Virus record (IMG/VR): IMGVR_UViG_3300032224_000970
Location: 95,684-159,683 of that record
Length of the DNA stretch: 64,000 nt
Reading direction: 5' to 3' (one strand)
From: a virus
Shown: positions 1 to 64,000 of the stretch, piece after piece
Layout: every line of letters starts with the position of its first letter
How positions within the stretch are numbered: position 1 is the first letter of the stretch
Translations under genes and position numbers: made by a program
Notes under the pieces: generated by a model
Database searches by the model: none
Told to the model about the DNA's origin: nothing
What the model saw: only the letters and a program-made list of their open reading frames with translations

Positions 1-225
1 GGACTACATATTGATGAGGGAACTTACTATCAAACAAAAGATAGGTATCATCTCTCAATACAAGGAACGTATAACTATTATTGCGGAGAAGAGATGGTTG
101 TTGTAGAGCCAGGAACTTTGTTGTGGTTCAACAATAAATTACCGCATGGTACTGAGAATGTTGGAGATTGCACAAGAATTACTTTTGTATTTGATGTGCC
201 ACATTCAAAGTGGAACCCAAAATAA
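1..225 (+). CDS. 2OG-Fe(II) oxygenase, aspartyl/prolyl hydroxylase-like (5' truncated)
   Basis: Only the last 74 residues lie in the window. They show an HID iron-binding motif, an R-Y-H-L-S-I-Q-G strand, a PG turn, a distal PHGTEN histidine and a closing Arg strand (RITFVFD). This is the order of ligands in the double-stranded beta-helix of aspartyl/asparaginyl beta-hydroxylases, which use Fe(II), O2 and 2-oxoglutarate. The substrate cannot be read from the sequence. It is the first of four genes for this enzyme superfamily in the window. A sigma70-type promoter follows it directly. Confidence 0.7.
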   Translation, partial: GLHIDEGTYYQTKDRYHLSIQGTYNYYCGEEMVVVEPGTLLWFNNKLPHGTENVGDCTRITFVFDVPHSKWNPK

Positions 226-227
226 AT

Positions 228-256
228 TTGACTGCAAATAAAGATTGTAGTATAAT
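228..256 (+). promoter_or_regulatory. Promoter TTGACT-17-TATAAT upstream of thioredoxin
   Basis: TTGACT (228-233) and TATAAT (251-256) are 17 bp apart. The predicted start near 263 leaves a short leader carrying GGAG before the thioredoxin ATG at 275. It probably drives thioredoxin and the uvsX/helicase genes behind it. Confidence 0.75.
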
Positions 257-274
257 TATACCTGGAGATAAAAA

Positions 275-526
275 ATGAAAGCAATTAAATTTTACGCTGA
301 TTGGTGTGGACCATGCAAAGGTCTTAGCCAAGTTATTAAGAACGCAGGTGACAAAGTCACAGTCCCTATCGAGGAAATGAATATCGATAATGAGATTATG
401 ACTTCTGTTGAATACAATGTTCGTTCAGTACCCACAATGATTCTTCTCAACGATCAGGGCGCAGAGATCAAGCGCAAAGTTGGAACAATGAACGAAGAAC
501 AACTACTAGAATTTTTGAAAGGTTAA
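275..526 (+). CDS. Thioredoxin/glutaredoxin-like protein
   Basis: An 83-residue thioredoxin-fold protein with the classic WCGPC redox motif at residues 10-14 after a short strand (KFYADW), and a cis-Pro segment SVPTM. It is shorter than E. coli TrxA, as phage thioredoxins often are. It could supply reducing equivalents to the phage ribonucleotide reductase, as T4 NrdC does; that link is inference. GGAG lies 7 bases before the ATG, and the gene ends one base before the uvsX start. Confidence 0.9.
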   Translation: MKAIKFYADWCGPCKGLSQVIKNAGDKVTVPIEEMNIDNEIMTSVEYNVRSVPTMILLNDQGAEIKRKVGTMNEEQLLEFLKG

Positions 527-527
527 T

Positions 528-1598
528 ATGGGTATTCTTGACAAAATTAAAAAGAACAGCACGATCAAAGACTCAGCTGTTCTATCACAATCAAAATTCT
601 TCACGAAGAAGGATATGATTCCTACCACAGTACCAGCAATCAACATTGCTTTGTCTGGTCGTCTTGATGGTGGTCTTACTCCAGGATTGACAATGTGGGC
701 TGGTCCAAGTAAGCATTTCAAAACAGCATTCAGTCTGCTAATGGCAAAATCTTATCTGGACAAGTATGAAGACGCAGCACTCTTATTCTACGATTCTGAG
801 TTTGGTACTCCTCAATCTTATTTCGATACTTTTGGTATTGACACAAGCAGGGTGCTCCATACTCCTCTTACAGATGTTGAACAACTCAAATTCGACATCA
901 TGCAACAACTGTCAACAGTCGAAAGAGGTGACCACCTTATCATCGTCATCGACTCAATCGGAAACCTTGCTTCAAAGAAAGAAGTAGAGGATGCGATGGA
1001 AGGTAAGTCTGTTGCTGACATGAGTCGTGCGAAACAGATGAAGTCTTTGTTCCGTATGGTAACTCCACACTTGAACCTAAAGGACATTCCTTTGGTTGTT
1101 GTGAACCATACGTATATGGAAATTGGTATGTTCCCGAAAGCAATCGTTGGTGGTGGCACTGGTTCATACTATTCAGCTGATAATATCTTTATTATCGGTC
1201 GTCAACAAGAGAAAGAAGGAACTGAGATTATCGGTTACAACTTTATTATCAATGTAGAAAAATCAAGGTACGTGCGTGAAAAATCTAAAATTCCTGTTAC
1301 TGTATATCATGATGGTGGTATTAGCCGTTGGTCAGGCTTACTTGATATTGCACTTGAATCTGGACATGTCATCAAGCCATCCAATGGATGGTATAGCAAA
1401 GTGGACTTGGAGACTGGAGAAGTAGAAGATAAGAAGTATCGTCTTAAAGATACAGACACCAAAGAATTCTGGATGCCAGTTCTTATGCAAAAATCTTTTG
1501 TAGAGTTTGTGAAGAACAAGTATCAGGTTGGTGCTTCTGATATCCTTAAGGATGAGGACATCTCTACTGAACTAGAATTGATTGACGTAGATGAGTGA
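528..1598 (+). CDS. uvsX: UvsX-type RecA-like recombinase
   Basis: 356 residues. The Walker A motif GPSKHFKT (residues 59-66) closely matches the T4 UvsX P-loop, and a Walker B-like strand LIIVIDSIGNL follows. UvsX forms ATP-dependent filaments on single-stranded DNA and catalyses strand exchange for recombination-dependent replication and repair. The downstream neighbour is the replicative helicase, as in many T4-type genomes. The start is the ATG at 528, two bases after the thioredoxin stop. The 3' end overlaps the next gene by 8 bases. Confidence 0.93.
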   Translation: MGILDKIKKNSTIKDSAVLSQSKFFTKKDMIPTTVPAINIALSGRLDGGLTPGLTMWAGPSKHFKTAFSLLMAKSYLDKYEDAALLFYDSEFGTPQSYFDTFGIDTSRVLHTPLTDVEQLKFDIMQQLSTVERGDHLIIVIDSIGNLASKKEVEDAMEGKSVADMSRAKQMKSLFRMVTPHLNLKDIPLVVVNHTYMEIGMFPKAIVGGGTGSYYSADNIFIIGRQQEKEGTEIIGYNFIINVEKSRYVREKSKIPVTVYHDGGISRWSGLLDIALESGHVIKPSNGWYSKVDLETGEVEDKKYRLKDTDTKEFWMPVLMQKSFVEFVKNKYQVGASDILKDEDISTELELIDVDE

Positions 1599-1887
1599 TA
1601 TCAAATACACTACTGTAAAGGGAAAGTTTAGCAACCTAGATGCAATTAAGTTGCTAGAGTATCCCTATGAGAATGTTATCTTCTCCTACGGTAAGGTGTC
1701 GTTCGAACCAGATGAAGCCAATGACAAATTGATTCTACAGTTTGAATATGATATCCATGACTACGCAGGAAAAGGTTTTGATGAGTCTATCTTTGAAAGC
1801 TACATTGGAGATCTTCTTAAGGAACTTATCCAAGAAGGTATCAAAGAAAATAATTTAACTTATACAGGTGGTGTTGATGAGGATTGA
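1591..1887 (+). CDS. Conserved hypothetical between uvsX and helicase
   Basis: A 98-residue acidic protein with alternating strands and a closing helix (SYIGDLLKELIQEGI); no recognised motif. It starts at an ATG inside the last codons of uvsX and overlaps the helicase start, so the three genes are probably translationally coupled. Its place between two replication genes suggests a recombination or replication accessory role, but the sequence itself does not show a function. Confidence 0.75.
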   Translation: MSDIKYTTVKGKFSNLDAIKLLEYPYENVIFSYGKVSFEPDEANDKLILQFEYDIHDYAGKGFDESIFESYIGDLLKELIQEGIKENNLTYTGGVDED

Positions 1888-3268
1888 ACAGGCGATATTG
1901 TCGAACCTGATTCACAATGAGGAATACTGTCGAAAGGTGGTTCCTCATTTAAAGAAGGAATATTTCTTAGACCGCAAAGAGGCAACTATCGCCTCTTTGT
2001 TAATTTCGTTCTTTGAAAAGTACAACAAACCAGCCACACCTGAAGTGTTGGCTATTGAGGTTGGCAACATAAAGGGATTTACTGATAAAGAGATTCCCGA
2101 GATGCAAGAGATGATCAAGGAACTCACTCATTCTGAACCTAATCAGGATTGGTTGATTGAGCAAAGTGAAAAATTTTGTAAGGACAAGGCAGTCTATAAT
2201 GCAATTCTTAAATCTATCCAAATTATCGATGGTCGTGACAAAGTACATCAGCAGGATGCTATTCCTACCATACTTTCTGATGCACTTGGCGTTTGCTTTG
2301 ATAATCATGTTGGTCATGATTACATTCAAGATGCTAATGATCGCTTTGATTTTTATCACAGGGTGGAAGAGAAGATTAGTTTCGACCTTGAGATGTTCAA
2401 CAAAATCACCAAAGGTGGACTCAGCAAGAAAACTTTGAACATTGCTTTGGCTGGCACAGGTGTTGGTAAGTCGTTGTTTATGTGTCACGTTGCTGCAGGT
2501 GTTTTGATGCAGGGCAAAAATGTTCTGTATATCACGATGGAGATGGCAGAGGAACGCATCGCTGAACGTATTGATGCGAACTTACTTAACCTTACAATGG
2601 ATGAACTGAAGGTAGTTGACAAAGATATATTTGACTCACGTCTTGAGAAGATTGCGAAGAAAACACAGGGCACTCTTATCGTCAAAGAGTATCCGACTGC
2701 CAGTGCTCACGCAGGGCACTTTCGTGCATTGCTTGAAGAACTTAAACTCAAGAAAGAGTTTGCACCAGATATCGTGATGATCGACTATCTGAATATCTGT
2801 GCGAGTCAGCGTTTGAAGATGGGTGCGAATGTAAATTCTTATACATATGTTAAGACGATTGCTGAAGAACTTCGTGGCTTGGCTGTTGAATATAATGTAC
2901 CGATTGTGTCAGCTACTCAAACAACTCGTTCAGGATTTACCAACTCGGATCCAGGACTTGAGGATACTTCAGAATCGTTTGGTTTGCCAGCCACTGCCGA
3001 CTTTATGTTTGCACTTGTAAGTAATGAAGAACTTGAACAACTGAATCAGATTATCGTTAAGCAGTTGAAGAATCGTTACAATGATCCAAACTACTACAAG
3101 AGGTTTGTCATTGGTATTGATAGAGCAAAGATGAAGTTATATGATGTTGAAGTATCAGCACAAGAAGGACTATCAGATGCTGGTTCGAAAGATGATAAAC
3201 CATTATTTGATAAAAGTGACTTTGGTAAACGAATACATAATGAAGGATTTAATGGTTTTAAGTTTTAA
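1877..3268 (+). CDS. Replicative DNA helicase, DnaB/gp41 type
   Basis: 463 residues from the ATG at 1877; an in-frame GTG lies 9 bases upstream. An N-terminal helical domain is followed by a RecA-like ATPase core with Walker A GTGVGKS, a Walker B strand IVMIDYLNI and a DnaB-like SATQTTR segment. Length is close to T4 gp41 (475). Such hexamers unwind the fork 5'-3' and recruit primase; a gp61-type primase is encoded at 20.9 kb. The start overlaps the previous gene by 11 bases. Confidence 0.93.
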   Translation: MRIEQAILSNLIHNEEYCRKVVPHLKKEYFLDRKEATIASLLISFFEKYNKPATPEVLAIEVGNIKGFTDKEIPEMQEMIKELTHSEPNQDWLIEQSEKFCKDKAVYNAILKSIQIIDGRDKVHQQDAIPTILSDALGVCFDNHVGHDYIQDANDRFDFYHRVEEKISFDLEMFNKITKGGLSKKTLNIALAGTGVGKSLFMCHVAAGVLMQGKNVLYITMEMAEERIAERIDANLLNLTMDELKVVDKDIFDSRLEKIAKKTQGTLIVKEYPTASAHAGHFRALLEELKLKKEFAPDIVMIDYLNICASQRLKMGANVNSYTYVKTIAEELRGLAVEYNVPIVSATQTTRSGFTNSDPGLEDTSESFGLPATADFMFALVSNEELEQLNQIIVKQLKNRYNDPNYYKRFVIGIDRAKMKLYDVEVSAQEGLSDAGSKDDKPLFDKSDFGKRIHNEGFNGFKF

Positions 3269-3279
3269 GGAGAATAGAA

Positions 3280-4590
3280 ATGGTTAAAGTTATTGTTGCT
3301 GAAAAGAAATATGATTGCACACATATGTTGGGTCAGTTCCCAACAGAGAATGACTACGATTTTCTTATTGAAGAAGATTGCGATGTTTATATGCCAGCTA
3401 GTACTATGGGCGACTCAGACGATAATCTTGAGAATAGGATTGTTCTGAAGTTTCGTAAAAACTTTTTCAGCAAAGAACTTCAAGACGCAGCGTATGCTGG
3501 ATTGAGAGATGCTGCAACTGAATCTCAGAATCGTGGATTGGCAGCTGGACCACGTCAGGGAACTCTTGGTAATCGTGAATGGGTTACTGACTATGAGTAT
3601 GAGGTCTTGGATCAGTTGTTGAAGCCAGCGCAAAATCTTTTCGGTGAAGATCCTATCGAAGAGATTCGCAAGAAACACAAAGAACGTAAGAGCACTGCAT
3701 CTAATCGTGCACGTGTTTGGTCTATCGAACGTGTGAAGAAAGAGAACTTCAAGTTTGATGAGTGGGTTGACAGCCTAAAGAATTTACCTGAGGATGAAGT
3801 ACGAGGTAAGGCTGAGTATGTTGCTGAGAAGTTAATCTGTGCAACTACCTATGCGAACTCTGTTCATTCTGGTATCGCTGGTTGGTTCGATCGCTATCCA
3901 CGTATCCCTTATGGTCGTGCGACTTCTTATACTCGTGATCACTTGGAGAAGTTTAAATTGTCATACCCATTCCTACAGTATCTATCAAAGGGATTTGAAC
4001 AACTGCTGCCATGGCGATATGAGAATCAAATGGCTGCTGCCAGAAAGATTGATCCAGGATATCTTGTTCCAGGAACTCCCTTCACAACTATCACTGTGAA
4101 TAAATCTTTCCGCACTGCTTGTCACTTTGACGCAGGTGATTTGAATAGTGGCTTATCAAATTTATTGACACTTTCAAACAATGGTAACTACAAAGGTTGT
4201 TATCTTGTTGCACCTGAGTATCGTGTTGCAGTTAATCCACGTCCAGGAGATTTGCTTCTGATCAACAATCACGAAGTTATGCATGGCAACACTCAGATTG
4301 AATTGCTTGATGATGAAGCAGAGCGTATCTCTTTGGTATGTTACTTCCGTGAAAAGATGATGGAACTTGGTAGCAAAGAGTATGAAGATACTCGCTATCA
4401 GTTTGTTGAAGATCGTCGTCACAACAAAGAGCACCCTGAACAGCGTCCACTTTGGAATGGTGTTTCTGAAGGTATGTGGTTATCAGATGAATGGTATGAG
4501 TATCTGGAAAAGAAACTTGGTACCGAGCAGTTGCATAAGTACCACCCAGAATCAGTTAAGTCTGGTTCTCTTGATGAATTTTTTGCGTAA
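3280..4590 (+). CDS. TET/JBP-like 2OG-Fe(II) dioxygenase (DNA-base oxidation candidate)
   Basis: 436 residues. The C-terminal half holds the catalytic core: HFD (H282, D284) after a FTTITVN strand, the motif GDLNSGLSNLLTL, a Y-K-G-C-Y-L-V strand, R-P-G-D-L-L-L-I-N-N, a distal His in MHGNTQ (H335) and a closing ERISLVCYFR strand. This arrangement matches the TET/JBP family, which oxidises the 5-methyl group of 5mC or thymine in DNA. About 260 N-terminal residues are phage-specific. The next two genes, a glycosyltransferase and a HAD protein, are what a hypermodification operon would need. Whether the substrate is 5mC or T cannot be read; no cytosine methyltransferase is in the window. Confidence 0.78.
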   Translation: MVKVIVAEKKYDCTHMLGQFPTENDYDFLIEEDCDVYMPASTMGDSDDNLENRIVLKFRKNFFSKELQDAAYAGLRDAATESQNRGLAAGPRQGTLGNREWVTDYEYEVLDQLLKPAQNLFGEDPIEEIRKKHKERKSTASNRARVWSIERVKKENFKFDEWVDSLKNLPEDEVRGKAEYVAEKLICATTYANSVHSGIAGWFDRYPRIPYGRATSYTRDHLEKFKLSYPFLQYLSKGFEQLLPWRYENQMAAARKIDPGYLVPGTPFTTITVNKSFRTACHFDAGDLNSGLSNLLTLSNNGNYKGCYLVAPEYRVAVNPRPGDLLLINNHEVMHGNTQIELLDDEAERISLVCYFREKMMELGSKEYEDTRYQFVEDRRHNKEHPEQRPLWNGVSEGMWLSDEWYEYLEKKLGTEQLHKYHPESVKSGSLDEFFA

Positions 4591-4598
4591 GGGTTATT

Positions 4599-5606
4599 AT
4601 GTCTCTACATGAGTTTCTCGGTGAAGAAAGGTTACTAGAGTGGTTCTATTCAAGCAATTCTAGTAATACTGGAAAAACTATTGGTTATCGAAGAGTGTCT
4701 GGTAAGATTGGCTTAACGAACAAAGAGAATGGTGTTCGTGGCGCATGGGTAGAGAAACGTGTTGCTCTATTCAAAAATCTTATGATTCTCAATGGGTATA
4801 GAATCATTCCACTTTCAGAAGCCACTGATGCAACAAAGGATGATGGGTTTGAAACATTCTCAGAGTATCAACCCTGTGATATCCTTATGCTTGAGTTTGG
4901 TGGAACTAACCTACAGTTCTATCAGAAGTATTGGGATAAGACTGTTGAAATGATTAAGGCACACAAAGGTCGCATCATCTTTTTGAATGATGACCCAGAC
5001 CTACCTTTCCTGTGGGAACTGTTGCCTGATGAAGATTGGTCACGTTGGACTATTGCTGCCAATGCAGTCAACTGCGATGAAGTTGCAAAGGTTCTAAAGT
5101 GTCCAGAAGGTTCACGCACTGTTGACTTACCAATGGCTTCTGGTATGGAAGGTGAGAGCTTTCATGCTGGTGAGGTAGAAGCGATTGTCTATATCGGCAG
5201 ACCTAATGGTCGCACGAAATACTTCAAGGAATTTACCAAGTCAAGAGAACTTAAGATTGCTGGTAAGGAAGCTGAGTGGGAAGATTATTCAGGACTAGAG
5301 ATAATGGAAAATCCACAGCAAAGAGATCGTAGGAAATTCTATCAGAAGTTTGCTGGTTGTCTTGCTGTCTTTGACGACAAGCATAAGAACACTGGCTGGA
5401 GAACTGGTCGTGCCTACCATGCTCTCTATGCTGGTATCCCTGTTTGTGCACCAAGAGGTAATGCTGGACTTGGCTGGTGTTTCCCTGTAGATACTGCAGC
5501 TGACATTTCAATGTTTGCAAAGTTGTCTGCCGAGAAGCGTCAGAAGATCTGGGAGAAGCAGGTAGAACTTGCTATTGATACCATTATCAATCCAATTACT
5601 CTATGA
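4599..5606 (+). CDS. GT-B-like glycosyltransferase, probable DNA glycosylation
   Basis: 335 residues. The N-terminal half carries the DILMLEFGG and GRIIFLNDDPDLPF strands typical of the acceptor domain of GT-B enzymes. The C-terminal half has IVYIGRPNGRTKYF, a later AVFDDKH segment and a GRAYHALYAGIPVCAP stretch, arranged like the nucleotide-sugar half of phage beta-glucosyltransferases. It follows the TET/JBP-like gene by 8 bases and overlaps the HAD gene, so the likely job is to add sugar to hydroxymethylated bases. The family assignment rests on fold-level pattern only; a capsular or protein glycosyltransferase is the alternative. Confidence 0.62.
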   Translation: MSLHEFLGEERLLEWFYSSNSSNTGKTIGYRRVSGKIGLTNKENGVRGAWVEKRVALFKNLMILNGYRIIPLSEATDATKDDGFETFSEYQPCDILMLEFGGTNLQFYQKYWDKTVEMIKAHKGRIIFLNDDPDLPFLWELLPDEDWSRWTIAANAVNCDEVAKVLKCPEGSRTVDLPMASGMEGESFHAGEVEAIVYIGRPNGRTKYFKEFTKSRELKIAGKEAEWEDYSGLEIMENPQQRDRRKFYQKFAGCLAVFDDKHKNTGWRTGRAYHALYAGIPVCAPRGNAGLGWCFPVDTAADISMFAKLSAEKRQKIWEKQVELAIDTIINPITL

Positions 5607-6052
5607 AAGTATCCTACGATATCGATGGAGTACTGGCTGCTCAGCCACCTGCCAATGACAAGAAGTGGGGTCATATGGATGGGGCTGAGCGCAGAGCCAG
5701 AAAGGAATTCCTCTATGACTGGTATGCCAATGCCGAGAAGTTGATCGAGCCAGTGGAGCAGGAATTCTACGCTATTTCTGCAAGAAAACGAGAGCCAAGG
5801 ATTCATACAATTACAAATGACTGGTTGAATAAATACTATAGTAAGAGAGTCTTGGCATTCTATTTACTTGGAACTTCTAGAACAGTTGAGAACGTCGTCC
5901 GATTCAAGTCTGAAACAGTCCTTGAGTTGGGCGTCCAACGACATTATGAAGATAACAAGAAGGTTTTGAGAGGGATGCGAAAAATACTTCCTCCCGAAGT
6001 TGAGTTGTATTTTTGGGAAAGGGGAATGGACCAACCAATACCGTTTAAGTAA
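5603..6052 (+). CDS. HAD-superfamily hydrolase-like protein
   Basis: 149 residues starting with SYDIDGVLA, the DxDGV motif I of HAD phosphatases (nucleophile D6, acid D8). A threonine motif II lies in HTITNDWL, and a later FKSETV-K region fits motif III/IV. The ATG overlaps the glycosyltransferase stop (ATGA). It may remove a phosphate in the base-modification pathway or act as a 5'-nucleotidase; a second HAD gene of the 5'-nucleotidase type lies at 59.3 kb. Confidence 0.65.
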   Translation: MKVSYDIDGVLAAQPPANDKKWGHMDGAERRARKEFLYDWYANAEKLIEPVEQEFYAISARKREPRIHTITNDWLNKYYSKRVLAFYLLGTSRTVENVVRFKSETVLELGVQRHYEDNKKVLRGMRKILPPEVELYFWERGMDQPIPFK

Positions 6053-6061
6053 GGACTAATA

Positions 6062-6760
6062 ATGAAATACATACAGAGTCTTAACTTTGATTGGATAGAA
6101 ATCCTCAACTTTTATGAACGACCATTCAGAGCCAAATTCATCCCAGCCAAAATCTGGGGTGAATTAGACAATTACAAAAACGATCCACAGGGACTTAGCA
6201 ACTACGTTAAGAAGTGGCGTACTAAGATAGTTTGGAAGAAAGAACTTTCCAAAGCAAAGACCTATCAAAACTATATCGCTATCGGTGGCGAGTATGATCC
6301 CGAGAAAAGACAGTCGACTCTTTTCATGTGCACCGACAATTACAAACACTTTCAATTTACCCAAGATTCATGGGATAAGTTTAAGTACCGCATCATCCAA
6401 ACTCTAATGCATGAGATTATTCACTGCTCTCAGTTTATGAAGAGAGGTGATGAGTGGAGTAACTATGTTCTTCCTTACAAGAAAGTTGGTAAGGTGAAGA
6501 TTGATAGAGAGCGTCGCTACTACTCAGAGTTTGATGAGATTCAAGCATATGCTCACTGCGTATACCTAGACCTTAAAGTCGGCAAGCCAACCATCGAAGT
6601 CCCAATCCTATTGAATCGTTGCAAGAAATATAGAGACTCTAAGACTCTACACTTCTTCCTTAAAGCATTCGACTACGACTTCAAAAACAACTTTGCACCA
6701 AAGAAAATTCTACAACATGTAGCCAAGTGGGATCGCAAATATAATAGATACGTAGCCTAA
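6062..6760 (+). CDS. Predicted zinc metalloprotease-like protein (HExxH)
   Basis: 232 residues with the zinc-binding motif HEIIHCSQF near residue 118 and a downstream SEFDEIQAYAH helix that could give a third ligand, as in gluzincin-type peptidases. The rest is basic and phage-specific. There is no signal peptide, so it would act in the host cytoplasm or the virion. The substrate is unknown. It closes the 3.3-6.8 kb gene block; a CTAAATA motif sits right at its stop codon. Confidence 0.6.
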   Translation: MKYIQSLNFDWIEILNFYERPFRAKFIPAKIWGELDNYKNDPQGLSNYVKKWRTKIVWKKELSKAKTYQNYIAIGGEYDPEKRQSTLFMCTDNYKHFQFTQDSWDKFKYRIIQTLMHEIIHCSQFMKRGDEWSNYVLPYKKVGKVKIDRERRYYSEFDEIQAYAHCVYLDLKVGKPTIEVPILLNRCKKYRDSKTLHFFLKAFDYDFKNNFAPKKILQHVAKWDRKYNRYVA

Positions 6761-6763
6761 ATA
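6757..6763 (+). promoter_or_regulatory. Candidate T4-type late promoter motif CTAAATA
   Basis: CTAAATA lies at the end of the preceding gene, 24 bases before the ATG of the next. It resembles the T4 late -10 element TATAAATA. The same heptamer occurs before 8287, 12283 and 27134. The motif is short and AT-rich, so any single copy could be chance. Confidence 0.3.
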
Positions 6764-6787
6764 GTCTATCATTTATTGAGGATTACT

Positions 6788-8167
6788 ATGGCTGGATATA
6801 ATTACGATAAACTTGGTGTTACTGCCAAAAAGATAACTGAGTACTTAACGAAGAAGGGTGTTAAAGCATCCGTCAAAGTATCACGTTATCAAAAAGAAAT
6901 CAAGGCAGTTGAAGTCGCAGCACCTGTTCCCTTAGAGACATTCTTAAAAGATAATGCCATCGCAGGCAAGATAACAGATCTAACATCTGTTGAAGAGAAG
7001 TCTATCTCTGGTAAGTATAAAGCAAAACTGGTTACAATCACTACTGCTAACACTGCAGTTGCTAAAGGTGAAATGTTCTTTCTCGTTAATACCTATACAG
7101 AGAAAGGTAGCCTGAAGACAAAAGATCTGGCACCAGAAAAGTTTAATCTTACAACAAGTAAATTCTCAACTGCAGTTGAGTTTGATAATGCAGTTACCAA
7201 AGGCATCAAGGGAAATAATACACTTCCCCTTGATATCAAAAATACAATCACAGAGTTATATAAAAGTGTAGCTGCGAATACAGCTACAAAAGATCTAGTC
7301 CCATTCAATGCTGCTGCAAAGAAAGCGATGGCTCTTGTTAAGCCACAAGATAAACAAGCCATCGGTAAAGACTTCGGTGAAATTCTTTCGATGCGTTGGT
7401 ATATCACACAGTCATGGGCATCTACTTGGAAAGAATGTTTCTTCTCACAGATCAGTAACGAAGCATTGGTAGACTTCGTTGTAATGAAGAAGGAAGGTAA
7501 AGAGATAGTCAAGAAAGATATCTCTGCCAAATTTGAAGCAGGTGCTGCACCATCTATCGGTGCGATCGTTGGTAAAATTGACGAAGTCTATAAAGCACCA
7601 CTTGCCAATGAGAAAGTTGCTATCGGAGTGTTACAAGCATTGGCTGCTGATGGAGCAAACACTTCAACTAAAATTCTCGCTGCGATGAAGACTATCAACC
7701 ATCCAGCATATAAAGTCCTACAAAAAATTGTTGGTAAGAAAACAGCTTTCACCATACAGGATATTTCTGAACATATTGCTGCGATTGCTAAAGCAGGAAA
7801 GACTGCTGATGCCAGAATCAAACTATTCAAGACTGCCTATAAAGAATACTATGATGTTCTCGGTAAGAATGCCAGTGAGGATTCTATCTCTGTTGTTTTC
7901 TCAGCACCAACATTCAAAAAATATTATTCATTGGTCATGGCACCGATGGGTTATGCGTTAGTTGATTATATGAATAAACAGGCAGTTTATCAGGATATTC
8001 TGAATAAGATTAGCCAGCAAATGAAGACCGAGCAGGTTTACCTGGACTTTATTGGCGAGAATATGAGGTTCACCAAGAAACTATTCTCCAAAGCCAGCTT
8101 TAAATTCGCCTACGGAGCCAACGCCAAGGACTCGGACAATACAGGCATTAAATTCTCTATGTTATAA
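6788..8167 (+). CDS. Unrecognised 459-residue phage protein
   Basis: I do not recognise this family. The protein is rich in Ala, Lys, Thr and Val, with long predicted helices (KIVGKKTAFTIQDISEHIAA) and no membrane segment. The C-terminal stretch KFAYGANAKDSDNTGIKF looks like a strand and flexible tail. The start is the ATG at 6788 with GAGGA just upstream; an in-frame TTG at 6776 lacks support. It is preceded by a late-like CTAAATA and followed by a strong terminator, so it is transcribed as the last gene before the virion block. Confidence 0.75.
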   Translation: MAGYNYDKLGVTAKKITEYLTKKGVKASVKVSRYQKEIKAVEVAAPVPLETFLKDNAIAGKITDLTSVEEKSISGKYKAKLVTITTANTAVAKGEMFFLVNTYTEKGSLKTKDLAPEKFNLTTSKFSTAVEFDNAVTKGIKGNNTLPLDIKNTITELYKSVAANTATKDLVPFNAAAKKAMALVKPQDKQAIGKDFGEILSMRWYITQSWASTWKECFFSQISNEALVDFVVMKKEGKEIVKKDISAKFEAGAAPSIGAIVGKIDEVYKAPLANEKVAIGVLQALAADGANTSTKILAAMKTINHPAYKVLQKIVGKKTAFTIQDISEHIAAIAKAGKTADARIKLFKTAYKEYYDVLGKNASEDSISVVFSAPTFKKYYSLVMAPMGYALVDYMNKQAVYQDILNKISQQMKTEQVYLDFIGENMRFTKKLFSKASFKFAYGANAKDSDNTGIKFSML

Positions 8168-8168
8168 T

Positions 8169-8191
8169 AACCCTACTGGCAGTAGGGTTTT
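8169..8191 (+). terminator. Rho-independent terminator
   Basis: A perfect 9-bp stem (AACCCTACT with AGTAGGGTT, loop GGC) runs into TTTT, two bases after the stop of the preceding gene. The same stem sequence recurs before other promoters in this window. Confidence 0.85.
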
Positions 8192-8203
8192 GCAATAAAG
8201 TGC

Positions 8204-8232
8204 TTTACTTTAATTGCAAAATAGGGTATAAT
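8204..8232 (+). promoter_or_regulatory. Promoter TTTACT-17-TATAAT of the repeated family
   Basis: TTTACT (8204-8209) and TATAAT (8227-8232), spacer 17. The flanks GTGC and TTAATTGCA belong to the extended core shared with the promoters at 38.9, 41.5 and 45.9 kb. It sits directly behind the terminator, and a CTAAATA motif (8255-8261) lies between it and the next ATG. Confidence 0.8.
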
Positions 8233-8286
8233 AGGTGTGTAGTTAGGGGGAAACCTAAATAATAGATCTAGTAAGAGGAGACGGAC

Positions 8287-9525
8287 ATGAAGTCGTTTAA
8301 GGGTTATTTACTCGAAGCCAAAGATGCCCAAGGGCATGGCTCCGATAGCGAAGGTGATAAGTTAAAGCATATTCACCATGCCGAAGATCGTCCATTGATG
8401 CATGGTCACGAAGGTTTTGAACATGCACATGGTGCGTTGAGCCAAGCCCATGAACATATGAAGGCTGGTCAAAAGAATTCAAACCTGACAATGAAGTATG
8501 ATGGATCGCCATCAGTTGTGTTTGGTCATCATCCAAAGTCTGGTAAATTTTTCGTTGCTTCAAAATCCGCATTCAATAAAGATCCAAAATTAAATTATAG
8601 TCAAGCTGACATTCAAAAGAATCATGGTCATGCTCCAGGACTTGTTCAGAAACTTGGTGCTGCTCTACAACATCTTCCAAAAGTTGCTCCAAAGAAAGGT
8701 GTTTATCAAGGTGACTTGATGCACTCGCATGATGATGTAAAGCATGATAAGAAAACAGGTAAGGCTACCTTTACACCAAACACTATTACGTATACTGCTT
8801 CTGGTGATGAAGCAAAGAAACGTGCTCAATCTAAAGTAGGTGTTGTTGTTCATCAGAAATACGAGCATGGTAAAGATAATGAGTTGCACAATATGCATGC
8901 TACTCCGCATCCTGATACTCACAACTTCGGTTCACATAGTGATGTTCATTTGCAATCAGCTGAGCATGACACCAGCAAGGTAAAGTATTCTGATAAAGAT
9001 CAGAAAGAATTTCATGGTCATATGAAAGCTGCACAAGATATTCACAGTAAGCATGGTTCAAAAATGTATGGTGCTATTCATCCTACGCATGCTGGTGAAG
9101 GTGGTCATCTTGGCACTTACATTAACTCAACTGTTCGCACTGGTGAAACGCCATCTGCAAAAGGTTTCCAACAGCATATGACTGGTCAATTTGAGAAAGG
9201 TGCACAGAAGTTGAAGTCTGAAGCAGGTCAGACTAAGAAACGTGCTGAAGGTGCTTCGCATGTTGCACATATTGAAAAGAATAAACAACACTATGAGAAT
9301 CTACTAAAGATGCATGGTCATCTAGGTAAAGCAAAGGATACATTAGTTCGCAATTTGAATCAGCATTCAGGTGGACTTGAACATCATATCGATAACAATA
9401 AAACAGATCCAGAAGGTTTCGTTATTAACCATACTCGCAATGGTAAGACTGAACCAACTAAACTTGTAAATCGTGCAGAGTTTAGTAAAGCGAATCTGTT
9501 AAAAGTAAAGGCATGGAAGAAATGA
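8287..9525 (+). CDS. Ligase-like nucleotidyltransferase with capsid-targeting-like N-terminus
   Basis: 412 residues, very rich in His and Lys. The N-terminus MKSFKGYLLE-A has the length and [I/L]-x-E end of the T4 capsid-targeting sequence. A KYDG motif (residues 70-73) followed by SPSVVFG, a GKFFVASKS strand and GVYQGDLM resembles motifs I, III and IIIa of ATP-dependent DNA/RNA ligases and capping enzymes; it looks like a family I know from T4-like aquatic phages. It could be a packaged nucleic-acid repair or RNA ligase enzyme. It overlaps the next gene by ATGA. Ligase activity is an inference from KxDG and context. Confidence 0.65.
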   Translation: MKSFKGYLLEAKDAQGHGSDSEGDKLKHIHHAEDRPLMHGHEGFEHAHGALSQAHEHMKAGQKNSNLTMKYDGSPSVVFGHHPKSGKFFVASKSAFNKDPKLNYSQADIQKNHGHAPGLVQKLGAALQHLPKVAPKKGVYQGDLMHSHDDVKHDKKTGKATFTPNTITYTASGDEAKKRAQSKVGVVVHQKYEHGKDNELHNMHATPHPDTHNFGSHSDVHLQSAEHDTSKVKYSDKDQKEFHGHMKAAQDIHSKHGSKMYGAIHPTHAGEGGHLGTYINSTVRTGETPSAKGFQQHMTGQFEKGAQKLKSEAGQTKKRAEGASHVAHIEKNKQHYENLLKMHGHLGKAKDTLVRNLNQHSGGLEHHIDNNKTDPEGFVINHTRNGKTEPTKLVNRAEFSKANLLKVKAWKK

Positions 9526-10187
9526 TATCATTCAAAGATTATATAAAAGAAGGTAAGCGTGGCTTGTGGGATAACATTCACGCTAAGAGAGAAAGAATTA
9601 AAAATGGTTCAGGTGAGCGTATGCGTAAACCTGGAAGCAAAGGTGCTCCCACTGCTGCTGACTTTAAAGCATCTCAAGAATCTTTTGAACAAACATTAAG
9701 TATGTTAGAAGAAGCAGCAAAAGCAATTGATAGTGGTGAGTATGATTACGAAGGTCAAATGGCTCGCACTCAACTTCAAACTATCTTGCGCAATTCCAAA
9801 GATTTAATTGATATGTTATCTGATGAAGATAACATGCCAGAGTGGGTTCAGTCAAAGATTACCTTGGCTCAAGACTATATTACTTGCGTAAGAGATTATC
9901 TTCAGTCTAAAGAAGAACTTGGTGAAGCAGCTACTGCAGATGCAAAAGGTTACAAGAGTGCTACTGGTGGTTTGACGCAGAAGGGTCGTGATCACTACAA
10001 CAACACAGAAGGTGGAAACCTTAAAGCACCAGTTACTACACCACCAAGCAAACTAAAGGCTGGTAGTAAAGCTGCTAATCGTCGTAAGTCTTTCTGTGCC
10101 AGAATGTCTGGTGTAGATGGTCCAATGGAGAAACCAAATGGCGAGCCAACAAGAAAGGCACTCGCACTAAGAAAGTGGAACTGCTAA
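9522..10187 (+). CDS. Head-internal-type protein with capsid-targeting-like N-terminus
   Basis: 221 residues from the ATG at 9522 (GGAAGAA just before it; an ATG 9 bases upstream is in frame). The N-terminus MISFKDYIKE-G fits an I-K-E cleavage signal, and a second LGE-A site lies in the middle. A helical central region is followed by a basic C-terminus with GLTQKGRDHYN and a RRKSFCARMSG...ALRKWNC tail, a conserved block of T4-like aquatic phage virion-type proteins. Function unknown; packaging inside the head is inference. Confidence 0.65.
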   Translation: MISFKDYIKEGKRGLWDNIHAKRERIKNGSGERMRKPGSKGAPTAADFKASQESFEQTLSMLEEAAKAIDSGEYDYEGQMARTQLQTILRNSKDLIDMLSDEDNMPEWVQSKITLAQDYITCVRDYLQSKEELGEAATADAKGYKSATGGLTQKGRDHYNNTEGGNLKAPVTTPPSKLKAGSKAANRRKSFCARMSGVDGPMEKPNGEPTRKALALRKWNC

Positions 10188-10819
10188 TGAAATCATTTAC
10201 CACGTTTATAAAAGAAGCTAAAGATGCCCAAGGGCATGGCTCAGAGAAGCATGGAGTAATGGCATTTGGACGTATGAATCCTCCAACTGCAGGACATGAA
10301 CAAGTTGTTAACAAGATGCATGAGGTTGCCAAGAAACATGGTGCAGATCACAATCTAGTTCTATCTGGCTCACATGATGCAAAGAAAAATCCACTGTCTC
10401 CAGAATCAAAAGTAAAGCATGCAAAGAATGCTTTCCCAGGAACTAATATCTCCTCTGCTAAAAAAGGAGAAACACCACTACATGCTGCTGCTAAAATGCA
10501 TGCCTCAGGTGTTCAACATTTACACGTAGTTGCTGGTTCAGATCGTCAAAAATCAACACATGATCTACTTCACAAATATAACAATGTGAAGTCTGCGCAT
10601 GGTCACTATAACTTCAAATCCATTACTGTTCATTCATCTGGTGATCGTGATCCAGATTCAGATGAGGGAACTGCTGGTGTCTCTGGTACTAAGATGCGTG
10701 AACATGCTTCAACTGGTAACAAGAAAGACTTCCATAAAAACTTACCATCGAAAATGAAGCCAGAGCATAGGGATGCTTTGTATCATGACCTACGTAGTTC
10801 TATGGGACATAAAGATTAA
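10187..10819 (+). CDS. HxGH nucleotidylyltransferase-like protein with capsid-targeting-like N-terminus
   Basis: 210 residues from the ATG at 10187, overlapping the previous stop. MKSFTTFIKE-A is followed by KDAQGHGS, identical to the segment in the 8287 protein. The body opens with FGRMNPPTAGHE, in which TAGH is the HxGH-type phosphate-binding motif of cytidylyl/adenylyl transferases, and later shows VSGTKMRE, like the ISSTxxR motif of that superfamily. Enzymes of this type make NAD, FAD or CDP-alcohols. The substrate is unknown. A second member follows at 12283. Confidence 0.65.
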   Translation: MKSFTTFIKEAKDAQGHGSEKHGVMAFGRMNPPTAGHEQVVNKMHEVAKKHGADHNLVLSGSHDAKKNPLSPESKVKHAKNAFPGTNISSAKKGETPLHAAAKMHASGVQHLHVVAGSDRQKSTHDLLHKYNNVKSAHGHYNFKSITVHSSGDRDPDSDEGTAGVSGTKMREHASTGNKKDFHKNLPSKMKPEHRDALYHDLRSSMGHKD

Positions 10820-11622
10820 TGAGCGAACTAAGTGACTTCCTTAAACTTATTGCAGAGGGTAAGAAAACAGATCCAGTTGCAGTAAAGGCGAAAGAACAAC
10901 GAGAGTATATACAAGAAGTTGTTAAGGAAGATCTCGGATCATTGTTTAGTCAATTAGCGACACTTAAGAACAAACAAAAAGAAGTACAGGTTCAAGCACC
11001 AATCGTTGAAGAGGTGTTGATAGAAAGAATCTATACAGAACCACCAACTGAACCTATTCCCGCTGCACAGGTTCACTCTACTTCTGAGATCGATAAGTAT
11101 CTCACTACAAAATCTTTTCAACAACCAAACCCAGATAAAGTTTCTCCAGAGTTAAAGGCACTTACTGAGAAAGTTAAATTCTTAGAGCAAGCAATCGGAC
11201 GTATTGCTGCAACTGGTCCAGGATCTGGTGAAGTAAACCTTCGTTGGTTAGATGATGTAAAGCGTGACACTATCTCAGATGGTCGTTGGTTAAAGTATGA
11301 TGATTCTCTTAAAAAATTCGTATTCGATGAAATCAATCCTTACGAAGTAGTATATAATACAACTCATGTTACAACTCCAACCTATACTGTTCAGGATAAT
11401 GACTTTTATATTGGAGTCGACTACGCTGGTCCAGTAACCATAAATCTACCAGTATCTGCAAATTCTGGTCGTATGTTGATCATCAAAGATGAAGATGGCG
11501 ACGCAGAAACAAACCCTATTACTGTCCTCGGCACTGTTGATAATGATGCTGGTGGATTCATAATTCAAATTGATAATGGAGCTATTCAATTGCTCTACAG
11601 AAATGGCTGGAGAATAGTATGA
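10819..11622 (+). CDS. Virion structural protein, fibre-like, with capsid-targeting-like N-terminus
   Basis: 267 residues. The N-terminus MSELSDFLKLIAE-G again ends in I-A-E. A helical/coiled-coil section (ELKALTEKVKFLEQAIGRI) leads into a beta-rich C-terminal domain (WLKYDDSLKKFVF, TVQDNDFYIGVDYAG, SGRMLIIKDEDGDA) of a kind common in appendage proteins of aquatic T4-like phages. Either a head-internal or a tail-fibre-associated protein is possible. It overlaps its neighbours on both sides (A of ATG, and 4 bases). Confidence 0.6.
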   Translation: MSELSDFLKLIAEGKKTDPVAVKAKEQREYIQEVVKEDLGSLFSQLATLKNKQKEVQVQAPIVEEVLIERIYTEPPTEPIPAAQVHSTSEIDKYLTTKSFQQPNPDKVSPELKALTEKVKFLEQAIGRIAATGPGSGEVNLRWLDDVKRDTISDGRWLKYDDSLKKFVFDEINPYEVVYNTTHVTTPTYTVQDNDFYIGVDYAGPVTINLPVSANSGRMLIIKDEDGDAETNPITVLGTVDNDAGGFIIQIDNGAIQLLYRNGWRIV

Positions 11623-12230
11623 CATATTTGTTTACAAACAATCAAGAAGTTAAAAATGATATCGGTAATCCAATACCAGTTAGTGGTAATGTAAATGCTA
11701 CAATCACTGATGTCATTACAGTAATTGCTGAAGAACCAGCTGGTAGTCTATACTCATTTAATAATCATGCTACCAATGCTAGTCGTGGTTGGACATTGGA
11801 CAACACAATGCGTCCTGTAGTTAGTTTTCAAAATGGTAGTTCCAGTGCTACAGACTTTATTGAAATTCTAGAATACGAAATAGGCAACAACAATGCTAAT
11901 CAAAGTACTATTGTTTATGAGTGGTATGAAGGTCCATTGACCATTGCAGGCGCAGCTATACCTTCTTGGACCACGTTTGGTGTACACAGTCAATATCGTG
12001 TTTATCAAGATGTATACTCTAGTAATCAAGGTAACACCTTTACTGTTCCTGGTGGCACATACATGAGACATAGTGGCATTATTATTGGGAAAAACACTAG
12101 TGGGGATGAAGGTCCAGCTAGTATGTATGGTGGAGGAAGTCGAAATATGCTTACTCTTTGTATGAAACGAGTTGACAATGCTACCAAACTAGATGTGTGG
12201 TTTGCATTTACAATTAAAGAGCTAACATAA
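11619..12230 (+). CDS. Probable virion structural protein
   Basis: 203 residues, beta-rich, with many Thr, Ser, Asn and Tyr and few charged residues, as expected of an appendage or decoration protein. No catalytic motif. It starts four bases inside the previous gene, so the pair is probably co-translated. The N-terminus (MTYLFTNNQEV) lacks the capsid-targeting-like signal of its neighbours. Confidence 0.6.
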   Translation: MTYLFTNNQEVKNDIGNPIPVSGNVNATITDVITVIAEEPAGSLYSFNNHATNASRGWTLDNTMRPVVSFQNGSSSATDFIEILEYEIGNNNANQSTIVYEWYEGPLTIAGAAIPSWTTFGVHSQYRVYQDVYSSNQGNTFTVPGGTYMRHSGIIIGKNTSGDEGPASMYGGGSRNMLTLCMKRVDNATKLDVWFAFTIKELT

Positions 12231-12242
12231 AATATAAAATGA

Positions 12243-12249
12243 CTAAATA
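12243..12249 (+). promoter_or_regulatory. Candidate late promoter motif CTAAATA
   Basis: CTAAATAATAG in the gap before the next gene, the same 11 bases as at 8255-8265. It matches the general form of T4 late promoters. Low information content. Confidence 0.35.
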
Positions 12250-12282
12250 ATAGGCTGGATTTTAATTTTATAGATGGGTCAT

Positions 12283-14475
12283 ATGAAGAACTACAGAGAA
12301 CTAATAAAAGAGTTACCGTCAAATCGATTAGTCTGCACCTTTGGTGAGTTTCAACCACCCACAGCTGCTCACGAATTTCAGGTTAAGGCAGTTAAGAAAC
12401 TTGCAGAAGAGTATCGTTCTGACTACCTAGTTCTAGTAACTTCATCATTAAAAGAAGATTATCTCCCAGCTGACAAAAAGGTTCAGTATATGAACCTGAT
12501 GTTCCCAGTAACGAATATCAAGATTACTGAAGGAACCATAGAACAATCCCTAAGAGAACTAAGCAGAAAATATAAAAACTTAGTTCTTGTCATCTCCGAA
12601 GATCTTACTGAGCACTATCAGAAGATTGTCAAAAAAGCAAATCTCCCCTCTATTGAAATAATCTCCGCTGGCGATACAGACCCAGACTCGAACAAACTAT
12701 GCGAGTCAGCCAAGAAAGGTGATTACACCAAATTCAAGAAGGGTTTACCTTCCAGCCTAAGAGAACTAGACAGTCGTCGCCTGATGAATGACCTTCGTCA
12801 GAACATGGGACTGGATATGGTTAGAGAAGAAATTAAGTTTACAGTTGATGATGTTAGAGATAAGTATTTCAAAGGTGAGATATATCATATCGGAGAGATC
12901 GTTGAATCAGATGACAGCGTATATCAAATTATCAAACGTGGATCAAATCACTTACTATTGCAATCAGAAGATGGTTCCAAGGTTAGTAAGTGGATACAAG
13001 ACGTTAAAACTTCTACGAGAGAATTTATGTTAAAAGAAGGCGTAATGCAACCAACAGGAACTGACCAAGTTATTCCCGCACCTACTGCTCCTGCAGTAAA
13101 TGCGAATGGAGTTAAGTATAAAGACTTCAAGAAAAAACTTGCAGGTAAAACACCAATGCCAGAGATCGATTTAGATGATCTTGATGGTGATGGAGAACAC
13201 GATCCCGACCATCCTTCTGCGCAAGATCAGATGGCAGTTGCAGCGCAAACTTCTATCGATAAAGCAGAACCAATCAGAGTAGTTGGTGGTTTAATGCATA
13301 GCCCATTAAATGTTACCGATGATAACCATCGTCGTCGTAAGATCAACTATCATCTTGGCGAAGAAACTATTGATGAAGTATCTTCAGAATTACTTGATCG
13401 TTACAAAGAAAAAGCAAAGAAGTCTGCAGATGACTTAGCCAGCAAAGGACAATACAAGAAGTCTACCAATCGCTGGATGGGTGTAATGAAAGCAACTGGT
13501 AAGCAGATTGAAAAGACAACTGCTAATATTAAAACCAGTTTGAATAAAGAAGAAACTGAACAGCTTGATGAAGTTAAATATGATAAAGAACATGTTCGTG
13601 ATCATATTAGCACTATGCATCCAACAGTATTCAAGAAACTGTATGGTAAGTCTAAAGAAGAGATGAAACAAACTATCACTTCCGAAGAAAAGAATTATGA
13701 AGAAGAACCAACTAACCCAAATATCAAACTTCGTTCAGGTGCATTGAAGCATCATGAGAAGGGTGTTAAGTTAGATACTGAAGAGGGTTGGGAAGATCAT
13801 AAAATGAAAGATCAGAAACAACCAGTATGGGGAACAGGTACTAAACCTAAAGAACCATTAAAGGGTGTTGATAAAGTAAATGCTGCAGGACAAGAACCAC
13901 ACCCAGAAGAGTGGGAAGACTATAAAAAGAAACCTGTTAAAGAAGCACAAGAACAAAACTTTACAGATCAACAGGTAGAGCTGGATGATCTAAACGATGA
14001 AGAAATCAATCGTATGGTTGACTCTATCAAAGATGAGAACGATGTTATGGATGCATATGATGATGCCGAGTTCGGTATTGTTGATGACGAAAGTGGCGAA
14101 GAGATTCCTGAGGAAGATAAAGCTGTCAAAGAAGAAACACTTAACGAAGTACTATCTCGTGCAGAGCGTATGCGTGCAAGAGTTCGTTTTGCAAAGAGTA
14201 GAGCCAAACGTGAACGTAGTGTAAAGTTGGCTTTGAAGAGATCTTCCAGCACACAAACTATTAACAAACGTGCACGTCGTCTTGCAATCGGTTTAATGAA
14301 ACAGCGTCTACTACGTGGTAGAAATCCTTCTACTCTATCAGTTGGAGAGAAGGAACGTATTGAATCACAGATCGCAAAACGTAAAACTATTATTAATCGA
14401 ATCGCCATGAAGTTGGCTCCAAGAGTTCGCCAGATTGAGAAGGCACGTCTTTCTCATAAGAAATATACACAATAA
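12283..14475 (+). CDS. HxGH nucleotidylyltransferase-like domain fused to a long LxE-containing tail
   Basis: 730 residues from the ATG at 12283; an in-frame ATG at 12274 would add MGH. From 12283 the N-terminus reads MKNYRELIKE-L, fitting the capsid-targeting-like pattern. Residues 15-160 form a nucleotidylyltransferase-like domain (CTFGEFQPPTAAHE). An EF-hand-like DLDDLDGDGEHD follows, then a charged tail with EETIDE-V, EQLDE-V and EETLNE-V sites and a very basic C-terminus (SRAERMRARVRFAKSR). The acidic-linker/basic-module design is shared with the 14939 protein. A packaged DNA-associated protein processed by the prohead protease is the leading idea. Confidence 0.65.
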   Translation: MKNYRELIKELPSNRLVCTFGEFQPPTAAHEFQVKAVKKLAEEYRSDYLVLVTSSLKEDYLPADKKVQYMNLMFPVTNIKITEGTIEQSLRELSRKYKNLVLVISEDLTEHYQKIVKKANLPSIEIISAGDTDPDSNKLCESAKKGDYTKFKKGLPSSLRELDSRRLMNDLRQNMGLDMVREEIKFTVDDVRDKYFKGEIYHIGEIVESDDSVYQIIKRGSNHLLLQSEDGSKVSKWIQDVKTSTREFMLKEGVMQPTGTDQVIPAPTAPAVNANGVKYKDFKKKLAGKTPMPEIDLDDLDGDGEHDPDHPSAQDQMAVAAQTSIDKAEPIRVVGGLMHSPLNVTDDNHRRRKINYHLGEETIDEVSSELLDRYKEKAKKSADDLASKGQYKKSTNRWMGVMKATGKQIEKTTANIKTSLNKEETEQLDEVKYDKEHVRDHISTMHPTVFKKLYGKSKEEMKQTITSEEKNYEEEPTNPNIKLRSGALKHHEKGVKLDTEEGWEDHKMKDQKQPVWGTGTKPKEPLKGVDKVNAAGQEPHPEEWEDYKKKPVKEAQEQNFTDQQVELDDLNDEEINRMVDSIKDENDVMDAYDDAEFGIVDDESGEEIPEEDKAVKEETLNEVLSRAERMRARVRFAKSRAKRERSVKLALKRSSSTQTINKRARRLAIGLMKQRLLRGRNPSTLSVGEKERIESQIAKRKTIINRIAMKLAPRVRQIEKARLSHKKYTQ

Positions 14476-14490
14476 GAGTAGAGGGTTAAT

Positions 14491-14937
14491 ATGAATGAAT
14501 TAGTAGCAGCAATGAGAATCGTACTGGCGAATAATTTCGTCATGTACTTCAGAGCGCATTCCTACCACTGGAACGTAGAAGGTATTGAGTTTAGCCAATA
14601 TCATGACTTCTTTGGAGATCTATACAACGAACTTTTTGGTGCTGCAGATACAATAGCAGAAGAGATTCGTGCCCTAGATTCTTATGCTCCAATTAGCCTT
14701 ATGGAAATGTATAACTATAAGACTATCGAAGAGGATAGTACCAGAACTGTCCTAATCGCTGATATGTTGACCAAACTACAAGATTCTAACAATAAAGTTC
14801 TCGAAAGCCTAAATAAAGCATATGAGTTAGCAAATTCCGCAAAGGAATTGGGTCTCGCAAACTTTCTCCAGGATAGAATGGATAAACATAAGAAACATGG
14901 TTGGATGATTCGTGCCAGCCTAAAGAAGGTTGGATAA
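14491..14937 (+). CDS. dps: Dps-like ferritin
   Basis: 148 residues with the Dps ferroxidase signature: H26-W27-N-V-E-G, then H38, D53 and E57 in the LYNELFGAADTIAEEIRAL helix. Dps proteins form 12-mers that oxidise and store iron and, in many bacteria, bind and protect DNA. Length is close to that of bacterial Dps, so it looks intact. It lies between two proteins with capsid-targeting-like N-termini but has no such signal itself. It may shield DNA from Fe/H2O2 damage or hold iron for the phage Fe enzymes. Confidence 0.88.
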   Translation: MNELVAAMRIVLANNFVMYFRAHSYHWNVEGIEFSQYHDFFGDLYNELFGAADTIAEEIRALDSYAPISLMEMYNYKTIEEDSTRTVLIADMLTKLQDSNNKVLESLNKAYELANSAKELGLANFLQDRMDKHKKHGWMIRASLKKVG

Positions 14938-14938
14938 T

Positions 14939-17380
14939 ATGAATTTTAAACAATTTACTGCAAAACTTAATGAATCCGCTACGGAGTTGGACAAACATAT
15001 ATCTGATTTTTCTAAAGGTGTTAAGTCCTCAGCTGCAAAACACTCTACATACAAAAGTGGTGGTGGTAAGATTCATAACATGAAGCATGTTGAAACTGAC
15101 TCTGATCATCAGAAAGTATTTGACCATCTAAAGAAGATGGGTTATAAAAAGACTTCTGGATATGATCCAAAGCCAAATCAGTTTGATATGCATCACAATC
15201 GTGATTCAATGACTTCAAAGAGCGATCCTGTTCACCATTCATCTGGTGTTTCTGCTCATATTGAACAAGAACATGGTGGTAAAATGAAAGTCCACTTTAC
15301 TCATCGTCATATGAAAGAAGAAGTAGAGTTAGACGAAGCAACTACTGGTGCTACTAAGTTGGTGCATACAAGAAAAGGTGCTGATGGTGCCAAGTATCAC
15401 ATTATGCAAGACTCTCCTACCGATTATTCTGTTCATAGAGAACATAAAGGTAAGACTACTCATATCGATACTTACAGTTCTTTACATAGAGCAAAGTCTG
15501 TTCTAGATAACGAAGTTAAAGAAGAAGTAGAGTTAGACGAAGCCACTGTTAATACTAAAAAGTATTCATGGGGAACTATGAAGACTGTGCATCATGGCGC
15601 TGACTTCTCAATTCCTTTACATCCTGAACATCACCAAGCTATCGCTAAGTTAAAAGATGAACAGGAACATCACTTCAAAGATGAAACAGGTCGTCATTGG
15701 ACTGCTCGTCGTAAGGGTGAAGATGTTCATTTCCAAGGTGCTAATGGTGGTAGTTCTACTAAAGTCCCACATTCAACTATGTCCGAAGAAGTTGAATTGG
15801 ATGAAGATATTTCTAAAATGTCAACTGACAAGTTGAAAAAACATTGGGATACTCATAAAGATCAAACTGGTGCATCACCTGTTTTCGCAGCCCAACTTAA
15901 AAAAGTTGCTAAAGAGTTGGCGAAACGTAAAGCATTAAACAAAGAAGAAACAGAATTAGATGAGGTATTAAATCCATCTATGGGTGCTGGCGAATACATC
16001 AAAGATTTTCAAAAATCTGATGCACCTCAATTTAAAGGTAAATCAAAGGAGAAAAAACGTATGATGGGAATTGCCGCATACCTACAAGCCAAACGTGATA
16101 TGAAAGAACAAGCACCTGTTGCTCCAACTATTGATAGAAAATATATCAAGGGAACTCCAGAGAACAAAGCGCATAAAGAAAAGAACAAACCGATCAATGG
16201 TCATCCAACCAATAAGATGAAAGAAGAAGTTGAAATGGATGAAGCATTTATCAATGGTCGTGAGTATGCATCACATGGTTTAATGCACCCTGATCATGCT
16301 AAGATGGATATTCATCAGCCAGCTAATCGAGAAGTTGACTTCTATGCTAGTAAAACTGGCAACAAGATGTCTGGTAAAGTTATGAAGAATGATGGTAAAC
16401 AAGTCCACATTCAAGCACATAAGGAACTGGGAGATGGTAAATTGCATAAATTTAAAGTAACGCCACACTTACCAAAATCAACTAATGAAGAAGTTGATTA
16501 TATTGAAGAACTGAATAGTTCTGATATTGCTAAAATCCATAGCGACGCAGCAGCGCATCATGCAGCTACCCTTGCAAAGAAACCTGAGCAAAAACCAAAA
16601 AGCATGTTGGACAAAGTTAAAGATACTTGGGCAAAAGCAGACCCAAAGAAATATAAGAAGTATTACGCCAACGAAGAAACTAAGAAGCAAGATGCTCCAT
16701 TTGATGGACCATATAAAAAGACTCCAGGTTCTACTACCGACAAGTCTGGTGCTGTTCATACACCAATGTCACGTGCAAGACATCTAGCACGTATGGCTAT
16801 GCAAAAGAAAATGAAAGAAGAGTTTGACGTAGAGATCGATGACGCATTAGCAGATTCATTGGTTGAAACTGTTCTTGATGAAAACATCTGGTTGGATGAA
16901 AATCTTGTTGGTGGTCAAAAGAAACTTGACAAAAACAACAATGGTAAACTAGATGCTGAAGATTTCAAGAAACTACGCAAAGAAGAAAAAGAATGTCCTG
17001 ACTGCCACAAGCCAATGAGTAAGTGCGAGTGCAGTATGAATGAGTCAATTGACTTTGATGATGAAGGTAATTTGGTTGTAGAGAAAATTTCTTACTCCAA
17101 CTTCATCAGAAATCTTCAAGAAATTAAACTATCCGATCTTCCAGTTCGTAAAGTAACTGGTCGTGCTTATGGCGGTGGCGCACAGAAAGATGCACCTGAG
17201 CATGATGAGGATGATGACAAACCGAAAGCGAAACCAGAACCAGCTGAAAAGCGTGGTCGTGGTAGACCTGTTGGTTCTAAATCTGGCGCCAATCAAAAGG
17301 TAACGAGCGGAACTAAACGCAGCGGTGTTGACTACACTGGTTACAAATTACATCTGCCAAACACAAATAAATCTTATTAA
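14939..17380 (+). CDS. 813-residue putative head-internal polyprotein with repeated LDE sites
   Basis: Starts at the ATG at 14939 (a TTG 9 bases upstream is in frame). The N-terminus MNFKQFTAKLNE-S fits a prohead-protease signal. His/Lys-rich modules are then separated by near-identical acidic linkers of the form K-E-E-V-E-L-D-E: LDE at residues 131-133, 199-201, 287-289, 340-342, MDE at 433-435 and IEE at 522-524, usually followed by A, D, V or L. The C-terminus carries an EF-hand-like loop (DKNNNGKLDAEDF, from 664), a CPDC...CEC zinc-type cluster (686-698) and an AT-hook-like GRGRP (about 773-777). The T4 prohead protease cuts after [I/L]-x-E, so this could be a polyprotein matured into DNA-binding peptides in the head. 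Function is inference. Confidence 0.7.
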   Translation: MNFKQFTAKLNESATELDKHISDFSKGVKSSAAKHSTYKSGGGKIHNMKHVETDSDHQKVFDHLKKMGYKKTSGYDPKPNQFDMHHNRDSMTSKSDPVHHSSGVSAHIEQEHGGKMKVHFTHRHMKEEVELDEATTGATKLVHTRKGADGAKYHIMQDSPTDYSVHREHKGKTTHIDTYSSLHRAKSVLDNEVKEEVELDEATVNTKKYSWGTMKTVHHGADFSIPLHPEHHQAIAKLKDEQEHHFKDETGRHWTARRKGEDVHFQGANGGSSTKVPHSTMSEEVELDEDISKMSTDKLKKHWDTHKDQTGASPVFAAQLKKVAKELAKRKALNKEETELDEVLNPSMGAGEYIKDFQKSDAPQFKGKSKEKKRMMGIAAYLQAKRDMKEQAPVAPTIDRKYIKGTPENKAHKEKNKPINGHPTNKMKEEVEMDEAFINGREYASHGLMHPDHAKMDIHQPANREVDFYASKTGNKMSGKVMKNDGKQVHIQAHKELGDGKLHKFKVTPHLPKSTNEEVDYIEELNSSDIAKIHSDAAAHHAATLAKKPEQKPKSMLDKVKDTWAKADPKKYKKYYANEETKKQDAPFDGPYKKTPGSTTDKSGAVHTPMSRARHLARMAMQKKMKEEFDVEIDDALADSLVETVLDENIWLDENLVGGQKKLDKNNNGKLDAEDFKKLRKEEKECPDCHKPMSKCECSMNESIDFDDEGNLVVEKISYSNFIRNLQEIKLSDLPVRKVTGRAYGGGAQKDAPEHDEDDDKPKAKPEPAEKRGRGRPVGSKSGANQKVTSGTKRSGVDYTGYKLHLPNTNKSY

Positions 17381-17392
17381 GGAGAAACAAAA

Positions 17393-18667
17393 ATGGCATT
17401 ATGGGGAAACAAAGATAGTAAGACTGCTTCTGGTACTGTAAGCATCGCATCAACTGGTGTCGTTACTGGGTCTAGCACTTCATTTCTATCTCAAGCAAGA
17501 ATCGGTGATATTCTAACAGCGAATAGCGTTGAATATCAAATCGTAACTATTACTAGCAATACTGTTGCTAAAGTAATTATGGGACGCAACAATGGTAATG
17601 GATCAGTTACTACTTGTTCTGCTCAATCCTATACTCTATCTGAAAAACCAACATTCGTTCCACACGAATCACGTTCTTCAAGCAGCGACTCTGGTGATTC
17701 AGCAGTAGTATATGGTGTTGACGCTACTGAAGCAACTGCTGGTGGCGATAACGTCTCTGCAGTTTCTGTTGGTACTATCGCTGGTACTCGTTACCTTGGT
17801 ACTGCTCCAGCAGTAACATTCTCTGGTGGTGGTGGTTCTTCTGCTGCAGCTACTGCAACTATCTCTGGTGGTGCAGTTACAGCAATTACTGTTACTAACA
17901 CTGGTACTTCTTATACTTCAGCACCAACTGTTACTGTTGCTAAACCTGCTCGTATTATTCCTACTTCTGGTATCACTATTGGTACTGATACTGTTGCTTA
18001 CACTGCACACGGCTTAGTTGCTGGTGAAGCAGTTAAGTATAACAATGGTGGATCTACTACAGCTACTGGTTTAACTTCTGGTACAACTTACTATGTGGCT
18101 ACTGCTGGTTTGACTGCTAACGCATTCGAAGTTAAAGCAGCAACAACTACTGGTACTCTTGCAGCTACTGTTGCTACTTCTGGTACTGCTGGTCAATTTA
18201 CTTGCGGTGCTTCTACTCTTGCTGCTTCTGATCGTGTTACTATCACTGGTACAAATACTGGTACAGGTACTATCACTGGTTATGCATCTGGTACAACTTA
18301 TAAAGTTTCTGCAGTTACTGGTACTTCACCAAGCGTAACTGGTTTCACTTTAACAACTGAGGCTGGTTCTGCTTTAACTACTACTGCTGGTACTTTGGTT
18401 GGTTTGACTTATACAACTGAAACAGTTATCGATATCTCTGGTACTGGTAACAATGCTCAGTACTTTGAAATCCAAGCTGCAGCTGATCAAGCAATCGCTA
18501 CTGCTGCACTAGGTGATGGTGCTGTTGGTGGTTCACAGCATGCTGGTTGGGTTCGTCGTACTGTTGGTACTGGTGGTCGTGCTGGTCGTGTTCAGTATGA
18601 AACTTTAGTTGCCATGGGTTCAATCACTGGTGACGCAGCTGACGATATCGCTTTCAAAGATAGTTAA
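17393..18667 (+). CDS. Virion structural/decoration protein with Thr-Gly-Ala-rich insert
   Basis: 424 residues. The N-terminus (MALWGNKDSKTASGTV) and the C-terminus (QHAGWVRRTVGTGGRAG then YETLVAMGSITGDA) match a conserved head or decoration protein of T4-like aquatic phages. A long central insert of Gly, Thr, Ala and Ser-rich beta repeats (SGTTYYVATAGL, SGTTYKVSAVTG) separates them, like Ig-like or fibre-type modules. A GGAG ribosome site precedes the ATG and a strong terminator follows, so it is probably highly expressed late. Confidence 0.72.
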   Translation: MALWGNKDSKTASGTVSIASTGVVTGSSTSFLSQARIGDILTANSVEYQIVTITSNTVAKVIMGRNNGNGSVTTCSAQSYTLSEKPTFVPHESRSSSSDSGDSAVVYGVDATEATAGGDNVSAVSVGTIAGTRYLGTAPAVTFSGGGGSSAAATATISGGAVTAITVTNTGTSYTSAPTVTVAKPARIIPTSGITIGTDTVAYTAHGLVAGEAVKYNNGGSTTATGLTSGTTYYVATAGLTANAFEVKAATTTGTLAATVATSGTAGQFTCGASTLAASDRVTITGTNTGTGTITGYASGTTYKVSAVTGTSPSVTGFTLTTEAGSALTTTAGTLVGLTYTTETVIDISGTGNNAQYFEIQAAADQAIATAALGDGAVGGSQHAGWVRRTVGTGGRAGRVQYETLVAMGSITGDAADDIAFKDS

Positions 18668-18680
18668 TAAATACTATGGA

Positions 18681-18709
18681 GAGGGGAGAAGTCCTCCCCT
18701 CATTTTTTT
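18681..18709 (+). terminator. Rho-independent terminator
   Basis: A perfect 8-bp GC-rich stem GAGGGGAG / CTCCCCTC with loop AAGTC, followed by a run of seven T, 13 bases after the structural gene. Confidence 0.92.
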
Positions 18710-18721
18710 ACAATGGAGTGA

Positions 18722-18928
18722 ATGATGTTGGATGAAAATACTATTAATGTTGAGATAGATGCATTAAAGAAGGAACATAGCAAAAAGATGGATCTTCTTC
18801 AGCAATTACGTAACAGTATTGCACAAACTGAAGCTGAGATTCATCATTTAAGTGGTGCTGTTGCTATGTGTGAAAAATTATTAAATATGACCAGTGATAA
18901 AGTTGACAATGCACGAAAAGTTAAATGA
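18722..18928 (+). CDS. Small coiled-coil protein
   Basis: 68 residues, almost wholly helical with heptad-like Leu/Ile spacing (KKMDLLQQLRNSIAQTEAEI). No recognised family. GGAG lies 4 bases before the ATG pair at 18722/18725. It is the first gene after the terminator, so it needs its own promoter; TAATAAATA at about 18665 is a possible late element. Confidence 0.7.
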   Translation: MMLDENTINVEIDALKKEHSKKMDLLQQLRNSIAQTEAEIHHLSGAVAMCEKLLNMTSDKVDNARKVK

Positions 18929-19286
18929 GAATAATTTCTTAATCTATGCAATGCATCATTATGATAATCCGCAGTGTCATAGTCTCGAGGAATTTGAAGA
19001 AGATTTAAAGAAGTTTGTTTATCTGAAGAAACTTCTTTCTCGTTATAAAAAAGATAACGAGCTACGAGAACGATTGATACTGAATCATATTATAGTTTTA
19101 TATAATGTGTTCGGAGACGCTGCTACTAATATGATGTTTTATAAGATTGATGAATCGTGTTGGGATACTCTAATTACTTTTCTGGTGTACTTAGAAAGAA
19201 TGCCAGAGGAACTTGCTGAATACTCAATCAAGTTATCAGATTATATGTTGGATGAACGAGTTATTTCTAGTCTAAGGAAAATATGA
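18909..19286 (+). CDS. Conserved T4-like phage protein
   Basis: 125 residues from the ATG at 18909 (a GTG 15 bases upstream is in frame). The beginning, MHEKLNENNFLIYAMHHYDNP, is a conserved opening in T4-like aquatic phages, as is the KKFVYLKKLLSRYKK stretch. All-helical, no membrane segment, no catalytic motif. It overlaps both neighbours, so it belongs to the 18.7-20.8 kb operon that ends with lysis-type genes. Confidence 0.78.
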   Translation: MHEKLNENNFLIYAMHHYDNPQCHSLEEFEEDLKKFVYLKKLLSRYKKDNELRERLILNHIIVLYNVFGDAATNMMFYKIDESCWDTLITFLVYLERMPEELAEYSIKLSDYMLDERVISSLRKI

Positions 19287-19819
19287 GTCGCATTGTTGAC
19301 AACTTAATTGCCTTTCGCATACTGCAGAAGTTAGTAAGACCATTCAAAGATACGGATGCTTACCGACTTGGCATTATCGATGATAAGGGAAAGAATCTCG
19401 TAAAGAGTAATACATTTACAACATCCGATCAACGAGATGCGTATACTTACCTAGATCGTTTAGTGTTCAATGTAAAGAAACTAATCAATCGTCTTCCAGG
19501 TGGCGAGAGCAAGATGAAGAATCTTGTTGCTGCGCTTTGGTTGATAAAAGAATATTATGAGAAGAATGATAGAAGCACTTCTCTAATGGCAGAAAGATAC
19601 ACTAGGATCCTCGAGAAAATTGATGATGGTGTTGTCTTAGTTGAAGAAGAAATTACAGTAAAGAAATTTCTTCAAAGTTTAGAAGAAGATGGTGCAGTAG
19701 GTGGTGTTGCTAATGTAACAGGCGCAGCAGTATCAACTGACCAACCAAAAATTGATAAGAAGAATATCAAGAAGTATCAAATGATGGCAAGGAGAAAACC
19801 AATAAATGTGGGTGCTTAG
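19283..19819 (+). CDS. Conserved T4-like phage protein
   Basis: 178 residues. The block AYRLGIIDDKGKNL, then DQRDAYTYLDRLVFNVKKLI and LPGGESKMKNLVAALWL, is a strongly conserved family in T4-like aquatic phages that I cannot tie to a function. A short acidic/Ala-Gly linker leads to a basic tail (KKYQMMARRKP). It starts in the last codon of the previous gene and overlaps the next by 14 bases. Its conservation with the same neighbour suggests a structural or assembly role. Confidence 0.78.
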   Translation: MSRIVDNLIAFRILQKLVRPFKDTDAYRLGIIDDKGKNLVKSNTFTTSDQRDAYTYLDRLVFNVKKLINRLPGGESKMKNLVAALWLIKEYYEKNDRSTSLMAERYTRILEKIDDGVVLVEEEITVKKFLQSLEEDGAVGGVANVTGAAVSTDQPKIDKKNIKKYQMMARRKPINVGA

Positions 19820-20255
19820 TTTCATACCCGATTCTCTTTTATATTTTGCAGTACTATCAATTTTATTTGCTGGTATTGCGCTTTATGCCGTAAGTTTCTT
19901 CACAAAATTTATACCTCCATTAATTCCATATTCAAGTGGTACCAGAATACTTGGTACCATTTTAACCATAGTTGGTGTATACTTCTATGGCAGTTACGCT
20001 ACCGAAGAAGAGTGGCGTAGTAAAGTAAGCGAAGCACAGGCTAAAGTAGATGCTGCTGAAGCCGAATCTAAGAAGGTCAACACTGTTATTCAGACAAAGG
20101 TTGTTGAGAAGGTTAAGTTAGTCAAGGATGTTCAGGTTGTAATTCAAGAGAAGATCGTTGAGAAAGAAAAGATTATTGATGCTGAGTGTAAAGTTGTACC
20201 AGAAGCAATAGATTTATTAAACGAAGCTGCGAAGCGACCAGAGGTTAAGAAATGA
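19806..20255 (+). CDS. Probable inner-membrane spanin (Rz-like)
   Basis: 149 residues: two hydrophobic segments (about residues 8-33 and 44-61) followed by a long periplasmic coiled coil (EEEWRSKVSEAQAKVDAAEA) and a short C-terminus. The next gene, overlapping by 4 bases, encodes a small lipoprotein. This gene order and topology fit an i-spanin/o-spanin pair, which fuses the inner and outer membranes at the end of lysis and implies a Gram-negative host. Classic Rz has one N-terminal membrane segment, so the second one is unusual. Confidence 0.6.
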   Translation: MWVLSFIPDSLLYFAVLSILFAGIALYAVSFFTKFIPPLIPYSSGTRILGTILTIVGVYFYGSYATEEEWRSKVSEAQAKVDAAEAESKKVNTVIQTKVVEKVKLVKDVQVVIQEKIVEKEKIIDAECKVVPEAIDLLNEAAKRPEVKK

Positions 20256-20512
20256 AAAAACTTCTGCTAATCACTATTATGTTATTGGTTGGTTGCTCTA
20301 CTGCACCAATCGTTCCAAAATTTCCAGATGTTCCGCAAGAGTTATTGACGGAATGTCCAGATTTAAAACAAACAGAGCCTACTACTAAGCTAAGTGATGT
20401 TGTGAAGGTTGTTGCTGATAATTACGGTCGTTATCATGAGTGTCGTATTAAAGCTGAGGTGTGGACTGAATGGTATAAAACACAGAAAAAGATTTTCGAG
20501 GGTGTAAAGTAA
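20252..20512 (+). CDS. Probable outer-membrane spanin lipoprotein (Rz1-like)
   Basis: 86 residues with a lipoprotein signal peptide: MKKLLLITIMLLVGC-S, lipobox LVGC at residues 12-15. The mature part is short with a Pro-containing start (PIVPKFPDVP), then a helix. Size, lipobox and overlap with the membrane/coiled-coil gene upstream support an o-spanin. It is followed immediately by an XhlA-like gene, making a three-gene lysis cassette. Confidence 0.7.
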   Translation: MKKLLLITIMLLVGCSTAPIVPKFPDVPQELLTECPDLKQTEPTTKLSDVVKVVADNYGRYHECRIKAEVWTEWYKTQKKIFEGVK

Positions 20513-20847
20513 TGGCGACACAAAGACTAGACATTGAGAGGATTGCTAAATTGGAAGCGCAAATGGAAGACCTAAAAACCGATGTTGCCGATGTCAAGCA
20601 AGACATTAAAGAATTGCATTCTCGTATCACAACTGGTAATCGTGAGATCATGGACAAGATCGACACTACAGTTGCCACTCTTGCAACAGCAGACGAAGAA
20701 CAACATAAACTCATTACAAAGACTTTGAATGAAGTTAAAGAACGTGTAGATATTCTTGAGAAGTGGAGATTTATGATTGTTGGTGGTGCTATTGCACTTG
20801 GCTATCTAATGTCACATTTGTCAATTTTCGAAAAATTTTTTAAATAA
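20512..20847 (+). CDS. XhlA-like coiled-coil membrane protein, holin candidate
   Basis: 111 residues: an N-terminal coiled coil (KLEAQMEDLKTDVADVKQDI), a second one, then EKWRFMIVGGAIALGYL, one transmembrane segment near the C-terminus with a short basic tail. This is the layout of the XhlA haemolysin/holin-accessory family. The ATG overlaps the previous stop. With the spanin pair it may form the lysis cassette; the endolysin is 42 kb away at 62.6 kb. Confidence 0.6.
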   Translation: MATQRLDIERIAKLEAQMEDLKTDVADVKQDIKELHSRITTGNREIMDKIDTTVATLATADEEQHKLITKTLNEVKERVDILEKWRFMIVGGAIALGYLMSHLSIFEKFFK

Positions 20848-20849
20848 AT

Positions 20850-20878
20850 TTGCTTTGCAATATGAAAAGGGGTATACT
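20850..20878 (+). promoter_or_regulatory. Promoter TTGCTT-17-TATACT
   Basis: TTGCTT (20850-20855) and TATACT (20873-20878), spacer 17, in the gap before the primase gene. It probably starts the nucleotide-metabolism operon (primase, thyX, nrdA, nrdB). Confidence 0.6.
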
Positions 20879-20908
20879 TACGGTGTAGCCCTTTGAGTGA
20901 GAGATATT

Positions 20909-21925
20909 ATGTTATACATTGATGCGAAGTATGCAAACATCTTGGGTAGTCGCCTAAGAAACTTCAAACAAAAGAATGATTATGTTTGGAACTATTCATG
21001 TCCAGTTTGCGGAGATAGTTCTAAGAACAAATTGAAAGCACGTGGATATATCTACCGTAAGAAGTCAGATCTATTCGTGAAGTGTCACAATTGTCAGTAT
21101 GGCAGCAACATTGGCAATCTTATTAAGCATGTTGATCCCGTCCTTTATAATGAGTATGTCTTGGAGCGTTATAAATCTGGCGCAACAAGATACAATGACC
21201 ATAAAGACGTAGCAGAAATTCTCCCCAAAGAAACCGAACTACTAGAGGATGATATTCTCAGTGGTTTGAAACGACTTGATCGTATGGATGAATCACACCC
21301 AGCAGTTAAGTATGTGATTGACAGAAAGATACCGAAGGATAAGTGGTATCTTTTGTATTTTTCACCGAAGTTTAAAGCATTTACGAATACTGTCAATCCA
21401 AAGTTTCAAGAACCGATCGAGGGTGACCATCCTCGTATGATCATTCCATACTTCACAGCTGCAGGTAAGTGTTTTGCTTTTGCTGCTCGAGCATATGGAA
21501 ACGAAGAGCCTAAGTATTACACAATCAAGGTAGATGAGACACAGGAGAAAATTTATGGTATGGATAGATTGGACTTTTCTAGAAGAATTTATGTGGTGGA
21601 AGGACCCATTGACTCGCTATGCATTCCAAATGCAATTGCTGTGTCAGGAGCAAGTTTTGATACCCCTACTATTCGCCAGTTGCTTACTAACGCAACGATT
21701 GTAATGGACAATGAACCTCGCAATAAAGACATAGTAAAACAACTTGCTAAGTATATCGATTTAGGGTATAATGTATTCTTATATCCAGATAATGTCAAAG
21801 AAAAAGATTTGAACGAGATGATCCTATCTGGAACTACTCCGAACGAAATTTTAGAAATGATAAATACAAATACCTTCACAGGTATCGAAGCCAAATTGAA
21901 ATTTAGTACATGGAGAAAAACGTGA
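20909..21925 (+). CDS. DNA primase, gp61 type
   Basis: 338 residues from the ATG at 20909 (a GTG 12 bases upstream is in frame). An N-terminal zinc-binding region has CPVCG and CHNCQ pairs; a TOPRIM domain follows with RIYVVEGPIDS and an IVMDNEPRN strand. Length is very close to T4 gp61 (342). It would make RNA primers at the fork with the gp41-type helicase encoded at 1.9 kb. The end overlaps thyX. Confidence 0.9.
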   Translation: MLYIDAKYANILGSRLRNFKQKNDYVWNYSCPVCGDSSKNKLKARGYIYRKKSDLFVKCHNCQYGSNIGNLIKHVDPVLYNEYVLERYKSGATRYNDHKDVAEILPKETELLEDDILSGLKRLDRMDESHPAVKYVIDRKIPKDKWYLLYFSPKFKAFTNTVNPKFQEPIEGDHPRMIIPYFTAAGKCFAFAARAYGNEEPKYYTIKVDETQEKIYGMDRLDFSRRIYVVEGPIDSLCIPNAIAVSGASFDTPTIRQLLTNATIVMDNEPRNKDIVKQLAKYIDLGYNVFLYPDNVKEKDLNEMILSGTTPNEILEMINTNTFTGIEAKLKFSTWRKT

Positions 21926-22596
21926 AAGTACAGTTAATAAGTTACAGCCAACCCGATACCTACTTCGTGGAGAACACCACAGAATTGATTGCGTTCTGTG
22001 CAAGAGTATCAAATCCCAGCAATCAAAATAACACAGATACATCAGAGAAGTTAATTCGCTATCTAATTAAAAACAAACACTGGTCACCACTAGAGATGGT
22101 TTCTATGTGTTTAGAGATAGTAACTACTCGAGATATCGCAAGGCAGATCTTGCGCCATCGTTCTTTTTCATTTCAAGAGTTTAGTCAGCGTTATGCTGAC
22201 CCAACCAAGGAACTAGATTTTGTACTACGAGAAGCAAGATTACAAGACACAAAAAACAGACAGAATAGCGTAGAGTTAGACTACAGCAATGACGACCATC
22301 GTCGTCTAGCAGCACAGTGGGAAGTTTTACAAAATGAAATTATCCGACGTGCAAAAGAAGCATACTCATGGGCTATTGACAAGGGCATCGCCAAAGAACA
22401 AGCAAGAGCAGTATTACCAGAGGGATTGACTGAAAGTCGTATATACATGAATGGTACGTTGCGTAGCTGGATTCATTTCATTGAACTCCGATCTGCAAAT
22501 GGTACTCAAAAGGAACATCAGTTAGTAGCACTAGAATGTGCAAAGGTTATTGCCACAGTATTCCCAATGGCAACTGAATTAGTAAATAAAGAATAA
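21922..22596 (+). CDS. thyX: Flavin-dependent thymidylate synthase
   Basis: The ThyX signature RHRSFSFQEFSQRY is intact (RHRxxSxxxxSxR form). ThyX makes dTMP from dUMP with methylene-tetrahydrofolate and FADH2. I prefer the GTG at 21922: it has GGAG six bases upstream, overlaps the primase stop as GTGA and gives MKVQLIS, the usual phage start; the ATG at 21910 would add four residues. It is followed by nrdA and nrdB, so the operon supplies deoxynucleotides. 224 residues, normal length. Confidence 0.93.
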   Translation: MKVQLISYSQPDTYFVENTTELIAFCARVSNPSNQNNTDTSEKLIRYLIKNKHWSPLEMVSMCLEIVTTRDIARQILRHRSFSFQEFSQRYADPTKELDFVLREARLQDTKNRQNSVELDYSNDDHRRLAAQWEVLQNEIIRRAKEAYSWAIDKGIAKEQARAVLPEGLTESRIYMNGTLRSWIHFIELRSANGTQKEHQLVALECAKVIATVFPMATELVNKE

Positions 22597-22612
22597 GAAC
22601 ATCGGAGTAAAA

Positions 22613-24421
22613 ATGGAAAGTATTGTGCATGGCATAAAGGTGGATTACACCCGAGACAGTTTGTTTGATGAATTAGGTAAGTTAAGATTAAAAGAAAGTT
22701 ACATGAAGGATGAGGAAGTATCTCCTCAAGAAAGGTTCGCTTATGTTTCGATCACTTTTGGAAGCAATCCAGACCATGCTCAGCGTCTGTATAATTACTC
22801 CAGCAATCATTGGCTTAGTTATTCTACTCCAATTCTTTCTTTTGGTCGTTCTAAGCGTGGCATGCCTATATCATGTTTTCTTAACTACATTGAAGATACA
22901 GCAGAGGGTCTAGTTGATAATCTATCTGAAACTAATTGGCTTAGTATGTTGGGTGGTGGTGTCGGTATCGGTTTTGGTATCAGGTCTGCTGATGACAAGT
23001 CAACTGGCGTCATGCCACACCTCAAAATGTATGATGCGTCCTCGCTGGCTTACAGACAAGGTCGTACTCGCAGAGGCAGTTACGCTGCTTATCTTGACAT
23101 ATCTCATCCTGATATTATCAATTTTCTAGAGATGCGCAAGCCAACAGGTGACCAGAATATGCGTTGCCTTAATTTACATCATGGGCTAAACATCACTGAT
23201 GACTTCATGCAGATTATTGAGAACTGTATGTTGGATCCAGAAGCAGACGATTCCTGGGAGTTGAAGGATCCACATAGTGGAGAGATTCGTGAAACTGTAT
23301 TAGCAAAAGAACTGTGGCAACGTATCCTTGAGATGCGTATGCAAACTGGCGAACCATACCTACATTTCATTGATGAATCCAATCGTAAACTACCTCAGTG
23401 GTTGAAGGAAAAAGGTTTAAAGGTTCATCAATCAAATCTTTGCTCTGAAATTATTCTACCAACCAATGAAGAACGTACTGCTGTTTGTTGCTTGTCTTCG
23501 TTAAACTTGGAGTACTATGATGAATGGAAATCAAATAAATTATTTTTGCGTGATGTGGCGGAAATGTTGGACAATGTTCTCAACTATTTTATTGACAATG
23601 CTCCTGATACTATCGCAAGAGCAAAGTATTCAGCAATGCGTGAGCGCAGTATTGGGATTGGTGCTTTGGGTTGGCATGCTCTACTACAACGTAAGAATAT
23701 TCCATGGGAATCATCCCAAGCAGTTGGACTCAACAAACAAATCTTCAAACATATCAGAGAGGGATTAGATGACGCCAATAAAGTATTGGGAATGGAGAGA
23801 GGTGAGGCACCAGACGCTGAAGGTACTGGCAATCGTTTCAGCCATCTCATGGCAATTGCTCCCAATGCTTCTTCTTCCATCCTTATGGGCAATACCTCTC
23901 CTAGTATTGAACCTTATAGGGCTAATGCATATCGCCAAGACACTTTGTCGGGTTCTCACTTAAACAAGAACAAGTGGCTTGATAAAGTTATTCAGAATCA
24001 CTTGTCTAGCGATGGTGGAACCATATCGCAAAATGAGTATAATGATATCTGGTCTTCAATCATTGCTAATGATGGTAGCGTTCAACATCTAGATTGGATG
24101 GATGAATGGACAAAGGATGTATTCAAGACTTCAATGGAGATTGACCAGCGTTGGGTTGTTCAGCATGCTGCTGATCGTCAAGAGTTTATCGACCAAGCCC
24201 AATCATTGAATGTTTTCTTTAGACCAGATAGCCACATCAAGTATATCCATGCTGTGCACTTCCAAGCATGGAAGCAGGGACTGAAGACAATGTACTACTG
24301 CCGTAGTGATAAGATTGCTAAAGCAGATAAAGTATCAAAGCGTATTGAACGAGAAGTAATTAAAGAGATTGATTTACATGCACTGACAGAAGGAAACGAC
24401 TGCCTTGCTTGCGAAGGATAA
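22613..24421 (+). CDS. nrdA: Ribonucleotide reductase class I, large subunit
   Basis: 602 residues. Visible elements are PISCFLNY with a redox Cys, NLCSE with the thiyl-radical Cys and catalytic Glu, the radical-transfer YYCRSDK tyrosines near the C-terminus and a CLACEG C-terminal Cys pair for thioredoxin reduction. The N-terminus is short and has no ATP-cone domain, so it may lack dATP feedback inhibition. It reduces NDPs to dNDPs together with NrdB, the next gene. Confidence 0.95.
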   Translation: MESIVHGIKVDYTRDSLFDELGKLRLKESYMKDEEVSPQERFAYVSITFGSNPDHAQRLYNYSSNHWLSYSTPILSFGRSKRGMPISCFLNYIEDTAEGLVDNLSETNWLSMLGGGVGIGFGIRSADDKSTGVMPHLKMYDASSLAYRQGRTRRGSYAAYLDISHPDIINFLEMRKPTGDQNMRCLNLHHGLNITDDFMQIIENCMLDPEADDSWELKDPHSGEIRETVLAKELWQRILEMRMQTGEPYLHFIDESNRKLPQWLKEKGLKVHQSNLCSEIILPTNEERTAVCCLSSLNLEYYDEWKSNKLFLRDVAEMLDNVLNYFIDNAPDTIARAKYSAMRERSIGIGALGWHALLQRKNIPWESSQAVGLNKQIFKHIREGLDDANKVLGMERGEAPDAEGTGNRFSHLMAIAPNASSSILMGNTSPSIEPYRANAYRQDTLSGSHLNKNKWLDKVIQNHLSSDGGTISQNEYNDIWSSIIANDGSVQHLDWMDEWTKDVFKTSMEIDQRWVVQHAADRQEFIDQAQSLNVFFRPDSHIKYIHAVHFQAWKQGLKTMYYCRSDKIAKADKVSKRIEREVIKEIDLHALTEGNDCLACEG

Positions 24422-24425
24422 AAGG

Positions 24426-25418
24426 ATGATAACGAAAACAAAAACCAAACTAACAGATCAACGTACTTATTTTAAACCATTCAACTATCCATGGGCATAT
24501 GATGCATGGTTGAAACATGAACAGGCACACTGGCTTCATACAGAAGTGCCGATGGCTGAAGATGTAAAAGACTGGAAGAAGAAACTTACTGCTGAGGAAA
24601 AGCAATTCCTTACAAACATCTTTCGTTTCTTCACACAGGGTGATATCGATGTAGCAGGTGGTTATGTAAATAACTATCTTCCATATTTCCCACAGCCAGA
24701 GATCCGTATGATGCTTATGGGATTCGCTGCACGTGAAGCATTGCATATTGCAGCATATTCTCACCTGATTGAAACTTTAGGAATGCCCGAAGCCACTTAT
24801 AATGAATTCCTTGAATATCAAGAGATGAAGGATAAGCATGACTATGTTACCACACTCAGTTCGAAAAATGGCACTCTCGCCTCGACAGCTACCCACATCG
24901 CAGTCTTCTCTGCTTTTACTGAGGGTATGCAGCTGTTTAGTTCTTTTATTATGCTACTTAATTTTCCAAGACATGGTATAATGAAAGGTATGGGGCAGAT
25001 CGTTACTTGGTCTATCGTTGATGAAACAATGCATGCCGAGAATATGATTCGTCTATTCAAAGAGTTTATCAAAGAGAACAATGAGATCTGGAATGATGAT
25101 CTGAAGAGCAAGATCTATTCTATCGCTGAAAAGATGGTAGAGTTAGAAGATAAGTTTATTGACCTTTGCTACGCCAATGGTGATATGCGTGACTTGTCTG
25201 CAGCTGATGTAAAACAATACATTCGTTACATTGCTGATCGCAGACTTATCTCTCTTGGTATGAAAGGTATTTTCAAAGTAAAGCGTAACCCACTACCATG
25301 GGTGGAAGAAATGATCAATGCACCAGTGCATGGCAACTTCTTTGAGAATCGTGTAACTGACTACGCTAAGGGTGCGTTATCTGGATCATGGACTGATGTG
25401 TGGGGGAAAGCAGCATAA
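24426..25418 (+). CDS. nrdB: Ribonucleotide reductase class I, small subunit
   Basis: 330 residues from the ATG at 24426 (GAAGGA nearby). Helices carry the diiron ligands: D73, then E104 and H107 in AAREALHIAAYSHLIE, and a later DETMHAEN pair. Y111 is in the position of the radical tyrosine, so this is a Tyr-radical enzyme. It needs iron for cofactor assembly. The stop overlaps the small zinc-ribbon gene. Confidence 0.95.
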   Translation: MITKTKTKLTDQRTYFKPFNYPWAYDAWLKHEQAHWLHTEVPMAEDVKDWKKKLTAEEKQFLTNIFRFFTQGDIDVAGGYVNNYLPYFPQPEIRMMLMGFAAREALHIAAYSHLIETLGMPEATYNEFLEYQEMKDKHDYVTTLSSKNGTLASTATHIAVFSAFTEGMQLFSSFIMLLNFPRHGIMKGMGQIVTWSIVDETMHAENMIRLFKEFIKENNEIWNDDLKSKIYSIAEKMVELEDKFIDLCYANGDMRDLSAADVKQYIRYIADRRLISLGMKGIFKVKRNPLPWVEEMINAPVHGNFFENRVTDYAKGALSGSWTDVWGKAA

Positions 25419-25567
25419 TGGCAATCAAATATTTTGAGTGTGCGGAGTGTGGAGCAGAAGGAAAGATTACAGTAAAGGGTAATGATATCCCAGTACAAGA
25501 TATTGTATACTGTCCAGTCTGCTCTGCCGACATCTACGAAGAAGAGGAGTTCGACGAGGAAGAATAA
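25418..25567 (+). CDS. Small zinc-ribbon protein
   Basis: 49 residues with two Cys pairs, CAEC near the N-terminus and CPVC in the middle, then an acidic tail of Glu and Asp. The ATG overlaps the nrdB stop (TAATG). The fold is a rubredoxin/zinc-ribbon type; target unknown. Being coupled to nrdB, it might serve a redox or metal role there, but nothing in the sequence proves it. Confidence 0.75.
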   Translation: MAIKYFECAECGAEGKITVKGNDIPVQDIVYCPVCSADIYEEEEFDEEE

Positions 25568-25577
25568 ATAGTCTTCT

Positions 25578-26003
25578 ATGTGGACTTATTTAAACAATAT
25601 CGTTGAAGAATTACCAGAAGATTGTGTAGGTTTTGTATACCTAATCACCAACACAATCTCAAATCGCAAGTATGTAGGTAAGAAGTTAGCCAAGTTCTCA
25701 AAGACCACTTACAAGATGGTCAAGTTAAAGAATGGCACTAAGAAGAAAAAGAAGATAAGATCCAAGATTGATTCCGACTGGCAGGATTACTATGGATCTA
25801 GTATTGAATTACAAAAAGACATAGAATCATTAGGCAAAGAAAACTTTGTAAGAGAAATTTTATATTTCTGTAAATCAAAAGCAGAGTGTTCTTACATAGA
25901 AGCCAGAGAACAATTTACTAGAAGGGTACTAGAGAGCACTGAGTACTACAATAATAACATTATGTGTAGGATTCATGGCTCTCATATTATTAACAAGATA
26001 TGA
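25578..26003 (+). CDS. GIY-YIG-like endonuclease
   Basis: 141 residues. GFVYLITN and KYVGKK have the spacing of the GIY and YIG strands of GIY-YIG nucleases. A basic loop (NGTKKKKKIRSK) and SDWQDYYGSS follow, then an acidic helix with a Glu candidate (ECSYIEAREQF). T4-like phages use such enzymes as homing or restriction-like nucleases. ATAAATAG overlaps the previous stop and could be a late element. The stop overlaps the next gene. Confidence 0.65.
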   Translation: MWTYLNNIVEELPEDCVGFVYLITNTISNRKYVGKKLAKFSKTTYKMVKLKNGTKKKKKIRSKIDSDWQDYYGSSIELQKDIESLGKENFVREILYFCKSKAECSYIEAREQFTRRVLESTEYYNNNIMCRIHGSHIINKI

Positions 26004-27076
26004 AATACTTACTATTCCTAACAGCTTTATCGCTGTCAGCAACGGCAGCGTATTACTCCATCATGGGATTGGTAGCAATTTTTGCTGCAGCTGCTATCCC
26101 AATCTTTGTCATGGGTTCACTACTTGAAGTATCTAAACTTGTAGTAGCATCATGGCTATACCGAAATTGGAAAGAAATACCAATATTATTGAAGAGTTAT
26201 TTCTCAGTAGCATTGGTAGTTCTTATGCTGTTAACTTCAATGGGTATCTTTGGCTATCTGTCAAAGGCACACTTGGATCAAGCAGTACCATCAGGTGATG
26301 TGCAGGCAAAACTTGCATTAATAGATGAAAAAATTAAAACAGAAAAGGAGAACATAAATGCAAGTCGTAAAGAACTTTCTCAACTCGATGCTCAAGTTGA
26401 TCAAACCATCAGTAGAACAACCGAAGCCAGTGGAACAGACCGAGCCATTGCCATCCGTAGAGGACAGCAAAAAGATAGAGCCAGAATCCTCAACGAAATC
26501 GGTCAAGCGCAAGCCAAGATCGCAAAGTACAACGAAGAACGTGCGCCAATCGCCAGCGAAGTCCGCAAAGTCGAAGCCGAAGTCGGTCCGATCAAATACA
26601 TCGCAGCGTTAATATATGGAGATACTGCTGACCAAAATTTATTAGAGTCAGCAGTCCGTATTGTTATCCTGTTGATTGTATTTGTATTTGATCCACTTGC
26701 TGTGTTGATGTTGGTCGCTGCTAATTTGGAAATGGTGAAGGGTATGAAAAAAGATCCCGAACAAATTATAGAAGAACCAGCACCACAAGCACAACCAGAT
26801 CCCGAACCAGTAGAACCACCGAAACCTTTACCGAGTGAAGCAAAGAGTATAATCAAAGACTTCTTTACTGGTAATAAAACTGTAAAGGAAGAAGTGAAGG
26901 AAGAGGAAAAAGGTAAAGAGTGGGAAAAACAATTATACGATAGAGTTGAACCTAAGAAAAAGAGAGTTATAAGTTATGATACTCTTGGAAGAAGAATTAC
27001 TCCACTTACTGAACAAGAATTGATTGAAATACAAGTAGAAGAATTACAAAGAGATACTCCGCATAAAGCATCTTGA
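26000..27076 (+). CDS. Multi-span membrane protein with coiled coil
   Basis: 358 residues: three hydrophobic segments in residues 1-85, a long helical coiled coil (about 100-200), a fourth membrane segment (VRIVILLIVFVFDPLAVLMLV) and a Pro/Glu/Lys-rich cytoplasmic tail. A similar architecture is frequent in T4-like aquatic phages, without known function. Codons from about 26390 to 26600 end in C unusually often compared with the rest of the gene, coinciding with a second reading frame (26358-26612). Confidence 0.75.
   Translation: MKYLLFLTALSLSATAAYYSIMGLVAIFAAAAIPIFVMGSLLEVSKLVVASWLYRNWKEIPILLKSYFSVALVVLMLLTSMGIFGYLSKAHLDQAVPSGDVQAKLALIDEKIKTEKENINASRKELSQLDAQVDQTISRTTEASGTDRAIAIRRGQQKDRARILNEIGQAQAKIAKYNEERAPIASEVRKVEAEVGPIKYIAALIYGDTADQNLLESAVRIVILLIVFVFDPLAVLMLVAANLEMVKGMKKDPEQIIEEPAPQAQPDPEPVEPPKPLPSEAKSIIKDFFTGNKTVKEEVKEEEKGKEWEKQLYDRVEPKKKRVISYDTLGRRITPLTEQELIEIQVEELQRDTPHKAS
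26358..26612 (+). CDS. Candidate overprinted gene: 84-residue basic Pro/Ser/Lys-rich protein
   Basis: A +1-shifted ORF wholly inside the membrane-protein gene. Its ATG has an AGGAG seven bases upstream, better than many genes here. The product starts with an amphipathic helix (MQVVKNFLNSMLKLIK), then an acidic Pro-rich linker and a strongly basic Lys/Ser/Pro tail, like a small DNA- or membrane-binding protein. The host gene has abnormal C-ending codons in just this stretch. It could still be a chance ORF. Confidence 0.4.
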   Translation: MQVVKNFLNSMLKLIKPSVEQPKPVEQTEPLPSVEDSKKIEPESSTKSVKRKPRSQSTTKNVRQSPAKSAKSKPKSVRSNTSQR

Positions 27077-27133
27077 GACCTTGAAACCGCTAAATAGTTT
27101 TGGATCCCAATAACAACTATAATGGATTTAAAG

Positions 27134-27691
27134 ATGGCACAAGAACAAACTCAAGCAAAACCTCTATCTCGTTCTGAAAGAGAAGCACTTATTAAAGATA
27201 AAGCAGGATGGGTTATTACTATCCTTGCTGCTCTATTGGCAATTAATACTTATATGGGTGGTGGTAATAGTTCGAAGGTGTTGAATAATACCATTGAAGC
27301 CAACAATACATGGGCATTCTATCAGGCAAAAAGCATTAAGCAAACATTAGCTGAGCAGTCTCAAGATGATGCTAAATTTCGTAATGACACGAAGAAAGTA
27401 GAATTTCTTCAGAAGAAAATTGATCGTTATGAATCTGATCCAGCAACTGGTGAGGGTAAAAAAGAATTGATGGAAAAAGCAAGAAAACTAGAAGCTGATC
27501 GTGCTGTTGCTAAATCACGTGGACCATGGTATACATTCGCTGGAAGTTTATTCCAGATTGCTATTGTATTACTAACAGCATCTATTCTTGCGGTAAACAA
27601 CAGATTATATAATGCCAGTCTTGGAGTTGGTGCGCTTGCAGCCATACTTATGTCACAAGCAATTTGGTTATGGTTACCACTAACAATCTAA
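27134..27691 (+). CDS. Membrane protein, DUF4337-like
   Basis: 185 residues from the ATG at 27134 (an in-frame ATG at 27122 lacks a ribosome site). One N-terminal membrane segment (WVITILAALLAINTY), a central charged helix with WAFYQAKSIKQTL typical of DUF4337 proteins, and two C-terminal membrane segments. Function unknown. CTAAATA at 27090-27096 may be its late promoter. It begins a run of envelope-directed genes. Confidence 0.75.
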   Translation: MAQEQTQAKPLSRSEREALIKDKAGWVITILAALLAINTYMGGGNSSKVLNNTIEANNTWAFYQAKSIKQTLAEQSQDDAKFRNDTKKVEFLQKKIDRYESDPATGEGKKELMEKARKLEADRAVAKSRGPWYTFAGSLFQIAIVLLTASILAVNNRLYNASLGVGALAAILMSQAIWLWLPLTI

Positions 27692-27703
27692 TAAGGGAAC
27701 AAA

Positions 27704-28177
27704 ATGAACAGAAAGATCGCTACAGCGGTGCTTTTTGTCATGGCTACATCACTTGCAATGGCAGATCCCATTGTAACCGACTCGACTAGTAGAAGCACAA
27801 CAGACTCTACCTCAACAAGCACGACAACAGTAAAATCCCCACCTCCAACTGCGGTGGCTCCAGCAATCACAAGCATCAATAATGACTTATGTGCAGTAGG
27901 TGTATCTGGCGCAGCACAAACACAAATTCTTGGTATCGCTATCGGTTCTACATTCGTAGATAAGAATTGCGAAAGATTAAAGTTATCCAAGACACTTTAT
28001 GACATGGGTATGAAAGTAGCTGCAGTTGCTACTCTGTGTCAAGACGAACGTGTGTTTACTGCTATGATGAATGCAGGAACACCATGTCCTGTTGATGGAA
28101 AAATTGGTGAGTCTGCTAAAGCAATTTGGGACGCTGATCCATCTAGACAGCCACAGAAAATCAAGAGTAAAGACTAA
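27704..28177 (+). CDS. Secreted protein with signal peptide
   Basis: 157 residues. A Sec signal peptide (MNRKIATAVLFVMATSLAMA, cleavage after ALA-type MA-D) is followed by a Ser/Thr-rich linker and a domain with four Cys, likely forming disulfides in the periplasm. No family recognised beyond similarity in style to exported proteins of aquatic T4-like phages. The stop overlaps the start of the large repeat protein, so both are made together. Confidence 0.72.
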   Translation: MNRKIATAVLFVMATSLAMADPIVTDSTSRSTTDSTSTSTTTVKSPPPTAVAPAITSINNDLCAVGVSGAAQTQILGIAIGSTFVDKNCERLKLSKTLYDMGMKVAAVATLCQDERVFTAMMNAGTPCPVDGKIGESAKAIWDADPSRQPQKIKSKD

Positions 28178-30474
28178 TGCGTTTCGCATTGGCATTTTTT
28201 CTAATGATAGTTTTGGCAGTGTTGCTGCCAAAGGCACGTGCACAATCCACCGTATCTAACAACATTTTAACTCCAACAGTCCCAGCATGGTCTGGTTCTG
28301 TCGCAGGACAAAATGGTGGTTACTCTGGTGGTGGTAATGGACCAGCATTTAATTCTACAACAAATACTTTAATCTTTGGATATACTAATGCAACTGCAAC
28401 ACAAAATATATCTGCCCAAGCATTTGCTATTCAACATGCACTAGATCTAGCAAACTCTGGTATTAAAATTCAGGGATATAACTACTCATGGCAGATTAAT
28501 AACTCTGGTCAACAGTCAGGAACACTTACTGGTAAAGTTGATCTTCTTAGATCAGGTAGTGTGCTAGAGTCTTATACTTACAACTATAATGCACCAACAA
28601 ATGGGTTTGAGTTAAAGACTGGTACACAGAATTTTACGAATGAATATGATATGCTCTCTACAGATGCAATCAGATTATCATTTACTGGTAAGGATAGTAG
28701 ATTCTGGTCAGGTTATTATGGACCACAGGTTAGACAGCCATCTCTAACACTTAACTATACAACAGACCCATGTGCTGCTAATCCATTATATTCACCAAGT
28801 TGTCCAAACTACAATAAAGTACTGACTAGTCAAAACCTACTTGGGAATGAATATGGTATACAAAGTTATGCTATCAATCAAGCACTAGCATTATCTGGTT
28901 CAGGTGTGCAGATTAATGGTTTCAAGTATGGTTATGACTTGTATGTTGGTGGTGATTGGTGTTATTTTGGATTTATAATTTGTTTTGATTGGAGACAATC
29001 TTCAATGGCAGTAGATGTTAATGTTACATCAGCTGCAGGAACAAATCTGTATACTGCAACACATGATCATACTCAACAAAATACATTCGGTAGTTACAGC
29101 TACAGTTATGTGTTCCCAACAAAACAACCATTGACATCGATGGGCAACTTCTCATTGTCTTCAAGACAATTTGGAACAGGTGCATTATACAGTAGCTGGA
29201 GTAACTGGCAGTATACACCTGACCCATGCGTAGTAGATCCACTGTCATCTGCAACATGTCCAGGTTACGCAGTTGCTTATAAAACACAACAGTGTGCTGC
29301 CAATCCTTTATATGCAGCTGATTGTCCAGGATATGCTGCTGCTATGTTTACACAGCAATGTACTGCTAATGTTTTGTCAGACCCGACATGTCCAGGATAT
29401 GCATCTGCTTATTTAAACTATCAGTGCTCTATCAACCCTCTCTATTCAACAACTTGTGCTGGATATGAAACTGCATATTTCAGTCAGCAGTGCTCTATCA
29501 ATCCTTTATACAACAGTAGATGTGATGGTTATGCAGTCGCTTACAAAGCACAACAGTGTTCACTAAATGCTCTTTATGCTACTGACTGTCCAGGATATGC
29601 TACAGCCTATAAATCTCAACAGTGTTCACTAAATGCTCTTTATGCTACTGACTGTCCAGGATATGCAGCTGCTTATAAAACACAGCAGTGTAATTCAGAT
29701 GGATTATATGCAAGAGACTGCCCAAACTATGCTGAAGCATATGCTAAGAAAAATGTTCTAAACATATCTTCAACAGGAACTACTACCACAACTACTGCAC
29801 CGAAAACTACAACTACAGTTTCAACTACAGAACCAACACCAACAGTTTCGAGTAGTGGTAAGGTTACAACTGATGTTGCGATTGTAAGTGATAGTAATGT
29901 AAACACAGTTATCACTAGTAAGTCAACAAGTACTGATGCAGCTGCAACTTCTGCACCTGTTAACGTAACTAAACAAGAATCACCACAACAATCTCAACAA
30001 ACACAACCAACAACTACAGCATCTGCCCCACAGGACAAGAAAGCTGAGGAGAAAAAAGATGATGCTCCGAAAGGCACTGGAGGCAGTTCTTCGCCACAAA
30101 ATACTGGTAATGCTACAGCGTCATCTGATACAAAGAACGAACCAAAAACTGCAAGACAAGAAATAGCAGAGAAGAGACAGGAAGCTGCCAGAGCAAAGGC
30201 AGTTGAGACTGGAAAGAATCTCGCTAATGAAATGGGTAAAGCATCAAACATGGATCAACAGATTGCTGTTCAGAATGTAGTTATACAAGCAATGGGTTTC
30301 ACTCCAGGATTTGATGCATATGGTAAAACAGTAGTTCCAGATGTTATTGGTTATAAACCCTTTACAGTTTACAACAATCAAAAAAATATCGACAATCGTG
30401 CCAATCTAAGAATGTGGACTGGTACTGATAATCTGCACAATGAAATGGTGGAGAAACAATATGAAGGTAGATAA
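28177..30474 (+). CDS. Large secreted protein with Cys-rich 20-22-residue repeats
   Basis: 765 residues with a Sec signal peptide (to about residue 22). Two beta-rich domains come first, then about eight tandem repeats of the form C-x-x-N-x-L-Y-x-x-x-C-P-G-Y-A-x-A-Y (DNA about 29215-29755), each with two Cys that could form a disulfide ladder. A long Thr/Ser/Pro/Lys linker and a C-terminal helical domain with IQAMGFTPGFDAYG end it. Export to the periplasm or outer surface, or incorporation in the particle, is likely. Function unknown; adhesion or superinfection exclusion are options. Confidence 0.75.
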   Translation: MRFALAFFLMIVLAVLLPKARAQSTVSNNILTPTVPAWSGSVAGQNGGYSGGGNGPAFNSTTNTLIFGYTNATATQNISAQAFAIQHALDLANSGIKIQGYNYSWQINNSGQQSGTLTGKVDLLRSGSVLESYTYNYNAPTNGFELKTGTQNFTNEYDMLSTDAIRLSFTGKDSRFWSGYYGPQVRQPSLTLNYTTDPCAANPLYSPSCPNYNKVLTSQNLLGNEYGIQSYAINQALALSGSGVQINGFKYGYDLYVGGDWCYFGFIICFDWRQSSMAVDVNVTSAAGTNLYTATHDHTQQNTFGSYSYSYVFPTKQPLTSMGNFSLSSRQFGTGALYSSWSNWQYTPDPCVVDPLSSATCPGYAVAYKTQQCAANPLYAADCPGYAAAMFTQQCTANVLSDPTCPGYASAYLNYQCSINPLYSTTCAGYETAYFSQQCSINPLYNSRCDGYAVAYKAQQCSLNALYATDCPGYATAYKSQQCSLNALYATDCPGYAAAYKTQQCNSDGLYARDCPNYAEAYAKKNVLNISSTGTTTTTTAPKTTTTVSTTEPTPTVSSSGKVTTDVAIVSDSNVNTVITSKSTSTDAAATSAPVNVTKQESPQQSQQTQPTTTASAPQDKKAEEKKDDAPKGTGGSSSPQNTGNATASSDTKNEPKTARQEIAEKRQEAARAKAVETGKNLANEMGKASNMDQQIAVQNVVIQAMGFTPGFDAYGKTVVPDVIGYKPFTVYNNQKNIDNRANLRMWTGTDNLHNEMVEKQYEGR
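29551..29666 (+). repeat. Two identical 50-nt copies in the Cys-repeat array
   Basis: The 50 bases at 29551-29600 recur exactly at 29617-29666 (offset 66, one repeat unit of 22 codons). Identity at synonymous sites points to a recent unit duplication or gene conversion. Confidence 0.9.
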
Positions 30475-31244
30475 TGGATCCATTAACATTATTCGCACTT
30501 GCTAATGGCGCAGTATCTGCAATAAAAGCTGGTTGTAAACTTTATAAAGATGTAAAGGGAGCAGCTGGCGATATTAAGGATGTACTTAAAGATCTAGATC
30601 ATCAGTTTCATAATGCATATGAAGCAAAAGGAAAAACTCCACCGCCAGCTGCAGTCAAACAATTAAATGAAGAGAAAGCAAGAGTAAAAGAATTAAACAA
30701 GAAAGATACTGGTGACATTTATTTCGAACTTGGTCAACATCTTGGAGCTTTCTTTGATAATCAAGCAAAATGCATAGCAGTATTTGAAGCAGAAGAAAGA
30801 AGATCTTATCAATTATATACAGGCGATGCTTCAGTAGGTAGTCGTGCTCTACAACGAGTTCTGATGAAAAAGAAACTTGAGCAGATGGAAATTGAATTGC
30901 GTGAAATAATGGTATACCAAAGCCCACCAGAATTAGGTGCTCTTTGGACAGAAGTATTACAGCAGTCTAAAATATTAAACGCAAGACAAGCTGTTGCTCT
31001 AAAGAAACAAATTGAAAAGCAACATAAAGAAGATCTTAAGCATGCAAAGTTTATGCGAAAAGTTTACGCATGGACTTGGTGGATTGGTGCAGTTATGATG
31101 TTATTTTTGTTTACCTTTGTTATGATGATTTTTGTTGCTACAGATAGAATGAGTAAATATCCTCAGTTGGGATTTGATTTAATTCCAAAAACTGAGAAAC
31201 AAAGAAAAGAAGACGCAAAACCAAAACATTACATAGGAAGATAA
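30474..31244 (+). CDS. Membrane-anchored helical protein
   Basis: 256 residues: a helical N-terminal domain (FALANGAVSAIKAGCKLYKDV), a long charged region and one strong transmembrane segment near the C-terminus (WWIGAVMMLFLFTFVMMIFVA) with a cytoplasmic basic tail. No enzymatic motif. It overlaps the previous stop and is followed two bases later by another membrane/coiled-coil gene; the group is probably one envelope-acting operon. Confidence 0.72.
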   Translation: MDPLTLFALANGAVSAIKAGCKLYKDVKGAAGDIKDVLKDLDHQFHNAYEAKGKTPPPAAVKQLNEEKARVKELNKKDTGDIYFELGQHLGAFFDNQAKCIAVFEAEERRSYQLYTGDASVGSRALQRVLMKKKLEQMEIELREIMVYQSPPELGALWTEVLQQSKILNARQAVALKKQIEKQHKEDLKHAKFMRKVYAWTWWIGAVMMLFLFTFVMMIFVATDRMSKYPQLGFDLIPKTEKQRKEDAKPKHYIGR

Positions 31245-31246
31245 AA

Positions 31247-31810
31247 ATGACAGAAGAAATTAAAGACGTCAACGCAAAGGTTGATGAGTTAGAAGCAGCA
31301 GCAAAGAAGTATGCTAGTAAAGACACAGTCATCAGTATTGGTGGGTATGAGTTCACACCTGCTAAGTTGATGGTTGCGTTTACTATTGTATCTTCTATTC
31401 TGGGTGGGTTATATGGTGCGTTTGAAGTTTACAAAGACTATCAGAGCATGAAGAAGCGCATCGCTGAGTACGTGGCTCCAGACTTGTCAGACTTGAACAA
31501 GAAAATGGAAATCACTATGCAGAATTCAGAGAAGTCTGTTCAATATACTCAAGATATCAAGAACGACTTGAAGCAAGATATCCGTCGTTTAGAGGGAGTT
31601 GTTGAATCTGTAGAGCGTAGTTCTAAACAGAACCAACGTGAAACCGAACAGGCACTACAAGCTGTTCGCAATGAATCACGTGCAGCTATTAAAGAATCTG
31701 AGAATCATATGAAGGATGTTTCAAGAGAAACACAAACTGCGCTTAAGGGTATACAACGTGACCTAGATAGTAAGATACAAAAAGCATTGGATAACCCACT
31801 AGCCAAATAA
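31247..31810 (+). CDS. Membrane protein with long coiled coil
   Basis: 187 residues: short cytoplasmic start, one transmembrane segment (LMVAFTIVSSILGGLYGAF), then more than 100 residues of charged coiled coil (DLKQDIRRLEGVVESVERSS). It resembles the preceding gene product in layout but not in sequence. No function can be assigned. Confidence 0.72.
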   Translation: MTEEIKDVNAKVDELEAAAKKYASKDTVISIGGYEFTPAKLMVAFTIVSSILGGLYGAFEVYKDYQSMKKRIAEYVAPDLSDLNKKMEITMQNSEKSVQYTQDIKNDLKQDIRRLEGVVESVERSSKQNQRETEQALQAVRNESRAAIKESENHMKDVSRETQTALKGIQRDLDSKIQKALDNPLAK

Positions 31811-31831
31811 CAACAATAAAGGTGAATTGAG

Positions 31832-32593
31832 ATGAAAAAGATTTTAGGTGTATTTTTAGTACTGTTTGCTTCTTTATCATTAGCAAACCCAATTGACGAT
31901 TCTTGTCCCCAGCATGTAGTATGGGGTGCTCCACAGATTAAACAAGAAGGTAACAATCAGTACCTATGCCGAACTGGTTATGCTGTTAATTATAACTACC
32001 AAACTAAGGTAGCGTACTTCGTCACTGAAGTTATCAAGCCAGAACTACTTGTAACAAAATCAGTTTCTCGCAAAGATGATTTTCGTGAAGATCCTCAGAT
32101 CCCTGCACAATATCGTGCAACATTGAAAGACTATCAGGGTGCAGGTCTTGATCGTGGTCATATGGCACCTGCAGCAAACTTCACTTACGATGCGGGAGTA
32201 ATGAGTGAAAGTTTTTTGCTTTCAAATATGATGCCACAGTCTCCAGGAAACAATCGTGGAATCTGGAAATATCTAGAGGAGAACACTCGCTACTGGGCAT
32301 CCAAGTATGGGCATTTAAATGTAATTACAGGTACAATTTTTGATGCCAACTCCCAGACGATGGGTAATGGTGTTAAGGTTCCATCTTTCGTTTACAAAAT
32401 TGTTATCGACCCAAAGAGAGTTAAGGCGATTGCTTTCTTGTTTCCGAATCAGAAGTTAGATCCAAAGATGATGGAGCAGTATATCGTTTCTATCGGTGAG
32501 ATTGAGGACTATACTGGAATCAATTTTTCTCCAATGATGCCAGAGCAATACAAAGCATTGGAGAAAACCAGAGGATTGATGGCTGAGTGGTAA
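31832..32593 (+). CDS. Secreted DNA/RNA non-specific endonuclease (NucA/EndA type)
   Basis: 253 residues with a Sec signal peptide (MKKILGVFLVLFASLSLA-N). The catalytic DRGH motif (residues 107-110, general-base His) with following MAPAAN and the Mg-binding Asn in SNMMPQSPGNNRG are intact. Such beta-beta-alpha-metal nucleases cut DNA and RNA without sequence preference. Exported to the periplasm, it could destroy incoming DNA of rival phages, digest released host nucleic acid or act in the virion; the first is inference from location. Confidence 0.9.
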   Translation: MKKILGVFLVLFASLSLANPIDDSCPQHVVWGAPQIKQEGNNQYLCRTGYAVNYNYQTKVAYFVTEVIKPELLVTKSVSRKDDFREDPQIPAQYRATLKDYQGAGLDRGHMAPAANFTYDAGVMSESFLLSNMMPQSPGNNRGIWKYLEENTRYWASKYGHLNVITGTIFDANSQTMGNGVKVPSFVYKIVIDPKRVKAIAFLFPNQKLDPKMMEQYIVSIGEIEDYTGINFSPMMPEQYKALEKTRGLMAEW

Positions 32594-32594
32594 T

Positions 32595-32942
32595 ATGAAG
32601 ATACTAACACTTATCCCAGTATTAGTTCTATCAGGTTGTGCACTGATTTTTCCACGTGAGCATGACCCAGTTATGTTTGGTCATCTCGTTGATACTAAAA
32701 TTGCAGTAGACAGATTGTCATGCGAAGAAAAAGATTTTGCCTGGACATCTGCGGAGATCACTATTGAACGTCTAAAGGTTTATACAAGTCTACGTAACGA
32801 TCCACAGGCAGAAGCAGTAGTTAAGTTAGAAGATTCATTAAAGAAAGCAAGAGAATCAACAAACAAAGTGTTCTGTGAAAGTGTTTTGAAAATCAACAAA
32901 ACTAGAATCGATGTAATAGTCGATGCATGGAAGGGAAGATAA
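32595..32942 (+). CDS. Lipoprotein
   Basis: 115 residues with a lipoprotein signal: hydrophobic start and lipobox LSGC-A (Cys at 15). The mature part is mainly helical with two Cys. It starts 2 bases after the nuclease gene and overlaps the next start. It may anchor at the outer membrane as an immunity or exclusion lipoprotein (compare T5 Llp), but no sequence similarity is claimed. Confidence 0.75.
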   Translation: MKILTLIPVLVLSGCALIFPREHDPVMFGHLVDTKIAVDRLSCEEKDFAWTSAEITIERLKVYTSLRNDPQAEAVVKLEDSLKKARESTNKVFCESVLKINKTRIDVIVDAWKGR

Positions 32943-33169
32943 TGTTAGAGCAACTAAGAGAACAGGCTGGTCTTGGTGGACCAGCTGCTGTACTAGCAAA
33001 CGAAATGCTAGTTATGCATGATGAGTATACCAGTGGTCACTTGTCAAAGGAAGAATATGACTTCCTACTGCAAGAGATACAAGATGTAAGGGCACAACAG
33101 GACTTGGCTAATGATGAGATTGCTTGTCGTCTTATATGCCAAGCTGCGCAAGTTTTGATGTCTATGTAA
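32942..33169 (+). CDS. Small hypothetical protein
   Basis: 75 residues from the ATG at 32942 (GGAAG upstream, overlapping the lipoprotein stop). A GLGGPAAVLANEML start, an acidic middle and a helical end with two Cys. No motif known to me. Its stop overlaps the LpxH-like start. Confidence 0.7.
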   Translation: MLEQLREQAGLGGPAAVLANEMLVMHDEYTSGHLSKEEYDFLLQEIQDVRAQQDLANDEIACRLICQAAQVLMSM

Positions 33170-33930
33170 TGAAATATCGTACGATATTCATAAGTGATGT
33201 CCACTTAGGAACTCGAGATTGTCAGGCAAATAAGTTAAATAACTTTCTTAAACATAACACCTGCGAGACTTTATATCTCGTGGGTGATATAATTGATGCT
33301 TGGAAAATACAACAGAACAAGTGGCGATGGAAACAAACGCACACCAATGTAGTGCGTAGAATACTTGGGCATGCCAAACGTGGAACTAGAGTAGTATACG
33401 TAGCAGGTAATCATGATGAATTCCTAAGACCGATGATCCCATATGGATTTTCTTTCGGTCTGATTGAAATACAAAATCAAACAGAACATGTAGGCGTAGA
33501 TGGAAAACACTATTTGGTTACACATGGCGATTTATTTGATGGTATTACTCGCCTTGCACCTTGGCTTGCATTTCTTGGTGATAAGTTATATGATTTAGTT
33601 CTTGATTGGAATTCAAGATTCAACTGGTTACGTCACAAATTGGGGTTTGGTTACTGGTCGTTATCTAAATATCTGAAAAATAGAGTCAAAAAAGCCAATG
33701 ACTTTATATTTCAGTTTGAAAAAAATTTGGCAGCGTATTGCAAAAAGCGAGGATATGATGGTGTCATCTGTGGTCACATACATCATGCAGAAATCAAAGA
33801 AATAGAAGGTATCGTTTATATGAATGATGGTGATTGGGTAGAAAGTTGTACAGCACTCGTAGAACACCATGACGGTAAGTGGGAAATAGTGACTTGGACA
33901 CAGGAGCGAGATGATGTTGTTACAGGATAA
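33169..33930 (+). CDS. LpxH-like metallophosphoesterase
   Basis: 253 residues from the ATG at 33169. All metal-binding motifs of the calcineurin-like superfamily are present: SDVHLG, GDIIDAW, GNHDE, a THGD, and GHIHHA. The GDIIDAWK and GNHDEF forms with a long insert are typical of UDP-2,3-diacylglucosamine hydrolases (LpxH/YbbF-like) acting in lipid A synthesis. It is followed by a GT2 glycosyltransferase, which also suggests a role at the cell surface. A general phosphoesterase is the alternative. Confidence 0.78.
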   Translation: MKYRTIFISDVHLGTRDCQANKLNNFLKHNTCETLYLVGDIIDAWKIQQNKWRWKQTHTNVVRRILGHAKRGTRVVYVAGNHDEFLRPMIPYGFSFGLIEIQNQTEHVGVDGKHYLVTHGDLFDGITRLAPWLAFLGDKLYDLVLDWNSRFNWLRHKLGFGYWSLSKYLKNRVKKANDFIFQFEKNLAAYCKKRGYDGVICGHIHHAEIKEIEGIVYMNDGDWVESCTALVEHHDGKWEIVTWTQERDDVVTG

Positions 33931-34624
33931 GATAACTATTGTAGTTCCTTGTAAAAATGAGGAGAACTACATTGCGCATTTGCTAATGCACTTGCGTCAG
34001 CAAGAGATAGGAAATACAAGAATTATCATTGCTGACTGCTCGACTGACAATACACGAGAAGTCATCCAGATAATGAAGGGTGATTTAAATGTTGAAGTGA
34101 TTGATGGTGGTCCAGTATCGTTCGCAAAGAATAGTGGTGCTAAGTTAGTTACTACTCCGTATATTCTATTCATAGATAGTGATGTTAGATTTTTTTCTGA
34201 TACAGTTATAGCTGATTGCGTTAGAGAACTAGAAGAAAATAATCTTGATTTAGTTGGGCTATATGCAAAGTGCTACGACAAAGACAAAAGAGCACAGATT
34301 GGTTTTATGTTGTTTAATTTCGTAAACAACATAATGAAATATAAAGTTCCCTTCGCAGTTGGTGCTTTCATGTTAACACGAAGAGATAAATTTGAACAGT
34401 TGGGTGGTTTCTCTGAGAAGTATGGAACGAGTGAAGACTTCTTCCTATCCAAACGATATGATGTTAAAAAATTTAAATTAGTTGACCATTACTTCGGGCA
34501 AGACAGTAGAAGGTTTCAGATTATGGGGTACTTCGGTATGGCATGGTATCTTGTAAAAAATTTCTGGAACAGAAACAACGAAGAATATTGGCAGAAGATA
34601 GATTACTCAAAGTATTGGAAATAA
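33911..34624 (+). CDS. Family 2 glycosyltransferase
   Basis: 237 residues with a GT-A fold: TIVVPCKNEENYI at the N-terminus, IIADCSTDNT, a DxD-type motif in LFIDSDVRF, and AVGAFMLTRRDKF with a GTSEDFFL acidic motif. It transfers a sugar from a nucleotide donor to an unknown acceptor. It starts 20 bases before the end of the LpxH-like gene and abuts the next gene, so the three act together, probably on host envelope glycans. Confidence 0.85.
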   Translation: MMLLQDKITIVVPCKNEENYIAHLLMHLRQQEIGNTRIIIADCSTDNTREVIQIMKGDLNVEVIDGGPVSFAKNSGAKLVTTPYILFIDSDVRFFSDTVIADCVRELEENNLDLVGLYAKCYDKDKRAQIGFMLFNFVNNIMKYKVPFAVGAFMLTRRDKFEQLGGFSEKYGTSEDFFLSKRYDVKKFKLVDHYFGQDSRRFQIMGYFGMAWYLVKNFWNRNNEEYWQKIDYSKYWK

Positions 34625-35275
34625 ATGAAAACTATAGCATTGTTCATACACCATCCTGAGTGTTCCGAGGATTGTGTTGATGCAATGACTAATGCTCTGA
34701 AGGATAACTATAACATAAGGTTGTTCAACGAAGATGATATTTGTAGAGATGATTTTTTCAGTGGGGTTGATATCATTGCTTTTCCTGGTGGTATTGGCGA
34801 TAGTGATACATGCTATAAATTTTTTACTAGAAGAATAGGCAACCGAATCGCAAAATTTGTTGAGGATGGTGGTAAGTACCTTGGAATCTGCATGGGTGCT
34901 TACTGGGCTGATGAGTGGTACTTTGACTTGATTGATGATGTTCGTGCAGTGCAATATATCAAGAGACCAAATGCAGATGTAAAGAGAAGCTACGGAACAG
35001 TAGCTTCAGTCACATGGAAAGGCAACCAAGAGAAGATGTACTTCTATGATGGTTGCGCACTGATCGGTGACGAGACGAAGTTTGACACGATTGCAAGATA
35101 TGCCAATGGCGACCCCATGGCTATCATCAAAGGCAACGTAGGGTTGATCGGGTGCCACCCAGAAGCACCATTGTACTGGTACGAAAAGCCATGGCAGTAC
35201 ATAAACCCTCACTGGAACCATGGTCGCCACCATAGGCTACTGCTGGACTTCGTAAATTCCCTAGCTGAACGCTAA
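34625..35275 (+). CDS. Class I glutamine amidotransferase-like protein (BPL-N type)
   Basis: 216 residues. AFPGGIGDSD gives the oxyanion region, GICMGAYWA holds the nucleophile-type Cys and GCHPEA a His-x-Glu, so the class I amidotransferase triad appears complete. The closest fold-level match I know is the N-terminal domain linked to biotin-protein-ligase (BPL_N). Reaction unknown; with the neighbouring glycosyltransferase it may aminate or modify a sugar or peptide substrate. It is the last gene before a promoter cassette. Confidence 0.65.
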   Translation: MKTIALFIHHPECSEDCVDAMTNALKDNYNIRLFNEDDICRDDFFSGVDIIAFPGGIGDSDTCYKFFTRRIGNRIAKFVEDGGKYLGICMGAYWADEWYFDLIDDVRAVQYIKRPNADVKRSYGTVASVTWKGNQEKMYFYDGCALIGDETKFDTIARYANGDPMAIIKGNVGLIGCHPEAPLYWYEKPWQYINPHWNHGRHHRLLLDFVNSLAER

Positions 35276-35281
35276 AAATCC

Positions 35282-35302
35282 CCTTTAAAATCAACGACTT
35301 AG
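35282..35302 (+). repeat. 21-nt direct repeat, copy 1 (copy 2 at 54042)
   Basis: CCTTTAAAATCAACGACTTAG is identical at 35282-35302 and 54042-54062, each time just upstream of a hairpin and a TTTACAATAATTCAG promoter. A degenerate third copy lies at 53997-54014. A site for a regulator or replication protein is possible. Confidence 0.85.
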
Positions 35303-35306
35303 CAAT

Positions 35307-35325
35307 CCCCTACAACTTGCAGGGG
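35307..35325 (+). terminator. Hairpin of a terminator/promoter cassette
   Basis: CCCCT / AGGGG stem with an inner C-G pair, no T run. It sits 15 bases before the -35 box of the next promoter, like the hairpins at 38.9, 45.9 and 54.1 kb. Termination activity is uncertain. Confidence 0.4.
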
Positions 35326-35340
35326 AATGTGAAATAATGC

Positions 35341-35369
35341 TTTACAATAATTCAGGTTTCCTGTATAAT
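35341..35369 (+). promoter_or_regulatory. Promoter TTTACA-17-TATAAT
   Basis: TTTACA (35341-35346), spacer 17, TATAAT (35364-35369), with the extended AATAATTCAG core. The predicted start falls at or next to the ATG pair at 35376/35379, so the first mRNA may be leaderless. Confidence 0.8.
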
Positions 35370-35375
35370 TCTATT

Positions 35376-35648
35376 ATGATGAATGAAAAAGTGATTGCAA
35401 AGTTGGGTGCCCTGAGTGGCTGGGTTGGAATGGTTCTGATACATGGAGCTACCTTACCTACTACTTTAGGTGTGATTCTGGGATATTCGGATAGGGTTCC
35501 ACCAGTAAGTATGGTGATCCTTGTTTGGACTGGTTTGTTGCTGTTCTTGTTCAGAGCAATAGTGCAAAAGGATACGCTGTATATCGTGTCAAATGCGTTA
35601 GGGTTCTTCTTTAACAGTATCCTGTTAGCGTTGATTGTCTTTAAGTGA
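35376..35648 (+). CDS. Three-span membrane protein, SemiSWEET-like
   Basis: 90 residues from the ATG at 35376; the longer frame starts inside the promoter. Three hydrophobic segments: GWVGMVLIHGATLPTTLGVIL, MVILVWTGLLLFLFRAIV and LYIVSNALGFFFNSILLALIV. A TLP in helix 1, a short polar loop and an Asn in helix 3 (VSNALGF) recall the triple-helix bundle of SemiSWEET sugar transporters, but the family PQ motif is not present. No ribosome site is visible, fitting a leaderless start. Holin-like function is an alternative. Confidence 0.5.
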   Translation: MMNEKVIAKLGALSGWVGMVLIHGATLPTTLGVILGYSDRVPPVSMVILVWTGLLLFLFRAIVQKDTLYIVSNALGFFFNSILLALIVFK

Positions 35649-35658
35649 GAAGGGAATT

Positions 35659-35823
35659 ATGATGCGTGGATCTATCCGTATGTTTATTGGTTTTTTCTTG
35701 ATGTGGGGTGCAGCTGGTGGCTTGGACTTCCCTGAAAATTCTGTACTTGCATGTCTGACTATCGCAGCTGTCGGTGCAGTGATTGCTTTCTCTGGTATGC
35801 TTGCAATGAAAGGTATGCGATGA
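35659..35823 (+). CDS. Small two-span membrane protein
   Basis: 54 residues from the ATG at 35659 (AAGGGA upstream). Two hydrophobic helices (RMFIGFFLMWGAAGGL and LTIAAVGAVIAFSGML) joined by a short acidic loop. No family recognised. It lies between another membrane protein and an overlapping acidic protein gene. Confidence 0.65.
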   Translation: MMRGSIRMFIGFFLMWGAAGGLDFPENSVLACLTIAAVGAVIAFSGMLAMKGMR

Positions 35824-35984
35824 AAGACATAAATATACTTCTGGCTGAAATAGCTGAAGAAAACCAGCAGTCGGTTATTGACGCTGAATACGAATCCTAT
35901 ATGGATAACATGATGGCTGAGTACAACATGCGGATGTACGAAGCCCATTCTTACGACCTCGATGCAATTTTTTATGGAGAGTGA
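35820..35984 (+). CDS. Small acidic protein
   Basis: 54 residues starting at the ATG at 35820, overlapping the previous stop. Helical and acidic, rich in Met and Tyr (MKDINILLAEIAEENQQ). One of a series of short overlapping early-type genes; no function can be inferred. Confidence 0.65.
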   Translation: MKDINILLAEIAEENQQSVIDAEYESYMDNMMAEYNMRMYEAHSYDLDAIFYGE

Positions 35985-35985
35985 T

Positions 35986-36222
35986 ATGAGTAGAATGGCT
36001 GACTTGGATTTGGAAATCCGTAACATGCTTGATGAAGGGTTGCGTCCCTTTACTGTGGCAAGTCTGCTGCAAATTCCGCTGCAGATGGTTTATGATGTGA
36101 TTGAATCTGAAACCGAAAACGATTCGCACTACGACGAATCAATGGATGGTGACTTTGATTCTGCAATGGCAAGTGCAGGGTTCGGCACTGATGAAGATTA
36201 TGGTTATTATGGAGAAGAGTGA
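35986..36222 (+). CDS. Small protein with helix-turn-helix-like segment
   Basis: 78 residues from the ATG at 35986 (GGAG upstream). The segment MLDEGLRPFTVASLLQIPLQMVYDVIE has the helix-turn-helix look of a small DNA-binding domain, followed by an acidic Gly/Tyr-rich tail. Could be a transcription-level regulator made early; not demonstrated. Confidence 0.6.
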   Translation: MSRMADLDLEIRNMLDEGLRPFTVASLLQIPLQMVYDVIESETENDSHYDESMDGDFDSAMASAGFGTDEDYGYYGEE

Positions 36223-36223
36223 A

Positions 36224-36478
36224 ATGAATTTTATTATTGAAGATGGAAATACAGTTGAGTATAAAGGTGAGTTGTTTGATCGCAGCCATGGTAGTCCTTT
36301 CGATCGTGGTGCTGCAGATAGCTACTACCATCGTCCGCAAGATCCTCACTGGTATCCAGAAGGAACTGGACATGGTGAGCGAGTAGAAGCGAAAGATATG
36401 CATGGGATTCAGTTGCGTGCTTACGCTATGGGTTATGAGTTCAATGAACGATTTGGTGATAAGAAAGATTGGAGTTAA
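36224..36478 (+). CDS. Conserved phage protein (GSPFDRGAADSYYHR family)
   Basis: 84 residues from the ATG at 36224. The block GSPFDRGAADSYYHR, then HWYPEGTGHGERV and GYEFNERFGDKKDW, is a compact family seen across many unrelated phages, without known function. GGAGAAGAG precedes the start. Not a membrane protein. Confidence 0.75.
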   Translation: MNFIIEDGNTVEYKGELFDRSHGSPFDRGAADSYYHRPQDPHWYPEGTGHGERVEAKDMHGIQLRAYAMGYEFNERFGDKKDWS

Positions 36479-36480
36479 TC

Positions 36481-36948
36481 ATGGGTTTGGATATGTACTT
36501 GTCGGCTAAGAAATATATGAGTCGTTACTTCGATCCTATGGACAGCCAGAAGATCGAAGGTATCAATGAGTTGTTCGGTGTTGAAGGTAAAGAGGATGAG
36601 GACTATGGTGCTCAGGAAGTTACCTTCCGAGTTGCTTACTGGCGTAAAGCCAATGCAATTCATCAGTGGTTTGTAGACAACGTACAAGATGGAGTTGATG
36701 AATGTCAGCAAGCGTATGTCTCTCGTGAGAAACTGCAGGAACTGATGGAACTGTGCGAGAAAATCATCGCTAGTCCAAAATCAGGCGAAGAACTTCTGCC
36801 AACACAAAGTGGCTGTTTCTTCGGTTCGACTCAGTATGATGAGTGGTATATGGCTGATGTAAAGCATACTGCTGAACGCATCAAGAAAATTCTCAACGAT
36901 CCTGCGTTTGCAAAGGGTGTTGACTTTTACTATCAATCAAGTTGGTAA
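36481..36948 (+). CDS. Conserved phage protein (MGLDMYL family)
   Basis: 155 residues from the ATG at 36481 (GGAG six bases upstream). The start MGLDMYLSAKKY and the block FRVAYWRKANAIHQWFVDN are hallmarks of a family very common in phages and prophages of Gram-negative hosts. A helical acidic C-terminus follows. Function unknown. Confidence 0.8.
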   Translation: MGLDMYLSAKKYMSRYFDPMDSQKIEGINELFGVEGKEDEDYGAQEVTFRVAYWRKANAIHQWFVDNVQDGVDECQQAYVSREKLQELMELCEKIIASPKSGEELLPTQSGCFFGSTQYDEWYMADVKHTAERIKKILNDPAFAKGVDFYYQSSW

Positions 36949-36957
36949 GGAGTAGTA

Positions 36958-37236
36958 ATGATAGGTGATATTGATAAAGAGATTTTGTTGATTACACAAG
37001 AAGAGTGCGCAGAGGTAACTCAAGCAATCAGTAAGGTGTTTCGATTTGGGTTTGATTCTGTTCATAAAGGTATTGACAATCGTACGCATCTTGAGGAAGA
37101 AATCGGTGACCTTATGTGTATGATTGACTTGCTGATTGAGAATGGTATTGTCAGCGAAGCTGCTTGTATAACAGCAAAGAATGAGAAGTTAAATAAACTT
37201 ACGCAATGGTCTAACATTTTCAAGGAAACTGTATGA
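36958..37236 (+). CDS. MazG-like nucleotide pyrophosphohydrolase
   Basis: 92 residues with the all-alpha NTP pyrophosphatase pattern: EECAEVTQAISKVFRFG (ExxE-type metal site) and HLEEEIGDLMCMIDLL (ExxD-type). MazG-like enzymes hydrolyse (d)NTPs or (p)ppGpp-like nucleotides to monophosphates and can keep host metabolism active or sanitise the dNTP pool. A second member lies at 58.9 kb. The stop overlaps the next start. Confidence 0.85.
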   Translation: MIGDIDKEILLITQEECAEVTQAISKVFRFGFDSVHKGIDNRTHLEEEIGDLMCMIDLLIENGIVSEAACITAKNEKLNKLTQWSNIFKETV

Positions 37237-37472
37237 GTGAAATTACAATTCATGGTGTGACTAAACGACAGAAGCGTATGCTTAACATTATGTGGAATTT
37301 GGAGACAGAGGAAGATTACTTTGAGTGGTATAATTCTTTGGATACAGAACTACAACAAGAAGCTGAGTTGCTACAGCGTTTGATTATCATGGCTGAATTG
37401 GATAATGACGTGCGTGACACAACTGATGCAAAAGAATTACTACAACAATTTATGGTCAAAGGAGCTACATGA
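37233..37472 (+). CDS. Small conserved hypothetical protein
   Basis: 79 residues, helical and acidic (QKRMLNIMWNLETEEDYFEW). ATGA overlap with the MazG-like gene, and its own stop overlaps the next ATG. A T-K-R-Q-K-R-M-L start like that of the following protein (KTSKRMLALM) suggests a shared N-terminal peptide motif. Confidence 0.7.
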   Translation: MSEITIHGVTKRQKRMLNIMWNLETEEDYFEWYNSLDTELQQEAELLQRLIIMAELDNDVRDTTDAKELLQQFMVKGAT

Positions 37473-37648
37473 AAGCAGATAAGAATTTTAGATTGAGTAA
37501 GACAAGTAAGCGTATGCTGGCACTGATGCCATTCAAGGATGAGCATGAGCGTGGATCGTTCAAGCGTCTGATGATTGAAGCAGAGTTAGCACAGGCACGT
37601 GCAAAACATGCAAATGTAAAATCGAAGGGTTCTAAAGATTTGGATTGA
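37469..37648 (+). CDS. Small basic hypothetical protein
   Basis: 59 residues (MKADKNFRLSKTSKRMLALM at the start), basic and helical, ending KSKGSKDLD. GGAGCT lies just before the ATG, which overlaps the previous stop. The stop codon lies inside the -35 box of the next promoter. The KRMLAL... and MPFKDEHERGSFKRLM pattern is shared with short genes of other phages. Confidence 0.68.
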   Translation: MKADKNFRLSKTSKRMLALMPFKDEHERGSFKRLMIEAELAQARAKHANVKSKGSKDLD

Positions 37649-37673
37649 CATGCAAATGAAAATCAAGTATAAT
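37645..37673 (+). promoter_or_regulatory. Consensus sigma70 promoter TTGACA-17-TATAAT
   Basis: Perfect TTGACA (37645-37650) and TATAAT (37668-37673), spacer 17. The start near 37680 is inside the next small ORF, so it serves mainly the genes from 37789 on. Confidence 0.85.
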
Positions 37674-37808
37674 ATACCTAAACCTAGAAATCTTGTTGCG
37701 AAAGATTTGAGGACTCCCAAGTATCGTATGCGTGCTGAAGAGTCTAAGGTTAAGTACATTCGTCAACCTAAGCATCGAAAGGACACATATGCTAACGAAG
37801 GAATATGA
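37656..37808 (+). CDS. Small basic protein, DUF7230-like
   Basis: 50 residues (52 from an in-frame ATG at 37650): MKIKYNIPKPRNLVAKDLRT then KYRMRAEESK. The NLVAKDLRTPKYR block matches a family of tiny basic phage proteins. The promoter above overlaps the start, so translation needs mRNA from further upstream, and the gene is slightly doubtful for that reason. It overlaps the following gene by 20 bases. Confidence 0.55.
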   Translation: MKIKYNIPKPRNLVAKDLRTPKYRMRAEESKVKYIRQPKHRKDTYANEGI

Positions 37809-38037
37809 GTTCTTTAAGGCTGGTCTACACAAAAAGATCACCATTAAAGAACATCTGTATGATCTGATTGAGTTTACAATTCACCAGAAACTAACCGATG
37901 AGAATGGTAAGGTACTTATCGATAGTAAGCAAGACTCATACTTTACCAGTAGAGAATTCAAAGAGTTCTTTACACCACTTGTTAATGATTTGAAAGAGAG
38001 ATTTGATAATGAAAAAACAGACAGTATTCAAGAATGA
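37789..38037 (+). CDS. Small hypothetical protein
   Basis: 82 residues from the ATG at 37789 with AAAGGA upstream. Mixed alpha/beta (KKITIKEHLYDLIEFTIHQK); charged. No family recognised. It overlaps both neighbours and lies downstream of the consensus promoter, so it is probably an early gene. Confidence 0.7.
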   Translation: MLTKEYEFFKAGLHKKITIKEHLYDLIEFTIHQKLTDENGKVLIDSKQDSYFTSREFKEFFTPLVNDLKERFDNEKTDSIQE

Positions 38038-38311
38038 AAAAGAGTTCGAAGAATTTAAATCCTGGACACTTGGAGTTCTACACGATGACAAGATCAAAGA
38101 TCTGTGCGTTACTTTTACCAAAAAAGATGGTACAGAAAGAGCAATGTATTGTACCCTCATTGAAGGACGAATACCTGCAGAGCAGACTCCCAAAAACCCG
38201 AACACCAGTGCCACGTCTTCTGGATCCGCAGTACGTGTCTTCGACACAGAGAAAGCTGAATGGAGATCTTTCCGCTGGGACACAGTAACTAAAGTGGAGT
38301 TTACATTATGA
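38009..38311 (+). CDS. SH3-like small protein (DUF2693-type)
   Basis: 100 residues from the ATG at 38009. A beta-barrel pattern with LCVTFTKKDGTERAMYCTL, a Pro/Ser linker (PKNPNTSATSSGSAVRVFD) and a WRSFRWDTVTKVEF end, as in small WYL/SH3-like phage proteins. Likely binds a nucleic acid or protein; no enzyme motif. Confidence 0.7.
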   Translation: MKKQTVFKNEKEFEEFKSWTLGVLHDDKIKDLCVTFTKKDGTERAMYCTLIEGRIPAEQTPKNPNTSATSSGSAVRVFDTEKAEWRSFRWDTVTKVEFTL

Positions 38312-38478
38312 TGACTGTTAGTCTTGATACATACATTCAGATCCTCGAGAATGAGGTAGATGTTCTACGTGAGCAATACTACAAACCAAAGGAAGAGGGA
38401 ACTGGGCACTACAACACAGCGATCAGTGTTCTTGAGCATCGCATTAATGAATTGAAAAAGGAGAAAGTCCATGGGTAA
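38308..38478 (+). CDS. Small helical protein
   Basis: 56 residues (ATG at 38308, or 38311), MTVSLDTYIQILENEVDVL at the start, then a Lys/Glu-rich helix ending KKEKVHG. Predicted coiled coil. ATGA overlap upstream and 8 bases of overlap with the next gene downstream, typical of real genes in this operon. Confidence 0.65.
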   Translation: MMTVSLDTYIQILENEVDVLREQYYKPKEEGTGHYNTAISVLEHRINELKKEKVHG

Positions 38479-38653
38479 AGTTTTTGTATTTGCATTAATC
38501 CTTATCGCTGTTGCGATAATCGCACCATTCTTAACTATCTGGTCATTGAACATTCTGTTCCCTGTACTGGCTATTCCTTACACTCTTAATACTTGGGCAG
38601 CTATCATTCTGATTGGTATGTTCCTCAAAGGTAATGTTACGGTGAACAAATAA
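38471..38653 (+). CDS. Small membrane protein
   Basis: 60 residues with two hydrophobic helices (VFVFALILIAVAIIAPFLTIW and a second ending AAIILIGMFL) and a short basic tail. AAAGGAG precedes the ATG. Similar tiny two-span proteins are common next to early genes of phages. Function unknown. Confidence 0.7.
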   Translation: MGKVFVFALILIAVAIIAPFLTIWSLNILFPVLAIPYTLNTWAAIILIGMFLKGNVTVNK

Positions 38654-38907
38654 TGGCTATCACAATCTCATCCCCAGAAGATCGTAAGAAGGTCAAAGAT
38701 GCAGTGCAGGAAATCAGTAACTCACTTACACGCATCGAAGCTGAACGTGATTTGATTCGTGAGATTATCAAAGATGTTTCTGACAATCATCAAATCCCAC
38801 GCAAGATTATTTCCAAAATTGCAAAGACTTTCCACAAACAAAATCTTGCACAGGAAGTAGCCGACCATGAAGACTTCGTAGATCTCTACGATACAGTGAC
38901 AAAGTAA
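38653..38907 (+). CDS. dsbA: DsbA-like dsDNA-binding protein (late transcription)
   Basis: 84 residues, all helical: EDRKKVKDAVQEISNSLTRIE at the start and AKTFHKQNLAQEV-LYD at the end, matching the size and the HKQ...LYD C-terminal pattern of T4 DsbA, a protein reported to bind DNA at late promoters. A terminator-like hairpin follows at once. If correct, it supports gp55-type late transcription in this phage. Confidence 0.6.
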   Translation: MAITISSPEDRKKVKDAVQEISNSLTRIEAERDLIREIIKDVSDNHQIPRKIISKIAKTFHKQNLAQEVADHEDFVDLYDTVTK

Positions 38908-38926
38908 CCCTACTACCTGTAGGGTT
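38906..38926 (+). terminator. Terminator-like hairpin AACCCTAC / GTAGGGTT
   Basis: A perfect 8-bp stem with loop TACCT starts in the stop codon of the preceding gene. It has the same stem as the terminator at 8169-8191 but lacks a T run, and lies 14 bases before the next -35 box. Confidence 0.65.
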
Positions 38927-38940
38927 ATTAAATTTAGTGC

Positions 38941-38969
38941 TTTACTTTAATTCAGGATTGCGGTATAAT
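38941..38969 (+). promoter_or_regulatory. Promoter TTTACT-17-TATAAT of the repeated family
   Basis: TTTACT (38941-38946) and TATAAT (38964-38969), spacer 17, in the extended context AGTGCTTTACTTTAATTCAG. Drives the 38996 gene and the exonuclease behind it. Confidence 0.85.
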
Positions 38970-38995
38970 ATATTATAACTTGGAGGTTTACACCT

Positions 38996-40126
38996 ATGGC
39001 TAATACTGCAAAAAACAAAGCACGTGCTGAAGAAGCTGAACGTATGGTTAAAGGTAGTGAGGTAACACTCACTGCCGAAAACTATAAGAGTGATTTTCTG
39101 CATGCCCTGAATTACTACAACTCTAACCATGACGACAAAGAAAAGAAGAAGTGGTTGATCAAACATATTTCAAAGCAAGACAAGAAACTTGCTATTGAGT
39201 TGTTGAAGGTCGATGAATATCACTTTCGTCATGCTGGCATTCTCGCACGTCTGATTGATACTGGCTCCGAACTGGAAGAGAAGGAAGCCAACTATCTGCA
39301 AGAACGTATCGCATTCCTCAAAGAACAAGTTGGAGTGCGTCAGAAATCCCAGATCAAACAAGACAAGAAAGATGCTGCCGATACAAAAGTAGCAACGAAT
39401 GTCATCTCTATTCAAGAACGTATGGAAGAGAAGGCACATGACTTGGCTGGTGAAATCGAAGGTGCTATTGATGACTTCGTTCTCGGTGGGTGTAAGTCTG
39501 ACTTCTCTGCCAAGAATTATCTGCTGAGTAATCAAGTGGCTGGACCGATTGCTAAACGTATCGGTGAGTTCTATGTTCCACTTGTTACTGAGTTGCGTGC
39601 TGCTTATGATGCTGAAGATGAACAGCTGGTAGAGGGTTACTCAAACTTTACTCGCAGAGAGTTGAAGCGATTTATCGACTTCGTTGATGGTATCATTGCT
39701 GACTGTAACCAGATGGTTCAGACTGCGAAAGCGAATCGTGCTCCACGTAAGCGTAAGGAAGTCCCTGCTGCTAAACAAGTAGCGAAGATGAAGTTCTTGC
39801 GTGAGTATGCGGAGCTAGGATTGAAGTCTGCGTCGCTTGCAAACATCATCGGTTCTACCGAAGTATGGTACTACAATACCAAGTACAAACATCTTGGTGT
39901 GTACAAAGGTGAGAATGGTGGTACTCTGTCTGTTAAGGGAACTACCATTATTGGTTTCGATATTAAAGAATCAAAGCGTATGACACTACGCAAACCTGAA
40001 GAATTTTTCAAAGGGTTGTCGTTGGGTAAACGTGCATTGAACAGTGCGATGAAAACACTGAAGACTAAACCTGCTGTACCGAATGGTCGTTTCAATGAAG
40101 AAACAATTTTGCTTGGAGCATTTTGA
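38996..40126 (+). CDS. Conserved T4-like phage protein of unknown function
   Basis: 376 residues, charged and largely helical; GGAGG precedes the ATG. The C-terminal 130 residues (KFLREYAELGLKSASLANI then STEVWYYNTKYKHLGVYKG) form a conserved domain found in aquatic T4-like phages; a basic linker (NRAPRKRKEVPAAK) precedes it. Soluble, no catalytic motif seen. It is cotranscribed with the RNase H-like gene, whose start overlaps its stop. Confidence 0.78.
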   Translation: MANTAKNKARAEEAERMVKGSEVTLTAENYKSDFLHALNYYNSNHDDKEKKKWLIKHISKQDKKLAIELLKVDEYHFRHAGILARLIDTGSELEEKEANYLQERIAFLKEQVGVRQKSQIKQDKKDAADTKVATNVISIQERMEEKAHDLAGEIEGAIDDFVLGGCKSDFSAKNYLLSNQVAGPIAKRIGEFYVPLVTELRAAYDAEDEQLVEGYSNFTRRELKRFIDFVDGIIADCNQMVQTAKANRAPRKRKEVPAAKQVAKMKFLREYAELGLKSASLANIIGSTEVWYYNTKYKHLGVYKGENGGTLSVKGTTIIGFDIKESKRMTLRKPEEFFKGLSLGKRALNSAMKTLKTKPAVPNGRFNEETILLGAF

Positions 40127-41019
40127 TGATATTAGTTGATTATAGCCAAGTTGCTCTTAGTGCAATCTTGACCTTCCAGCGTGAGTTGAAAGGAACAGAG
40201 TCTGAAGTAAAGAATCTGATTCGTCATGTCACGCTATCTACACTCAAGTCCTACAAGAAGAAGTATGGCAAAGAGTATGGCGAGTTGGTTATCTGCTGCG
40301 ATGGGCGTAAGTATTGGCGTAGAGAGTTTTTTGAACACTACAAGGCAGGACGTAAGAAAGCACGTGATAAGTCTGATCTTGATTGGGGTTTGATCTTTGA
40401 CACGCTGAACGAAATGCGTCAGGAGATTGCAGAACACTTTCCGTATCGTGTTATTCATGTGGATCGTGCCGAAGCAGATGACATTATCGCAACGATGACT
40501 AAGTGGGCACAGACTAACGATCTGGTGATGGAAGGTTTAGTTGAAGAGCCACAGAAGGTGCTAATCCTTTCATCGGATGGTGACTTCAAACAGCTGCAAC
40601 AACTTGGTGCAGTAAAGCAGTGGTCACCGATGCAGAAGAAGTATGTTGTTGGTACCAAGCAAGAGATTATCGAGAAGAAGATTGAACATATTGTTAAGGG
40701 TGATGCAGGTGATGGTGTGCCGAACATCCTATCAAAAGATGATGTGTTTGTAACTGGAGAAAGACAGAAGCCAGTCAGTGCTAAACGTCTTCAAGAGTTT
40801 TTCGAGAATGGATTTATTGCATGTAAGAATGATGAGGAACGTCGCAACTGGCATCGCAATGCAACGCTGGTAGACTTTGACTTCATCCCAGAAGATGTTC
40901 AACAGTTAATCGTTGACACTTACATAAATAGTAAACCAAAGGGCGATAAGATGTCTGTGATGAATTATCTGATACAGCATCGCTGTCGATTGTTACTTGA
41001 TGAGATTGAGGATTTTTGA
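40126..41019 (+). CDS. rnh: RNase H-like 5'-3' exonuclease (T4 Rnh type)
   Basis: 297 residues from the ATG at 40126. Acidic metal sites of the FEN/PIN superfamily are all visible: ILVDYS, ICCDGRKYWRREFFEHYKA, RAEADDIIA, LSSDGDF and KGDAGDGVPN (helix-hairpin-helix start). T4 RNase H removes RNA primers during lagging-strand replication. It overlaps its neighbours on both sides and completes the replication set with primase and helicase. Confidence 0.88.
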   Translation: MILVDYSQVALSAILTFQRELKGTESEVKNLIRHVTLSTLKSYKKKYGKEYGELVICCDGRKYWRREFFEHYKAGRKKARDKSDLDWGLIFDTLNEMRQEIAEHFPYRVIHVDRAEADDIIATMTKWAQTNDLVMEGLVEEPQKVLILSSDGDFKQLQQLGAVKQWSPMQKKYVVGTKQEIIEKKIEHIVKGDAGDGVPNILSKDDVFVTGERQKPVSAKRLQEFFENGFIACKNDEERRNWHRNATLVDFDFIPEDVQQLIVDTYINSKPKGDKMSVMNYLIQHRCRLLLDEIEDF

Positions 41020-41483
41020 TGACAAAATATTTAACTGAAATGCTTGATGAGATGAATGCTGATGCAGCAAATTTTGCAAAGTATCAGTCCTGTGCTGCAC
41101 TAAAATTGTTGCTTGACTATGCTTTTGATCCAGAGAAGAAGTTTGTTCTACCTGATGGGGATCCTCCCTTCAAACCAGATCCTGGACCACTGGGTATGAG
41201 TCCTGCTAACTTGCTTATGGAAGTTAAACGATTCTATGTGTTCTGCAGGAAAGATCTGAAGCCAATTAAACGTGAGTCTCTGTTTGTGCAGTTGCTTGAG
41301 AACATTCATCCAACTGAAGCGAAGCTGATGCTACATGTAAAAGATCAAACAATACCAAAGTTGTATCCGAAGTTGACACATAAAGTTCTATTCGATGCTG
41401 GATTTATTACTATTGAGCCAGTTGCAAAGGTAGGGAAATCTGCAAAAAAGGCAGAGACTCAGCCAGCTGGAGTGAGTCCATAG
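41019..41483 (+). CDS. Conserved T4-like protein linked to RNase H
   Basis: 154 residues from the ATG at 41019. The blocks AALKLLLDYAFDPEKKF, then RKDLKPIKRESLFVQLLENI and KDQTIPKLYPKLTHK, form a family conserved next to rnh in many aquatic T4-like phages. No catalytic residues stand out. A Lys/Ala-rich tail ends the protein. Probably a replication-associated factor; inference from synteny only. Confidence 0.78.
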   Translation: MTKYLTEMLDEMNADAANFAKYQSCAALKLLLDYAFDPEKKFVLPDGDPPFKPDPGPLGMSPANLLMEVKRFYVFCRKDLKPIKRESLFVQLLENIHPTEAKLMLHVKDQTIPKLYPKLTHKVLFDAGFITIEPVAKVGKSAKKAETQPAGVSP

Positions 41484-41528
41484 TCCGCAAGACTGTGCCT
41501 GAGTCCTGGAGAGCGAGAATCTTGCGGA
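41484..41528 (+). terminator. Hairpin TCCGCAAGA / TCTTGCGGA before a promoter
   Basis: Perfect 9-bp stem (41484-41492 with 41520-41528) closing a 27-base loop, followed by AAAATT. It takes the place of the shorter hairpin in the other terminator/promoter cassettes. Confidence 0.55.
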
Positions 41529-41538
41529 AAATTAGTGC

Positions 41539-41567
41539 TTTACTTTAATTCAGAAGTAGAGTATAAT
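41539..41567 (+). promoter_or_regulatory. Promoter TTTACT-17-TATAAT of the repeated family
   Basis: TTTACT (41539-41544), TATAAT (41562-41567), spacer 17, within AGTGCTTTACTTTAATTCAG. The transcript has a normal leader with AAGGAG before the 41599 start. Confidence 0.85.
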
Positions 41568-41598
41568 TGTCTTACGGTGATTGAAAAGGAGAACCGAG

Positions 41599-41916
41599 AT
41601 GAAGAAAATTCTTGCAAGTTTAGTTGTGGCGATGAGTATTGCTACTCCAGCTATGGCTCATGGTCATGGTGGTGGTAATCAATGGATCCCGTTTGGTGTT
41701 GGTATAGTTCTTGGTAATGCAATTGCAGCACGACCAGCATACGTTTACCAACAAGTGCCACCTCCGCAAGTAATTTATACACAGCCCCAAACTGTTTATG
41801 TATATCCTACGCAAGCACCAGTTATGCCCAGTGCACAATTTGGTCAGGTGTGTGAGTTGAAGAGTGAGATGATTAATGGTCAGATTGTAACAGGTAACTT
41901 CTGTTATCAACGATAA
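41599..41916 (+). CDS. Secreted Pro/Gln-rich protein
   Basis: 105 residues from the ATG at 41599. A Sec signal peptide (MKKILASLVVAMSIATPAMA-H) is followed by a His/Gly patch, a hydrophobic GVGIVLGNAIAA segment and a Pro/Gln/Tyr-rich stretch (VYQQVPPPQVIYTQPQTVYV), ending with two Cys. It looks like a glycine-zipper-type periplasmic or outer-membrane protein. No function known. Confidence 0.72.
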   Translation: MKKILASLVVAMSIATPAMAHGHGGGNQWIPFGVGIVLGNAIAARPAYVYQQVPPPQVIYTQPQTVYVYPTQAPVMPSAQFGQVCELKSEMINGQIVTGNFCYQR

Positions 41917-41944
41917 ATTTTAATTTTTGTTATGGAGTTTTGAT

Positions 41945-42427
41945 ATGCCAAATTGGTGCGACAATAGCGTCCGACTATCTCATTCGGACAAATCCAAAGT
42001 CGATGCATTGCTTGCTGCACTCGAGAGTGAAGACAAGGCAGTTTTCCAACACCTGCGTCCTAATCCTAGTGGAGAATGGGACTATGGTTGGTCGGTTGAA
42101 AATTGGGGAACTAAGTGGGAGATCAGTGTAGTTGACTGGGATCGTGAAAGCGATAACACAATTTGGATTGGTTTCGAAACTGCATGGGCACCACCGATTG
42201 CTTTGTATGATTATCTGCATGCAGAGGGTTGGGAAATAGAAGGTTTGTATCATGAGCCTGGAATGGCATATGCTGGTATCTACAAAGATGGTGAGGATGA
42301 CTACTACGAGTATGACTTCAGCGATCTAGAATCACTGGAAGCACTACCCGAAGATGTGCAAGAGTTTACTGGTTTAATTGACTACTATCATGACCAAGAA
42401 GCAGAACGTGAATCGGAGTCTAAATGA
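41945..42427 (+). CDS. Api92-like ferredoxin-fold protein (DUF1281 type)
   Basis: 160 residues from the ATG at 41945. The start MPNWCDNSVRL is the signature of the Api92/DUF1281 phage family, and the body has W-G-T-K-W-E and FETAWAPPIALYDYL as expected. Known only as a conserved phage protein with a ferredoxin-like fold. ATGA overlap with the next gene. Confidence 0.8.
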   Translation: MPNWCDNSVRLSHSDKSKVDALLAALESEDKAVFQHLRPNPSGEWDYGWSVENWGTKWEISVVDWDRESDNTIWIGFETAWAPPIALYDYLHAEGWEIEGLYHEPGMAYAGIYKDGEDDYYEYDFSDLESLEALPEDVQEFTGLIDYYHDQEAERESESK

Positions 42428-42642
42428 GCATGACAGACAAAGAACTAGAACGATTCTCTTATGAGGTCGATGATGTTCTGATTGATATGGCGAATAAGTA
42501 TGACACTAATGCATTGACGCTGTCAGCTGTCATTCTTGCAAGACTGGCTCTTTTGAATCATCAGGCTGGAACGACACCAGATTTTGTTGCACTGATGACT
42601 GACATCGTTGCGCCAAAGTTGGATAAAGAACAGGTACACTGA
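42424..42642 (+). CDS. Small conserved hypothetical protein
   Basis: 72 residues, acidic and helical (YDTNALTLSAVILARLALL in the middle). Starts at the ATG overlapping the previous stop and its own stop overlaps the next ATG. No family known. Confidence 0.7.
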   Translation: MSMTDKELERFSYEVDDVLIDMANKYDTNALTLSAVILARLALLNHQAGTTPDFVALMTDIVAPKLDKEQVH

Positions 42643-42758
42643 TGCAGTTGCAAACTAAACTCAAGATAGAGAATTTCTTGAATCGCATTCAACGCAATTT
42701 TACATTGATGGAGTGGGCAGTGATGATTATGGTTGTAACATGGTTGATATTTCTATGA
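42642..42758 (+). CDS. 38-residue single-span membrane peptide
   Basis: A basic N-terminal half (MQLQTKLKIENFLNRIQRNF) and one transmembrane helix ending WLIFL. Coupled at both ends (the ATG overlaps a stop; its stop overlaps the dCMP deaminase ATG), which supports it being real despite its size. Confidence 0.62.
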   Translation: MQLQTKLKIENFLNRIQRNFTLMEWAVMIMVVTWLIFL

Positions 42759-43267
42759 AGCAGAAGTGGATTGATGCATTTATGGATACAGCTGAGAGGT
42801 TTGCTCAGCTGTCCTCAGCAAGACGATTGCATGTTGGTGCAATCGTTGTAAAGGATGATCGTATCATCTCGATTGGTTACAATGGTATGCCATCGGGTTG
42901 GGACAACAACTGTGAAGATAAGATTTATGTTGATTCATCGCTAGAAGAATCAATGTTATATCAAAGCAAGGTAGATGTTTATCTTGATGTGAATAAAAAA
43001 TTATATGAATTAAAATCTAAACCAGAGGTGCTTCATGCTGAAACAAATGCGATTGCGAAACTTGCTAAGTCTAACGAATCTGGTATGGGTGCTACTATGT
43101 TTATTACCCATGCTCCATGTCTGGACTGTGCCAAACTTATCTACCAAAGTGGTATTAGCAGTGTTCTATATCGGAACTCTTATCGCAATACTGATGGTAT
43201 CGACTTTTTGCAAAAATGTAACATCGAAGTAAAAAATACTTTACTAAAATCAAAAACTGAGGTATAA
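42755..43267 (+). CDS. cd: dCMP deaminase
   Basis: 170 residues from the ATG at 42755. The zinc cytidine-deaminase motifs are intact: HAETNAIAK (His ligand and proton-shuttling Glu) and PCLDC (two Cys ligands). GYNGMPSGWDNNCED is the phage/eukaryote dCMP deaminase signature. It converts dCMP to dUMP, the substrate of the ThyX encoded at 21.9 kb, and with NrdAB completes a dTTP supply line. Confidence 0.92.
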   Translation: MKQKWIDAFMDTAERFAQLSSARRLHVGAIVVKDDRIISIGYNGMPSGWDNNCEDKIYVDSSLEESMLYQSKVDVYLDVNKKLYELKSKPEVLHAETNAIAKLAKSNESGMGATMFITHAPCLDCAKLIYQSGISSVLYRNSYRNTDGIDFLQKCNIEVKNTLLKSKTEV

Positions 43268-43299
43268 TTTACCTAAATAAATAACTGGTCTGAAAAGAC

Positions 43300-43328
43300 T
43301 TTACTTTAATTCAAAGGTGTAGTAAAAT
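43300..43328 (+). promoter_or_regulatory. Promoter TTTACT-17-TAAAAT
   Basis: TTTACT (43300-43305), TAAAAT (43323-43328), spacer 17, extended core TTTACTTTAATTCA. The predicted start coincides with the ATG at 43335. Confidence 0.75.
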
Positions 43329-43334
43329 TCTACT

Positions 43335-43451
43335 ATGAAAACAAACTGTATATCCGTGTTAAGAAAGCATCTCCCACTTAATAGTGGCTGGTCAGTAACA
43401 CGCCCACAGTTTGCAGCCATTGAGTATGATAGTGAGGGTTTTGGCAAGTGA
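43335..43451 (+). CDS. 38-residue peptide, possibly leaderless
   Basis: MKTNCISVLRKHLPLNSGWS at the start and ending EYDSEGFGK. It is the only ORF between a strong promoter and a strong terminator. The promoter start point is at the ATG, so translation would be leaderless. Function unknown; a regulatory peptide or merely a short transcript are both possible. Confidence 0.5.
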   Translation: MKTNCISVLRKHLPLNSGWSVTRPQFAAIEYDSEGFGK

Positions 43452-43473
43452 AGTAAATTCAAGTTTACTTACC

Positions 43474-43507
43474 AAAACCCTCTGAGATGAAAGTCCAGAG
43501 GGTTTTT
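43474..43507 (+). terminator. Rho-independent terminator
   Basis: Perfect 11-bp stem AAAACCCTCTG / CAGAGGGTTTT, loop of 11 bases, T run at 43503-43507. It separates the short promoter unit from the tRNA cluster. Confidence 0.9.
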
Positions 43508-43560
43508 GTTTTATGGCCATCGTGCCAGAAATATTGTTCTTTTACAATTTGGGATTCTGT

Positions 43561-43634
43561 TGGGGATTTGTGTAGTGGTAGCACAGCAGACTTTGACTCT
43601 GTTAGTACAAGTTCGATTCTTGTATCCCCTGCCA
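43561..43634 (+). tRNA. tRNA-Gln (TTG)
   Basis: Cloverleaf with anticodon loop CTTTGAC; encoded CCA. The first base pair would be T1-T72, a mismatch at the place where Gln tRNAs usually have a weak T-A pair. First tRNA of the cluster. Confidence 0.88.
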
Positions 43635-43679
43635 AACAAATGCGCATTTGCGTAGAGGTAGTGCTCATCTGTTTGGTAT
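43635..43679 (+). pseudogene. tRNA 5'-half fragment
   Basis: GCGTAGAGGTAGTGC looks like a complete D arm and is followed by the beginning of an anticodon arm, but no T arm or CCA follows before the next tRNA. Probably a decayed tRNA. Confidence 0.4.
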
Positions 43680-43755
43680 GGTGTCTATAGTGTAGTGGTC
43701 TGCACTCCATGCTGTGAACGTGGAAGTATGAGTTCGATCCTCATTAGACACCCCA
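43680..43755 (+). tRNA. tRNA-His (GTG)
   Basis: Anticodon loop CTGTGAA on a CCATG/CGTGG stem. The additional 5' G (position -1, at 43680) facing C73 that histidyl-tRNA synthetase needs is encoded. CCA encoded. Confidence 0.92.
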
Positions 43756-43757
43756 AT

Positions 43758-43833
43758 GCTGCTTTAGCTGATGTGGTCATAGCACTGGTCTGAAGAACCA
43801 AGGAACGTGGTTCGATCCCACGAGGCAGCACCA
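43758..43833 (+). tRNA. tRNA-Phe (GAA)
   Basis: Anticodon loop CTGAAGA; acceptor GCTGCTT / AGGCAGC with one G-T pair; CCA encoded. The anticodon stem has one mismatch at its base. Confidence 0.88.
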
Positions 43834-43840
43834 AGAATTT

Positions 43841-43914
43841 CCTTTCGTAGCTCAAAGGTAGAGCACTCGGCTGATAACCGAGAGACATAGGATCGTTACC
43901 TGTCGAAAGGACCA
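43841..43914 (+). tRNA. tRNA-Ile (GAT)
   Basis: Anticodon loop CTGATAA on a perfect CTCGG/CCGAG stem; CCA encoded. The T loop is ATCGTTA instead of the usual TTCGAAT type: positions 54 and 58 are A and T rather than T and A. Confidence 0.88.
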
Positions 43915-43919
43915 AGTTT

Positions 43920-43994
43920 ACCCGATTGGTGAAATGAATATCACACAGTGCTACGAACGCTGGGTTGGGAGTTTGATTCTCTCATTGGGTGCCA
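43920..43994 (+). tRNA. tRNA-Arg (ACG)
   Basis: Anticodon loop CTACGAA, the usual substrate for A34-to-inosine editing by TadA; acceptor ACCCGAT / ATTGGGT; CCA encoded. Confidence 0.9.
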
Positions 43995-44000
43995 AGTTAA

Positions 44001-44090
44001 GGAAGTGTGGCAGAGTCTGGTTTATTGCACCTGTCTTGAAAACAGACGATCCGAAAGGATCCGTGAGTTCGAATCTCACCGCTTCCGCCA
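44001..44090 (+). tRNA. tRNA-Ser (TGA)
   Basis: Class II tRNA with a long variable arm (GATCC-GAAA-GGATC) and anticodon loop CTTGAAA; CCA encoded. Confidence 0.92.
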
Positions 44091-44113
44091 ATTTTTTATG
44101 AAAGGAGTTGTAT

Positions 44114-44695
44114 ATGCCAAGTGTATTCTTAGTAAGCGATACGCACTTCGGGCACGCTGGTGTATGCAGATTCACTCGTGACGATGGTGAGAAGTTAAGA
44201 CCATGGACTGATCCAGATGAAATGGATGAGGAAATGGTAAAGCGATGGAACGAAACTGTGAAGCCAACTGATAAAGTTTATCATCTTGGTGACGTAGTGA
44301 TCAATCGTAAAGCATTGAAGATTATGCATCGTTTGAATGGTGACAAAGTTTTGATTCGTGGTAACCATGATATCTTTAAGGATGATGACTACCGTGAACA
44401 CTTTCGTGAGTTACGTGCATATCATGTGATGAATGGAATGATCTTAAGCCACATACCGATTCATACAGAATCGTTAGGTAGGTTCGGTGTGAACATTCAT
44501 GGTCACTTACACAGTAATCGTGTAATGTTACCTGGATTTGGTGGCAAGATTACTGACATTGTTGATGCACGATACCACTGTGTCTGTGTCGAACAAACAG
44601 ACTTTCGTCCTATCTTATTTGAAGATGTGATCAAACGCATCAAAGAAGAAGGTGGTGAGGTAGGTTTTAAGAATGGTAATGGACCAACGATGTAA
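44114..44695 (+). CDS. Calcineurin-like metallophosphoesterase
   Basis: 193 residues from the ATG at 44114 (AAAGGAG upstream). Metal motifs SDTHFGH, LGDVV, GNHD, a SHIPIH histidine and HGHLH are all present. This compact form is a common phage phosphoesterase; substrate unknown. It is inserted between two tRNA-Ser genes. Two other calcineurin-like genes (33.2 and 57.2 kb) are only distantly similar. Confidence 0.85.
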   Translation: MPSVFLVSDTHFGHAGVCRFTRDDGEKLRPWTDPDEMDEEMVKRWNETVKPTDKVYHLGDVVINRKALKIMHRLNGDKVLIRGNHDIFKDDDYREHFRELRAYHVMNGMILSHIPIHTESLGRFGVNIHGHLHSNRVMLPGFGGKITDIVDARYHCVCVEQTDFRPILFEDVIKRIKEEGGEVGFKNGNGPTM

Positions 44696-44700
44696 GGATT

Positions 44701-44792
44701 GGAAGGTTGGATGAGTGGCTGAAATCAGCAGTTTGCTAAACTGTCGTTCATAGAAATATGAACCATGGGTTCGAATCCCATACCTTCCTCCA
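44701..44792 (+). tRNA. tRNA-Ser (GCT)
   Basis: Class II with a long variable arm (GTTCATAGAAATATGAAC) and anticodon loop TTGCTAA; CCA encoded. Confidence 0.92.
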
Positions 44793-44796
44793 AGAT

Positions 44797-44874
44797 GCCC
44801 TTGTACGCAAATTGGAAAAGTGGCTCTCCTCAAAAGGGAGTATTCTGTCGGTTCGAGTCCGACCAAGGGTACCA
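44797..44874 (+). tRNA. tRNA-Leu (CAA)
   Basis: Anticodon loop CTCAAAA on a CTCTC/GGGAG stem, acceptor GCCCTTG / CAAGGGT (G-T first pair); CCA encoded. Variable arm is short for a Leu tRNA. Confidence 0.88.
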
Positions 44875-44882
44875 AAGAATTT

Positions 44883-44959
44883 GCGGATGTGATGGAATTG
44901 GTATACATATCGGACTTAAAATCCGAGTTCTGTGGGTTCGAGTCCCACCTTCCGCACCA
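44883..44959 (+). tRNA. tRNA-Leu (TAA)
   Basis: Anticodon loop CTTAAAA on a perfect TCGGA/TCCGA stem; CCA encoded. A related but truncated copy lies at 45161. Confidence 0.9.
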
Positions 44960-44966
44960 AGTTTAT

Positions 44967-45041
44967 ACGGCTATCGTTCAATGGATAGGACAGCATTCTT
45001 CTAAAGTGCGAATGAGGGTTCGATTCCTTCTAGCCGTGCCA
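44967..45041 (+). tRNA. tRNA-Arg (TCT)
   Basis: Anticodon loop CTTCTAA, acceptor ACGGCTA / TAGCCGT fully paired; CCA encoded. Reads AGA/AGG, codons frequent in AT-rich phage genes. Confidence 0.92.
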
Positions 45042-45047
45042 ATGTTA

Positions 45048-45122
45048 GGGCTGGTAGCTTAATGGTAAAGCAGTCGACTCATAATCGATTGAGTGGGAGT
45101 TCAATTCTCTCTCAGCCCACCA
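45048..45122 (+). tRNA. tRNA with CAT anticodon (Met or Ile2), copy 1
   Basis: Anticodon loop CTCATAA; fully paired acceptor starting G1-C72, so not an initiator. Either elongator Met or Ile (with lysidine at C34). CCA encoded. Confidence 0.88.
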
Positions 45123-45151
45123 TTGACTTGTAAGATTGTTTGAGGTATAAT
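45123..45151 (+). promoter_or_regulatory. Promoter TTGACT-17-TATAAT in the tRNA cluster
   Basis: TTGACT (45123-45128) directly after a tRNA CCA, TATAAT (45146-45151), spacer 17. It drives the truncated tRNA-Leu and the oxygenase gene at 45230. Confidence 0.8.
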
Positions 45152-45160
45152 AGAGTAAAT

Positions 45161-45225
45161 GCGAGTGTGGTGGAATGGTATACACATCAGACTTAAAATC
45201 TGACGCTTAATTGATTGAGGGTGGA
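45161..45225 (+). pseudogene. Truncated tRNA-Leu (TAA), T arm missing
   Basis: D arm and anticodon arm (loop CTTAAAA, stem TCAGA/TCTGA) closely resemble the tRNA-Leu at 44883, but the sequence runs into the ribosome site and ATG of the oxygenase gene instead of a T arm and CCA. It would be the 5' leader of that mRNA. Confidence 0.7.
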
Positions 45226-45229
45226 TGAT

Positions 45230-45790
45230 ATGAAAGAGTTAAAAGATTTTATATTGATTTATGATAAAGTTTTGCCAGAAGATGTTTGTAAAGCATCGGT
45301 GGAAGATCTAGAAAATAGAAGTTGGGAGCAGCATTTGTTTTATGAAAGTAAGACAAATACGTATGCAGAAACTATTGATGACTGCGATATCTATTCAGAA
45401 CAAATTGTTACTGGACAGATTATTGCTCAAGCAACAGGTGCTGTGCTACATGATTATGTTAAGAAATTAAATTCTAATTACTTTAACGAGTTGCAGAAAT
45501 TTAGTAACATTACATATCATAGGTACAGAGATGGAAAGCAGATGGTTGAACACTGCGACCATATCCATGCCTTATTCAAAGGTAGTGCAGATAAAGGCAT
45601 ACCAATACTATCTGTTGTTGGTGTGTTGAATGATGGGTATGTTGGTGGAGAATTTGTAATGTTCGATGACTATGAGATTAAACTCGGTGCTGGAGACATT
45701 ATAGTATTTCCTTCTGTGTTCTTGTTTCCACATCGAATTAATAGAGTTACTGAAGGGACAAGATATTCTTTTGTTTCTTGGGCATGGTAA
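45230..45790 (+). CDS. 2OG-Fe(II) oxygenase, prolyl 4-hydroxylase type
   Basis: 186 residues from the ATG at 45230. The P4Hc core is complete: H108-x-D110 (EHCDH), distal H168 (FPHRIN) and Arg178 in EGTRYSFVSW. ITYHRYRDG and GGEFVMFDDYEI are typical of the family. It hydroxylates a protein or small molecule of unknown identity with Fe(II) and 2-oxoglutarate. It lies inside the tRNA cluster, directly behind a truncated tRNA-Leu, as if inserted there. Confidence 0.88.
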   Translation: MKELKDFILIYDKVLPEDVCKASVEDLENRSWEQHLFYESKTNTYAETIDDCDIYSEQIVTGQIIAQATGAVLHDYVKKLNSNYFNELQKFSNITYHRYRDGKQMVEHCDHIHALFKGSADKGIPILSVVGVLNDGYVGGEFVMFDDYEIKLGAGDIIVFPSVFLFPHRINRVTEGTRYSFVSWAW

Positions 45791-45791
45791 T

Positions 45792-45865
45792 GTGAGTGGA
45801 GCCAGTTGGACGGGCACTGGATTGCAAACCCATGGAAGTAGGTTCGATTCCTATCACTCACTCCA
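45792..45865 (+). tRNA. tRNA-Cys (GCA)
   Basis: Anticodon loop TTGCAAA, discriminator T (as Cys tRNAs need), acceptor GTGAGTG / CACTCAC, CCA encoded. The anticodon stem has two mismatches, so function is a little less certain. Confidence 0.8.
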
Positions 45866-45893
45866 GAAAACGAAAGGTTTACATTATGAATAA

Positions 45894-45910
45894 CCCTACA
45901 GAGCGTAGGG
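45894..45910 (+). terminator. Hairpin CCCTAC / GTAGGG of a promoter cassette
   Basis: 6-bp stem with loop AGAGC, the same stem core as at 8169 and 38906; no T run. It precedes the next promoter by 16 bases. Confidence 0.5.
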
Positions 45911-45926
45911 GATTGAAAGAAAGTGC

Positions 45927-45955
45927 TTTACTTTAATTCAGCCTTCAGGCATAAT
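45927..45955 (+). promoter_or_regulatory. Promoter TTTACT-17-CATAAT of the repeated family
   Basis: TTTACT (45927-45932), CATAAT (45950-45955), spacer 17, extended context AGTGCTTTACTTTAATTCAG. Confidence 0.75.
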
Positions 45956-45985
45956 TATACTATGTTGATTATGAAAGGAACTGAA

Positions 45986-46228
45986 ATGACTGAATTTGAA
46001 AAGAACTGCTACGGTATGAGCCAAGACGACATTCGTGAAGAATATATGAATTCTCTGACTGCTCGCCTGAGTGGTTTGGAAATGGTTGCGATGGGTGTGT
46101 TGTCTGATGCGCAAGAGTTGATGTCTTTTGGCAATGCTCAAGCGATGGATCAGTCCCGTAAAAACATCAACATCGCTAAGTTCATTCTTAGCGAAATGAT
46201 GGAAGCAAGAATGAAAGAAGTAGCGTAA
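45986..46228 (+). CDS. Small helical hypothetical protein
   Basis: 80 residues from the ATG at 45986 (AAGGAA upstream); in-frame ATGs at 45962 and 45971 are closer to the transcription start. Helical with EEYMNSLTARLSGLEMVAMG; mixed charge. No family recognised. It is the only protein gene between two promoters. Confidence 0.68.
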   Translation: MTEFEKNCYGMSQDDIREEYMNSLTARLSGLEMVAMGVLSDAQELMSFGNAQAMDQSRKNINIAKFILSEMMEARMKEVA

Positions 46229-46236
46229 TAAATTAC

Positions 46237-46265
46237 TTTACTTTTATCAAGTGATGCGGTATAAT
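46237..46265 (+). promoter_or_regulatory. Promoter TTTACT-17-TATAAT for the tRNA/ncRNA operon
   Basis: TTTACT (46237-46242), TATAAT (46260-46265), spacer 17. A boxA-like element and tRNA-Glu follow. Confidence 0.8.
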
Positions 46266-46282
46266 AGCTGTATTGCTTGATC

Positions 46283-46297
46283 GCTCTTTAAAAATTT
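46283..46297 (+). promoter_or_regulatory. boxA-like Nus antitermination element
   Basis: GCTCTTTAAAAATTT differs by one base from the E. coli rRNA boxA core GCTCTTTAACAATTT. It lies between the promoter and tRNA-Glu, where rRNA operons carry it. NusB/NusE binding would let polymerase read through the structured RNA region. Confidence 0.65.
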
Positions 46298-46312
46298 GTT
46301 GGTATTAAATTT

Positions 46313-46388
46313 GCTCGGTTCGTCTATCGGCTAGGACACTGCCCTTTCACGGCAGGAAGGAGGGGTTCGATTCCCCCACCGAGTACCA
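46313..46388 (+). tRNA. tRNA-Glu (TTC)
   Basis: Anticodon loop CTTTCAC on a perfect CTGCC/GGCAG stem; acceptor GCTCGGT / ACCGAGT; CCA encoded. Confidence 0.93.
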
Positions 46389-46403
46389 GATTTAATTGTA
46401 TTG

Positions 46404-46470
46404 GGTTACCAAGCCAGTAGGTAACTTAGGAGAGAATAATCAGTAGCCGTACTGACTCTCGCTAAGTTAC
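46404..46470 (+). ncRNA. Switch-like hairpin pair
   Basis: GTAACTTAG-GAGAG...CTCTC-G-CTAAGTTAC with an inner TCAGTA/TACTGA forms a 20-bp hairpin (46421-46470). An upstream GTTACC (46405-46410) can pair instead with GGTAAC (46420-46425), so the two folds exclude each other. No ORF fits here. Confidence 0.5.
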
Positions 46471-46608
46471 AAGAAACCTTGAGATAGTATCAGGAGGACG
46501 CTGGAACAACTTGGCACGTAATGTGATTGATGACCAGTCGTAGGACGACTACGTGGTTAACCATCGGATGGTGGTTGTCAGCAATCATCCCAGTATAATT
46601 AAATGTGG

Positions 46609-46757
46609 TATTAGTTTAGTGTTATCAAGGTATCGTTATAGGACGCTATGACTACTCGACAGTTAGGGTGCGACTGAAACTGTCTGATATAACTGCCACT
46701 CGCTTGTCAGTGCTAGCTACATTGTTGACAAATAGGCACGATAACACTAAACTAATA
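46609..46757 (+). ncRNA. Structured RNA closed by an 18-bp helix
   Basis: Bases 46609-46626 pair perfectly with 46740-46757. Inside are GTTATA/TATAAC (46635/46688), GACAGTT/AACTGTC (46658/46678) and TTGTCA/TGACAA (46704/46726), a multi-helix junction. The segment lies between tRNA-Glu and tRNA-Tyr in a 373-base stretch without a gene. I recognise no known RNA family. Confidence 0.6.
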
Positions 46758-46761
46758 TTAT

Positions 46762-46854
46762 GGAGGTATTGTAGATATGGCGTGTTCTGCAGCGGACTGT
46801 AAATCCGTTCCCTCGTGGTAAACATTGTTGGTTCGACTCCAACTACCTCCACCA
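46762..46854 (+). tRNA. tRNA-Tyr (GTA)
   Basis: Anticodon loop CTGTAAA on GCGGA/TCCGT, long variable arm typical of bacterial Tyr tRNAs; CCA encoded. It starts 4 bases after the closing helix of the structured RNA. Confidence 0.92.
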
Positions 46855-46980
46855 TATTCGGCAACTTCGGTTGCTGCCGATCCAGCTAAAGGTGCTGGCG
46901 TGTCATTCGGTGTATCACCTAGATATACTTTCGGTATCCACGAAGAGATACGGCTAAAGTTCGTAATGCCAACGATTTTT
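46855..46980 (+). ncRNA. Hairpin-rich spacer RNA
   Basis: 126 bases without an ORF between two tRNAs. CAAC-TTCG-GTTG has a UUCG tetraloop; CCAGC/GCTGG (46882/46894) and ATAC/GTAT hairpins follow. It would be released as a separate RNA by tRNA processing. Confidence 0.35.
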
Positions 46981-47055
46981 GGTTTGTAAGTGTTCATGGA
47001 CGCACGTATGCCTGTCACGCATAAAGAAGGGGATCGTTACCCCTACAGACCGCCA
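46981..47055 (+). tRNA. tRNA-Asp (GTC)
   Basis: Anticodon loop CTGTCAC on TATGC/GCATA; acceptor GGTTTGT / ACAGACC; CCA encoded. T loop is ATCGTTA, as in tRNA-Ile here. Confidence 0.88.
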
Positions 47056-47080
47056 AGTTATTGTTGTGAAGGAAAAGAAA

Positions 47081-47434
47081 ATGAATATAAATGATATGGT
47101 TGGTAAAGTGTTCACTTCGGTGACACAAGATGGTTATGAGATGGTGTTTAAGAATGAAACTGAAACATTCAAATTCTATCACTATCAAGATTGTTGTGAG
47201 TCTGTTACTATCGATGACATCGTTGGTGACTTGTCTGACTTAGAAGATGCACCACTGTTGATTGCTGAAGAAGTTTCTGGTGAAGCACCTGTGTTGGATG
47301 ATGAATATCATGAGTGCGTTGAGTGGACATTCTACAAATTCGCAACTCGTAAAGGTTATGTTGATGTGCGTTGGTTTGGTGAGTCTAATGGCTACTACTC
47401 AACTAGCGTTGATTTGGAATATGAATTAGTATAG
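47081..47434 (+). CDS. DUF7448-like conserved phage protein
   Basis: 117 residues from the ATG at 47081 (GAAGGAAAAG upstream). The VGKVF-x(n)-ETETFKFYHYQDCCESV core and WTFYKFATRKGYVDVRWFG strand match a small beta-rich family common in phages. Function unknown. It stands alone among tRNA genes, so it is probably expressed with them. Confidence 0.75.
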   Translation: MNINDMVGKVFTSVTQDGYEMVFKNETETFKFYHYQDCCESVTIDDIVGDLSDLEDAPLLIAEEVSGEAPVLDDEYHECVEWTFYKFATRKGYVDVRWFGESNGYYSTSVDLEYELV

Positions 47435-47439
47435 TATAT

Positions 47440-47514
47440 TGCGGGAAGGTCAAGTTGACCCGAATGGTCTCATAAGCCATATCGAGGGTGGAGCGTTACC
47501 ACCTCCCGCTACCA
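47440..47514 (+). tRNA. tRNA with CAT anticodon, copy 2 (initiator-like)
   Basis: Anticodon loop CTCATAA on ATGGT/GCCAT. Positions 1 and 72 are T and T, an unpaired end as in bacterial initiator tRNAs. T loop is AGCGTTA. It may be fMet, but the third GC pair of the initiator anticodon stem is T-G. Confidence 0.8.
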
Positions 47515-47757
47515 AACCTGCAGCTAATCACTGCTAGTGTGATCCGCACGAGAGAAACTGATTGACGATCAGTAGGATGGTTCTCCCTTTGAATAGGGCA
47601 TGAGTAAAATCATGGGTCTACCTAACCAGCGTTGGCAACACGAGAGTTCTGTCTGTGGCGAGTGGGTGGAGGGAGTGCGTGATGAAAGATTAATTGGAGT
47701 AAAACCTGACCAAATTTCTGATGCTCTATAATTACCACGACAGACAGGAAGCATTTA
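47515..47757 (+). ncRNA. Structured RNA between two tRNAs
   Basis: 243 bases with no convincing ORF. Helices: GAGAA/TTCTC (47552/47581) enclosing ACTGAT/ATCAGT (47557/47568), CCCT/AGGG, CATGA/TCATG (47599/47610), and a long-range CTGTCTGT/ACAGACAG (47649/47740). No known family recognised. Confidence 0.5.
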
Positions 47758-47834
47758 GCCCAGATGACGGAATTGGTATACGTGTTGGTCTTAGAAGCCA
47801 AATTTTGAGAGTTCGAGTCTCTCTCTGGGCACCA
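47758..47834 (+). tRNA. tRNA-Leu (TAG)
   Basis: Anticodon loop CTTAGAA on TTGGT/GCCAA; acceptor GCCCAGA / TCTGGGC; CCA encoded. Confidence 0.92.
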
Positions 47835-47839
47835 ATTAT

Positions 47840-47914
47840 GGATCGTTAACTCAGTGGTAGAGTGTCTCTTTTACACGGAGAAGGTCGGGAGTTCGAATCT
47901 CTCACGATCCACCA
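47840..47914 (+). tRNA. tRNA-Val (TAC)
   Basis: Anticodon loop TTTACAC on TCTCT/GGAGA; acceptor GGATCGT / ACGATCC; CCA encoded. Confidence 0.92.
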
Positions 47915-47965
47915 TTTTTATTAGGAGATAGTTATGAAGCGAAAATCTAAAACCCGAAAGAGTAT

Positions 47966-48041
47966 GGGGGTATGGTGAAATGGTTATCACAGCAGACTTT
48001 TAATCTGCCAGTTTAGGGTTCGAGTCCCTGTGCCCCTACCA
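47966..48041 (+). tRNA. tRNA-Lys (TTT)
   Basis: Anticodon loop CTTTTAA on GCAGA/TCTGC; acceptor GGGGGTA / TGCCCCT; CCA encoded. Confidence 0.92.
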
Positions 48042-48119
48042 TATAAAAACACATTTCAGCAGGATAGCCTGTGGTGGATAGTTTCTGTTTAGTACAGTAT
48101 TCGAAGTGTGTTTCTATAT
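48042..48119 (+). ncRNA. tRNA-sized structured RNA
   Basis: Ends ATATAAAAACACA (from 48041) and TGTGTTTCTATAT (48107-48119) pair over 13 positions with one mismatch. Inside are CAGG-ATAG-CCTG and CTGT-TTAGT-ACAG hairpins. It fills the space between tRNA-Lys and a CAT tRNA exactly, but is not a tRNA itself. Confidence 0.5.
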
Positions 48120-48194
48120 GGTAACATAGCACAATGGCAGTGCACATCCTTCATACGGATAAGGTTATTGGTTCAAGTCCAATTGTTACCACCA
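48120..48194 (+). tRNA. tRNA with CAT anticodon, copy 3 (Met or Ile2)
   Basis: Anticodon loop TTCATAC on CATCC/GGATA-type stem; acceptor GGTAACA / TGTTACC fully paired; CCA encoded. Confidence 0.88.
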
Positions 48195-48204
48195 AAGGAA
48201 TTTT

Positions 48205-48440
48205 ATGTTAGAATATGTAGTTACATTTATTGCCATATTCATGCTTGATGTTGTTTATACATATTATCTAAGATGTGTGGCTAACAATCATGTTCTCGGT
48301 GCCAGTTGCTGGTCGATTGCATGTTACCTTCTTGGAAGTGTTGCTGTAATCAATTATACAAGTAATCACTGGTTGTTACTACCTGCAGTTGCTGGTGCAT
48401 TTTGTGGCACCTATGTAGGTATGATATTGAAAAGAAATAA

Positions 48441-48450
<10 letters not shown>
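48205..48450 (+). CDS. Small three-span membrane protein
   Basis: 81 residues, AAAGGAATTTT before the ATG. Hydrophobic helices VVTFIAIFMLDVVYTYYL, ACYLLGSVAVINY and WLLLPAVAGAFCGTYVGMI. Conserved in style with small membrane proteins of other large phages. Its last ten bases are also the first ten of tRNA-Pro. Confidence 0.75.
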
Positions 48451-48517
<67 letters not shown>

Positions 48518-48524
48518 AGTTTTT

Positions 48525-48598
48525 GCCCTATTAGTTAAATGGTAGAACATCGGTTTTGTAATCCGAGGAAGGCAGTTCGATTCTGTCATGGGGCACCA
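48525..48598 (+). tRNA. tRNA-Thr (TGT)
   Basis: Anticodon loop TTTGTAA; acceptor GCCCTAT / ATGGGGC; CCA encoded. One mismatch next to the anticodon loop. Confidence 0.88.
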
Positions 48599-48606
48599 AG
48601 TTTTAT

Positions 48607-48681
48607 TCCACAGTAGCACAGCGGTAGTGCAGTTGACTGTTAATCAATTGGTCGGAGGTTCGATCCCTTCCTGTGGAGCCA
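48607..48681 (+). tRNA. tRNA-Asn (GTT)
   Basis: Anticodon loop CTGTTAA on GTTGA/TCAAT; acceptor TCCACAG / CTGTGGA; CCA encoded. Confidence 0.93.
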
Positions 48682-48683
48682 GT

Positions 48684-48759
48684 TTTGTGGTAAGGAAAGT
48701 AAAAGGAGAATGGGCAAGTCGTTGGCTAGACAATGACTAGATACCTCACCTGCCACAAA
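48684..48759 (+). ncRNA. tRNA-sized structured RNA
   Basis: 76 bases closed by TTTGTGG / CCACAAA (48684/48753), with an AGTCGTTG / CAATGACT hairpin (one G-T pair) near the 3' side. No CCA, no T arm. It lies between tRNA-Asn and tRNA-Ala. Confidence 0.45.
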
Positions 48760-48767
48760 TTTTATTT

Positions 48768-48841
48768 GGGGGATTAGTTAAATGGGATAACCATGGCTTT
48801 GCAAGCCATTATTGAGAGTTCGATTCTCTCATCCTCCACCA
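48768..48841 (+). tRNA. tRNA-Ala (TGC)
   Basis: Anticodon loop TTTGCAA on ATGGC/GCCAT; acceptor GGGGGAT / ATCCTCC. The G3-T70 pair is the alanine identity element. CCA encoded. Confidence 0.93.
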
Positions 48842-48857
48842 ATTATGAAAGATAGCA

Positions 48858-49307
48858 ATGATACACGTAATCAAAGAACTGACTGAAGCGATATACAGCA
48901 TACTAACTGAAGATCCAGTTAGACCACATATCCCACAGCTGGATCGTGTTGGTGAACACAAAGATGTTTTCGTATATCGTAATCAAGATCAATCAGTTGC
49001 AGCAATCACATGTGTCAGCTATCAGAATTTTGTTCCAGTAAGCGAACGTGAGTTGTTTCAAGATTGCGAGAAACCAACCATCGCAGTGTTCTATACAATA
49101 TGGAGTTATGCTCCAGGAGCAGGTCGTTCACTGATATTTGATGCGGTTAAATATATCAAGGAAACGAATCCGAACATTGAACGATTCGTTACTCTATCTC
49201 CAAAGACAGAGACAGCGAAAAGGTTTCACATACGTAATGGTGCTATCATCTTTAGAGAGAATGAAGAAACAACTAACTATGAATATGTTAATGCAGTATT
49301 GCTCTAG
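48858..49307 (+). CDS. GNAT-like acetyltransferase family protein
   Basis: 149 residues. AAITCVSYQNF, the FYTIWSYAPGAGRSLI strand-turn-helix (acetyl-CoA-loop-like), ERFVTLSPKTETAKRFH and a final ETTNYEYV strand form the pattern of a phage GNAT-like family. Acceptor unknown. The stop codon lies inside the following tRNA gene. Confidence 0.65.
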   Translation: MIHVIKELTEAIYSILTEDPVRPHIPQLDRVGEHKDVFVYRNQDQSVAAITCVSYQNFVPVSERELFQDCEKPTIAVFYTIWSYAPGAGRSLIFDAVKYIKETNPNIERFVTLSPKTETAKRFHIRNGAIIFRENEETTNYEYVNAVLL

Positions 49308-49376
49308 TAGCTCAGTTGGTAGAGCAACTGATTAGTAATCAGTAGGTCTGCGGTTCGAATCCGTACTAGAGCACCA
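49301..49376 (+). tRNA. tRNA-Thr with AGT anticodon
   Basis: Perfect cloverleaf: acceptor GCTCTAG / CTAGAGC, anticodon stem ACTGA/TCAGT with loop TTAGTAA, T loop TTCGAAT; CCA encoded. A34 outside Arg-ACG is rare in bacteria. The first 7 bases overlap the upstream coding sequence. Confidence 0.9.
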
Positions 49377-49405
49377 TTTTAAAAATAAAATTGGGGAGAT
49401 GAAAG

Positions 49406-49684
49406 ATGAGTGATGGTGGAAAAGGTAGTGCGCCAAGACCATTAGCAGTTTCTTATGATGAGTATACAGCTAAATGGAATGCAATATTCAGGAACGAGGG
49501 TGTTAGTAAGTCACAGGCAAAACGATTAGCAGTGCAACGTGAAGATAACACTGGCACTGATAAGAATGAATACTACGATGTTCTTTCTACAGAAGACTGT
49601 ATAGATCCTGTTACACGTGATGATTCAGCTGCTGAAGATGAAGCATTCAAGTATGTGGAGGAACATCAGAAATATAAAGTATAA
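49406..49684 (+). CDS. Conserved small phage protein (MSDGGKGSAPRP start)
   Basis: 92 residues; GGGGAG upstream of the ATG. The start MSDGGKGSAPRPLAVSYDEY and the following WNAIF motif mark a family of short phage proteins. Hydrophilic with an acidic C-terminus. No function known. Confidence 0.72.
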   Translation: MSDGGKGSAPRPLAVSYDEYTAKWNAIFRNEGVSKSQAKRLAVQREDNTGTDKNEYYDVLSTEDCIDPVTRDDSAAEDEAFKYVEEHQKYKV

Positions 49685-49685
49685 T

Positions 49686-49759
49686 ATCTCGATAGTGTAA
49701 TGGCAGCATACCAGTCTCCAAAACTGTTGGTCGGGGTTCGAGTCCCTGTCGGGATGCCA
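49686..49759 (+). tRNA. tRNA-Trp (CCA)
   Basis: Anticodon loop CTCCAAA on CAGT/ACTG; acceptor ATCTCGA / TCGGGAT with one T-G pair, discriminator G; CCA encoded. Confidence 0.92.
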
Positions 49760-49849
49760 GAAAAAGTCCTTGAGGATAGATCAAGGCAGATTAATCACCT
49801 CCGAGTTCGGAGTAGTTTGATTAGCAGCAGGTGGAAGCCCTGCACCATT
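49760..49849 (+). ncRNA. Hairpin-rich RNA between tRNA-Trp and tRNA-Gly
   Basis: Stems CCTTGA/TCAAGG (49768/49781), TAATCA/TGATTA (49792/49818) enclosing CTCCG/CGGAG, and GCAGG/CCTGC (49827/49839). Ends in a chance-like CACCA. 90 bases, no ORF. Confidence 0.45.
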
Positions 49850-49923
49850 GCGGGTAAGCACAAGGTGTGTCGCCAGCCTTCCAAGCTGTGCAGAGTGGAG
49901 TTCGACTCTCCCTATCCGCTCCA
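49850..49923 (+). tRNA. tRNA-Gly (TCC)
   Basis: Anticodon loop CTTCCAA on CAGC/GCTG; acceptor GCGGGTA / TATCCGC; discriminator T; CCA encoded. Confidence 0.9.
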
Positions 49924-49944
49924 TAAAATATAAGAGGTGTAGTC

Positions 49945-50427
49945 ATGAAAAAAATTAATATTGATGAAGTGAAAACTTACATTGAAGTACAGAGTCCCGA
50001 AACAAAAATCTACATTGGTGGTGACTCCGAACGATTTAATATTGGTAATGACTGGTATGCGGACTACACACTTGCGATTGTTGTTCATATCAATGGTAAC
50101 AATGGATGTAAAATTTTTGGTGAAACCATTCGTGAACGTGACTGGGATCAGAAGAAAGACAAGCCACGTATGCGTCTGATGAACGAAGTATACAAGATCG
50201 CAGAGTTATACCTAAAGTTGCAAGACGTATTGGAAGATAGAGAGGTAGAAGTTCACCTAGATATCAATCCAAACGAAATGCATGGTTCAAGTTGCGTTAT
50301 CAATGAAGCAGTCGGTTACATTCGTGGTATGTGTAATGTTATCCCACTGGTTAAACCAAATGCATTTGCAGCAAGTTATGCAGCAGATAGATTGAAGTGG
50401 GTTATGCAAGAAAGAAAAGTTGCTTGA
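49945..50427 (+). CDS. RNase H-like nuclease family protein (DUF458 type)
   Basis: 160 residues. IYIGGDSERFN gives the first acidic residue of an RNase H-like fold, VEVHLDINPNEMHGSS another, and PNAFAASYAADRLK a C-terminal helix, in the style of the DUF458 family. Likely acts on nucleic acid; unproven. Preceded by AAGAGGTG and followed by a strong promoter. Confidence 0.68.
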   Translation: MKKINIDEVKTYIEVQSPETKIYIGGDSERFNIGNDWYADYTLAIVVHINGNNGCKIFGETIRERDWDQKKDKPRMRLMNEVYKIAELYLKLQDVLEDREVEVHLDINPNEMHGSSCVINEAVGYIRGMCNVIPLVKPNAFAASYAADRLKWVMQERKVA

Positions 50428-50452
50428 CATGCAATAATGTTTAGCGTATAAT
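50424..50452 (+). promoter_or_regulatory. Promoter TTGACA-17-TATAAT
   Basis: Consensus TTGACA (50424-50429) overlaps the stop of the previous gene; TATAAT (50447-50452); spacer 17. Serves the 50480 gene and probably the RNA region behind it. Confidence 0.85.
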
Positions 50453-50479
50453 TATGTTTATTGAAATGAAGGAATGACT

Positions 50480-51067
50480 ATGGAAACTATTAATTTGAGA
50501 AAAGCAAATGCAATCCAAAGCGAGATCCGTAAAGCGATCTCTAGTTCTGATGTTAGCGATACTGCTACCATCACTGAGTACAGCAAAGACATTGCTGGTA
50601 GTCTTGAGAAAGCAATGGCAGATTATGCCACTGATGTTACTCGCAAGGTAGCATTAAACACTGCGTTGTTTAACATTCGTAAGAGTGTTGCTCAAGCAAA
50701 CGCCACTAATGGTATTAGCGATATCCTTGCTGATGTTGAATTGGTCGATGCCAAGATCACAGTTTACAGCAATGTTGCCACTAAGCAAGTTGCTAAGACT
50801 CTGACTGAAATCTCTAATCGTATCGAGAAGATTAAAGCTGTGCCACCTGATGCTTCTCGTGCTGCAGCAATCTATGGTGATCGTTACAACACAGTGGAAA
50901 CATCTGTTGTTGAACAAGGTACTATCGATGGTGCCAAACAAATTGTCAAGCAATTGAAGCGTGAGAAGCAAGCACTTCAAGACAAACTGTTGACACTGAA
51001 TGTTAACACTACAATCAACATTGATAGTGTTGATGAGATGGTTTTGAAGATCGAAGGTATTTTGTAA
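50480..51067 (+). CDS. Helical conserved phage protein
   Basis: 195 residues from the ATG at 50480 (AAGG at good distance; the ATG at 50474 is too close to it). Helical throughout: ANAIQSEIRKAI, ISDILADVELVDAKITVYSN and QLKREKQALQDKLLTLNV. A family of T4-like aquatic phages with no known function. It has its own consensus promoter, so it is likely early. Confidence 0.75.
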   Translation: METINLRKANAIQSEIRKAISSSDVSDTATITEYSKDIAGSLEKAMADYATDVTRKVALNTALFNIRKSVAQANATNGISDILADVELVDAKITVYSNVATKQVAKTLTEISNRIEKIKAVPPDASRAAAIYGDRYNTVETSVVEQGTIDGAKQIVKQLKREKQALQDKLLTLNVNTTINIDSVDEMVLKIEGIL

Positions 51068-51071
51068 GTTT

Positions 51072-51320
51072 TGAGGAACAGTGCGATAAGAGAGCAGAAT
51101 GGGTAGTTGCAAAAATCTAATACTTCTAAAGTATTGGCTTGGTCTTGAAAACCAAATCCGAACAATTGTCCGACTCTGTTGTTGCTCCACGATATATACT
51201 AGACTGTTATAGTCGTTGCTTGTTGCTTCGTGGTTTATAACTTTTGTGGACTGTCCATTGCATATTGCTAATTGCATATTGCTATGCGACTATTCGCTTG
51301 AATTGAAACACTGTTCCTCA
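51072..51320 (+). ncRNA. 249-nt RNA closed by a 12-bp helix, with a tRNA-like part
   Basis: TGAGGAACAGTG (51072-51083) pairs exactly with CACTGTTCCTCA (51309-51320). Inside is a tRNA-Ser(TGA)-like piece (51092-51189): GAGCA...TGCTC ends and a TTGGT-CTTGAAA-ACCAA anticodon arm, but poor D and T arms. A 14-base unit ATTGCATATTGCTA is repeated in tandem at 51257-51284. No ORF. Confidence 0.55.
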
Positions 51321-51323
51321 TCT

Positions 51324-51399
51324 GCGGGAGTAATTCAGTTGGTAGAATGCCTGCTTGCCAAGCAGAATGTCGTCGGTTCGAGTCCGATCTCCCGCTCCA
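51324..51399 (+). tRNA. tRNA-Gly (GCC)
   Basis: Anticodon loop TTGCCAA on CCTGC/GCAGA-type stem; acceptor GCGGGAG / CTCCCGC; discriminator T; CCA encoded. Last tRNA of the cluster. Confidence 0.93.
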
Positions 51400-51417
51400 A
51401 TTTTATAGGATGATTTT

Positions 51418-51786
51418 ATGTTTACTCTGTTGGTTCTACTGCAAGTGAAACACTGGTATGTTGACTTCGTTATGCAAACTCCAGAAATGGTTGCAGGTAA
51501 AGGTATCTACGGAAATCCACATGGCATCGTTCACTCTCTCCAGCATGCAGCTGCAACACTTGCACTGCTGCTTCTCGCTATCAATCCCACGATAGCAATC
51601 TCACTCGCAGCACTCGACTTCGTCACTCACTATCATATAGACTGGGTGAAGATTCGTTTCGGTTGCCGAGACATACAGAATCCCAAATTTTGGAATCATC
51701 TTGGTCTTGACCAGATGGCGCATCAGATCGTTTACATAACAATTGCAATCTTTGCTGCAAGTGCAATGGGTGCAGTTATAATCTAG
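51418..51786 (+). CDS. DUF3307-like membrane protein
   Basis: 122 residues: QVKHWYVDFVMQTPEMVAGK, then HGIVHSLQHAAATLALLLL, THYHIDWVKIRFGCRD and LDQMAHQIVYITIAIF. The conserved His/Asp residues at membrane faces and four hydrophobic segments are typical of the DUF3307 family of phage and bacterial membrane proteins. Function unknown. Confidence 0.82.
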   Translation: MFTLLVLLQVKHWYVDFVMQTPEMVAGKGIYGNPHGIVHSLQHAAATLALLLLAINPTIAISLAALDFVTHYHIDWVKIRFGCRDIQNPKFWNHLGLDQMAHQIVYITIAIFAASAMGAVII

Positions 51787-51794
51787 GAGATAGT

Positions 51795-51992
51795 ATGGAA
51801 GAACAGCCAGTCAAACTTACATTCAAAGAACAGTGGGAACAACGCAAGTTGCTCAAACGATCCAAGAAGAAAGCCAAGAAAGAATTAGTGAAGAAGGGTT
51901 ACGATCCTTCGTCAGCATCATCGATGGTCAAGAAAGCATTAAAGAACATATCAAATAAACCAGAACGCAAAGCAGCGAATAGAGGTGGGTAA
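51795..51992 (+). CDS. Small very basic protein
   Basis: 65 residues, Lys-rich helices (EQRKLLKRSKKKAKKELVKK) and a basic tail ending ANRGG. Possibly nucleic-acid binding. GGAG precedes the ATG. The stop overlaps the next start. Confidence 0.68.
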   Translation: MEEQPVKLTFKEQWEQRKLLKRSKKKAKKELVKKGYDPSSASSMVKKALKNISNKPERKAANRGG

Positions 51993-52168
51993 TGATATAC
52001 TTACAAAAACCAAATGGGCAAACAGTTGCAATTAATCCGCTACAGGTATTGATGATAACCGAAGGTACAGCTGGTTGCACGATACACTTTGTTGGTGGTG
52101 TAAATACGATGACCAATGAAAGTTATCTCGATGTTGTTGCCAAGATCAAAGTAGCATTGGAGAAATAA
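51992..52168 (+). CDS. FlbD-like small beta protein
   Basis: 58 residues: MIYLQKPNGQTVAINPLQV, then strands with TIHFVGGVNTMTNESYLDVV. The M-I-x-L-x-x-x-N-G-x-x-x-x-I-N start and the E-S-Y-x-x-V-V end match the FlbD fold found in flagellar loci and many phages. The overlap TAATG at both ends supports expression. Function in phages unknown. Confidence 0.7.
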   Translation: MIYLQKPNGQTVAINPLQVLMITEGTAGCTIHFVGGVNTMTNESYLDVVAKIKVALEK

Positions 52169-52296
52169 TGACTATACTGACTGTAGTTGTCTATGGTTTC
52201 TTTACTGCATTTGGCTGGTGGGGTGCACAGCACTATGTGATCGAGCCATACTTTCCTGAGCCAATTAAAAAAGAAGTTAAGAATGGCGATCAGTAA
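52168..52296 (+). CDS. Single-span membrane peptide
   Basis: 42 residues: one N-terminal transmembrane helix (MTILTVVVYGFFTAFGWWGA) and a charged cytoplasmic tail. The ATG overlaps the previous stop; 14 bases overlap the next gene. No known family. Confidence 0.62.
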   Translation: MTILTVVVYGFFTAFGWWGAQHYVIEPYFPEPIKKEVKNGDQ

Positions 52297-52597
52297 CCCA
52301 ATTGATGATGTGCACTTCCAAGCCTATGACTATGCCATCGGTGGAAAGATGGTAGTGGGTAGAGCAGAAATGACTGAAGACTTTAGAATGATGCTGGAGG
52401 ATGGAGATGCCACTGCCATTATACAGATTAAAGAGAAACTCACTCGAGATATGGTATCATACATGCTAGAGAATAAACTCGTGGAATTCACTCATCACGA
52501 TGATCCAACTACATTACGTAGAAAGATTGCAGTAAGAGCATATCTCGCTCCAAACGACCAAGTAAAAATCCTAAGACTAGCGAATAAAATACTATGA
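52283..52597 (+). CDS. Small conserved hypothetical protein
   Basis: 104 residues; AGAAG upstream. The start MAISNPIDDVHFQAYDYAIGG and a central helix EKLTRDMVSYMLENKLVEF suggest a small alpha/beta protein; no catalytic motif. It is coupled to the next gene by a 4-base overlap. Confidence 0.7.
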   Translation: MAISNPIDDVHFQAYDYAIGGKMVVGRAEMTEDFRMMLEDGDATAIIQIKEKLTRDMVSYMLENKLVEFTHHDDPTTLRRKIAVRAYLAPNDQVKILRLANKIL

Positions 52598-52866
52598 ATG
52601 ATTTACACGACACACAGAGAGAAGCCATTTTCCGACTACGCAAGGAACTAGACATAGCCGAAGAAAGAGTTCGGCTAATGACAAGTGCGATCAAACAGAT
52701 GGAAGGAAGAATCACCAAGGACTACAGCAGTCCAAAGGTTCAGATTGAAGTGCTACGTGAGTATATGATGGTGATGATTGCGCTGAAAGACTGGCATGGT
52801 GTTTCAGATGCAGCCAATGACCTAAGAGAAATCGAGGCACGTACCTACGGAAAACATTCAGGATAA
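52594..52866 (+). CDS. Small helical protein
   Basis: 90 residues, charged coiled-coil start (REAIFRLRKELDIAEERVRL) followed by a second helix. No recognised family. Overlaps the previous gene by four bases. Confidence 0.7.
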   Translation: MNDLHDTQREAIFRLRKELDIAEERVRLMTSAIKQMEGRITKDYSSPKVQIEVLREYMMVMIALKDWHGVSDAANDLREIEARTYGKHSG

Positions 52867-52869
52867 ATT

Positions 52870-53070
52870 ATGCAACAAATACATCTAAACCACGAAGACA
52901 TCGAAGCCATTGCTAATTTCGCCAGCAAGTATCCAGATTCAGAGGTAATCACAATCACAGCTGATTCCTCATCTGGTATCGGATCGATAATCAAGGTATC
53001 AGTCCCTACCTATATTAATGATGATCACGTCGTGGTCGAGAAAACAATCGCAGATGAAAGCAGATGGTAA
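52870..53070 (+). CDS. Small hypothetical protein
   Basis: 66 residues, alpha/beta: EDIEAIANFASKYPDSEVI, then strands ITITADSSSGIGSIIKVSV. Soluble, acidic. The next gene begins directly after its stop. No function known. Confidence 0.68.
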   Translation: MQQIHLNHEDIEAIANFASKYPDSEVITITADSSSGIGSIIKVSVPTYINDDHVVVEKTIADESRW

Positions 53071-53307
53071 ATGAAGGCACAGGATGAATACGAACTCTGC
53101 TCTCTAAGCGAAGCGGAAGCATTTGCAAAGAAACGCTGCTGGTGTCATACTTGCAATCCCATAGACGCTACCAAGCCAGAATCAGTCTATATGCGTCTAT
53201 GCCCTGACTGCGGTAACAAACGCTGTCCCAAAGCAACCGACCATAGACTAGACTGCACCAACTCCAATGATTCAGGACAGAAAGGAAGCATCTATGGTGG
53301 ACTCTAA
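53071..53307 (+). CDS. Zinc-binding conserved phage protein
   Basis: 78 residues with a Cys cluster CWCHTC and LCPDCGNKRCPKATDHRLDC, a zinc-finger-like family widespread in phages. The H-R-L-D-C-T-N-S-N-D motif at the C-terminus is part of the family signature. Function unknown. Overlaps the next gene by 14 bases. Confidence 0.78.
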   Translation: MKAQDEYELCSLSEAEAFAKKRCWCHTCNPIDATKPESVYMRLCPDCGNKRCPKATDHRLDCTNSNDSGQKGSIYGGL

Positions 53308-53497
53308 TGGAAAGAAACCAGAGTACAAAGAAGGCGACCGAGTCTATGTTCATCCAGCAAAGATGCAGGCAACAGTAATCAAACAAATCCTACATCATGA
53401 TGGCAGTGAAACCTTCTGGGGAAATCTCGAGTTACTCTATGATGATGGAATCAAGGGAACAAGTCACAGCTGGCAATGCTCAAAGGTAGTAGAATGA
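53294..53497 (+). CDS. Small KOW/SH3-like protein
   Basis: 67 residues from the ATG at 53294 (AAGGAAG upstream). EGDRVYVHPAKMQATVIKQI followed by strands and a C-terminal HSWQCSKVVE gives a KOW-like beta barrel. Possible nucleic-acid or ribosome contact; uncertain. Confidence 0.65.
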   Translation: MVDSNGKKPEYKEGDRVYVHPAKMQATVIKQILHHDGSETFWGNLELLYDDGIKGTSHSWQCSKVVE

Positions 53498-53557
53498 ATG
53501 TTAAAAGACTGAGAATGAGTAGTTATCGCTCTCTGCTAAAAAACTAGGATTCTATTT

Positions 53558-53908
53558 ATGCAACGCAAATGGGAACGATACAAAGAAAAAAGTTGCCCCA
53601 CATGTGGTACCAAACATAAAAAGAAAGGTCTATACTGCTCGCGTAGCTGTGGTAACTCACGATCTTTTACTCCCAAGCAGCGTGAAAACCTTTCTGTCAA
53701 GCAATCTGTGCATATGAATAGCCCAGAAGCACTTGATGCACGTGATAGAGCAACGAAGGAAATCAGTTTACAGGCGAAGAAGCGTATCAATCGTGCTGAT
53801 GAAGACCTACAGACGATGACACTTGATGATTTTATGCTTGAGCCAGCTGTTACGAAGCTATCAGACAACCAATTTGTGCAAGATGGCGACCTCTGGACCG
53901 AAGAGTGA
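53558..53908 (+). CDS. Zinc-finger conserved phage protein
   Basis: 116 residues with CPTCG and YCSRSCGNSRSFTPKQ in the N-terminal third, a zinc-binding start like that of NUMOD/HNH-associated phage proteins. The rest is helical and charged. No nuclease motif is visible, so it is a DNA-binding candidate only. Confidence 0.68.
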   Translation: MQRKWERYKEKSCPTCGTKHKKKGLYCSRSCGNSRSFTPKQRENLSVKQSVHMNSPEALDARDRATKEISLQAKKRINRADEDLQTMTLDDFMLEPAVTKLSDNQFVQDGDLWTEE

Positions 53909-53927
53909 GTCTGCAACAAAGAAAAAT

Positions 53928-53956
53928 TTGACATTTATTTGACACTGGGGTAAAAT
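53928..53956 (+). promoter_or_regulatory. Promoter TTGACA-17-TAAAAT
   Basis: TTGACA (53928-53933) and TAAAAT (53951-53956), spacer 17. A second TTGACA at 53939 overlaps the spacer. It transcribes the repeat-containing region ahead of the AAA+ gene. Confidence 0.65.
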
Positions 53957-53996
53957 TACAGTGTTGGGGTTGATGAAAAGAGTAAAAAGTCCAGTA

Positions 53997-54062
53997 AAAT
54001 CAGTGACTTAGCAGTGTTTTCAGTCTCTCTAGAGGAAAAGTCCTTTAAAATCAACGACTTAG
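53997..54062 (+). repeat. Direct repeats AAAATCArYGACTTAG, copies 2 and 3
   Basis: AAAATCAGTGACTTAGCA (53997-54014) and AAAATCAACGACTTAG (54047-54062) are 50 bases apart; the second is part of a 21-base match to 35282-35302. The area also holds GGAAAAGTCCT / AGGACGTTTTCC and GTCTCTC / GAGAGAC inverted matches, so it is highly structured. No ORF in 53909-54200. Confidence 0.8.
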
Positions 54063-54098
54063 GACGTTTTCCTGCGATTTTCCAGTCTGGAGAGACCT

Positions 54099-54123
54099 AA
54101 AACCCTCTGTTCTGTAGGGTTTT
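54099..54123 (+). terminator. Terminator hairpin AAAACCCT / AGGGTTTT
   Basis: 8-bp perfect stem, 9-base loop, four T at the 3' side. Part of the repeated hairpin-plus-promoter cassette; the next -35 box is 13 bases away. Confidence 0.65.
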
Positions 54124-54135
54124 GTAAGAAATGTC

Positions 54136-54164
54136 TTTACAATAATTCAGTGTTCGGGCATAAT
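54136..54164 (+). promoter_or_regulatory. Promoter TTTACA-17-CATAAT
   Basis: TTTACA (54136-54141), CATAAT (54159-54164), spacer 17, with AATAATTCAG as at 35341. Leader with GAAGGAAAA before the AAA+ gene. Confidence 0.78.
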
Positions 54165-54200
54165 TCTATTATTGTGATGAGAACTGTGAAGGAAAACTCG

Positions 54201-55130
54201 ATGAATACGCTGAAAATCTCCCTGAAAACCATTGGTGACAAGACTGTGATCTTCTTCGGTGACAAGAAGGTCACTACCTCTAAAACTGGTCGTGGTCTGG
54301 AAGAGGTCATCGAGTTTCACTATCGCAAAATCACTGGTGTGAAGACTCCCTACAACCAAATCATGGGTACTACAAAATTGCAAGAATCAAAGTCTGAGAA
54401 ATTCGGTATCAATGCTCGCTTCACTTTCGTTGAGCAGCTGGTCTCTATGGTTGCTGATGGTGTTCAGCCCTCCGCTATCATTACTGGTGAAGGTGGCTTG
54501 GGTAAGACCTACACTGTGACTAAGACCCTCGAGTCCAAAGGTTACAAAGACATTTCTGATCTGGCTGACTTTCAAGTCGGTACTGTTCTGAATGCTCGCA
54601 AGTGCTTTACTACTGTTAAGGGTTTCTCGACCGCTAAGGGTCTCTACCGCACTCTGTTCGAGAACAACAAGTCGATCATCGTGTTTGATGACTGTGACTC
54701 TGTTCTGAAAGACCCAGTTGCACTGAATCTGTTGAAGTCTGCTCTTGACAGCTATGGTAAGCGTATCATCTCCTGGAATGCCGATATGCGTGATGATGAC
54801 CTGCCTCGCTCTTTCAACTTCGAAGGTCGTGTTATCTTCATCTCTAATATGGACGAAGGTCGCATTGACCAAGCCATTCGTAGTCGTTCTATGATGATCG
54901 ACCTGTCTATGACTACCGATCAGAAAATCGACCGTATGGAACACATCGCTCAGTCTGAAGAGTTTCTGCCTGAGTACAACAAGGGTATCATTGCTGATGC
55001 TCTGGCTCATATCCGTGAAATCAAGGACGAAGTGAAGGAAATGTCTCTGCGTACTTTGATCTCTGTTGCAAAGGTTCGTGCCAGCAACAAGGATTGGAAA
55101 GATCTGGCTACCTACATGTTGACTGCCTAA
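54201..55130 (+). CDS. AAA+ family ATPase
   Basis: 309 residues from the ATG at 54201. Walker A GEGGLGKT (residues 96-103), Walker B SIIVFDDCD, a sensor-like VIFISNMD and an Arg-rich QAIRSRSMMIDL segment. Phages with T4-like genomes often carry such an ATPase of unknown function. Codons end in C far more often than in neighbouring genes (for example AAG ACC TAC), which suggests high expression or a different origin. A minus-strand promoter downstream points toward it. Confidence 0.85.
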   Translation: MNTLKISLKTIGDKTVIFFGDKKVTTSKTGRGLEEVIEFHYRKITGVKTPYNQIMGTTKLQESKSEKFGINARFTFVEQLVSMVADGVQPSAIITGEGGLGKTYTVTKTLESKGYKDISDLADFQVGTVLNARKCFTTVKGFSTAKGLYRTLFENNKSIIVFDDCDSVLKDPVALNLLKSALDSYGKRIISWNADMRDDDLPRSFNFEGRVIFISNMDEGRIDQAIRSRSMMIDLSMTTDQKIDRMEHIAQSEEFLPEYNKGIIADALAHIREIKDEVKEMSLRTLISVAKVRASNKDWKDLATYMLTA

Positions 55131-55187
55131 GAGGGGGAGGGGGAGGGTATCCACTCTACCCCTGTATAGACAACCAATGGAGACTGT

Positions 55188-55400
55188 ATGAAAATTCGTG
55201 CAATAGTAAATGGTGTTAGTTTCTACACTACAACCACTGCAATTAAACAACGTCGTGTAGGTGACTTCTCTATGCAAAATGATGCGATGTCCTACTGCCT
55301 TCACTGTATGGGTAGTAGTGCTGGCTTTGCGACGACTGTTCGGTACTATGACAACAAGATGGTACAACATAAATTTGACGTGCAATTAACTAAGGTGTAG
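55188..55400 (+). CDS. Small beta-rich hypothetical protein
   Basis: 70 residues with GGAG before the ATG: MKIRAIVNGVSFYTTTTAIK and strands around TTVRYYDNKMVQHKF; a YCLHCMG segment has two Cys. No family known. Overlapping divergent promoters begin inside and just after its end. Confidence 0.68.
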   Translation: MKIRAIVNGVSFYTTTTAIKQRRVGDFSMQNDAMSYCLHCMGSSAGFATTVRYYDNKMVQHKFDVQLTKV

Positions 55401-55403
55401 AAT
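55375..55403 (+). promoter_or_regulatory. Promoter TTGACG-17-TAGAAT (plus strand)
   Basis: TTGACG (55375-55380) and TAGAAT (55398-55403), spacer 17. Its -10 overlaps the -10 of a minus-strand promoter. Confidence 0.55.
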
Positions 55404-55430
55404 TATACCTGATACTGCAATTAAAGTAAA
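55402..55430 (-). promoter_or_regulatory. Minus-strand promoter TTTACT-17-TATAAT
   Basis: On the minus strand TTTACT (55430-55425) and TATAAT (55407-55402), spacer 17, with the same TTTACTTTAATTGCA core as the promoter at 8204. Every clear gene here is on the plus strand, so it would make antisense RNA to the 55188 gene and the AAA+ gene. Confidence 0.7.
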
Positions 55431-55462
55431 GGGGTAGGGGTAGAAAACACGAAATTAGACTT

Positions 55463-55807
55463 AGGGACTCCTGGTCTCGGTCTGTATGCTCGGTTTAACC
55501 CCGACCCTAATTTTTCTCTAAGGGACTCCAGTAGCAATATTGGTTTTCTCTAAGGGACTCCCTGTAATCGAAAGGACTATATCATGAAAGAAGTGCGTGT
55601 ATTCAAGACTATTCAATATTGGGTTGATGTTGAGATCGAAGATGATCAAGACGAAACCGATGCAATGGATCTTGCAATGGATATCGATCAGAGTAACTGG
55701 TGCTCCGAGGTAGTTGACGAAGGGGTACTGGAAGACTAGAGGGAGGGGGGGCGTATAATCCTCACTCATTTGAAATTCATGGGTCCCCTTTTCTCTCTAG
55801 GGACTCC
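55463..55807 (+). repeat. Four copies of a TTTTCTCTAAGGGACTCC element
   Basis: Identical 18-mers at 55512-55529 and 55544-55561, a 1-base-longer variant at 55789-55807 (TTTTCTCTCTAGGGACTCC) and a 9-base core AGGGACTCC at 55463-55471. They occur in the leaders of the 55584 and 55829 genes. Confidence 0.8.
55584..55739 (+). CDS. 51-residue acidic protein
   Basis: MKEVRVFKTIQYWVDVEIED at the start and an Asp/Glu-rich remainder. AAAGGA lies 8 bases upstream. The V-x-V-E-I-E strand pattern recalls small phage proteins of about 50 residues; function unknown. Confidence 0.65.
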   Translation: MKEVRVFKTIQYWVDVEIEDDQDETDAMDLAMDIDQSNWCSEVVDEGVLED

Positions 55808-55828
55808 TGCCGTAAAACTGGAGTTATT

Positions 55829-56092
55829 ATGAACGAACGAATTCGAAAACTTGTTAGACAGGCTGGCTTAGATGATGCCGACTTTCCTATTGAGAATTGG
55901 GATAATGTTCCATTGGCAAAGTTTGCCGAGTTGATTGTTCAGGAATGTGCTGCTCTTGCTAAATCCAAATCTGAACGTATCCAATCAATGGAAACGGATG
56001 ATCGTGGTGACCAGGCACAGATACACTCTCTAGCATGGCAGTTTGAAGAATTTGGATATGAGATAAAGAAACATTTCGGAGTTGAAGTATGA
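55829..56092 (+). CDS. Conserved small phage protein
   Basis: 87 residues: MNERIRKLVRQAGL, a helix LAKFAELIVQECAALAKSK and an ending YEIKKHFGVEV. This pattern is widespread in phages. Function unknown. GGAG precedes the ATG; its stop overlaps the next start. Confidence 0.78.
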   Translation: MNERIRKLVRQAGLDDADFPIENWDNVPLAKFAELIVQECAALAKSKSERIQSMETDDRGDQAQIHSLAWQFEEFGYEIKKHFGVEV

Positions 56093-56280
56093 CACACTAT
56101 ACAAATACCAGTAACCCTGTTGACTTTCCTAAGAACGAATACTATGCCTACCTAGAATCCCTTCGGGATAGTGGAGTAACTAATATGTGGGGTGCTGCGC
56201 CATTCCTGCAGTATGCGTTTAATCTTTCCCATGAGGATGCTAAGAAGATTTTGGTTGATTGGATTAAGAGAAATGGCTAA
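56089..56280 (+). CDS. Conserved small phage protein
   Basis: 63 residues. EYYAYLESLRDSGVTNMWGA and HEDAKKILVDWIKRNG form two helices around a GVTNM turn, a family found in many phages. ATGA overlap upstream and 8 bases of overlap downstream. Confidence 0.75.
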   Translation: MTHYTNTSNPVDFPKNEYYAYLESLRDSGVTNMWGAAPFLQYAFNLSHEDAKKILVDWIKRNG

Positions 56281-56401
56281 TGTTAAACAAGGAAATAAAA
56301 CTCGTTCTCCTCAATGGTGGAAACACCTAAGAGACTGGAAGAGAGTATTTTGGAAGTCTGAACGACAGGCACAAAAGAAGGATATTAAGAATGAGTCTTG
56401 A
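56273..56401 (+). CDS. Small basic protein
   Basis: 42 residues from the ATG at 56273, Trp/Arg/Lys-rich (RSPQWWKHLRDWKRVFWKSE). Overlaps both neighbours. Possibly RNA- or membrane-binding by composition; unproven. Confidence 0.6.
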   Translation: MANVKQGNKTRSPQWWKHLRDWKRVFWKSERQAQKKDIKNES

Positions 56402-56741
56402 TGTAGATTTAATGGTGACACAACCTGTATCTGTTTACAGTGGTAACATCACACACAATCTTGGTAAGATGGCTGCAGAGGTTAAGATACCTTACATGGC
56501 TGGAACAGTGACATTGTATACTGTCCTTTGGCGTCCAGAAGAACTTCAGTTTACCAAAGCCACTGAGATTCTTTCTTTATTGCATGATGGTTTGGTTGAA
56601 CTAATATGTTTCCCTGAGAAGTATAAACCTTTCAATCCAGAGAATGGTTGGGGTGATTATGATGGGCTAGTGAACTTTGTTCGAGATTACTATAATGCAT
56701 GTTTGGATAATCCTCAAGCAGAATTGAGAGTGTCAAGATGA
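56391..56741 (+). CDS. Hypothetical protein
   Basis: 116 residues: MSLDVDLMVTQPVSVYSGNI, a central LWRPEELQFTKATEILSLL and FNPENGWGDYDGLVNFVRDY. The start MSLDVDL resembles a small phage family. Soluble; no active-site motif. Coupled by overlaps to both neighbours. Confidence 0.7.
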   Translation: MSLDVDLMVTQPVSVYSGNITHNLGKMAAEVKIPYMAGTVTLYTVLWRPEELQFTKATEILSLLHDGLVELICFPEKYKPFNPENGWGDYDGLVNFVRDYYNACLDNPQAELRVSR

Positions 56742-56983
56742 GTGGCTGGAGAAAACGACAAATACAAGAAAGGCAACATATGGAATTTACATCAGATGAT
56801 CCAAACTATGGAAGAGTTTACTACTCTATCAATCCCAATATTGACTGGAGTAAGATTTACTACTCAAGCAACAAAGTTGTTAACAATGAACTGATTGATG
56901 AGATGCTTGTTGAAGGTTTCCTTGAGAAAGGTGACTTCACTGAAGCAAATGAAATCATCGATAGGATTCGTAATGTCCGATGA
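56738..56983 (+). CDS. Small hypothetical protein
   Basis: 81 residues: a basic start (MSGWRKRQIQERQHM), Tyr/Asn-rich middle and helical end (EANEIIDRIRNVR). No family recognised. Overlaps the preceding gene by four bases and the next by 11. Confidence 0.65.
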   Translation: MSGWRKRQIQERQHMEFTSDDPNYGRVYYSINPNIDWSKIYYSSNKVVNNELIDEMLVEGFLEKGDFTEANEIIDRIRNVR

Positions 56984-57128
56984 AGAAATCTTGCAAAGGT
57001 ATGAAGAGTTTTTGAAGTACTATGATGGCAACGTGCCAAATATGGAACAGGAACCAATTCGTTTTGCATACTATGTGCGTAACTGGAAATACTATAAAGA
57101 AAGACTTGACATTAATTCAAAAGTGTAG
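56973..57128 (+). CDS. Small hypothetical protein
   Basis: 51 residues from the ATG at 56973: MSDEEILQRYEEFLKYYDGN then FAYYVRNWKYYKERLD. Aromatic-rich helical peptide. Its end contains the promoter for the next gene. Confidence 0.62.
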   Translation: MSDEEILQRYEEFLKYYDGNVPNMEQEPIRFAYYVRNWKYYKERLDINSKV

Positions 57129-57134
57129 TATAAT
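57106..57134 (+). promoter_or_regulatory. Promoter TTGACA-17-TATAAT
   Basis: TTGACA (57106-57111), TATAAT (57129-57134), spacer 17; the spacer begins TTAATTCA as in the TTTACT family. Leader with AGGAG before the 57154 start. Confidence 0.85.
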
Positions 57135-57153
57135 TAATGTATAGGAGATTATT

Positions 57154-58011
57154 ATGAAAATTGCAATCTGTTCCGATGTCCATCTAGAGTTCGGTCCAAT
57201 CACACTTGAGAATGACAAAGACGCTGACGTACTTGTACTGTCAGGTGATATTTGCACAGCTGTTGATCTTGAAGTGACAGATAGTATTTTGTCCAGTGCG
57301 AAGACTGATCGCTTCCTTGAATTCTTTGATACTTGCAGCAAGAACTTCCCGCAGGTGATTTATGTTATGGGTAACCATGAGCATTACCATGGCGACTATG
57401 CTACTTCGATTCATACGCTGAAAGCAGCACTGAAGCCATATGAAAATATCCATGTTCTTGACAAGGAAGTGTTTGACATTGGCGACTATCGTTTCATCGG
57501 TGGCACTCTTTGGACTGATATGAATGGCGAAAACGAAATGACCATGAATCATGTTAGTCGTCGCATGAATGATTTTCAGATCTGCAGGAATAGCAATCGT
57601 GTTGTCAACTACAGATCTTTTGAAGAAGGTAAAGCAAAGTTTCATGAGAGACCTGCTCACCTAACTCCACAAGATGTAGTTGAAGATCACAAAGCAATGA
57701 TGAAGTTGATTGGGGAAACTTATAATGTAACTCCACCATGGATGACTGTAGTTGTCTGTAGTCATCATGCACCGAGCAAAGGTTCTGAGCATCCTCGTTA
57801 CAAGCATGACAAGTTAATGAATGGTGCTTACAATACTGTGCTCGATCAGTTTATTCTGGATCGTCCAGGCATCAAACTCTGGACACATGGTCATACTCAT
57901 GAAGACTTTGACTATATGGTTGGAAGCACTCGTATTGTGTGCAATCCTCGTGGTTATATCAACTACGAAGAACGTGCAGATCGTTTTGAACTAAAGGTAG
58001 TTGAAGTATGA
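57154..58011 (+). CDS. Calcineurin-like metallophosphoesterase
   Basis: 285 residues. SDVHLEFG, SGDICT, MGNHEHY, CSHHAPS and THGHTHEDFD give the full set of metal-binding motifs. This family is common in large phages and prophages; the substrate (a nucleotide or phosphoprotein) is unknown. It begins the operon that runs to 63.3 kb and has its own promoter. Confidence 0.88.
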   Translation: MKIAICSDVHLEFGPITLENDKDADVLVLSGDICTAVDLEVTDSILSSAKTDRFLEFFDTCSKNFPQVIYVMGNHEHYHGDYATSIHTLKAALKPYENIHVLDKEVFDIGDYRFIGGTLWTDMNGENEMTMNHVSRRMNDFQICRNSNRVVNYRSFEEGKAKFHERPAHLTPQDVVEDHKAMMKLIGETYNVTPPWMTVVVCSHHAPSKGSEHPRYKHDKLMNGAYNTVLDQFILDRPGIKLWTHGHTHEDFDYMVGSTRIVCNPRGYINYEERADRFELKVVEV

Positions 58012-58343
58012 GTGAGTATACTCCAGATAAATGGGTAATCATCAAAGTTACTGGGAAAAACCACCCACCTATTCATCGGGTATTTGCCTGTTGGTATGGT
58101 GGGTGGGCTGGTTCAGATTCATGGAAAATAAACAGTGGTATTACTAAAGTAAATGAGAATACTGACTATTTCTTTTTTGATGGATACAGTGGTTCCACCT
58201 ACGCATGCCGTAAAGGTTCTTACGGATTGAATATGTATGGTAACAGTATTTTAATGAACTTGCGTGAACAACTTAAAGCAGTTGATGGAACGATTGATAT
58301 TCTTGATGAAAACACTAATTGGCTGGAGATAAACTATGAGTAA
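58008..58343 (+). CDS. Conserved phage protein
   Basis: 111 residues: DKWVIIKVTGKNHPPIHRVF, then GGWAGSDSWKINSGI and SGSTYACRKGSYG. The last two blocks mark a small family in phages of Gram-negative bacteria. Beta-rich, soluble. Function unknown. ATGA overlap upstream and 8 bases overlap downstream. Confidence 0.74.
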   Translation: MSEYTPDKWVIIKVTGKNHPPIHRVFACWYGGWAGSDSWKINSGITKVNENTDYFFFDGYSGSTYACRKGSYGLNMYGNSILMNLREQLKAVDGTIDILDENTNWLEINYE

Positions 58344-58524
58344 AAGTTGGATAATTACACTTGAAGAAGCAGACGATGGTAGCGGAGATTTAGTTCTTCC
58401 TCTTACCGATGAGATTATGGAATCAGCTGGTTGGAAAACTGGTGATGTACTTGAGTGGATTGATAACAAAAATGGTACTTGGACTTTGAGAAAGAAAGAA
58501 GATGACTCCACAGAGCCAGCATGA
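58336..58524 (+). CDS. AbrB/MazE-like small protein
   Basis: 62 residues: SKSWIITLEEADDGSGDLVL then PLTDEIMESAGWKTGDVLEW and a GTWTLRK strand, the swapped-hairpin barrel pattern of AbrB-like DNA-binding proteins as often found in phages. Likely a regulator; target unknown. Confidence 0.7.
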   Translation: MSKSWIITLEEADDGSGDLVLPLTDEIMESAGWKTGDVLEWIDNKNGTWTLRKKEDDSTEPA

Positions 58525-58633
58525 TGATGCATTAGAGCACTATATGAAAAGATGTATGGCTCTTGAGACTGAAGTGGAAGAATTGAAGAAATACATTAAA
58601 CAATTATTGTGGATGCTTGAACCAAAGGATTGA
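58502..58633 (+). CDS. Small coiled-coil protein
   Basis: 43 residues, helical: ALEHYMKRCMALETEVEELK and a hydrophobic IKQLLWML end. The ATG at 58502 overlaps the preceding gene by 23 bases in another frame; purine-rich AGAAAGAAG precedes it. Moderately likely to be real. Confidence 0.5.
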   Translation: MTPQSQHDDALEHYMKRCMALETEVEELKKYIKQLLWMLEPKD

Positions 58634-58634
58634 T

Positions 58635-58949
58635 ATGCCAAAATTTACACTTACTGGTGAACACACTGACTTACAACAAAACCCAGATGGAACTAAAGTT
58701 TCCTATGAGTTTTATTGTGATTACTTAGATGAAATTATAGAACACATTGAATTGTTCCTTCGTGGTTGTGGGTTTAATCCTACTGGAAAATTAGATTTTG
58801 TTCATGAAGATGAATTCTTCGGTGATGGTCATGATGGTATGGGATCTACACTAGAAGATTATCCAGAACTACACTCTGAGTATTACTATGACACTGATCG
58901 AAATAAACCTGTTCATGAATGGACTGCTGTTCGCAGAGGAGAAGAATAA
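58635..58949 (+). CDS. Hypothetical protein
   Basis: 104 residues from the ATG at 58635 (AAGGA upstream). A beta-rich start (PKFTLTGEHTDLQQNP), a helix LDEIIEHIELFLRGCGF and an acidic His-containing end. The FLRGCGF block appears in phage proteins of this size. The stop overlaps the MazG-like start. Confidence 0.68.
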   Translation: MPKFTLTGEHTDLQQNPDGTKVSYEFYCDYLDEIIEHIELFLRGCGFNPTGKLDFVHEDEFFGDGHDGMGSTLEDYPELHSEYYYDTDRNKPVHEWTAVRRGEE

Positions 58950-59347
58950 TGAGCAAAGTATTTACTGATGTTGAAGTATTCTTACAAGCATGCGGTCAAC
59001 AAACACCAAAGGAACCAGATGCAAATGTTTCTGAGTTGGCAGAACTCTACAAGAAACTTATCAAAGAAGAAGTAGAAGAATTCTGGGAAGCAGAAGCAGC
59101 GTCTGATGATGCAGAACAACTTGATGCATGCTTCGATATGATCTGGGTTATTGTTGGTTATATGAAAGCACGTGGTTGGAATTGTGCTGCAGCATGGGAC
59201 GAAGGTGCGAAATCAAACCTTTCTAAAATTGATGCTAAGACTGGATTTGTTAATCGTCGTGAAGATGGAAAGATTTTAAAACCTGTTGATTGGCAACCAC
59301 CTAACTTTAAGAAATTTGTAGTAACACCGATTAAGGTAGTAAAATGA
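58949..59347 (+). CDS. MazG-superfamily pyrophosphohydrolase-like protein
   Basis: 132 residues from the ATG at 58949. LIKEEVEEFWEAEAASDDAE and ACFDMIWVIVGYMKARGW give the acidic helices of the all-alpha NTP pyrophosphatase fold, followed by the phage-type RREDGKILKP-WQPPNF tail. It may hydrolyse non-canonical or modified dNTPs. Coupled to the HAD gene downstream. Confidence 0.8.
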   Translation: MSKVFTDVEVFLQACGQQTPKEPDANVSELAELYKKLIKEEVEEFWEAEAASDDAEQLDACFDMIWVIVGYMKARGWNCAAAWDEGAKSNLSKIDAKTGFVNRREDGKILKPVDWQPPNFKKFVVTPIKVVK

Positions 59348-59844
59348 TTACATTGTATTTGGATATGGATGGTGTCCTTTGTGATTTTGAAAAAGCATAT
59401 CGAAAAATTACAGAGAAGAAAGAGAAAGACCACAAGTACTTTCGTGATGCTGTAATGATTCATAAGATTTTTGAAGACTTGGAATTTATGCCTGATGCAC
59501 AAGAGTTGCTAACGCATGTCTCTAAATTGAATAACATTCATGTGGAGATTTTAACTTCGATGGGTACGCACGAACCATTCCAAGCCAATGCTGCAAAAAC
59601 ACAAAAGTTACATTGGTTGAATAAACATAACATTCCATACAAAGCGAATTTTGTTCACAGCAAGGAAGAGAAGGCTAAGTATGCTACACCAACTTCAATA
59701 TTGATTGACGATTCTCCTGGATGTGTTGGTCCATTCGAACGTAAAGGTGGTCATGGTATTTTACATACTTCCTCTGCAACAACTATTCCAATTTTAGATA
59801 ATACTATTTTACAAATCGCTGCACTTGATGCGCTTAGGAGTTAA
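59344..59844 (+). CDS. HAD-family 5'-nucleotidase-like protein
   Basis: 166 residues. LYLDMDGVLCDFEKAY (DxD motif I), ILTSMGTHEP (motif II Thr/Ser), a Lys in SKEEKAKY and ILIDDSPG (motif IV DD) are all intact and fit 5'(3')-deoxyribonucleotidases. With two MazG-like enzymes and dCMP deaminase it could adjust the dNMP pool. The ATG overlaps the previous stop. Confidence 0.82.
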   Translation: MITLYLDMDGVLCDFEKAYRKITEKKEKDHKYFRDAVMIHKIFEDLEFMPDAQELLTHVSKLNNIHVEILTSMGTHEPFQANAAKTQKLHWLNKHNIPYKANFVHSKEEKAKYATPTSILIDDSPGCVGPFERKGGHGILHTSSATTIPILDNTILQIAALDALRS

Positions 59845-59845
59845 T

Positions 59846-60130
59846 TTGTTAGACTTGTTTAAACCAACCTTTGATTGGATTCGTGATGACTGGCGTAGTA
59901 ATAAGTTTCGTTTTGTTATTGAGTTGCTTGCTTGGGCTATTAGTATTGGTTGCTCAATTACGATGGCTATCACTGTACCCAACCCTCCGCTACTCGCTTT
60001 ATATCCTGTCTGGATCTCTGGTTGTGCTATGTATGCTTGGGCTGCTCATACTAGGAAATCATTTGGCATGCTGGCTAACTACCTCTTGTTGGTAAGTATT
60101 GATTGTGTTGGTCTGTGGAGAATGTTATGA
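59846..60130 (+). CDS. Small membrane protein (TTG start)
   Basis: 94 residues from TTG at 59846, chosen because AGGAG lies five bases upstream and homologous-looking phage proteins begin FKPTFDWIRDD at this point; an ATG at 59828 is in frame. Helices ELLAWAISIGCSITMAITV and LALYPVWISGCAMYAW plus FGMLANYLLLVSIDCVG make it a three-span protein. Function unknown. Confidence 0.7.
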   Translation: MLDLFKPTFDWIRDDWRSNKFRFVIELLAWAISIGCSITMAITVPNPPLLALYPVWISGCAMYAWAAHTRKSFGMLANYLLLVSIDCVGLWRML

Positions 60131-60759
60131 GTTTGAATATTTTTAATAATTATGGATTTGTTGAACACAATTTTACTGATAAAGAGTTAGAATCACTTCG
60201 TGCAGAAATTGCAGAGATTCAATCAGACTTTGACATGTATCAACCACAGCAGTGGAACACTCGTTTGAGTGGTAATTTAAAAAGAGAATTTGCTTTACCC
60301 AAGTCCTTAAAACATATGGAAGGTTTGATACTACCACATGTTGAAGAGTACTGCGAATTTTTTAATTTTCTGAAAGACTCATTCCTTACAAGAGAAGAAG
60401 TAGAGTTTAGTTTAAATTCACTGTGGGTTAATTTTCAAGCAAAGAATGAATTCAATCCTTTACACAATCATGATGGATTTATGTCCTTTGTTATTTACAC
60501 AAAGGTTCCATTTAATATGAAGGATGAACTAGCAGCGTCGCCAGGAATAAATTCGAACAACAATGTTCCAGGACATTTTCAGTTTTCCTATACGGGAATC
60601 CTCGGTGGCATCAGCAATCATTATGTGCCTGTTGATAGAAGTTATGAAAACACAATGATGCTGTTTCCTGCAAAATTAATGCACTGTGTATATCCTTTCT
60701 TCACATCTGATGAATATCGCATCAGTGTTGCTGGTAATGTTTATTGCGAGAGAAAATAA
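60127..60759 (+). CDS. 2OG-Fe(II) oxygenase-like protein
   Basis: 210 residues from the ATG at 60127. Beta-helix core: LWVNFQAKNEFNPLHNHD with the first iron-binding His region, FVIYTKVPF, then LFPAKLMHCVYPFF (distal His) and DEYRISVAGN (2-oxoglutarate Arg). This is the pattern of the 2OG-FeII_Oxy_5-like family common in T4-like aquatic phages. Substrate unknown. ATGA overlap upstream, TAATG downstream. Confidence 0.75.
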   Translation: MSLNIFNNYGFVEHNFTDKELESLRAEIAEIQSDFDMYQPQQWNTRLSGNLKREFALPKSLKHMEGLILPHVEEYCEFFNFLKDSFLTREEVEFSLNSLWVNFQAKNEFNPLHNHDGFMSFVIYTKVPFNMKDELAASPGINSNNNVPGHFQFSYTGILGGISNHYVPVDRSYENTMMLFPAKLMHCVYPFFTSDEYRISVAGNVYCERK

Positions 60760-61010
60760 TGACATTAAGTACACAAACATTTACTGGTGTAATACCAGCA
60801 GTTCCATATATTACGCCACCTCCACCACCCGCACCTCAATTTACATTTCCTGAACCAATCAGTTATGAGTTTCAGGTGGTTGAAGATGTGAAAGAAAATA
60901 AAATTACAAAAGTTAAATTACAGGTTCGTAAAAGCACCCATGACCAATATGGTAATCTTAAAATTACTGGGATATGGGAAGATGTTCCACGTATACAGGT
61001 GAATGTATGA
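60759..61010 (+). CDS. Small Pro-rich protein
   Basis: 83 residues from the ATG at 60759: a Thr/Pro-rich start (AVPYITPPPPPAPQFTFPEP), then strands QVVEDVKENKITKVKLQV. No known family. Overlaps both neighbours. A short virion or scaffold protein is possible; not shown. Confidence 0.66.
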   Translation: MTLSTQTFTGVIPAVPYITPPPPPAPQFTFPEPISYEFQVVEDVKENKITKVKLQVRKSTHDQYGNLKITGIWEDVPRIQVNV

Positions 61011-61543
61011 ATATATTTTATCTACACAACGATCCAAAAATTTGTGCAGAAATGCATGTCGATAAACACTGCGTAAAGATGATACTAGAATATGCACAAC
61101 TACTCTCAACTGCTCATCGTGTTCTTGACGGCACTCTTATCGACCGCCTCAGTCCTTCTGGTCGTAAACAAAAAGCATATGTACTTGCCGATTACCGTGA
61201 GTCCGCTCTTTACTCTGCTACTCATATCAATCACCCATCGGCAGTTTGGGTAAGACAGTCTGATGCCAATTATGTTTGGCTTTATCGAATGTTCGGCGCA
61301 TTGATGGACGAATATTCGTATCGTTATGGTAAAACGCATGCGTGTGAAAAACTTGCCGATGCGTTGAGTTATCGCCCAAAGAATATCACGAAAGGTGAAT
61401 TCACTGAACCAACACCTGCGATGCCAGATAATTACAAAGTTGCTGGCGATTCTATTCAGTCTTACAAGAACTATTACCTTGGTGATAAGCAGAGAATGTT
61501 TTCTTGGAAGAACAGAGAAGTGCCTTCTTTTATCGCTAAATAA
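61007..61543 (+). CDS. Conserved phage protein, pyrimidine-dimer glycosylase-like
   Basis: 178 residues from the ATG at 61007 (TGA overlap). MNIFYLHNDPKICAEMHVDK, KMILEYAQLLSTAHRVLDG, NHPSAVWVRQSDANYVWLY, and a WKNREVPSF end form a strongly conserved family of large phages that resembles pyrimidine-dimer DNA glycosylases (Pyr_excise-like). Early His and Arg residues fit, but the active-site Thr of T4 endonuclease V is not evident. DNA repair is a guess. Confidence 0.6.
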   Translation: MNIFYLHNDPKICAEMHVDKHCVKMILEYAQLLSTAHRVLDGTLIDRLSPSGRKQKAYVLADYRESALYSATHINHPSAVWVRQSDANYVWLYRMFGALMDEYSYRYGKTHACEKLADALSYRPKNITKGEFTEPTPAMPDNYKVAGDSIQSYKNYYLGDKQRMFSWKNREVPSFIAK

Positions 61544-61557
61544 AAAGAGGAGACATT

Positions 61558-61806
61558 ATGCCAACATATAGATTTAGAAATAAAGAAACTAACGAGATTT
61601 TTGATGTTATTATGAGAATGTCAGAGTACGATCAGTACAAAGAAACAAATCCAACTCATGAAAGATATCACGACACACCTATTCCTATGGGCGATCCTGT
61701 TCGTTTGGGTGTGCGCAAAAAAGATTCAGGATTTAAGGAGGTCTTGCAGAAAATACACGAACGTAGCCCAGGAAGCACACTCAATAAAGGATCTGTTCAA
61801 CTATAA
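61558..61806 (+). CDS. Small conserved phage protein (FmdB-like, Cys-less)
   Basis: 82 residues: MPTYRFRNKETNEIFDVIMR is the FmdB-type start, without the zinc Cys pairs, then SEYDQYKETNP and a GFKEVLQKIHERSPGS helix. Occurs next to phoH in aquatic T4-like phages. GAGGAG precedes the ATG. Confidence 0.72.
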   Translation: MPTYRFRNKETNEIFDVIMRMSEYDQYKETNPTHERYHDTPIPMGDPVRLGVRKKDSGFKEVLQKIHERSPGSTLNKGSVQL

Positions 61807-61816
61807 GGAATAATAA

Positions 61817-62584
61817 ATGGCACGCACCTCAGCAGCTAAGAAAATAATAGATATTAATGAAGAGCGTGAGACTAAACCAGTTGCTAGTAATCAACTAAAA
61901 CTCAGATTAGATAACCTAAGAACTTTTCAACCATTAACAGAAAATCAAAAAATCTTTTTTGACGCATATAGACAGGGTGATTATTTTATAGCATTACATG
62001 GCGTCGCAGGTACTGGTAAGACTTTCATTGCACTATACAAAGCAATCGAAGAAGTACTTGATAAATCAAATCCATTTAATAAAATTATTGTAGTTCGTTC
62101 TGCAGTACAGTCACGTGAGATCGGACATCTTCCTGGAGATGTTGGTGAGAAGATGGAAATTTATGAACAACCATATCGTCAAATCTGCCATCAGTTATTT
62201 GATCGCAAAGACGCATGGGATAGATTAGAAGAACAGGGTTACGTAACTTTTATCTCTACTTCTTTTATTCGTGGTATGTCTTTTGATAATGCAATTATTA
62301 TTGTCGATGAGATGCAGAATTTAACATATGATGAAATCGATACAGTTATGACACGTGTTGGTCACATGTCCAAGATTATTTGGTGTGGAGACTATCGTCA
62401 AACTGATCTAAATAAACGTAAGAACGATGTTACAGGTATCTTGAAATTTTTTGATATTGCTCAGCATATGAAAGCATTTACTCGTATTGAATTTACCGTA
62501 GATGATATTGTTCGTTCATCATTGGTCAAAGATTATATCTTGGCTAAATTAAAGTACGAAGATTACGAGGATAACAGAAGATGA
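61817..62584 (+). CDS. phoH: PhoH-like ATPase
   Basis: 255 residues. Walker A GVAGTGKT and Walker B IIIVDEMQN (DEMQN is characteristic), with RSAVQSREIGHLPGD and WCGDYRQTDL. PhoH-family proteins are RNA-associated ATPases often found in marine and freshwater phages and linked to phosphate stress. Full length for the phage type. The stop overlaps the endolysin start. Confidence 0.92.
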   Translation: MARTSAAKKIIDINEERETKPVASNQLKLRLDNLRTFQPLTENQKIFFDAYRQGDYFIALHGVAGTGKTFIALYKAIEEVLDKSNPFNKIIVVRSAVQSREIGHLPGDVGEKMEIYEQPYRQICHQLFDRKDAWDRLEEQGYVTFISTSFIRGMSFDNAIIIVDEMQNLTYDEIDTVMTRVGHMSKIIWCGDYRQTDLNKRKNDVTGILKFFDIAQHMKAFTRIEFTVDDIVRSSLVKDYILAKLKYEDYEDNRR

Positions 62585-63201
62585 TTACAGCAGAACAATT
62601 TCACACGCTATTCCCACGCAACCCAGACCCAGAGTTATGGGCTGCATCAATGGCAGAAGTATTTCCAACTTATGAGATCAACACACCACAACGTATTGCT
62701 GCATTCCTTGCACAATGTGGTCATGAGTCTGGTGGTTGGACAGTGTTCCAAGAAAACCTAAACTACTCTGCACAGGGTTTACGTAAAGTATTTCCAAAGT
62801 ATTTCCCAAATGATGAGTTGGCAAATGCTTATGCGAAACAGCCAGAGAAGATTGCTAATCGTATCTACGGTAACCGCATGGGTAATGGACCAGAAGAATC
62901 TGGTGATGGATATACATATCGTGGTCGTGGACCAATTCAGTTGACTGGTAAAAGCAACTACACACAATTTGCTAAGGACATGTTTGATGACTGGCAAAAT
63001 CTTTTGGATAACCCAGACTGGGTGACTGAAGACAAAGACTTTGCATTGATGTCAGCTATTTGGTTTTGGAATAAAAACAAACTCAATGTTCAAGCAGATG
63101 CTGGTGACATTAAACTAATGACCAAGAAAATCAATGGTGGTTATATTGGACTTGAAGATCGAATTGCACATTATAATGAAGCAATACACTTACTCACATA
63201 A
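62581..63201 (+). CDS. Endolysin, glycoside hydrolase family 19
   Basis: 206 residues. AAFLAQCGHESGGWTVFQEN carries the catalytic Glu of GH19 lysozymes/chitinases, followed by NYSAQGLRKVFPKYF, YRGRGPIQLTGKSNY and FWNKNKLN, all typical. It cuts peptidoglycan glycan strands. No signal peptide, so it needs a holin; candidate holin and spanins lie at 19.8-20.8 kb. Confidence 0.93.
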   Translation: MITAEQFHTLFPRNPDPELWAASMAEVFPTYEINTPQRIAAFLAQCGHESGGWTVFQENLNYSAQGLRKVFPKYFPNDELANAYAKQPEKIANRIYGNRMGNGPEESGDGYTYRGRGPIQLTGKSNYTQFAKDMFDDWQNLLDNPDWVTEDKDFALMSAIWFWNKNKLNVQADAGDIKLMTKKINGGYIGLEDRIAHYNEAIHLLT

Positions 63202-63216
63202 CTTAGGATAAATAAA

Positions 63217-63333
63217 ATGTTAGACACTCTATTTTGGTTAGCACTTGGCGCATTCGTAGGATGGAATTTTCCACAACCTTTCTGGGCTAAGATTATACAA
63301 GAAAAAATTCAAACACTGATAGCTAAAAAGTAA
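63217..63333 (+). CDS. 38-residue membrane peptide
   Basis: MLDTLFWLALGAFVGWNFPQ gives one transmembrane helix, then PFWAKIIQEKIQTLIAKK a basic amphipathic helix. Its stop overlaps the iscU ATG (TAATG). Located between the endolysin and iscU genes, it may act in lysis, but nothing more can be said. Confidence 0.62.
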   Translation: MLDTLFWLALGAFVGWNFPQPFWAKIIQEKIQTLIAKK

Positions 63334-63716
63334 TGGCTTATTCCGACAAAGTTCTTGATCACTATGAGAATCCACGTAATGTGGGTTCTTTAGATAAAGA
63401 CGATCCAACAGTCGGTACTGGTATGGTTGGCGCACCAGCATGTGGTGATGTGATGAAGTTACAGATTAAAGTTGAAGATGGAATTATTACAGATGCAAAA
63501 TTTAAAACATACGGATGTGGATCTGCAATTGCAAGTTCCTCTCTTGTTACCGAGTGGGTTAAAGGCAAGACATTGGAACAAGCAGCAGTTATTAAAAATT
63601 CAGACATTGCTCATGAACTCGCATTACCACCAGTCAAAATCCATTGTAGCATCCTTGCTGAAGATGCCATCAAAGCAGCAATAAACGACTACCAACTAAA
63701 GTGTGCATGCGTATGA
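63333..63716 (+). CDS. iscU: Iron-sulfur cluster scaffold protein IscU
   Basis: 127 residues, the same length as bacterial IscU (E. coli 128). The three cluster-ligand Cys are intact: ACGD (C37), YGCGSAIASSS (C62) and HCSILAEDAI (C105), plus Asp39 and the chaperone-binding LPPVK (98-102). IscU receives sulfur from IscS and iron to build [2Fe-2S]/[4Fe-4S] clusters. An IscA-type gene follows with ATGA overlap; no iscS is visible, so the host enzyme would be used. Confidence 0.95.
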   Translation: MAYSDKVLDHYENPRNVGSLDKDDPTVGTGMVGAPACGDVMKLQIKVEDGIITDAKFKTYGCGSAIASSSLVTEWVKGKTLEQAAVIKNSDIAHELALPPVKIHCSILAEDAIKAAINDYQLKCACV

Positions 63717-64000
63717 TTACCGTAACAGAATCCGCAAAGAAACAACTCGATGAAATCCTAATGGATGATGTATCGATGAAATATGTAAGAGCATTTATCA
63801 CTGGTGGTGGATGCTCTGGTTTTAATTATGGGTTTACACTTGAAGCAGATAAAGAAGAAGATGACTTCGTTATTGATAATCTTGTAGTTGATGCCATGAG
63901 TATGCAGTATTTTGACAACGCTACTATAGATTTTACTAGTGATAAATTAAAAGGATCTCAATTTGTTATATCAAACCCAAATGCCAAATCAACTTGTGGA
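63713..64000 (+). CDS. iscA: IscA/ErpA-type iron-sulfur carrier (3' truncated)
   Basis: 96 residues are in the window. TVTESAKKQLDEIL at the start, GGGCSGFNYGF with the first conserved Cys (C34), and the sequence ends at STCG, the beginning of the C-terminal C-G-C motif. A-type carriers move Fe-S clusters from IscU to target proteins. The ATG overlaps the iscU stop. The rest lies beyond position 64000. Confidence 0.92.
   Translation, partial: MITVTESAKKQLDEILMDDVSMKYVRAFITGGGCSGFNYGFTLEADKEEDDFVIDNLVVDAMSMQYFDNATIDFTSDKLKGSQFVISNPNAKSTCG

Follow-up and report, generated by a model that had tools for sequence, protein, structure and literature searches.

A mosaic protein with repeated prohead-protease-type linkers in an uncultivated T4-like phage, a putative multi-module internal-head precursor

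Organization of the gene cluster and of the mosaic protein

The DNA analysed here (the window, 64,000 nucleotides) comprises bases 95684-159683 of an IMG/VR virus record of 159,683 bases and belongs to an uncultivated, T4-like phage. Between positions 8287 and 17380 it contains six neighbouring genes with CTS-like starts, all on the plus strand and named here by their first base (a slash marks the putative cut): a DUF6267 protein (8287-9525, CTS MKSFKGYLLE/A), a protein with the CTS MISFKDYIKE/G and a C-terminal DUF6321 module after LGE/A (9522-10187), a second cytidylyltransferase-like protein (10187-10819, CTS MKSFTTFIKE/A), a protein with a weaker CTS-like start MSELSDFLKLIAE/G (10819-11622), a cytidylyltransferase-like protein with the CTS MKNYRELIKE/L, the sites EETIDE, EETEQLDE and EETLNE and a very basic RARR tail (12283-14475), and the mosaic gene itself (14939-17380). 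A Dps/ferritin-like protein without CTS (14491-14937, plus strand; Pfam Ferritin, E=3e-23) is situated between the two mosaic genes. The two cytidylyltransferase-like proteins are paralogues, each with a CTS. His makes up more than 10% of the 8287 and 10187 proteins, which are the genome's most His-rich among proteins of at least 150 residues. DUF6267, found in 465 phage records, exhibits a KWDG or KYDG motif in its relatives (here MKYDGSPSV) that is reminiscent of the KxDG of nucleotidyltransferases and ligases; judged by its sequence, the CTS-bearing DUF6267 protein could be an injected enzyme. Downstream, a protein beginning MALWG (17393-18667) appears by eye to be related to gp063 of the Caulobacter phage Cr30 and to S-SZBM1 gp136, which published mass spectrometry places in the virion (PMC9146016).

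The mosaic gene encodes 813 residues from an ATG at 14939, around 9 nt 5' of which an AAGAAGG Shine-Dalgarno sequence is found, to a stop at 17380; an alternative TTG start at 14930 would yield 816 residues. The CTS-like N-terminus MNFKQFTAKLNE/S (14939-14974) is nearest to that of T4 IPI (MKTFKEFT...ITE/A), its register being off by one residue. Linkers 1 and 2 (15314-15337, residues 126-133, and 15518-15541, residues 194-201) both read KEEVELDE/A, and the second passes directly into the KYSW module (15542-15781), a predicted alpha+beta domain (pLDDT 85), at the end of which linker 3, SEEVELDE/D, is situated (15782-15805, residues 282-289). Linker 4, KEETELDE/V (15941-15964, residues 335-342), is followed by the APQF module (VLNPSMGAGEYIKDFQKSDAPQFKGKSK..., 15965-16108), and linker 5, KEEVEMDE/A (16220-16243, residues 428-435), by the HREF module (FINGREYASHGLMHPDHAK..., 16244-16468) and the degenerate linker 6, EEVDYIEE/L (16487-16510, residues 517-524); linkers 3, 5 and 6 have AF2 pLDDT values below 50. 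The MSRA module (APFDGPYKK...HTPMSRARHLARMAMQKKMKEE, 16691-16822) lacks an L/I-x-E site upstream. A cluster of the sites LVE, VLDE and WLDE (16865-16900, within residues 641-654) lies ahead of the EF-hand-like module NLVGGQKKLDKNNNGKLDAEDFKKLRKEE (16901-16987), which is followed by a Cys cluster read from the sequence (CPDCHKPMSKCEC, 16988-17035), by an internal CTS-like stretch ISYSNFIRNLQE/I (17087-17122), at the same place of which a relative locus (L002) has MKSYKDFVQSLNE/Y, and by a conserved, AT-hook-like C-terminal module (KRGRGRPxGSKSGA...DYTGYKLHLPN, 17246-17377).

The original prediction, made from the sequence of the window, had described near-identical acidic linkers in the mosaic protein and in the tail of the 12283 protein, and both observations hold. 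The strict motif (K/S)EE(V/T)E(L/M)DE occurs five times in the 813 residues, compared with none in 2000 shuffles, and a looser one, EEx(1-4)[LIM]xE, six times, compared with a shuffle mean of 0.03. When the whole proteome was scanned with the looser motif, six copies were found in the mosaic protein, four in gp22, three each in the gp68-position protein and the 12283 protein and at most one in any other; the 12283 protein thus does carry linkers. The linkers are also repeated as DNA (46 nt, 83% identical). Concerning the C-terminal part, the Cys cluster (CPDC...CEC) and the GRGRP noticed earlier are present, the latter inside the C-terminal module, which is found in 51 related ORFs, whereas the EF-hand-like loop stands in part: by Pfam it is weak (EF-hand_1, E=0.004, 17 bits against a curated cut-off of 25.4), yet it recurs as a module in 85 related ORFs. 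Besides this weak match, Pfam and PHROG searches with the 813-residue protein returned no family, and none above the Pfam cut-off.

CTS-like N-termini, head protease and head association

In T4, positions 4 and 7 of the CTS serve targeting and positions 8 and 10 processing (PMC9026906). T4 IPII and IPIII start with MKTYQEFIAE/A and IPI with MKTFKEFTSTTTPVSTITE/A (read from NC_000866). A test for aromatic or hydrophobic residues at 4 and 7, I or L at 8 and E at 10 is matched at all four positions by genes 8287, 9522, 10187 and 12283, and the start of gene 14939 is, like that of IPI, off by one residue (F3, F6, then L10-N-E12). Since the first CTS regular expression had been drawn up after the N-termini were seen, the comparison was repeated with the T4 internal-protein N-termini as a fixed query, and the top three of the 208 proteins of the genome (G000) all lay in the cluster; the remainder of G000 served as control, because the neighbouring ORFs in the relatives' loci carry CTSs too and are useless for this purpose. 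CTS-like sequences also begin the corresponding cytidylyltransferases of P-SSM2 (MKSFSQFLTE/T), S-CREM2 (MKNFSSFLTE/A), P-TIM68 (MKSFTSFFTE/A), SynMITS9220M01 (MKNFFQFLSE/A), S-SM1 (MKKFSAFLNE/A), S-SZBM1 (MRFRQFIIE/A), Melnitz (MKKFSEIIE/A) and DLP6 (MKNIKDILE/A); the corresponding proteins of HTVC008M and Cr30 exhibit no CTS-like start.

The genes of the portal, the gp68-position protein, gp21, gp22 and gp23 are situated outside the window (G000 62710-69117), among them a gp21-type prohead protease (G000 66126-66587; PF03420, E=2.1e-40). The genes for gp22 and the gp68-position protein are part of this portal-protease-capsid block; the 813-residue protein is encoded outside it, after UvsX and a helicase. 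Pelagibacter phage HTVC008M and Methylophilales phage Melnitz have gp23 proteins with 63-64% identity to the gp23 of this phage, the N-terminus of which (...ALFE/AAPAN) aligns with that of T4 (...FLTE/AEIGG); gp22 begins MSIEQKIAEMLAESRAKELDE/AKF and has an LDE/A. With LDE/A in gp22 and LFE/A in gp23, the presumed sites of the head proteins and the linkers share the same L-x-E/A form. T4 gp21 cleaves after L/I-x-E, gp22 being cut at a Glu-Ala bond, and the T4 core proteins are cleaved into several fragments that mostly exit the head (PMC9026906). The linker ends are of prohead-protease type, as had been proposed, with L/I-x-E sites at module boundaries and a gp21 encoded in the genome.

The supposed association with the head is likewise backed by the T4-type CTS N-termini, by this gp21 and by virion mass spectrometry of syntenic relatives. 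The S-SM1 cytidylyltransferase was reported in virions (PMC3037559), and so were gp139/140 of S-SZBM1, i.e., the cytidylyltransferase and gp139, encoded by the gene that follows in transcriptional order (PMC9146016), and gp154/155/156/160 of S-CREM2, the cytidylyltransferase included, for which the authors consider that such virion proteins may merely co-purify (PMC10665884). S-CREM2 gp160 is a linker mosaic, with EENLEE/KKNCWPGYE... and KEETEISE/GKKDACYHKV.... In Cr30 the layout is similar (cytidylyltransferase gp066, gp065, gp064 of 682 residues, gp063), and gp064 possesses four LxE/(I/V)S modules; in Agrobacterium phage Atu_ph07, a gene with the APQF module directly adjoins the S77-like prohead gene gp204. 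As separate observations, gp160 (L020 13843-14736) holds a copy of the capsid N-arm (GFTGAAAPEGPVAGYDP; PHROG 696, major head protein, E=5e-10), that is, of the stretch right after the gp23 cut, and gp064 (L265 2762-4810), from a cultured phage, exhibits four SKxTLxxYxxKA repeats, each behind an LxE site.

Modules and boundary sites in related reading frames

Searched by tblastn against phage isolates, the 813-residue protein found a sole match, P-TIM68, and the KYSW module alone none. Single-module scans of IMG/VR returned at least 554 (APQF), 338 (MSRA) and 76 (KYSW) related contig stretches. Profiles of six modules (KYSW, APQF, MSRA, HREF, EF and C-terminal) match 227 non-identical ORFs, 103 of them with at least two modules; runs of at least three modules come in 38 different orders, and ten module pairs occur in both orders. 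One of the probes used was an invented composite of common modules and served only to find loci. Among seven mosaic relatives scanned, six had no enzyme match, and L006 had a cytidylyltransferase-like match just below the cut-off. The APQF module bears the label DUF6321 in GenBank, an identity rejected by Pfam, which assigns DUF6321 to another module of this type.

A [LIVMF]xE site at most two residues from where the module boundary is expected was found at the start of HREF in 26 of 26 contexts, of APQF in 83 of 97, of EF in 56 of 67 and of KYSW in 42 of 56, whereas random positions give 2.9, 10.3, 8.1 and 6.4; the contexts were de-duplicated by sequence, yet are related by descent and so not independent. 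Another five families, drawn from other proteins, were examined over the nine residues upstream and exhibit such sites in 42 of 43 (SKTL), 39 of 41 (DUF5824), 55 of 61 (RARR tail), 47 of 53 (DUF6321) and 30 of 49 contexts (CWxGYK), compared with 6.3, 5.7, 8.8, 8.0 and 8.2 at random positions. APQF and SKTL are preceded by a Glu at P1 in 100% of the cases, EF and the RARR tail in 91-92%. The nine families thus mostly begin directly after an L/I-x-E-like site. Linker retention in homologues, on which the original prediction had made itself dependent beforehand, is seen in these boundary sites across the related ORFs, and the proposed layout of a multi-peptide precursor recurs there as shuffled modules with protease-type sites between them.

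The same modules are found behind a CTS or behind an internal linker. HREF follows the CTS MKSFLEFQKLDE/VNHREHA or the linker KEEVQLDE/ANHREFA, APQF the CTS MKSLKEFISQINE/VLKPS or the linker NKEETELDE/VLNPS, KYSW the CTS MKNFKELTAQLAE/AQVSTRKYSW or the linker KEEVELDE/ATVNTKKYSW, and EF the CTS MKSYKEILE/ALKGKQHK or the internal KKVAE/ELKGDQHK, the EF module being preceded by the site in 20 of the 21 cases where it is N-terminal. Some modules, such as DUF6321 (MKTFKQFVTEEYLDE/KSPAWQ..., 106 residues) and DUF5824 (MKFKEFLDE/KADAAL..., 84 residues), also occur alone, as small genes headed by a CTS. The CTS end, a known gp21 cut in T4, is hence interchangeable with the linkers, and this is the strongest argument that the internal linkers are cut too.

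Proposed maturation, alternatives and comparison with known systems

We consider it probable that the 813-residue protein serves as an internal-head (core) precursor of mosaic build, recruited by its CTS and cut by gp21 at the linkers into modules that stay with the DNA; the cutting itself is very likely. The CTS-like N-terminus would recruit the protein into the gp22 scaffolding core, where the gp21-type protease would cut after the Glu of L/I-x-E, i.e., at the N-terminal LNE and at the acidic (K/S)EExE(L/M)DE linkers, and would free several small module proteins, each with an acidic tail at its C-terminus. These may stay with the packaged DNA and would probably be ejected into the host like the T4 internal proteins. 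Gene 14939 would then be one member of a cluster of CTS-bearing cargo genes, and the linkers would double as boundaries for module exchange between phages.

Some observations count against cutting, either altogether or at particular places. The MSRA module has no L/I-x-E-like site upstream in its contexts, residues 436-648 comprise several modules with few sites, the P2 residue of the linkers is commonly Asp, seen at that position in none of the T4 sites considered, and the N-terminal LNE lies within a confident helix of the AF2 model. In the full-length model (mean pLDDT 55.6), folded islands are situated between low-confidence stretches, and since half of the residues fall below 50, it says little about the exposure of the linkers.

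It is unlikely that the protein is instead packaged uncut and ejected as a single chain of domains, its linkers acting as acidic, flexible tethers or as repeats that bind the core, and also as recombination joints. The modules do shuffle at the linkers, and the repeated linker DNA could promote exchange, but flexible tethers would require neither a fixed placement of L/I (P3) and Glu (P1) ahead of the module nor interchangeability with the CTS end.

Rather less probable is the view, held in the original prediction, that every module is a DNA-binding peptide which neutralises and packs phage DNA. The described richness in His and Lys applies to the protein as a whole (6.3% and 14.3%, compared with 1.8% and 6.6% in the proteome), an AT-hook-like GRGRP exists, the RARR tail of the 12283 protein is very basic, histone-like stretches are found in S-SZBM1 gp139 and S-SM1 191, and in T4 internal proteins, lysine residues make contacts with the phosphates of DNA (PMC3012670). 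Cuts at the CTS and the LDE/MDE sites would, however, release fragments of 12, 121, 68, 88, 53, 93, 213, 6 and 159 residues, of which those longer than 50 have predicted pI values of 8.0, 6.3, 6.4, 9.0, 9.5, 8.5 and 8.8; two are thus net acidic and others only mildly basic, and with charges so mixed a common neutralising role is unsupported. Basic parts do exist, in the C-terminal module with its GRGRP and in the tail of the 12283 protein. The KYSW module, modelled by AF2 on 55 homologues, has a confident fold (pLDDT 85) followed by a disordered linker, and a fold search against the PDB gave no confident nucleic-acid-binding match (best match Whirly, E=0.06, TM 0.42), while BFVD returned essentially the same module only. 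By analogy with T4, injected counter-defence or other cargo may be at least as likely as DNA neutralisation, and as a guess, the released modules might serve in this way.

A role as scaffold only, like T4 gp22, gp67 and gp68, with pieces leaving the head before DNA packaging, is very improbable: the motif is common to gp22 and the gp68-position protein, and in T4 most fragments of the core leave the head (PMC9026906), but the modules are conserved, one with a confident predicted fold, the cluster includes enzymes (cytidylyltransferases, Dps/ferritin-like), and S-CREM2 gp160, with similar linkers, is found in mature virions.

For the preferred reading, a precursor cut at its linkers, a wider form can be envisaged, the chances of which we regard as evenly balanced: T4-like aquatic phages might use cassettes as a general scheme, short CTS and L/I-x-E signals making it possible to join dozens of small injected modules into polyproteins, to rearrange them and to free them through the head protease. 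This would be a phage counterpart of the polyproteins of eukaryotic viruses, by which a single virion is loaded with many peptides of different kinds. If the proposal is true, CTS plus L/I-x-E constitutes a sequence rule by which a large set of unannotated proteins of marine and freshwater T4-like phages can be predicted to be head cargo and their mature ends defined (modules in at least 554, 338 and 76 contigs), the question of what these phages inject becomes directly testable, and the repeated finding of cytidylyltransferases and neighbouring hypothetical proteins in cyanophage virion proteomes is explained.

CTS and gp21 cleavage are already known from T4; for the shuffled polyprotein format, no description was found in the open-access papers searched, and a paper beyond that scope may exist. 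The 813-residue protein resembles both the T4 internal proteins and the core proteins that are cut several times, brought together in one chain of many shuffled modules. With IPI, IPII, IPIII and Alt it shares a CTS-like N-terminus ending in L/I-x-E, a cognate S77 protease and variable cargo behind a conserved signal, whereas the T4 internal proteins consist of a single module with one N-terminal cut, and the present protein has many modules in shuffled order and at least five internal sites at module boundaries. T4 gp22, gp67 and gp68 are likewise divided into several fragments by L/I-x-E cuts, and an LDE/A site is common to the gp22 of this phage; they are scaffold, however, the fragments of which mostly leave the head, whereas the modules here are conserved and partly folded. 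The cleaved head and ejection proteins of phiKZ, SPN3US and 201phi2-1 exhibit several cuts after Glu per protein (e.g., SPN3US gp53 and gp54; PMC10052503), but there the extra sites split propeptides around one mature protein, and the motif is S/A-x-E or A-x-E. Polyvalent proteins, including P1 DarA and DdrB (PMC5512222), are also multi-domain, mosaic and virion-delivered and have been likened to viral polyproteins; their enzymatic domains are large, and a peptidase is often embedded in the protein, whereas the protein described here consists of small modules and would rely on the phage's own head protease.

What the first reader, a model, noticed from the sequence alone, without database searches (positions are those of the whole stretch)
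46609..46757. Multi-helix RNA closed by a perfect 18-bp helix
The closing helix and three inner stems cannot be chance as a set. The RNA has clean ends next to tRNA-Tyr and would be a stable product about 150 bases long. No known phage RNA class comes to mind.
Basis: seen in the sequence. Interest (0 to 1): 0.65.

Follow-up and report, generated by a model that had tools for sequence, protein, structure and literature searches.

The report
New phage RNA in tRNA islands
A roughly 150-base folded RNA sits between tRNA genes of an uncultured aquatic phage; dozens of related phages keep the same fold while its letters change, so it is a real and undescribed RNA gene, although nobody yet knows what it does.

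Summary
The 18-bp helix is unique in the window, and the RNA folds better than all 200 shuffles. Comparative search turned one sequence into a family: 92 covariance-model hits (71 distinct sequences, 51-99% identical), many recovered with an internal motif outside the closing helix. 97.6% of base-pair cells are kept, 33 of 44 pairs show two-sided compensatory change, and parsimony counts about 151 pair-to-pair replacements against 2-8 in slid controls. The fold is a 17-24 bp closing helix (P1), three inner arms and a covarying pseudoknot. No Rfam 15 family matches; T4 (rnaC/rnaD) and four related phage genomes do not match. All hits lie on the tRNA strand. P1 usually abuts tRNAs and often pairs with the upstream tRNA's own CCA. 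One copy sits alone between protein genes and keeps a 23-bp P1. A second conserved RNA (46389-46604) fills the rest of the Glu-Tyr gap. The unit has a sigma-70-like promoter and an rRNA-type boxA (18 of 58 leaders, about 0.1-0.2 expected). Best reading: a small stable trans-acting RNA with rRNA-like transcription and excision. Transcription, processing and partner are untested.

The parts
46237..46265 (+). sigma-70-like promoter TTTACT-17-TATAAT in front of the tRNA-Glu/RNA1/RNA2 unit
   Evidence: 10 of 12 matches. The scan as a whole is not above chance in this region (18 found, 21.6 expected), but promoters of 10-12 matches precede the unit in 27 of 64 distinct leaders against 56 of 375 other tRNA leaders.
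46284..46293 (+). rRNA-type boxA core CTCTTTAAAA in the leader, 19 nt before tRNA-Glu
   Evidence: One of 3 matches on both strands of 64 kb; a boxA core is present in 18 of 58 leaders of RNA2 units, about 0.1-0.2 expected.
46313..46388 (+). tRNA-Glu (TTC), first gene of the unit
   Evidence: ARAGORN and Rfam RF00005.
46389..46604 (+). RNA1, a second conserved structured RNA that starts right after the tRNA-Glu CCA
   Evidence: Fold z -6.4; homologs in many loci; 37 consensus pairs, 98.5% of cells paired, 18 pairs with two-sided change.
46605..46761 (+). RNA2, the finding: whole RNA with its extended closing helix
   Evidence: Covariance-model hit 173.4 bits; P1 22-23 bp.
46605..46626 (+). P1 5' arm
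   Evidence: 14 of 17 modelled pairs have two-sided compensatory changes among 71 sequences.
46635..46652 (+). P2 hairpin, loop GACG
   Evidence: 6 of 7 pairs covary.
46658..46684 (+). P3 hairpin; its loop holds the pseudoknot strand GCGA
   Evidence: 5 of 6 pairs covary, 99.8% of cells paired.
46670..46673 (+). pseudoknot strand 1 (GCGA), pairs with 46700-46703 (UCGC)
   Evidence: Pairing kept in all 71 sequences; GCGA:UCGC becomes GCUG:CAGC in L110/L112.
46694..46738 (+). P4/P5 arm: P4 46694-46697/46735-46738, P5 46704-46709/46726-46731; pseudoknot strand 2 at 46700-46703
   Evidence: 3 of 4 P4 pairs and 3 of 6 P5 pairs covary.
46740..46761 (+). P1 3' arm, ends at the 5' end of tRNA-Tyr
46762..46854 (+). 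tRNA-Tyr (GTA), the next gene; RNase P cleavage here would make the RNA2 3' end
   Evidence: ARAGORN; Rfam E-value 3.8e-05. The RNase P step is inferred.

Best explanation
RNA2 is a small non-coding RNA gene of T4-like aquatic phages, made as part of a tRNA precursor. A host-type promoter with an rRNA-type boxA leader drives tRNA-Glu-RNA1-RNA2-tRNA-Tyr. The roughly 20-bp P1 works like the leader-trailer helix of pre-rRNA: it brings the two ends together, blocks exonucleases and offers a double-stranded cleavage site, while RNase P cuts at the next tRNA. The released RNA of about 150 nt has a pseudoknotted core whose invariant single-stranded bases bind a partner in trans, most likely part of the host RNA or translation machinery. 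Shown here: the fold, the conservation, the strand, the placement, and boxA in the leader. Inferred: transcription, excision, stability, action in trans. Unknown: the partner.
For: Compensatory evolution in every helix and in the pseudoknot. G-U pairs are common, so the plus strand, the tRNA strand, is the folded one. Unpaired core bases (GGU-AUCGU, ACUA, CUGAUAUAAC, UCGCU, AAAU) are nearly invariant, while the P1 sequence is free as long as it pairs. All tRNAs around the hits are on the same strand; the upstream tRNA's CCA overlaps P1 in 41 hits, and a downstream tRNA usually starts within 5-8 nt. P1 is 17-24 uninterrupted bp in 72 of 75 contexts. Free-standing copies argue for a role of its own: L139 lies between two protein genes about 64 kb from that genome's tRNAs and keeps a 23-bp P1 of new sequence; L171 lies 1.5 kb or more from any tRNA behind an 11/12 promoter. 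boxA core in 18 of 58 leaders. In E. coli pre-16S RNA a leader-trailer helix of more than 17 bp is critical and boxA recruits the antitermination factors (PMC10250234). One plus-strand copy in every carrier record searched whole.
Against: No transcript, cleavage or binding data exist, and no cultured phage in the collection was found to carry it. The tight tRNA placement of most members also fits a cis role in tRNA processing. RNA2 is dispensable: the 180-kb relative G001 lacks it. boxA is absent from most leaders.
Confidence: 0.62

Rival explanations
1. RNA2 acts only in cis: it is a structured spacer in the tRNA precursor that controls 3' maturation of the upstream tRNA by pairing with its CCA, or insulates neighbouring tRNAs for processing.
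For: P1 often pairs ACCA of the upstream tRNA with UGGU, and other spacers show the same plan.
Against: Copies exist away from tRNAs (L139, L171). The core is conserved far beyond what a spacer needs. Every carrier record searched whole has a single copy although it has many tRNA spacers.
Confidence: 0.2
2. RNA2 is a catalytic RNA, for example a self-cleaving element that cuts itself out between tRNAs.
For: Pseudoknotted core with invariant junction bases; position between RNAs that must be separated.
Against: No match to any ribozyme or intron family in Rfam; the invariant bases lie inside a closed helix, far in sequence from any boundary that needs cutting.
Confidence: 0.07
3. It is a cis-regulatory RNA (riboswitch or leader) for a neighbouring gene.
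For: In L139 a protein gene follows the 3' end of P1 closely.
Against: In nearly all other members a tRNA follows; P1 is a long near-perfect helix and no alternative fold was seen.
Confidence: 0.05
4. It is a DNA element with terminal inverted repeats (MITE-like), and the RNA fold is incidental.
For: Ends are inverted repeats of about 20 bp; it occupies different places in different phages.
Against: End sequences change freely but in a paired way, inner stems covary, G-U pairs are common, there is one copy per genome, and it is always on the tRNA strand.
Confidence: 0.02

Closest known systems
T4 rnaC and rnaD (species 1 and 2 small stable RNAs)
   Same: Small RNAs (139 and 119 nt) encoded inside the tRNA cluster of a T4-like phage, function unknown; RNAC probed by Northern blot and both classed as late (PMC9697503, PMC3014915).
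   Different: No match to the RNA2 model in the T4 cluster with filters off (best 8.6 bits, not at rnaC or rnaD). Folds differ: rnaC has a tRNA-like T arm, rnaD a weak fold, neither a 20-bp closing helix.
GOLLD and ROOL RNAs
   Same: Phage or prophage structured RNAs of unknown function, often near tRNA islands (PMC12286853).
   Different: They are much larger (many GOLLD members exceed 800 nt) with different folds; their Rfam models do not hit this window or RNA2.
pre-rRNA leader-trailer helix with boxB/boxA leader
   Same: Long helix bracketing a structured RNA, co-transcribed with tRNAs behind boxA (PMC10250234).
   Different: Encloses about 113 nt of unrelated RNA, not rRNA; boxA is present in only part of the family.

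Membership tests
Any Rfam 15 family | score at or above the family's gathering cut-off | tested here: not met
   Only tRNA models hit the window; relaxed searches of three divergent family members gave nothing above gathering over RNA2.
T4 rnaC/rnaD | encoded within a T4-like phage tRNA cluster | tested here: met
   phage kinship by UvsX-like and SNF2-like proteins.
T4 rnaC/rnaD | homologous sequence or structure | tested here: not met
   cmsearch with filters off finds nothing at rnaC or rnaD; folds differ.
T4 rnaC/rnaD | accumulates as a discrete stable RNA during infection | not testable with these tools
   No cultured carrier or RNA data at hand.
GOLLD / ROOL | match to the published covariance model | tested here: not met
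   (Rfam models, window).
pre-rRNA-like processing unit | boxA in the leader | tested here: met
   Window 46284-46293 and 18 of 58 leaders.
pre-rRNA-like processing unit | RNase III cleavage in the closing helix | not testable with these tools
   P1 length 17-24 bp is compatible; no cleavage data.
MITE / inverted-repeat DNA element | sequence-conserved terminal repeats, several copies per genome | tested here: not met
   P1 sequence varies with pairing kept; single copies.

The most novel reading that the evidence does not exclude
tRNA islands of aquatic T4-like phages are also islands of small structured RNAs. A guild of many unrelated RNA families shares one biogenesis plan: an rRNA-type boxA leader, a leader-trailer helix that begins at the upstream tRNA's CCA, and seamless packing between tRNAs. 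RNA2 and RNA1 are its two commonest members here. Of 492 distinct spacers, 54 have a closing helix of at least 14 bp against about 2 expected, in 17 sequence clusters.
Probability: 0.45. Interest if true: 0.8.

Novelty: new variant of a known kind. Interest (0 to 1): 0.64.

Why it matters
Phage tRNA islands are usually read only for tRNAs. A conserved pseudoknotted RNA family that holds its fold over about 50% sequence divergence must do something for these phages, and it gives the old puzzle of T4's unexplained rnaC and rnaD a far better-resolved comparative case. It also supplies a ready covariance model and exact predicted ends for tests in metatranscriptomes.

Tried and rejected
Rfam families: none. 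BLASTN of the window region and of a composite query of divergent members against 50,697 phage records: none. A bacterial genome scan with an 18-base 5' pattern gave 7 loci, none a model hit. Whole genomes of T4, DLP6, C48C1, Cr30 and S-CBWM1: no hit. Minus-strand model hits (20-33 bits) are shadows of the palindromic P1. The promoter scan alone is not above chance. A P2-region pattern scan found only 2 loci, neither a model hit. Homology with T4 rnaC/rnaD was rejected. No paper describing such a family was found in the library searched.

Full report
WHAT WAS CLAIMED AND WHAT IS THERE. The window is part of a 159,683-bp uncultured virus record with 26 tRNA genes at 43561-51399. The claimed helix 46609-46626/46740-46757 is real, perfect and unique in the window among repeats within 400 nt. 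The RNA folds at -53.2 kcal/mol against -37.9 +/- 3.9 for shuffles, 0 of 200 as good. With G-U pairs P1 extends to 22-23 bp and ends at tRNA-Tyr base 1. Between the tRNA-Glu CCA (46388) and RNA2 lies a second structured RNA, RNA1, 46389-46604, z -6.4, so tRNA-Glu, RNA1, RNA2 and tRNA-Tyr are packed without spacers.

A FAMILY, NOT A SINGLE SEQUENCE. Scanning IMG/VR with 16 bases of P1 and with a flanking protein gave 29 distinct homologs. A model from these (R1) was then tested on loci fetched with an internal motif that avoids P1 and P2: 64 hits, E 3e-18 or better. Pooled, there are 92 hits, 71 distinct sequences, 144-151 nt, 51-99% identical. Some contigs appear under two locus ids; identical rows are counted once. 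Calibration of the models was short, so E-values are rough; bit scores of 65-176 leave no doubt. The patterns came from the window's relatives, so the true spread of the family is not estimated.

COVARIATION. 97.6% of cells form standard pairs (79.0% when shuffled); 33 of 44 pairs have two-sided changes; covariation score 0.484 against 0.157 shuffled and at most 0.064 in slid controls. On a tree, parsimony gives about 151 canonical-to-canonical two-sided steps, against 2-8 when the partner is slid; recombination could inflate the number, and the tree was built from the same columns. P1 has 14 of 17 pairs compensated; L127, L140 and L183 keep the helix with a largely different sequence. The pseudoknot GCGA:UCGC is present in 70 of 71 sequences and replaced by GCUG:CAGC in the remaining one. 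That is one independent event, so the pseudoknot is well but not massively supported. Abundant G-U pairs fix the RNA strand as plus, the tRNA strand. Single-base indels in the family argue against a coding function.

PLACEMENT. Every tRNA in the carrier loci is on the same strand as RNA2. In 41 of 92 hits the upstream tRNA's CCA overlaps the start of P1, and in most the next tRNA starts 5-8 nt downstream. The upstream gene is mostly tRNA-Glu, but also Gly, Asp, Trp and Cys. RNA1 and RNA2 move independently: in L087 and L104 RNA1 lies after tRNA-Gln and RNA2 after tRNA-Gly. Two copies are clearly off the tRNA array: L139 sits between protein genes about 64 kb from that genome's 25 tRNAs with a 23-bp P1, and L171 sits 1.5 kb from the next tRNA behind a TTGAAA-17-TATAAT promoter. 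Some relatives lack RNA2 (G001, 180 kb; G002, a 125-kb contig).

EXPRESSION SIGNALS. The unit leader in the window has TTTACT-17-TATAAT and the boxA core CTCTTTAAAA 19 nt before tRNA-Glu. boxA cores occur in 18 of 58 leaders of RNA2 units, and in 22 of 40 leaders of tRNA-Gln, usually the head of the island; well under one is expected in each set. Several leaders also show a hairpin just before boxA (for example GATTGAGAAATCAATC, GGCTAAGAAATTAGCC), as in rRNA operons; this was seen by eye and not tested, and it is not obvious in the window itself. In E. coli a leader-trailer helix of more than 17 bp is critical for 30S formation (PMC10250234); P1 is 17-24 bp in 72 of 75 contexts. The analogy is mine.

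HOW IT MOST LIKELY WORKS. Transcription as part of a tRNA precursor under rRNA-like antitermination; P1 zips the ends, protects the RNA and gives a double-stranded cleavage site; RNase P releases the 3' side at tRNA-Tyr; the pseudoknotted core acts in trans on an unknown partner. Steps shown: fold, conservation, placement, leader motif. Steps inferred: transcription, cleavage, accumulation, trans action. I put 'real conserved structured RNA' at about 0.98, 'processed stable trans-acting RNA' at about 0.62, and 'cis-only spacer' at about 0.2.

COMPARISON. No Rfam family. T4 rnaC/rnaD share the setting and the mystery but not the fold. GOLLD and ROOL share the neighbourhood, not size or structure. 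The phage belongs with T4-like phages: UvsX-like recombinase, DnaB-like helicase and an SNF2-like protein 48% identical to that of Stenotrophomonas phage DLP6.

WIDER PATTERN. Of 492 distinct inter-tRNA spacers of usable length, 54 have an uninterrupted closing helix of 14 bp or more, against 2.0 when ends are mismatched; they fall into 17 clusters, of which RNA2 has 26 members and RNA1 eight. At least one singleton looks protein-coding (L086 1987-2252). Many begin exactly at CCA. This suggests a guild of RNA modules with one biogenesis plan, not yet tested family by family.

Noticed in passing
window 48037-48123: Between tRNA-Lys and tRNA-Met another CCA-including closing helix (21 nt, 90% complementary, 45 nt inside), the lowest fold z-score of the window scan (-6.25); homologs in L076, L013, L015, L011.
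   Followed up: partly
L188:3673-3862, L172:911-1090, L125:12079-12259, L196:13482-13660, L137:3499-3673: A further apparent RNA module family (motif ACTGCCCAGTACCG or close) with a long closing helix in tRNA islands.
   Followed up: partly
L022:4270-4396: Module between tRNA-Glu and tRNA-Lys with a 21-bp closing helix that starts at CCA; five members in its cluster.
   Followed up: no
L172:6281-6569 and L183:8155-8451 (-): Permuted tmRNA genes (RF04321, 115-124 bits, also beta_tmRNA) in phage contigs that carry RNA2; hints at betaproteobacterial hosts.
   Followed up: no
leaders of tRNA-Gln in many loci: rRNA-type boxA core in 22 of 40 distinct leaders of the tRNA-Gln gene, usually the head of the island: phage tRNA islands may use rRNA-type antitermination.
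   Followed up: partly
window 46981-47055: The tRNA-Asp called by ARAGORN is not among the Rfam tRNA hits and looks degenerate.
   Followed up: no
window 47081-47434: Small protein of PHROG 2650 inside the tRNA island, with relatives in many unrelated phages (Bacillus, Salmonella, Pseudomonas); function unknown.
   Followed up: no
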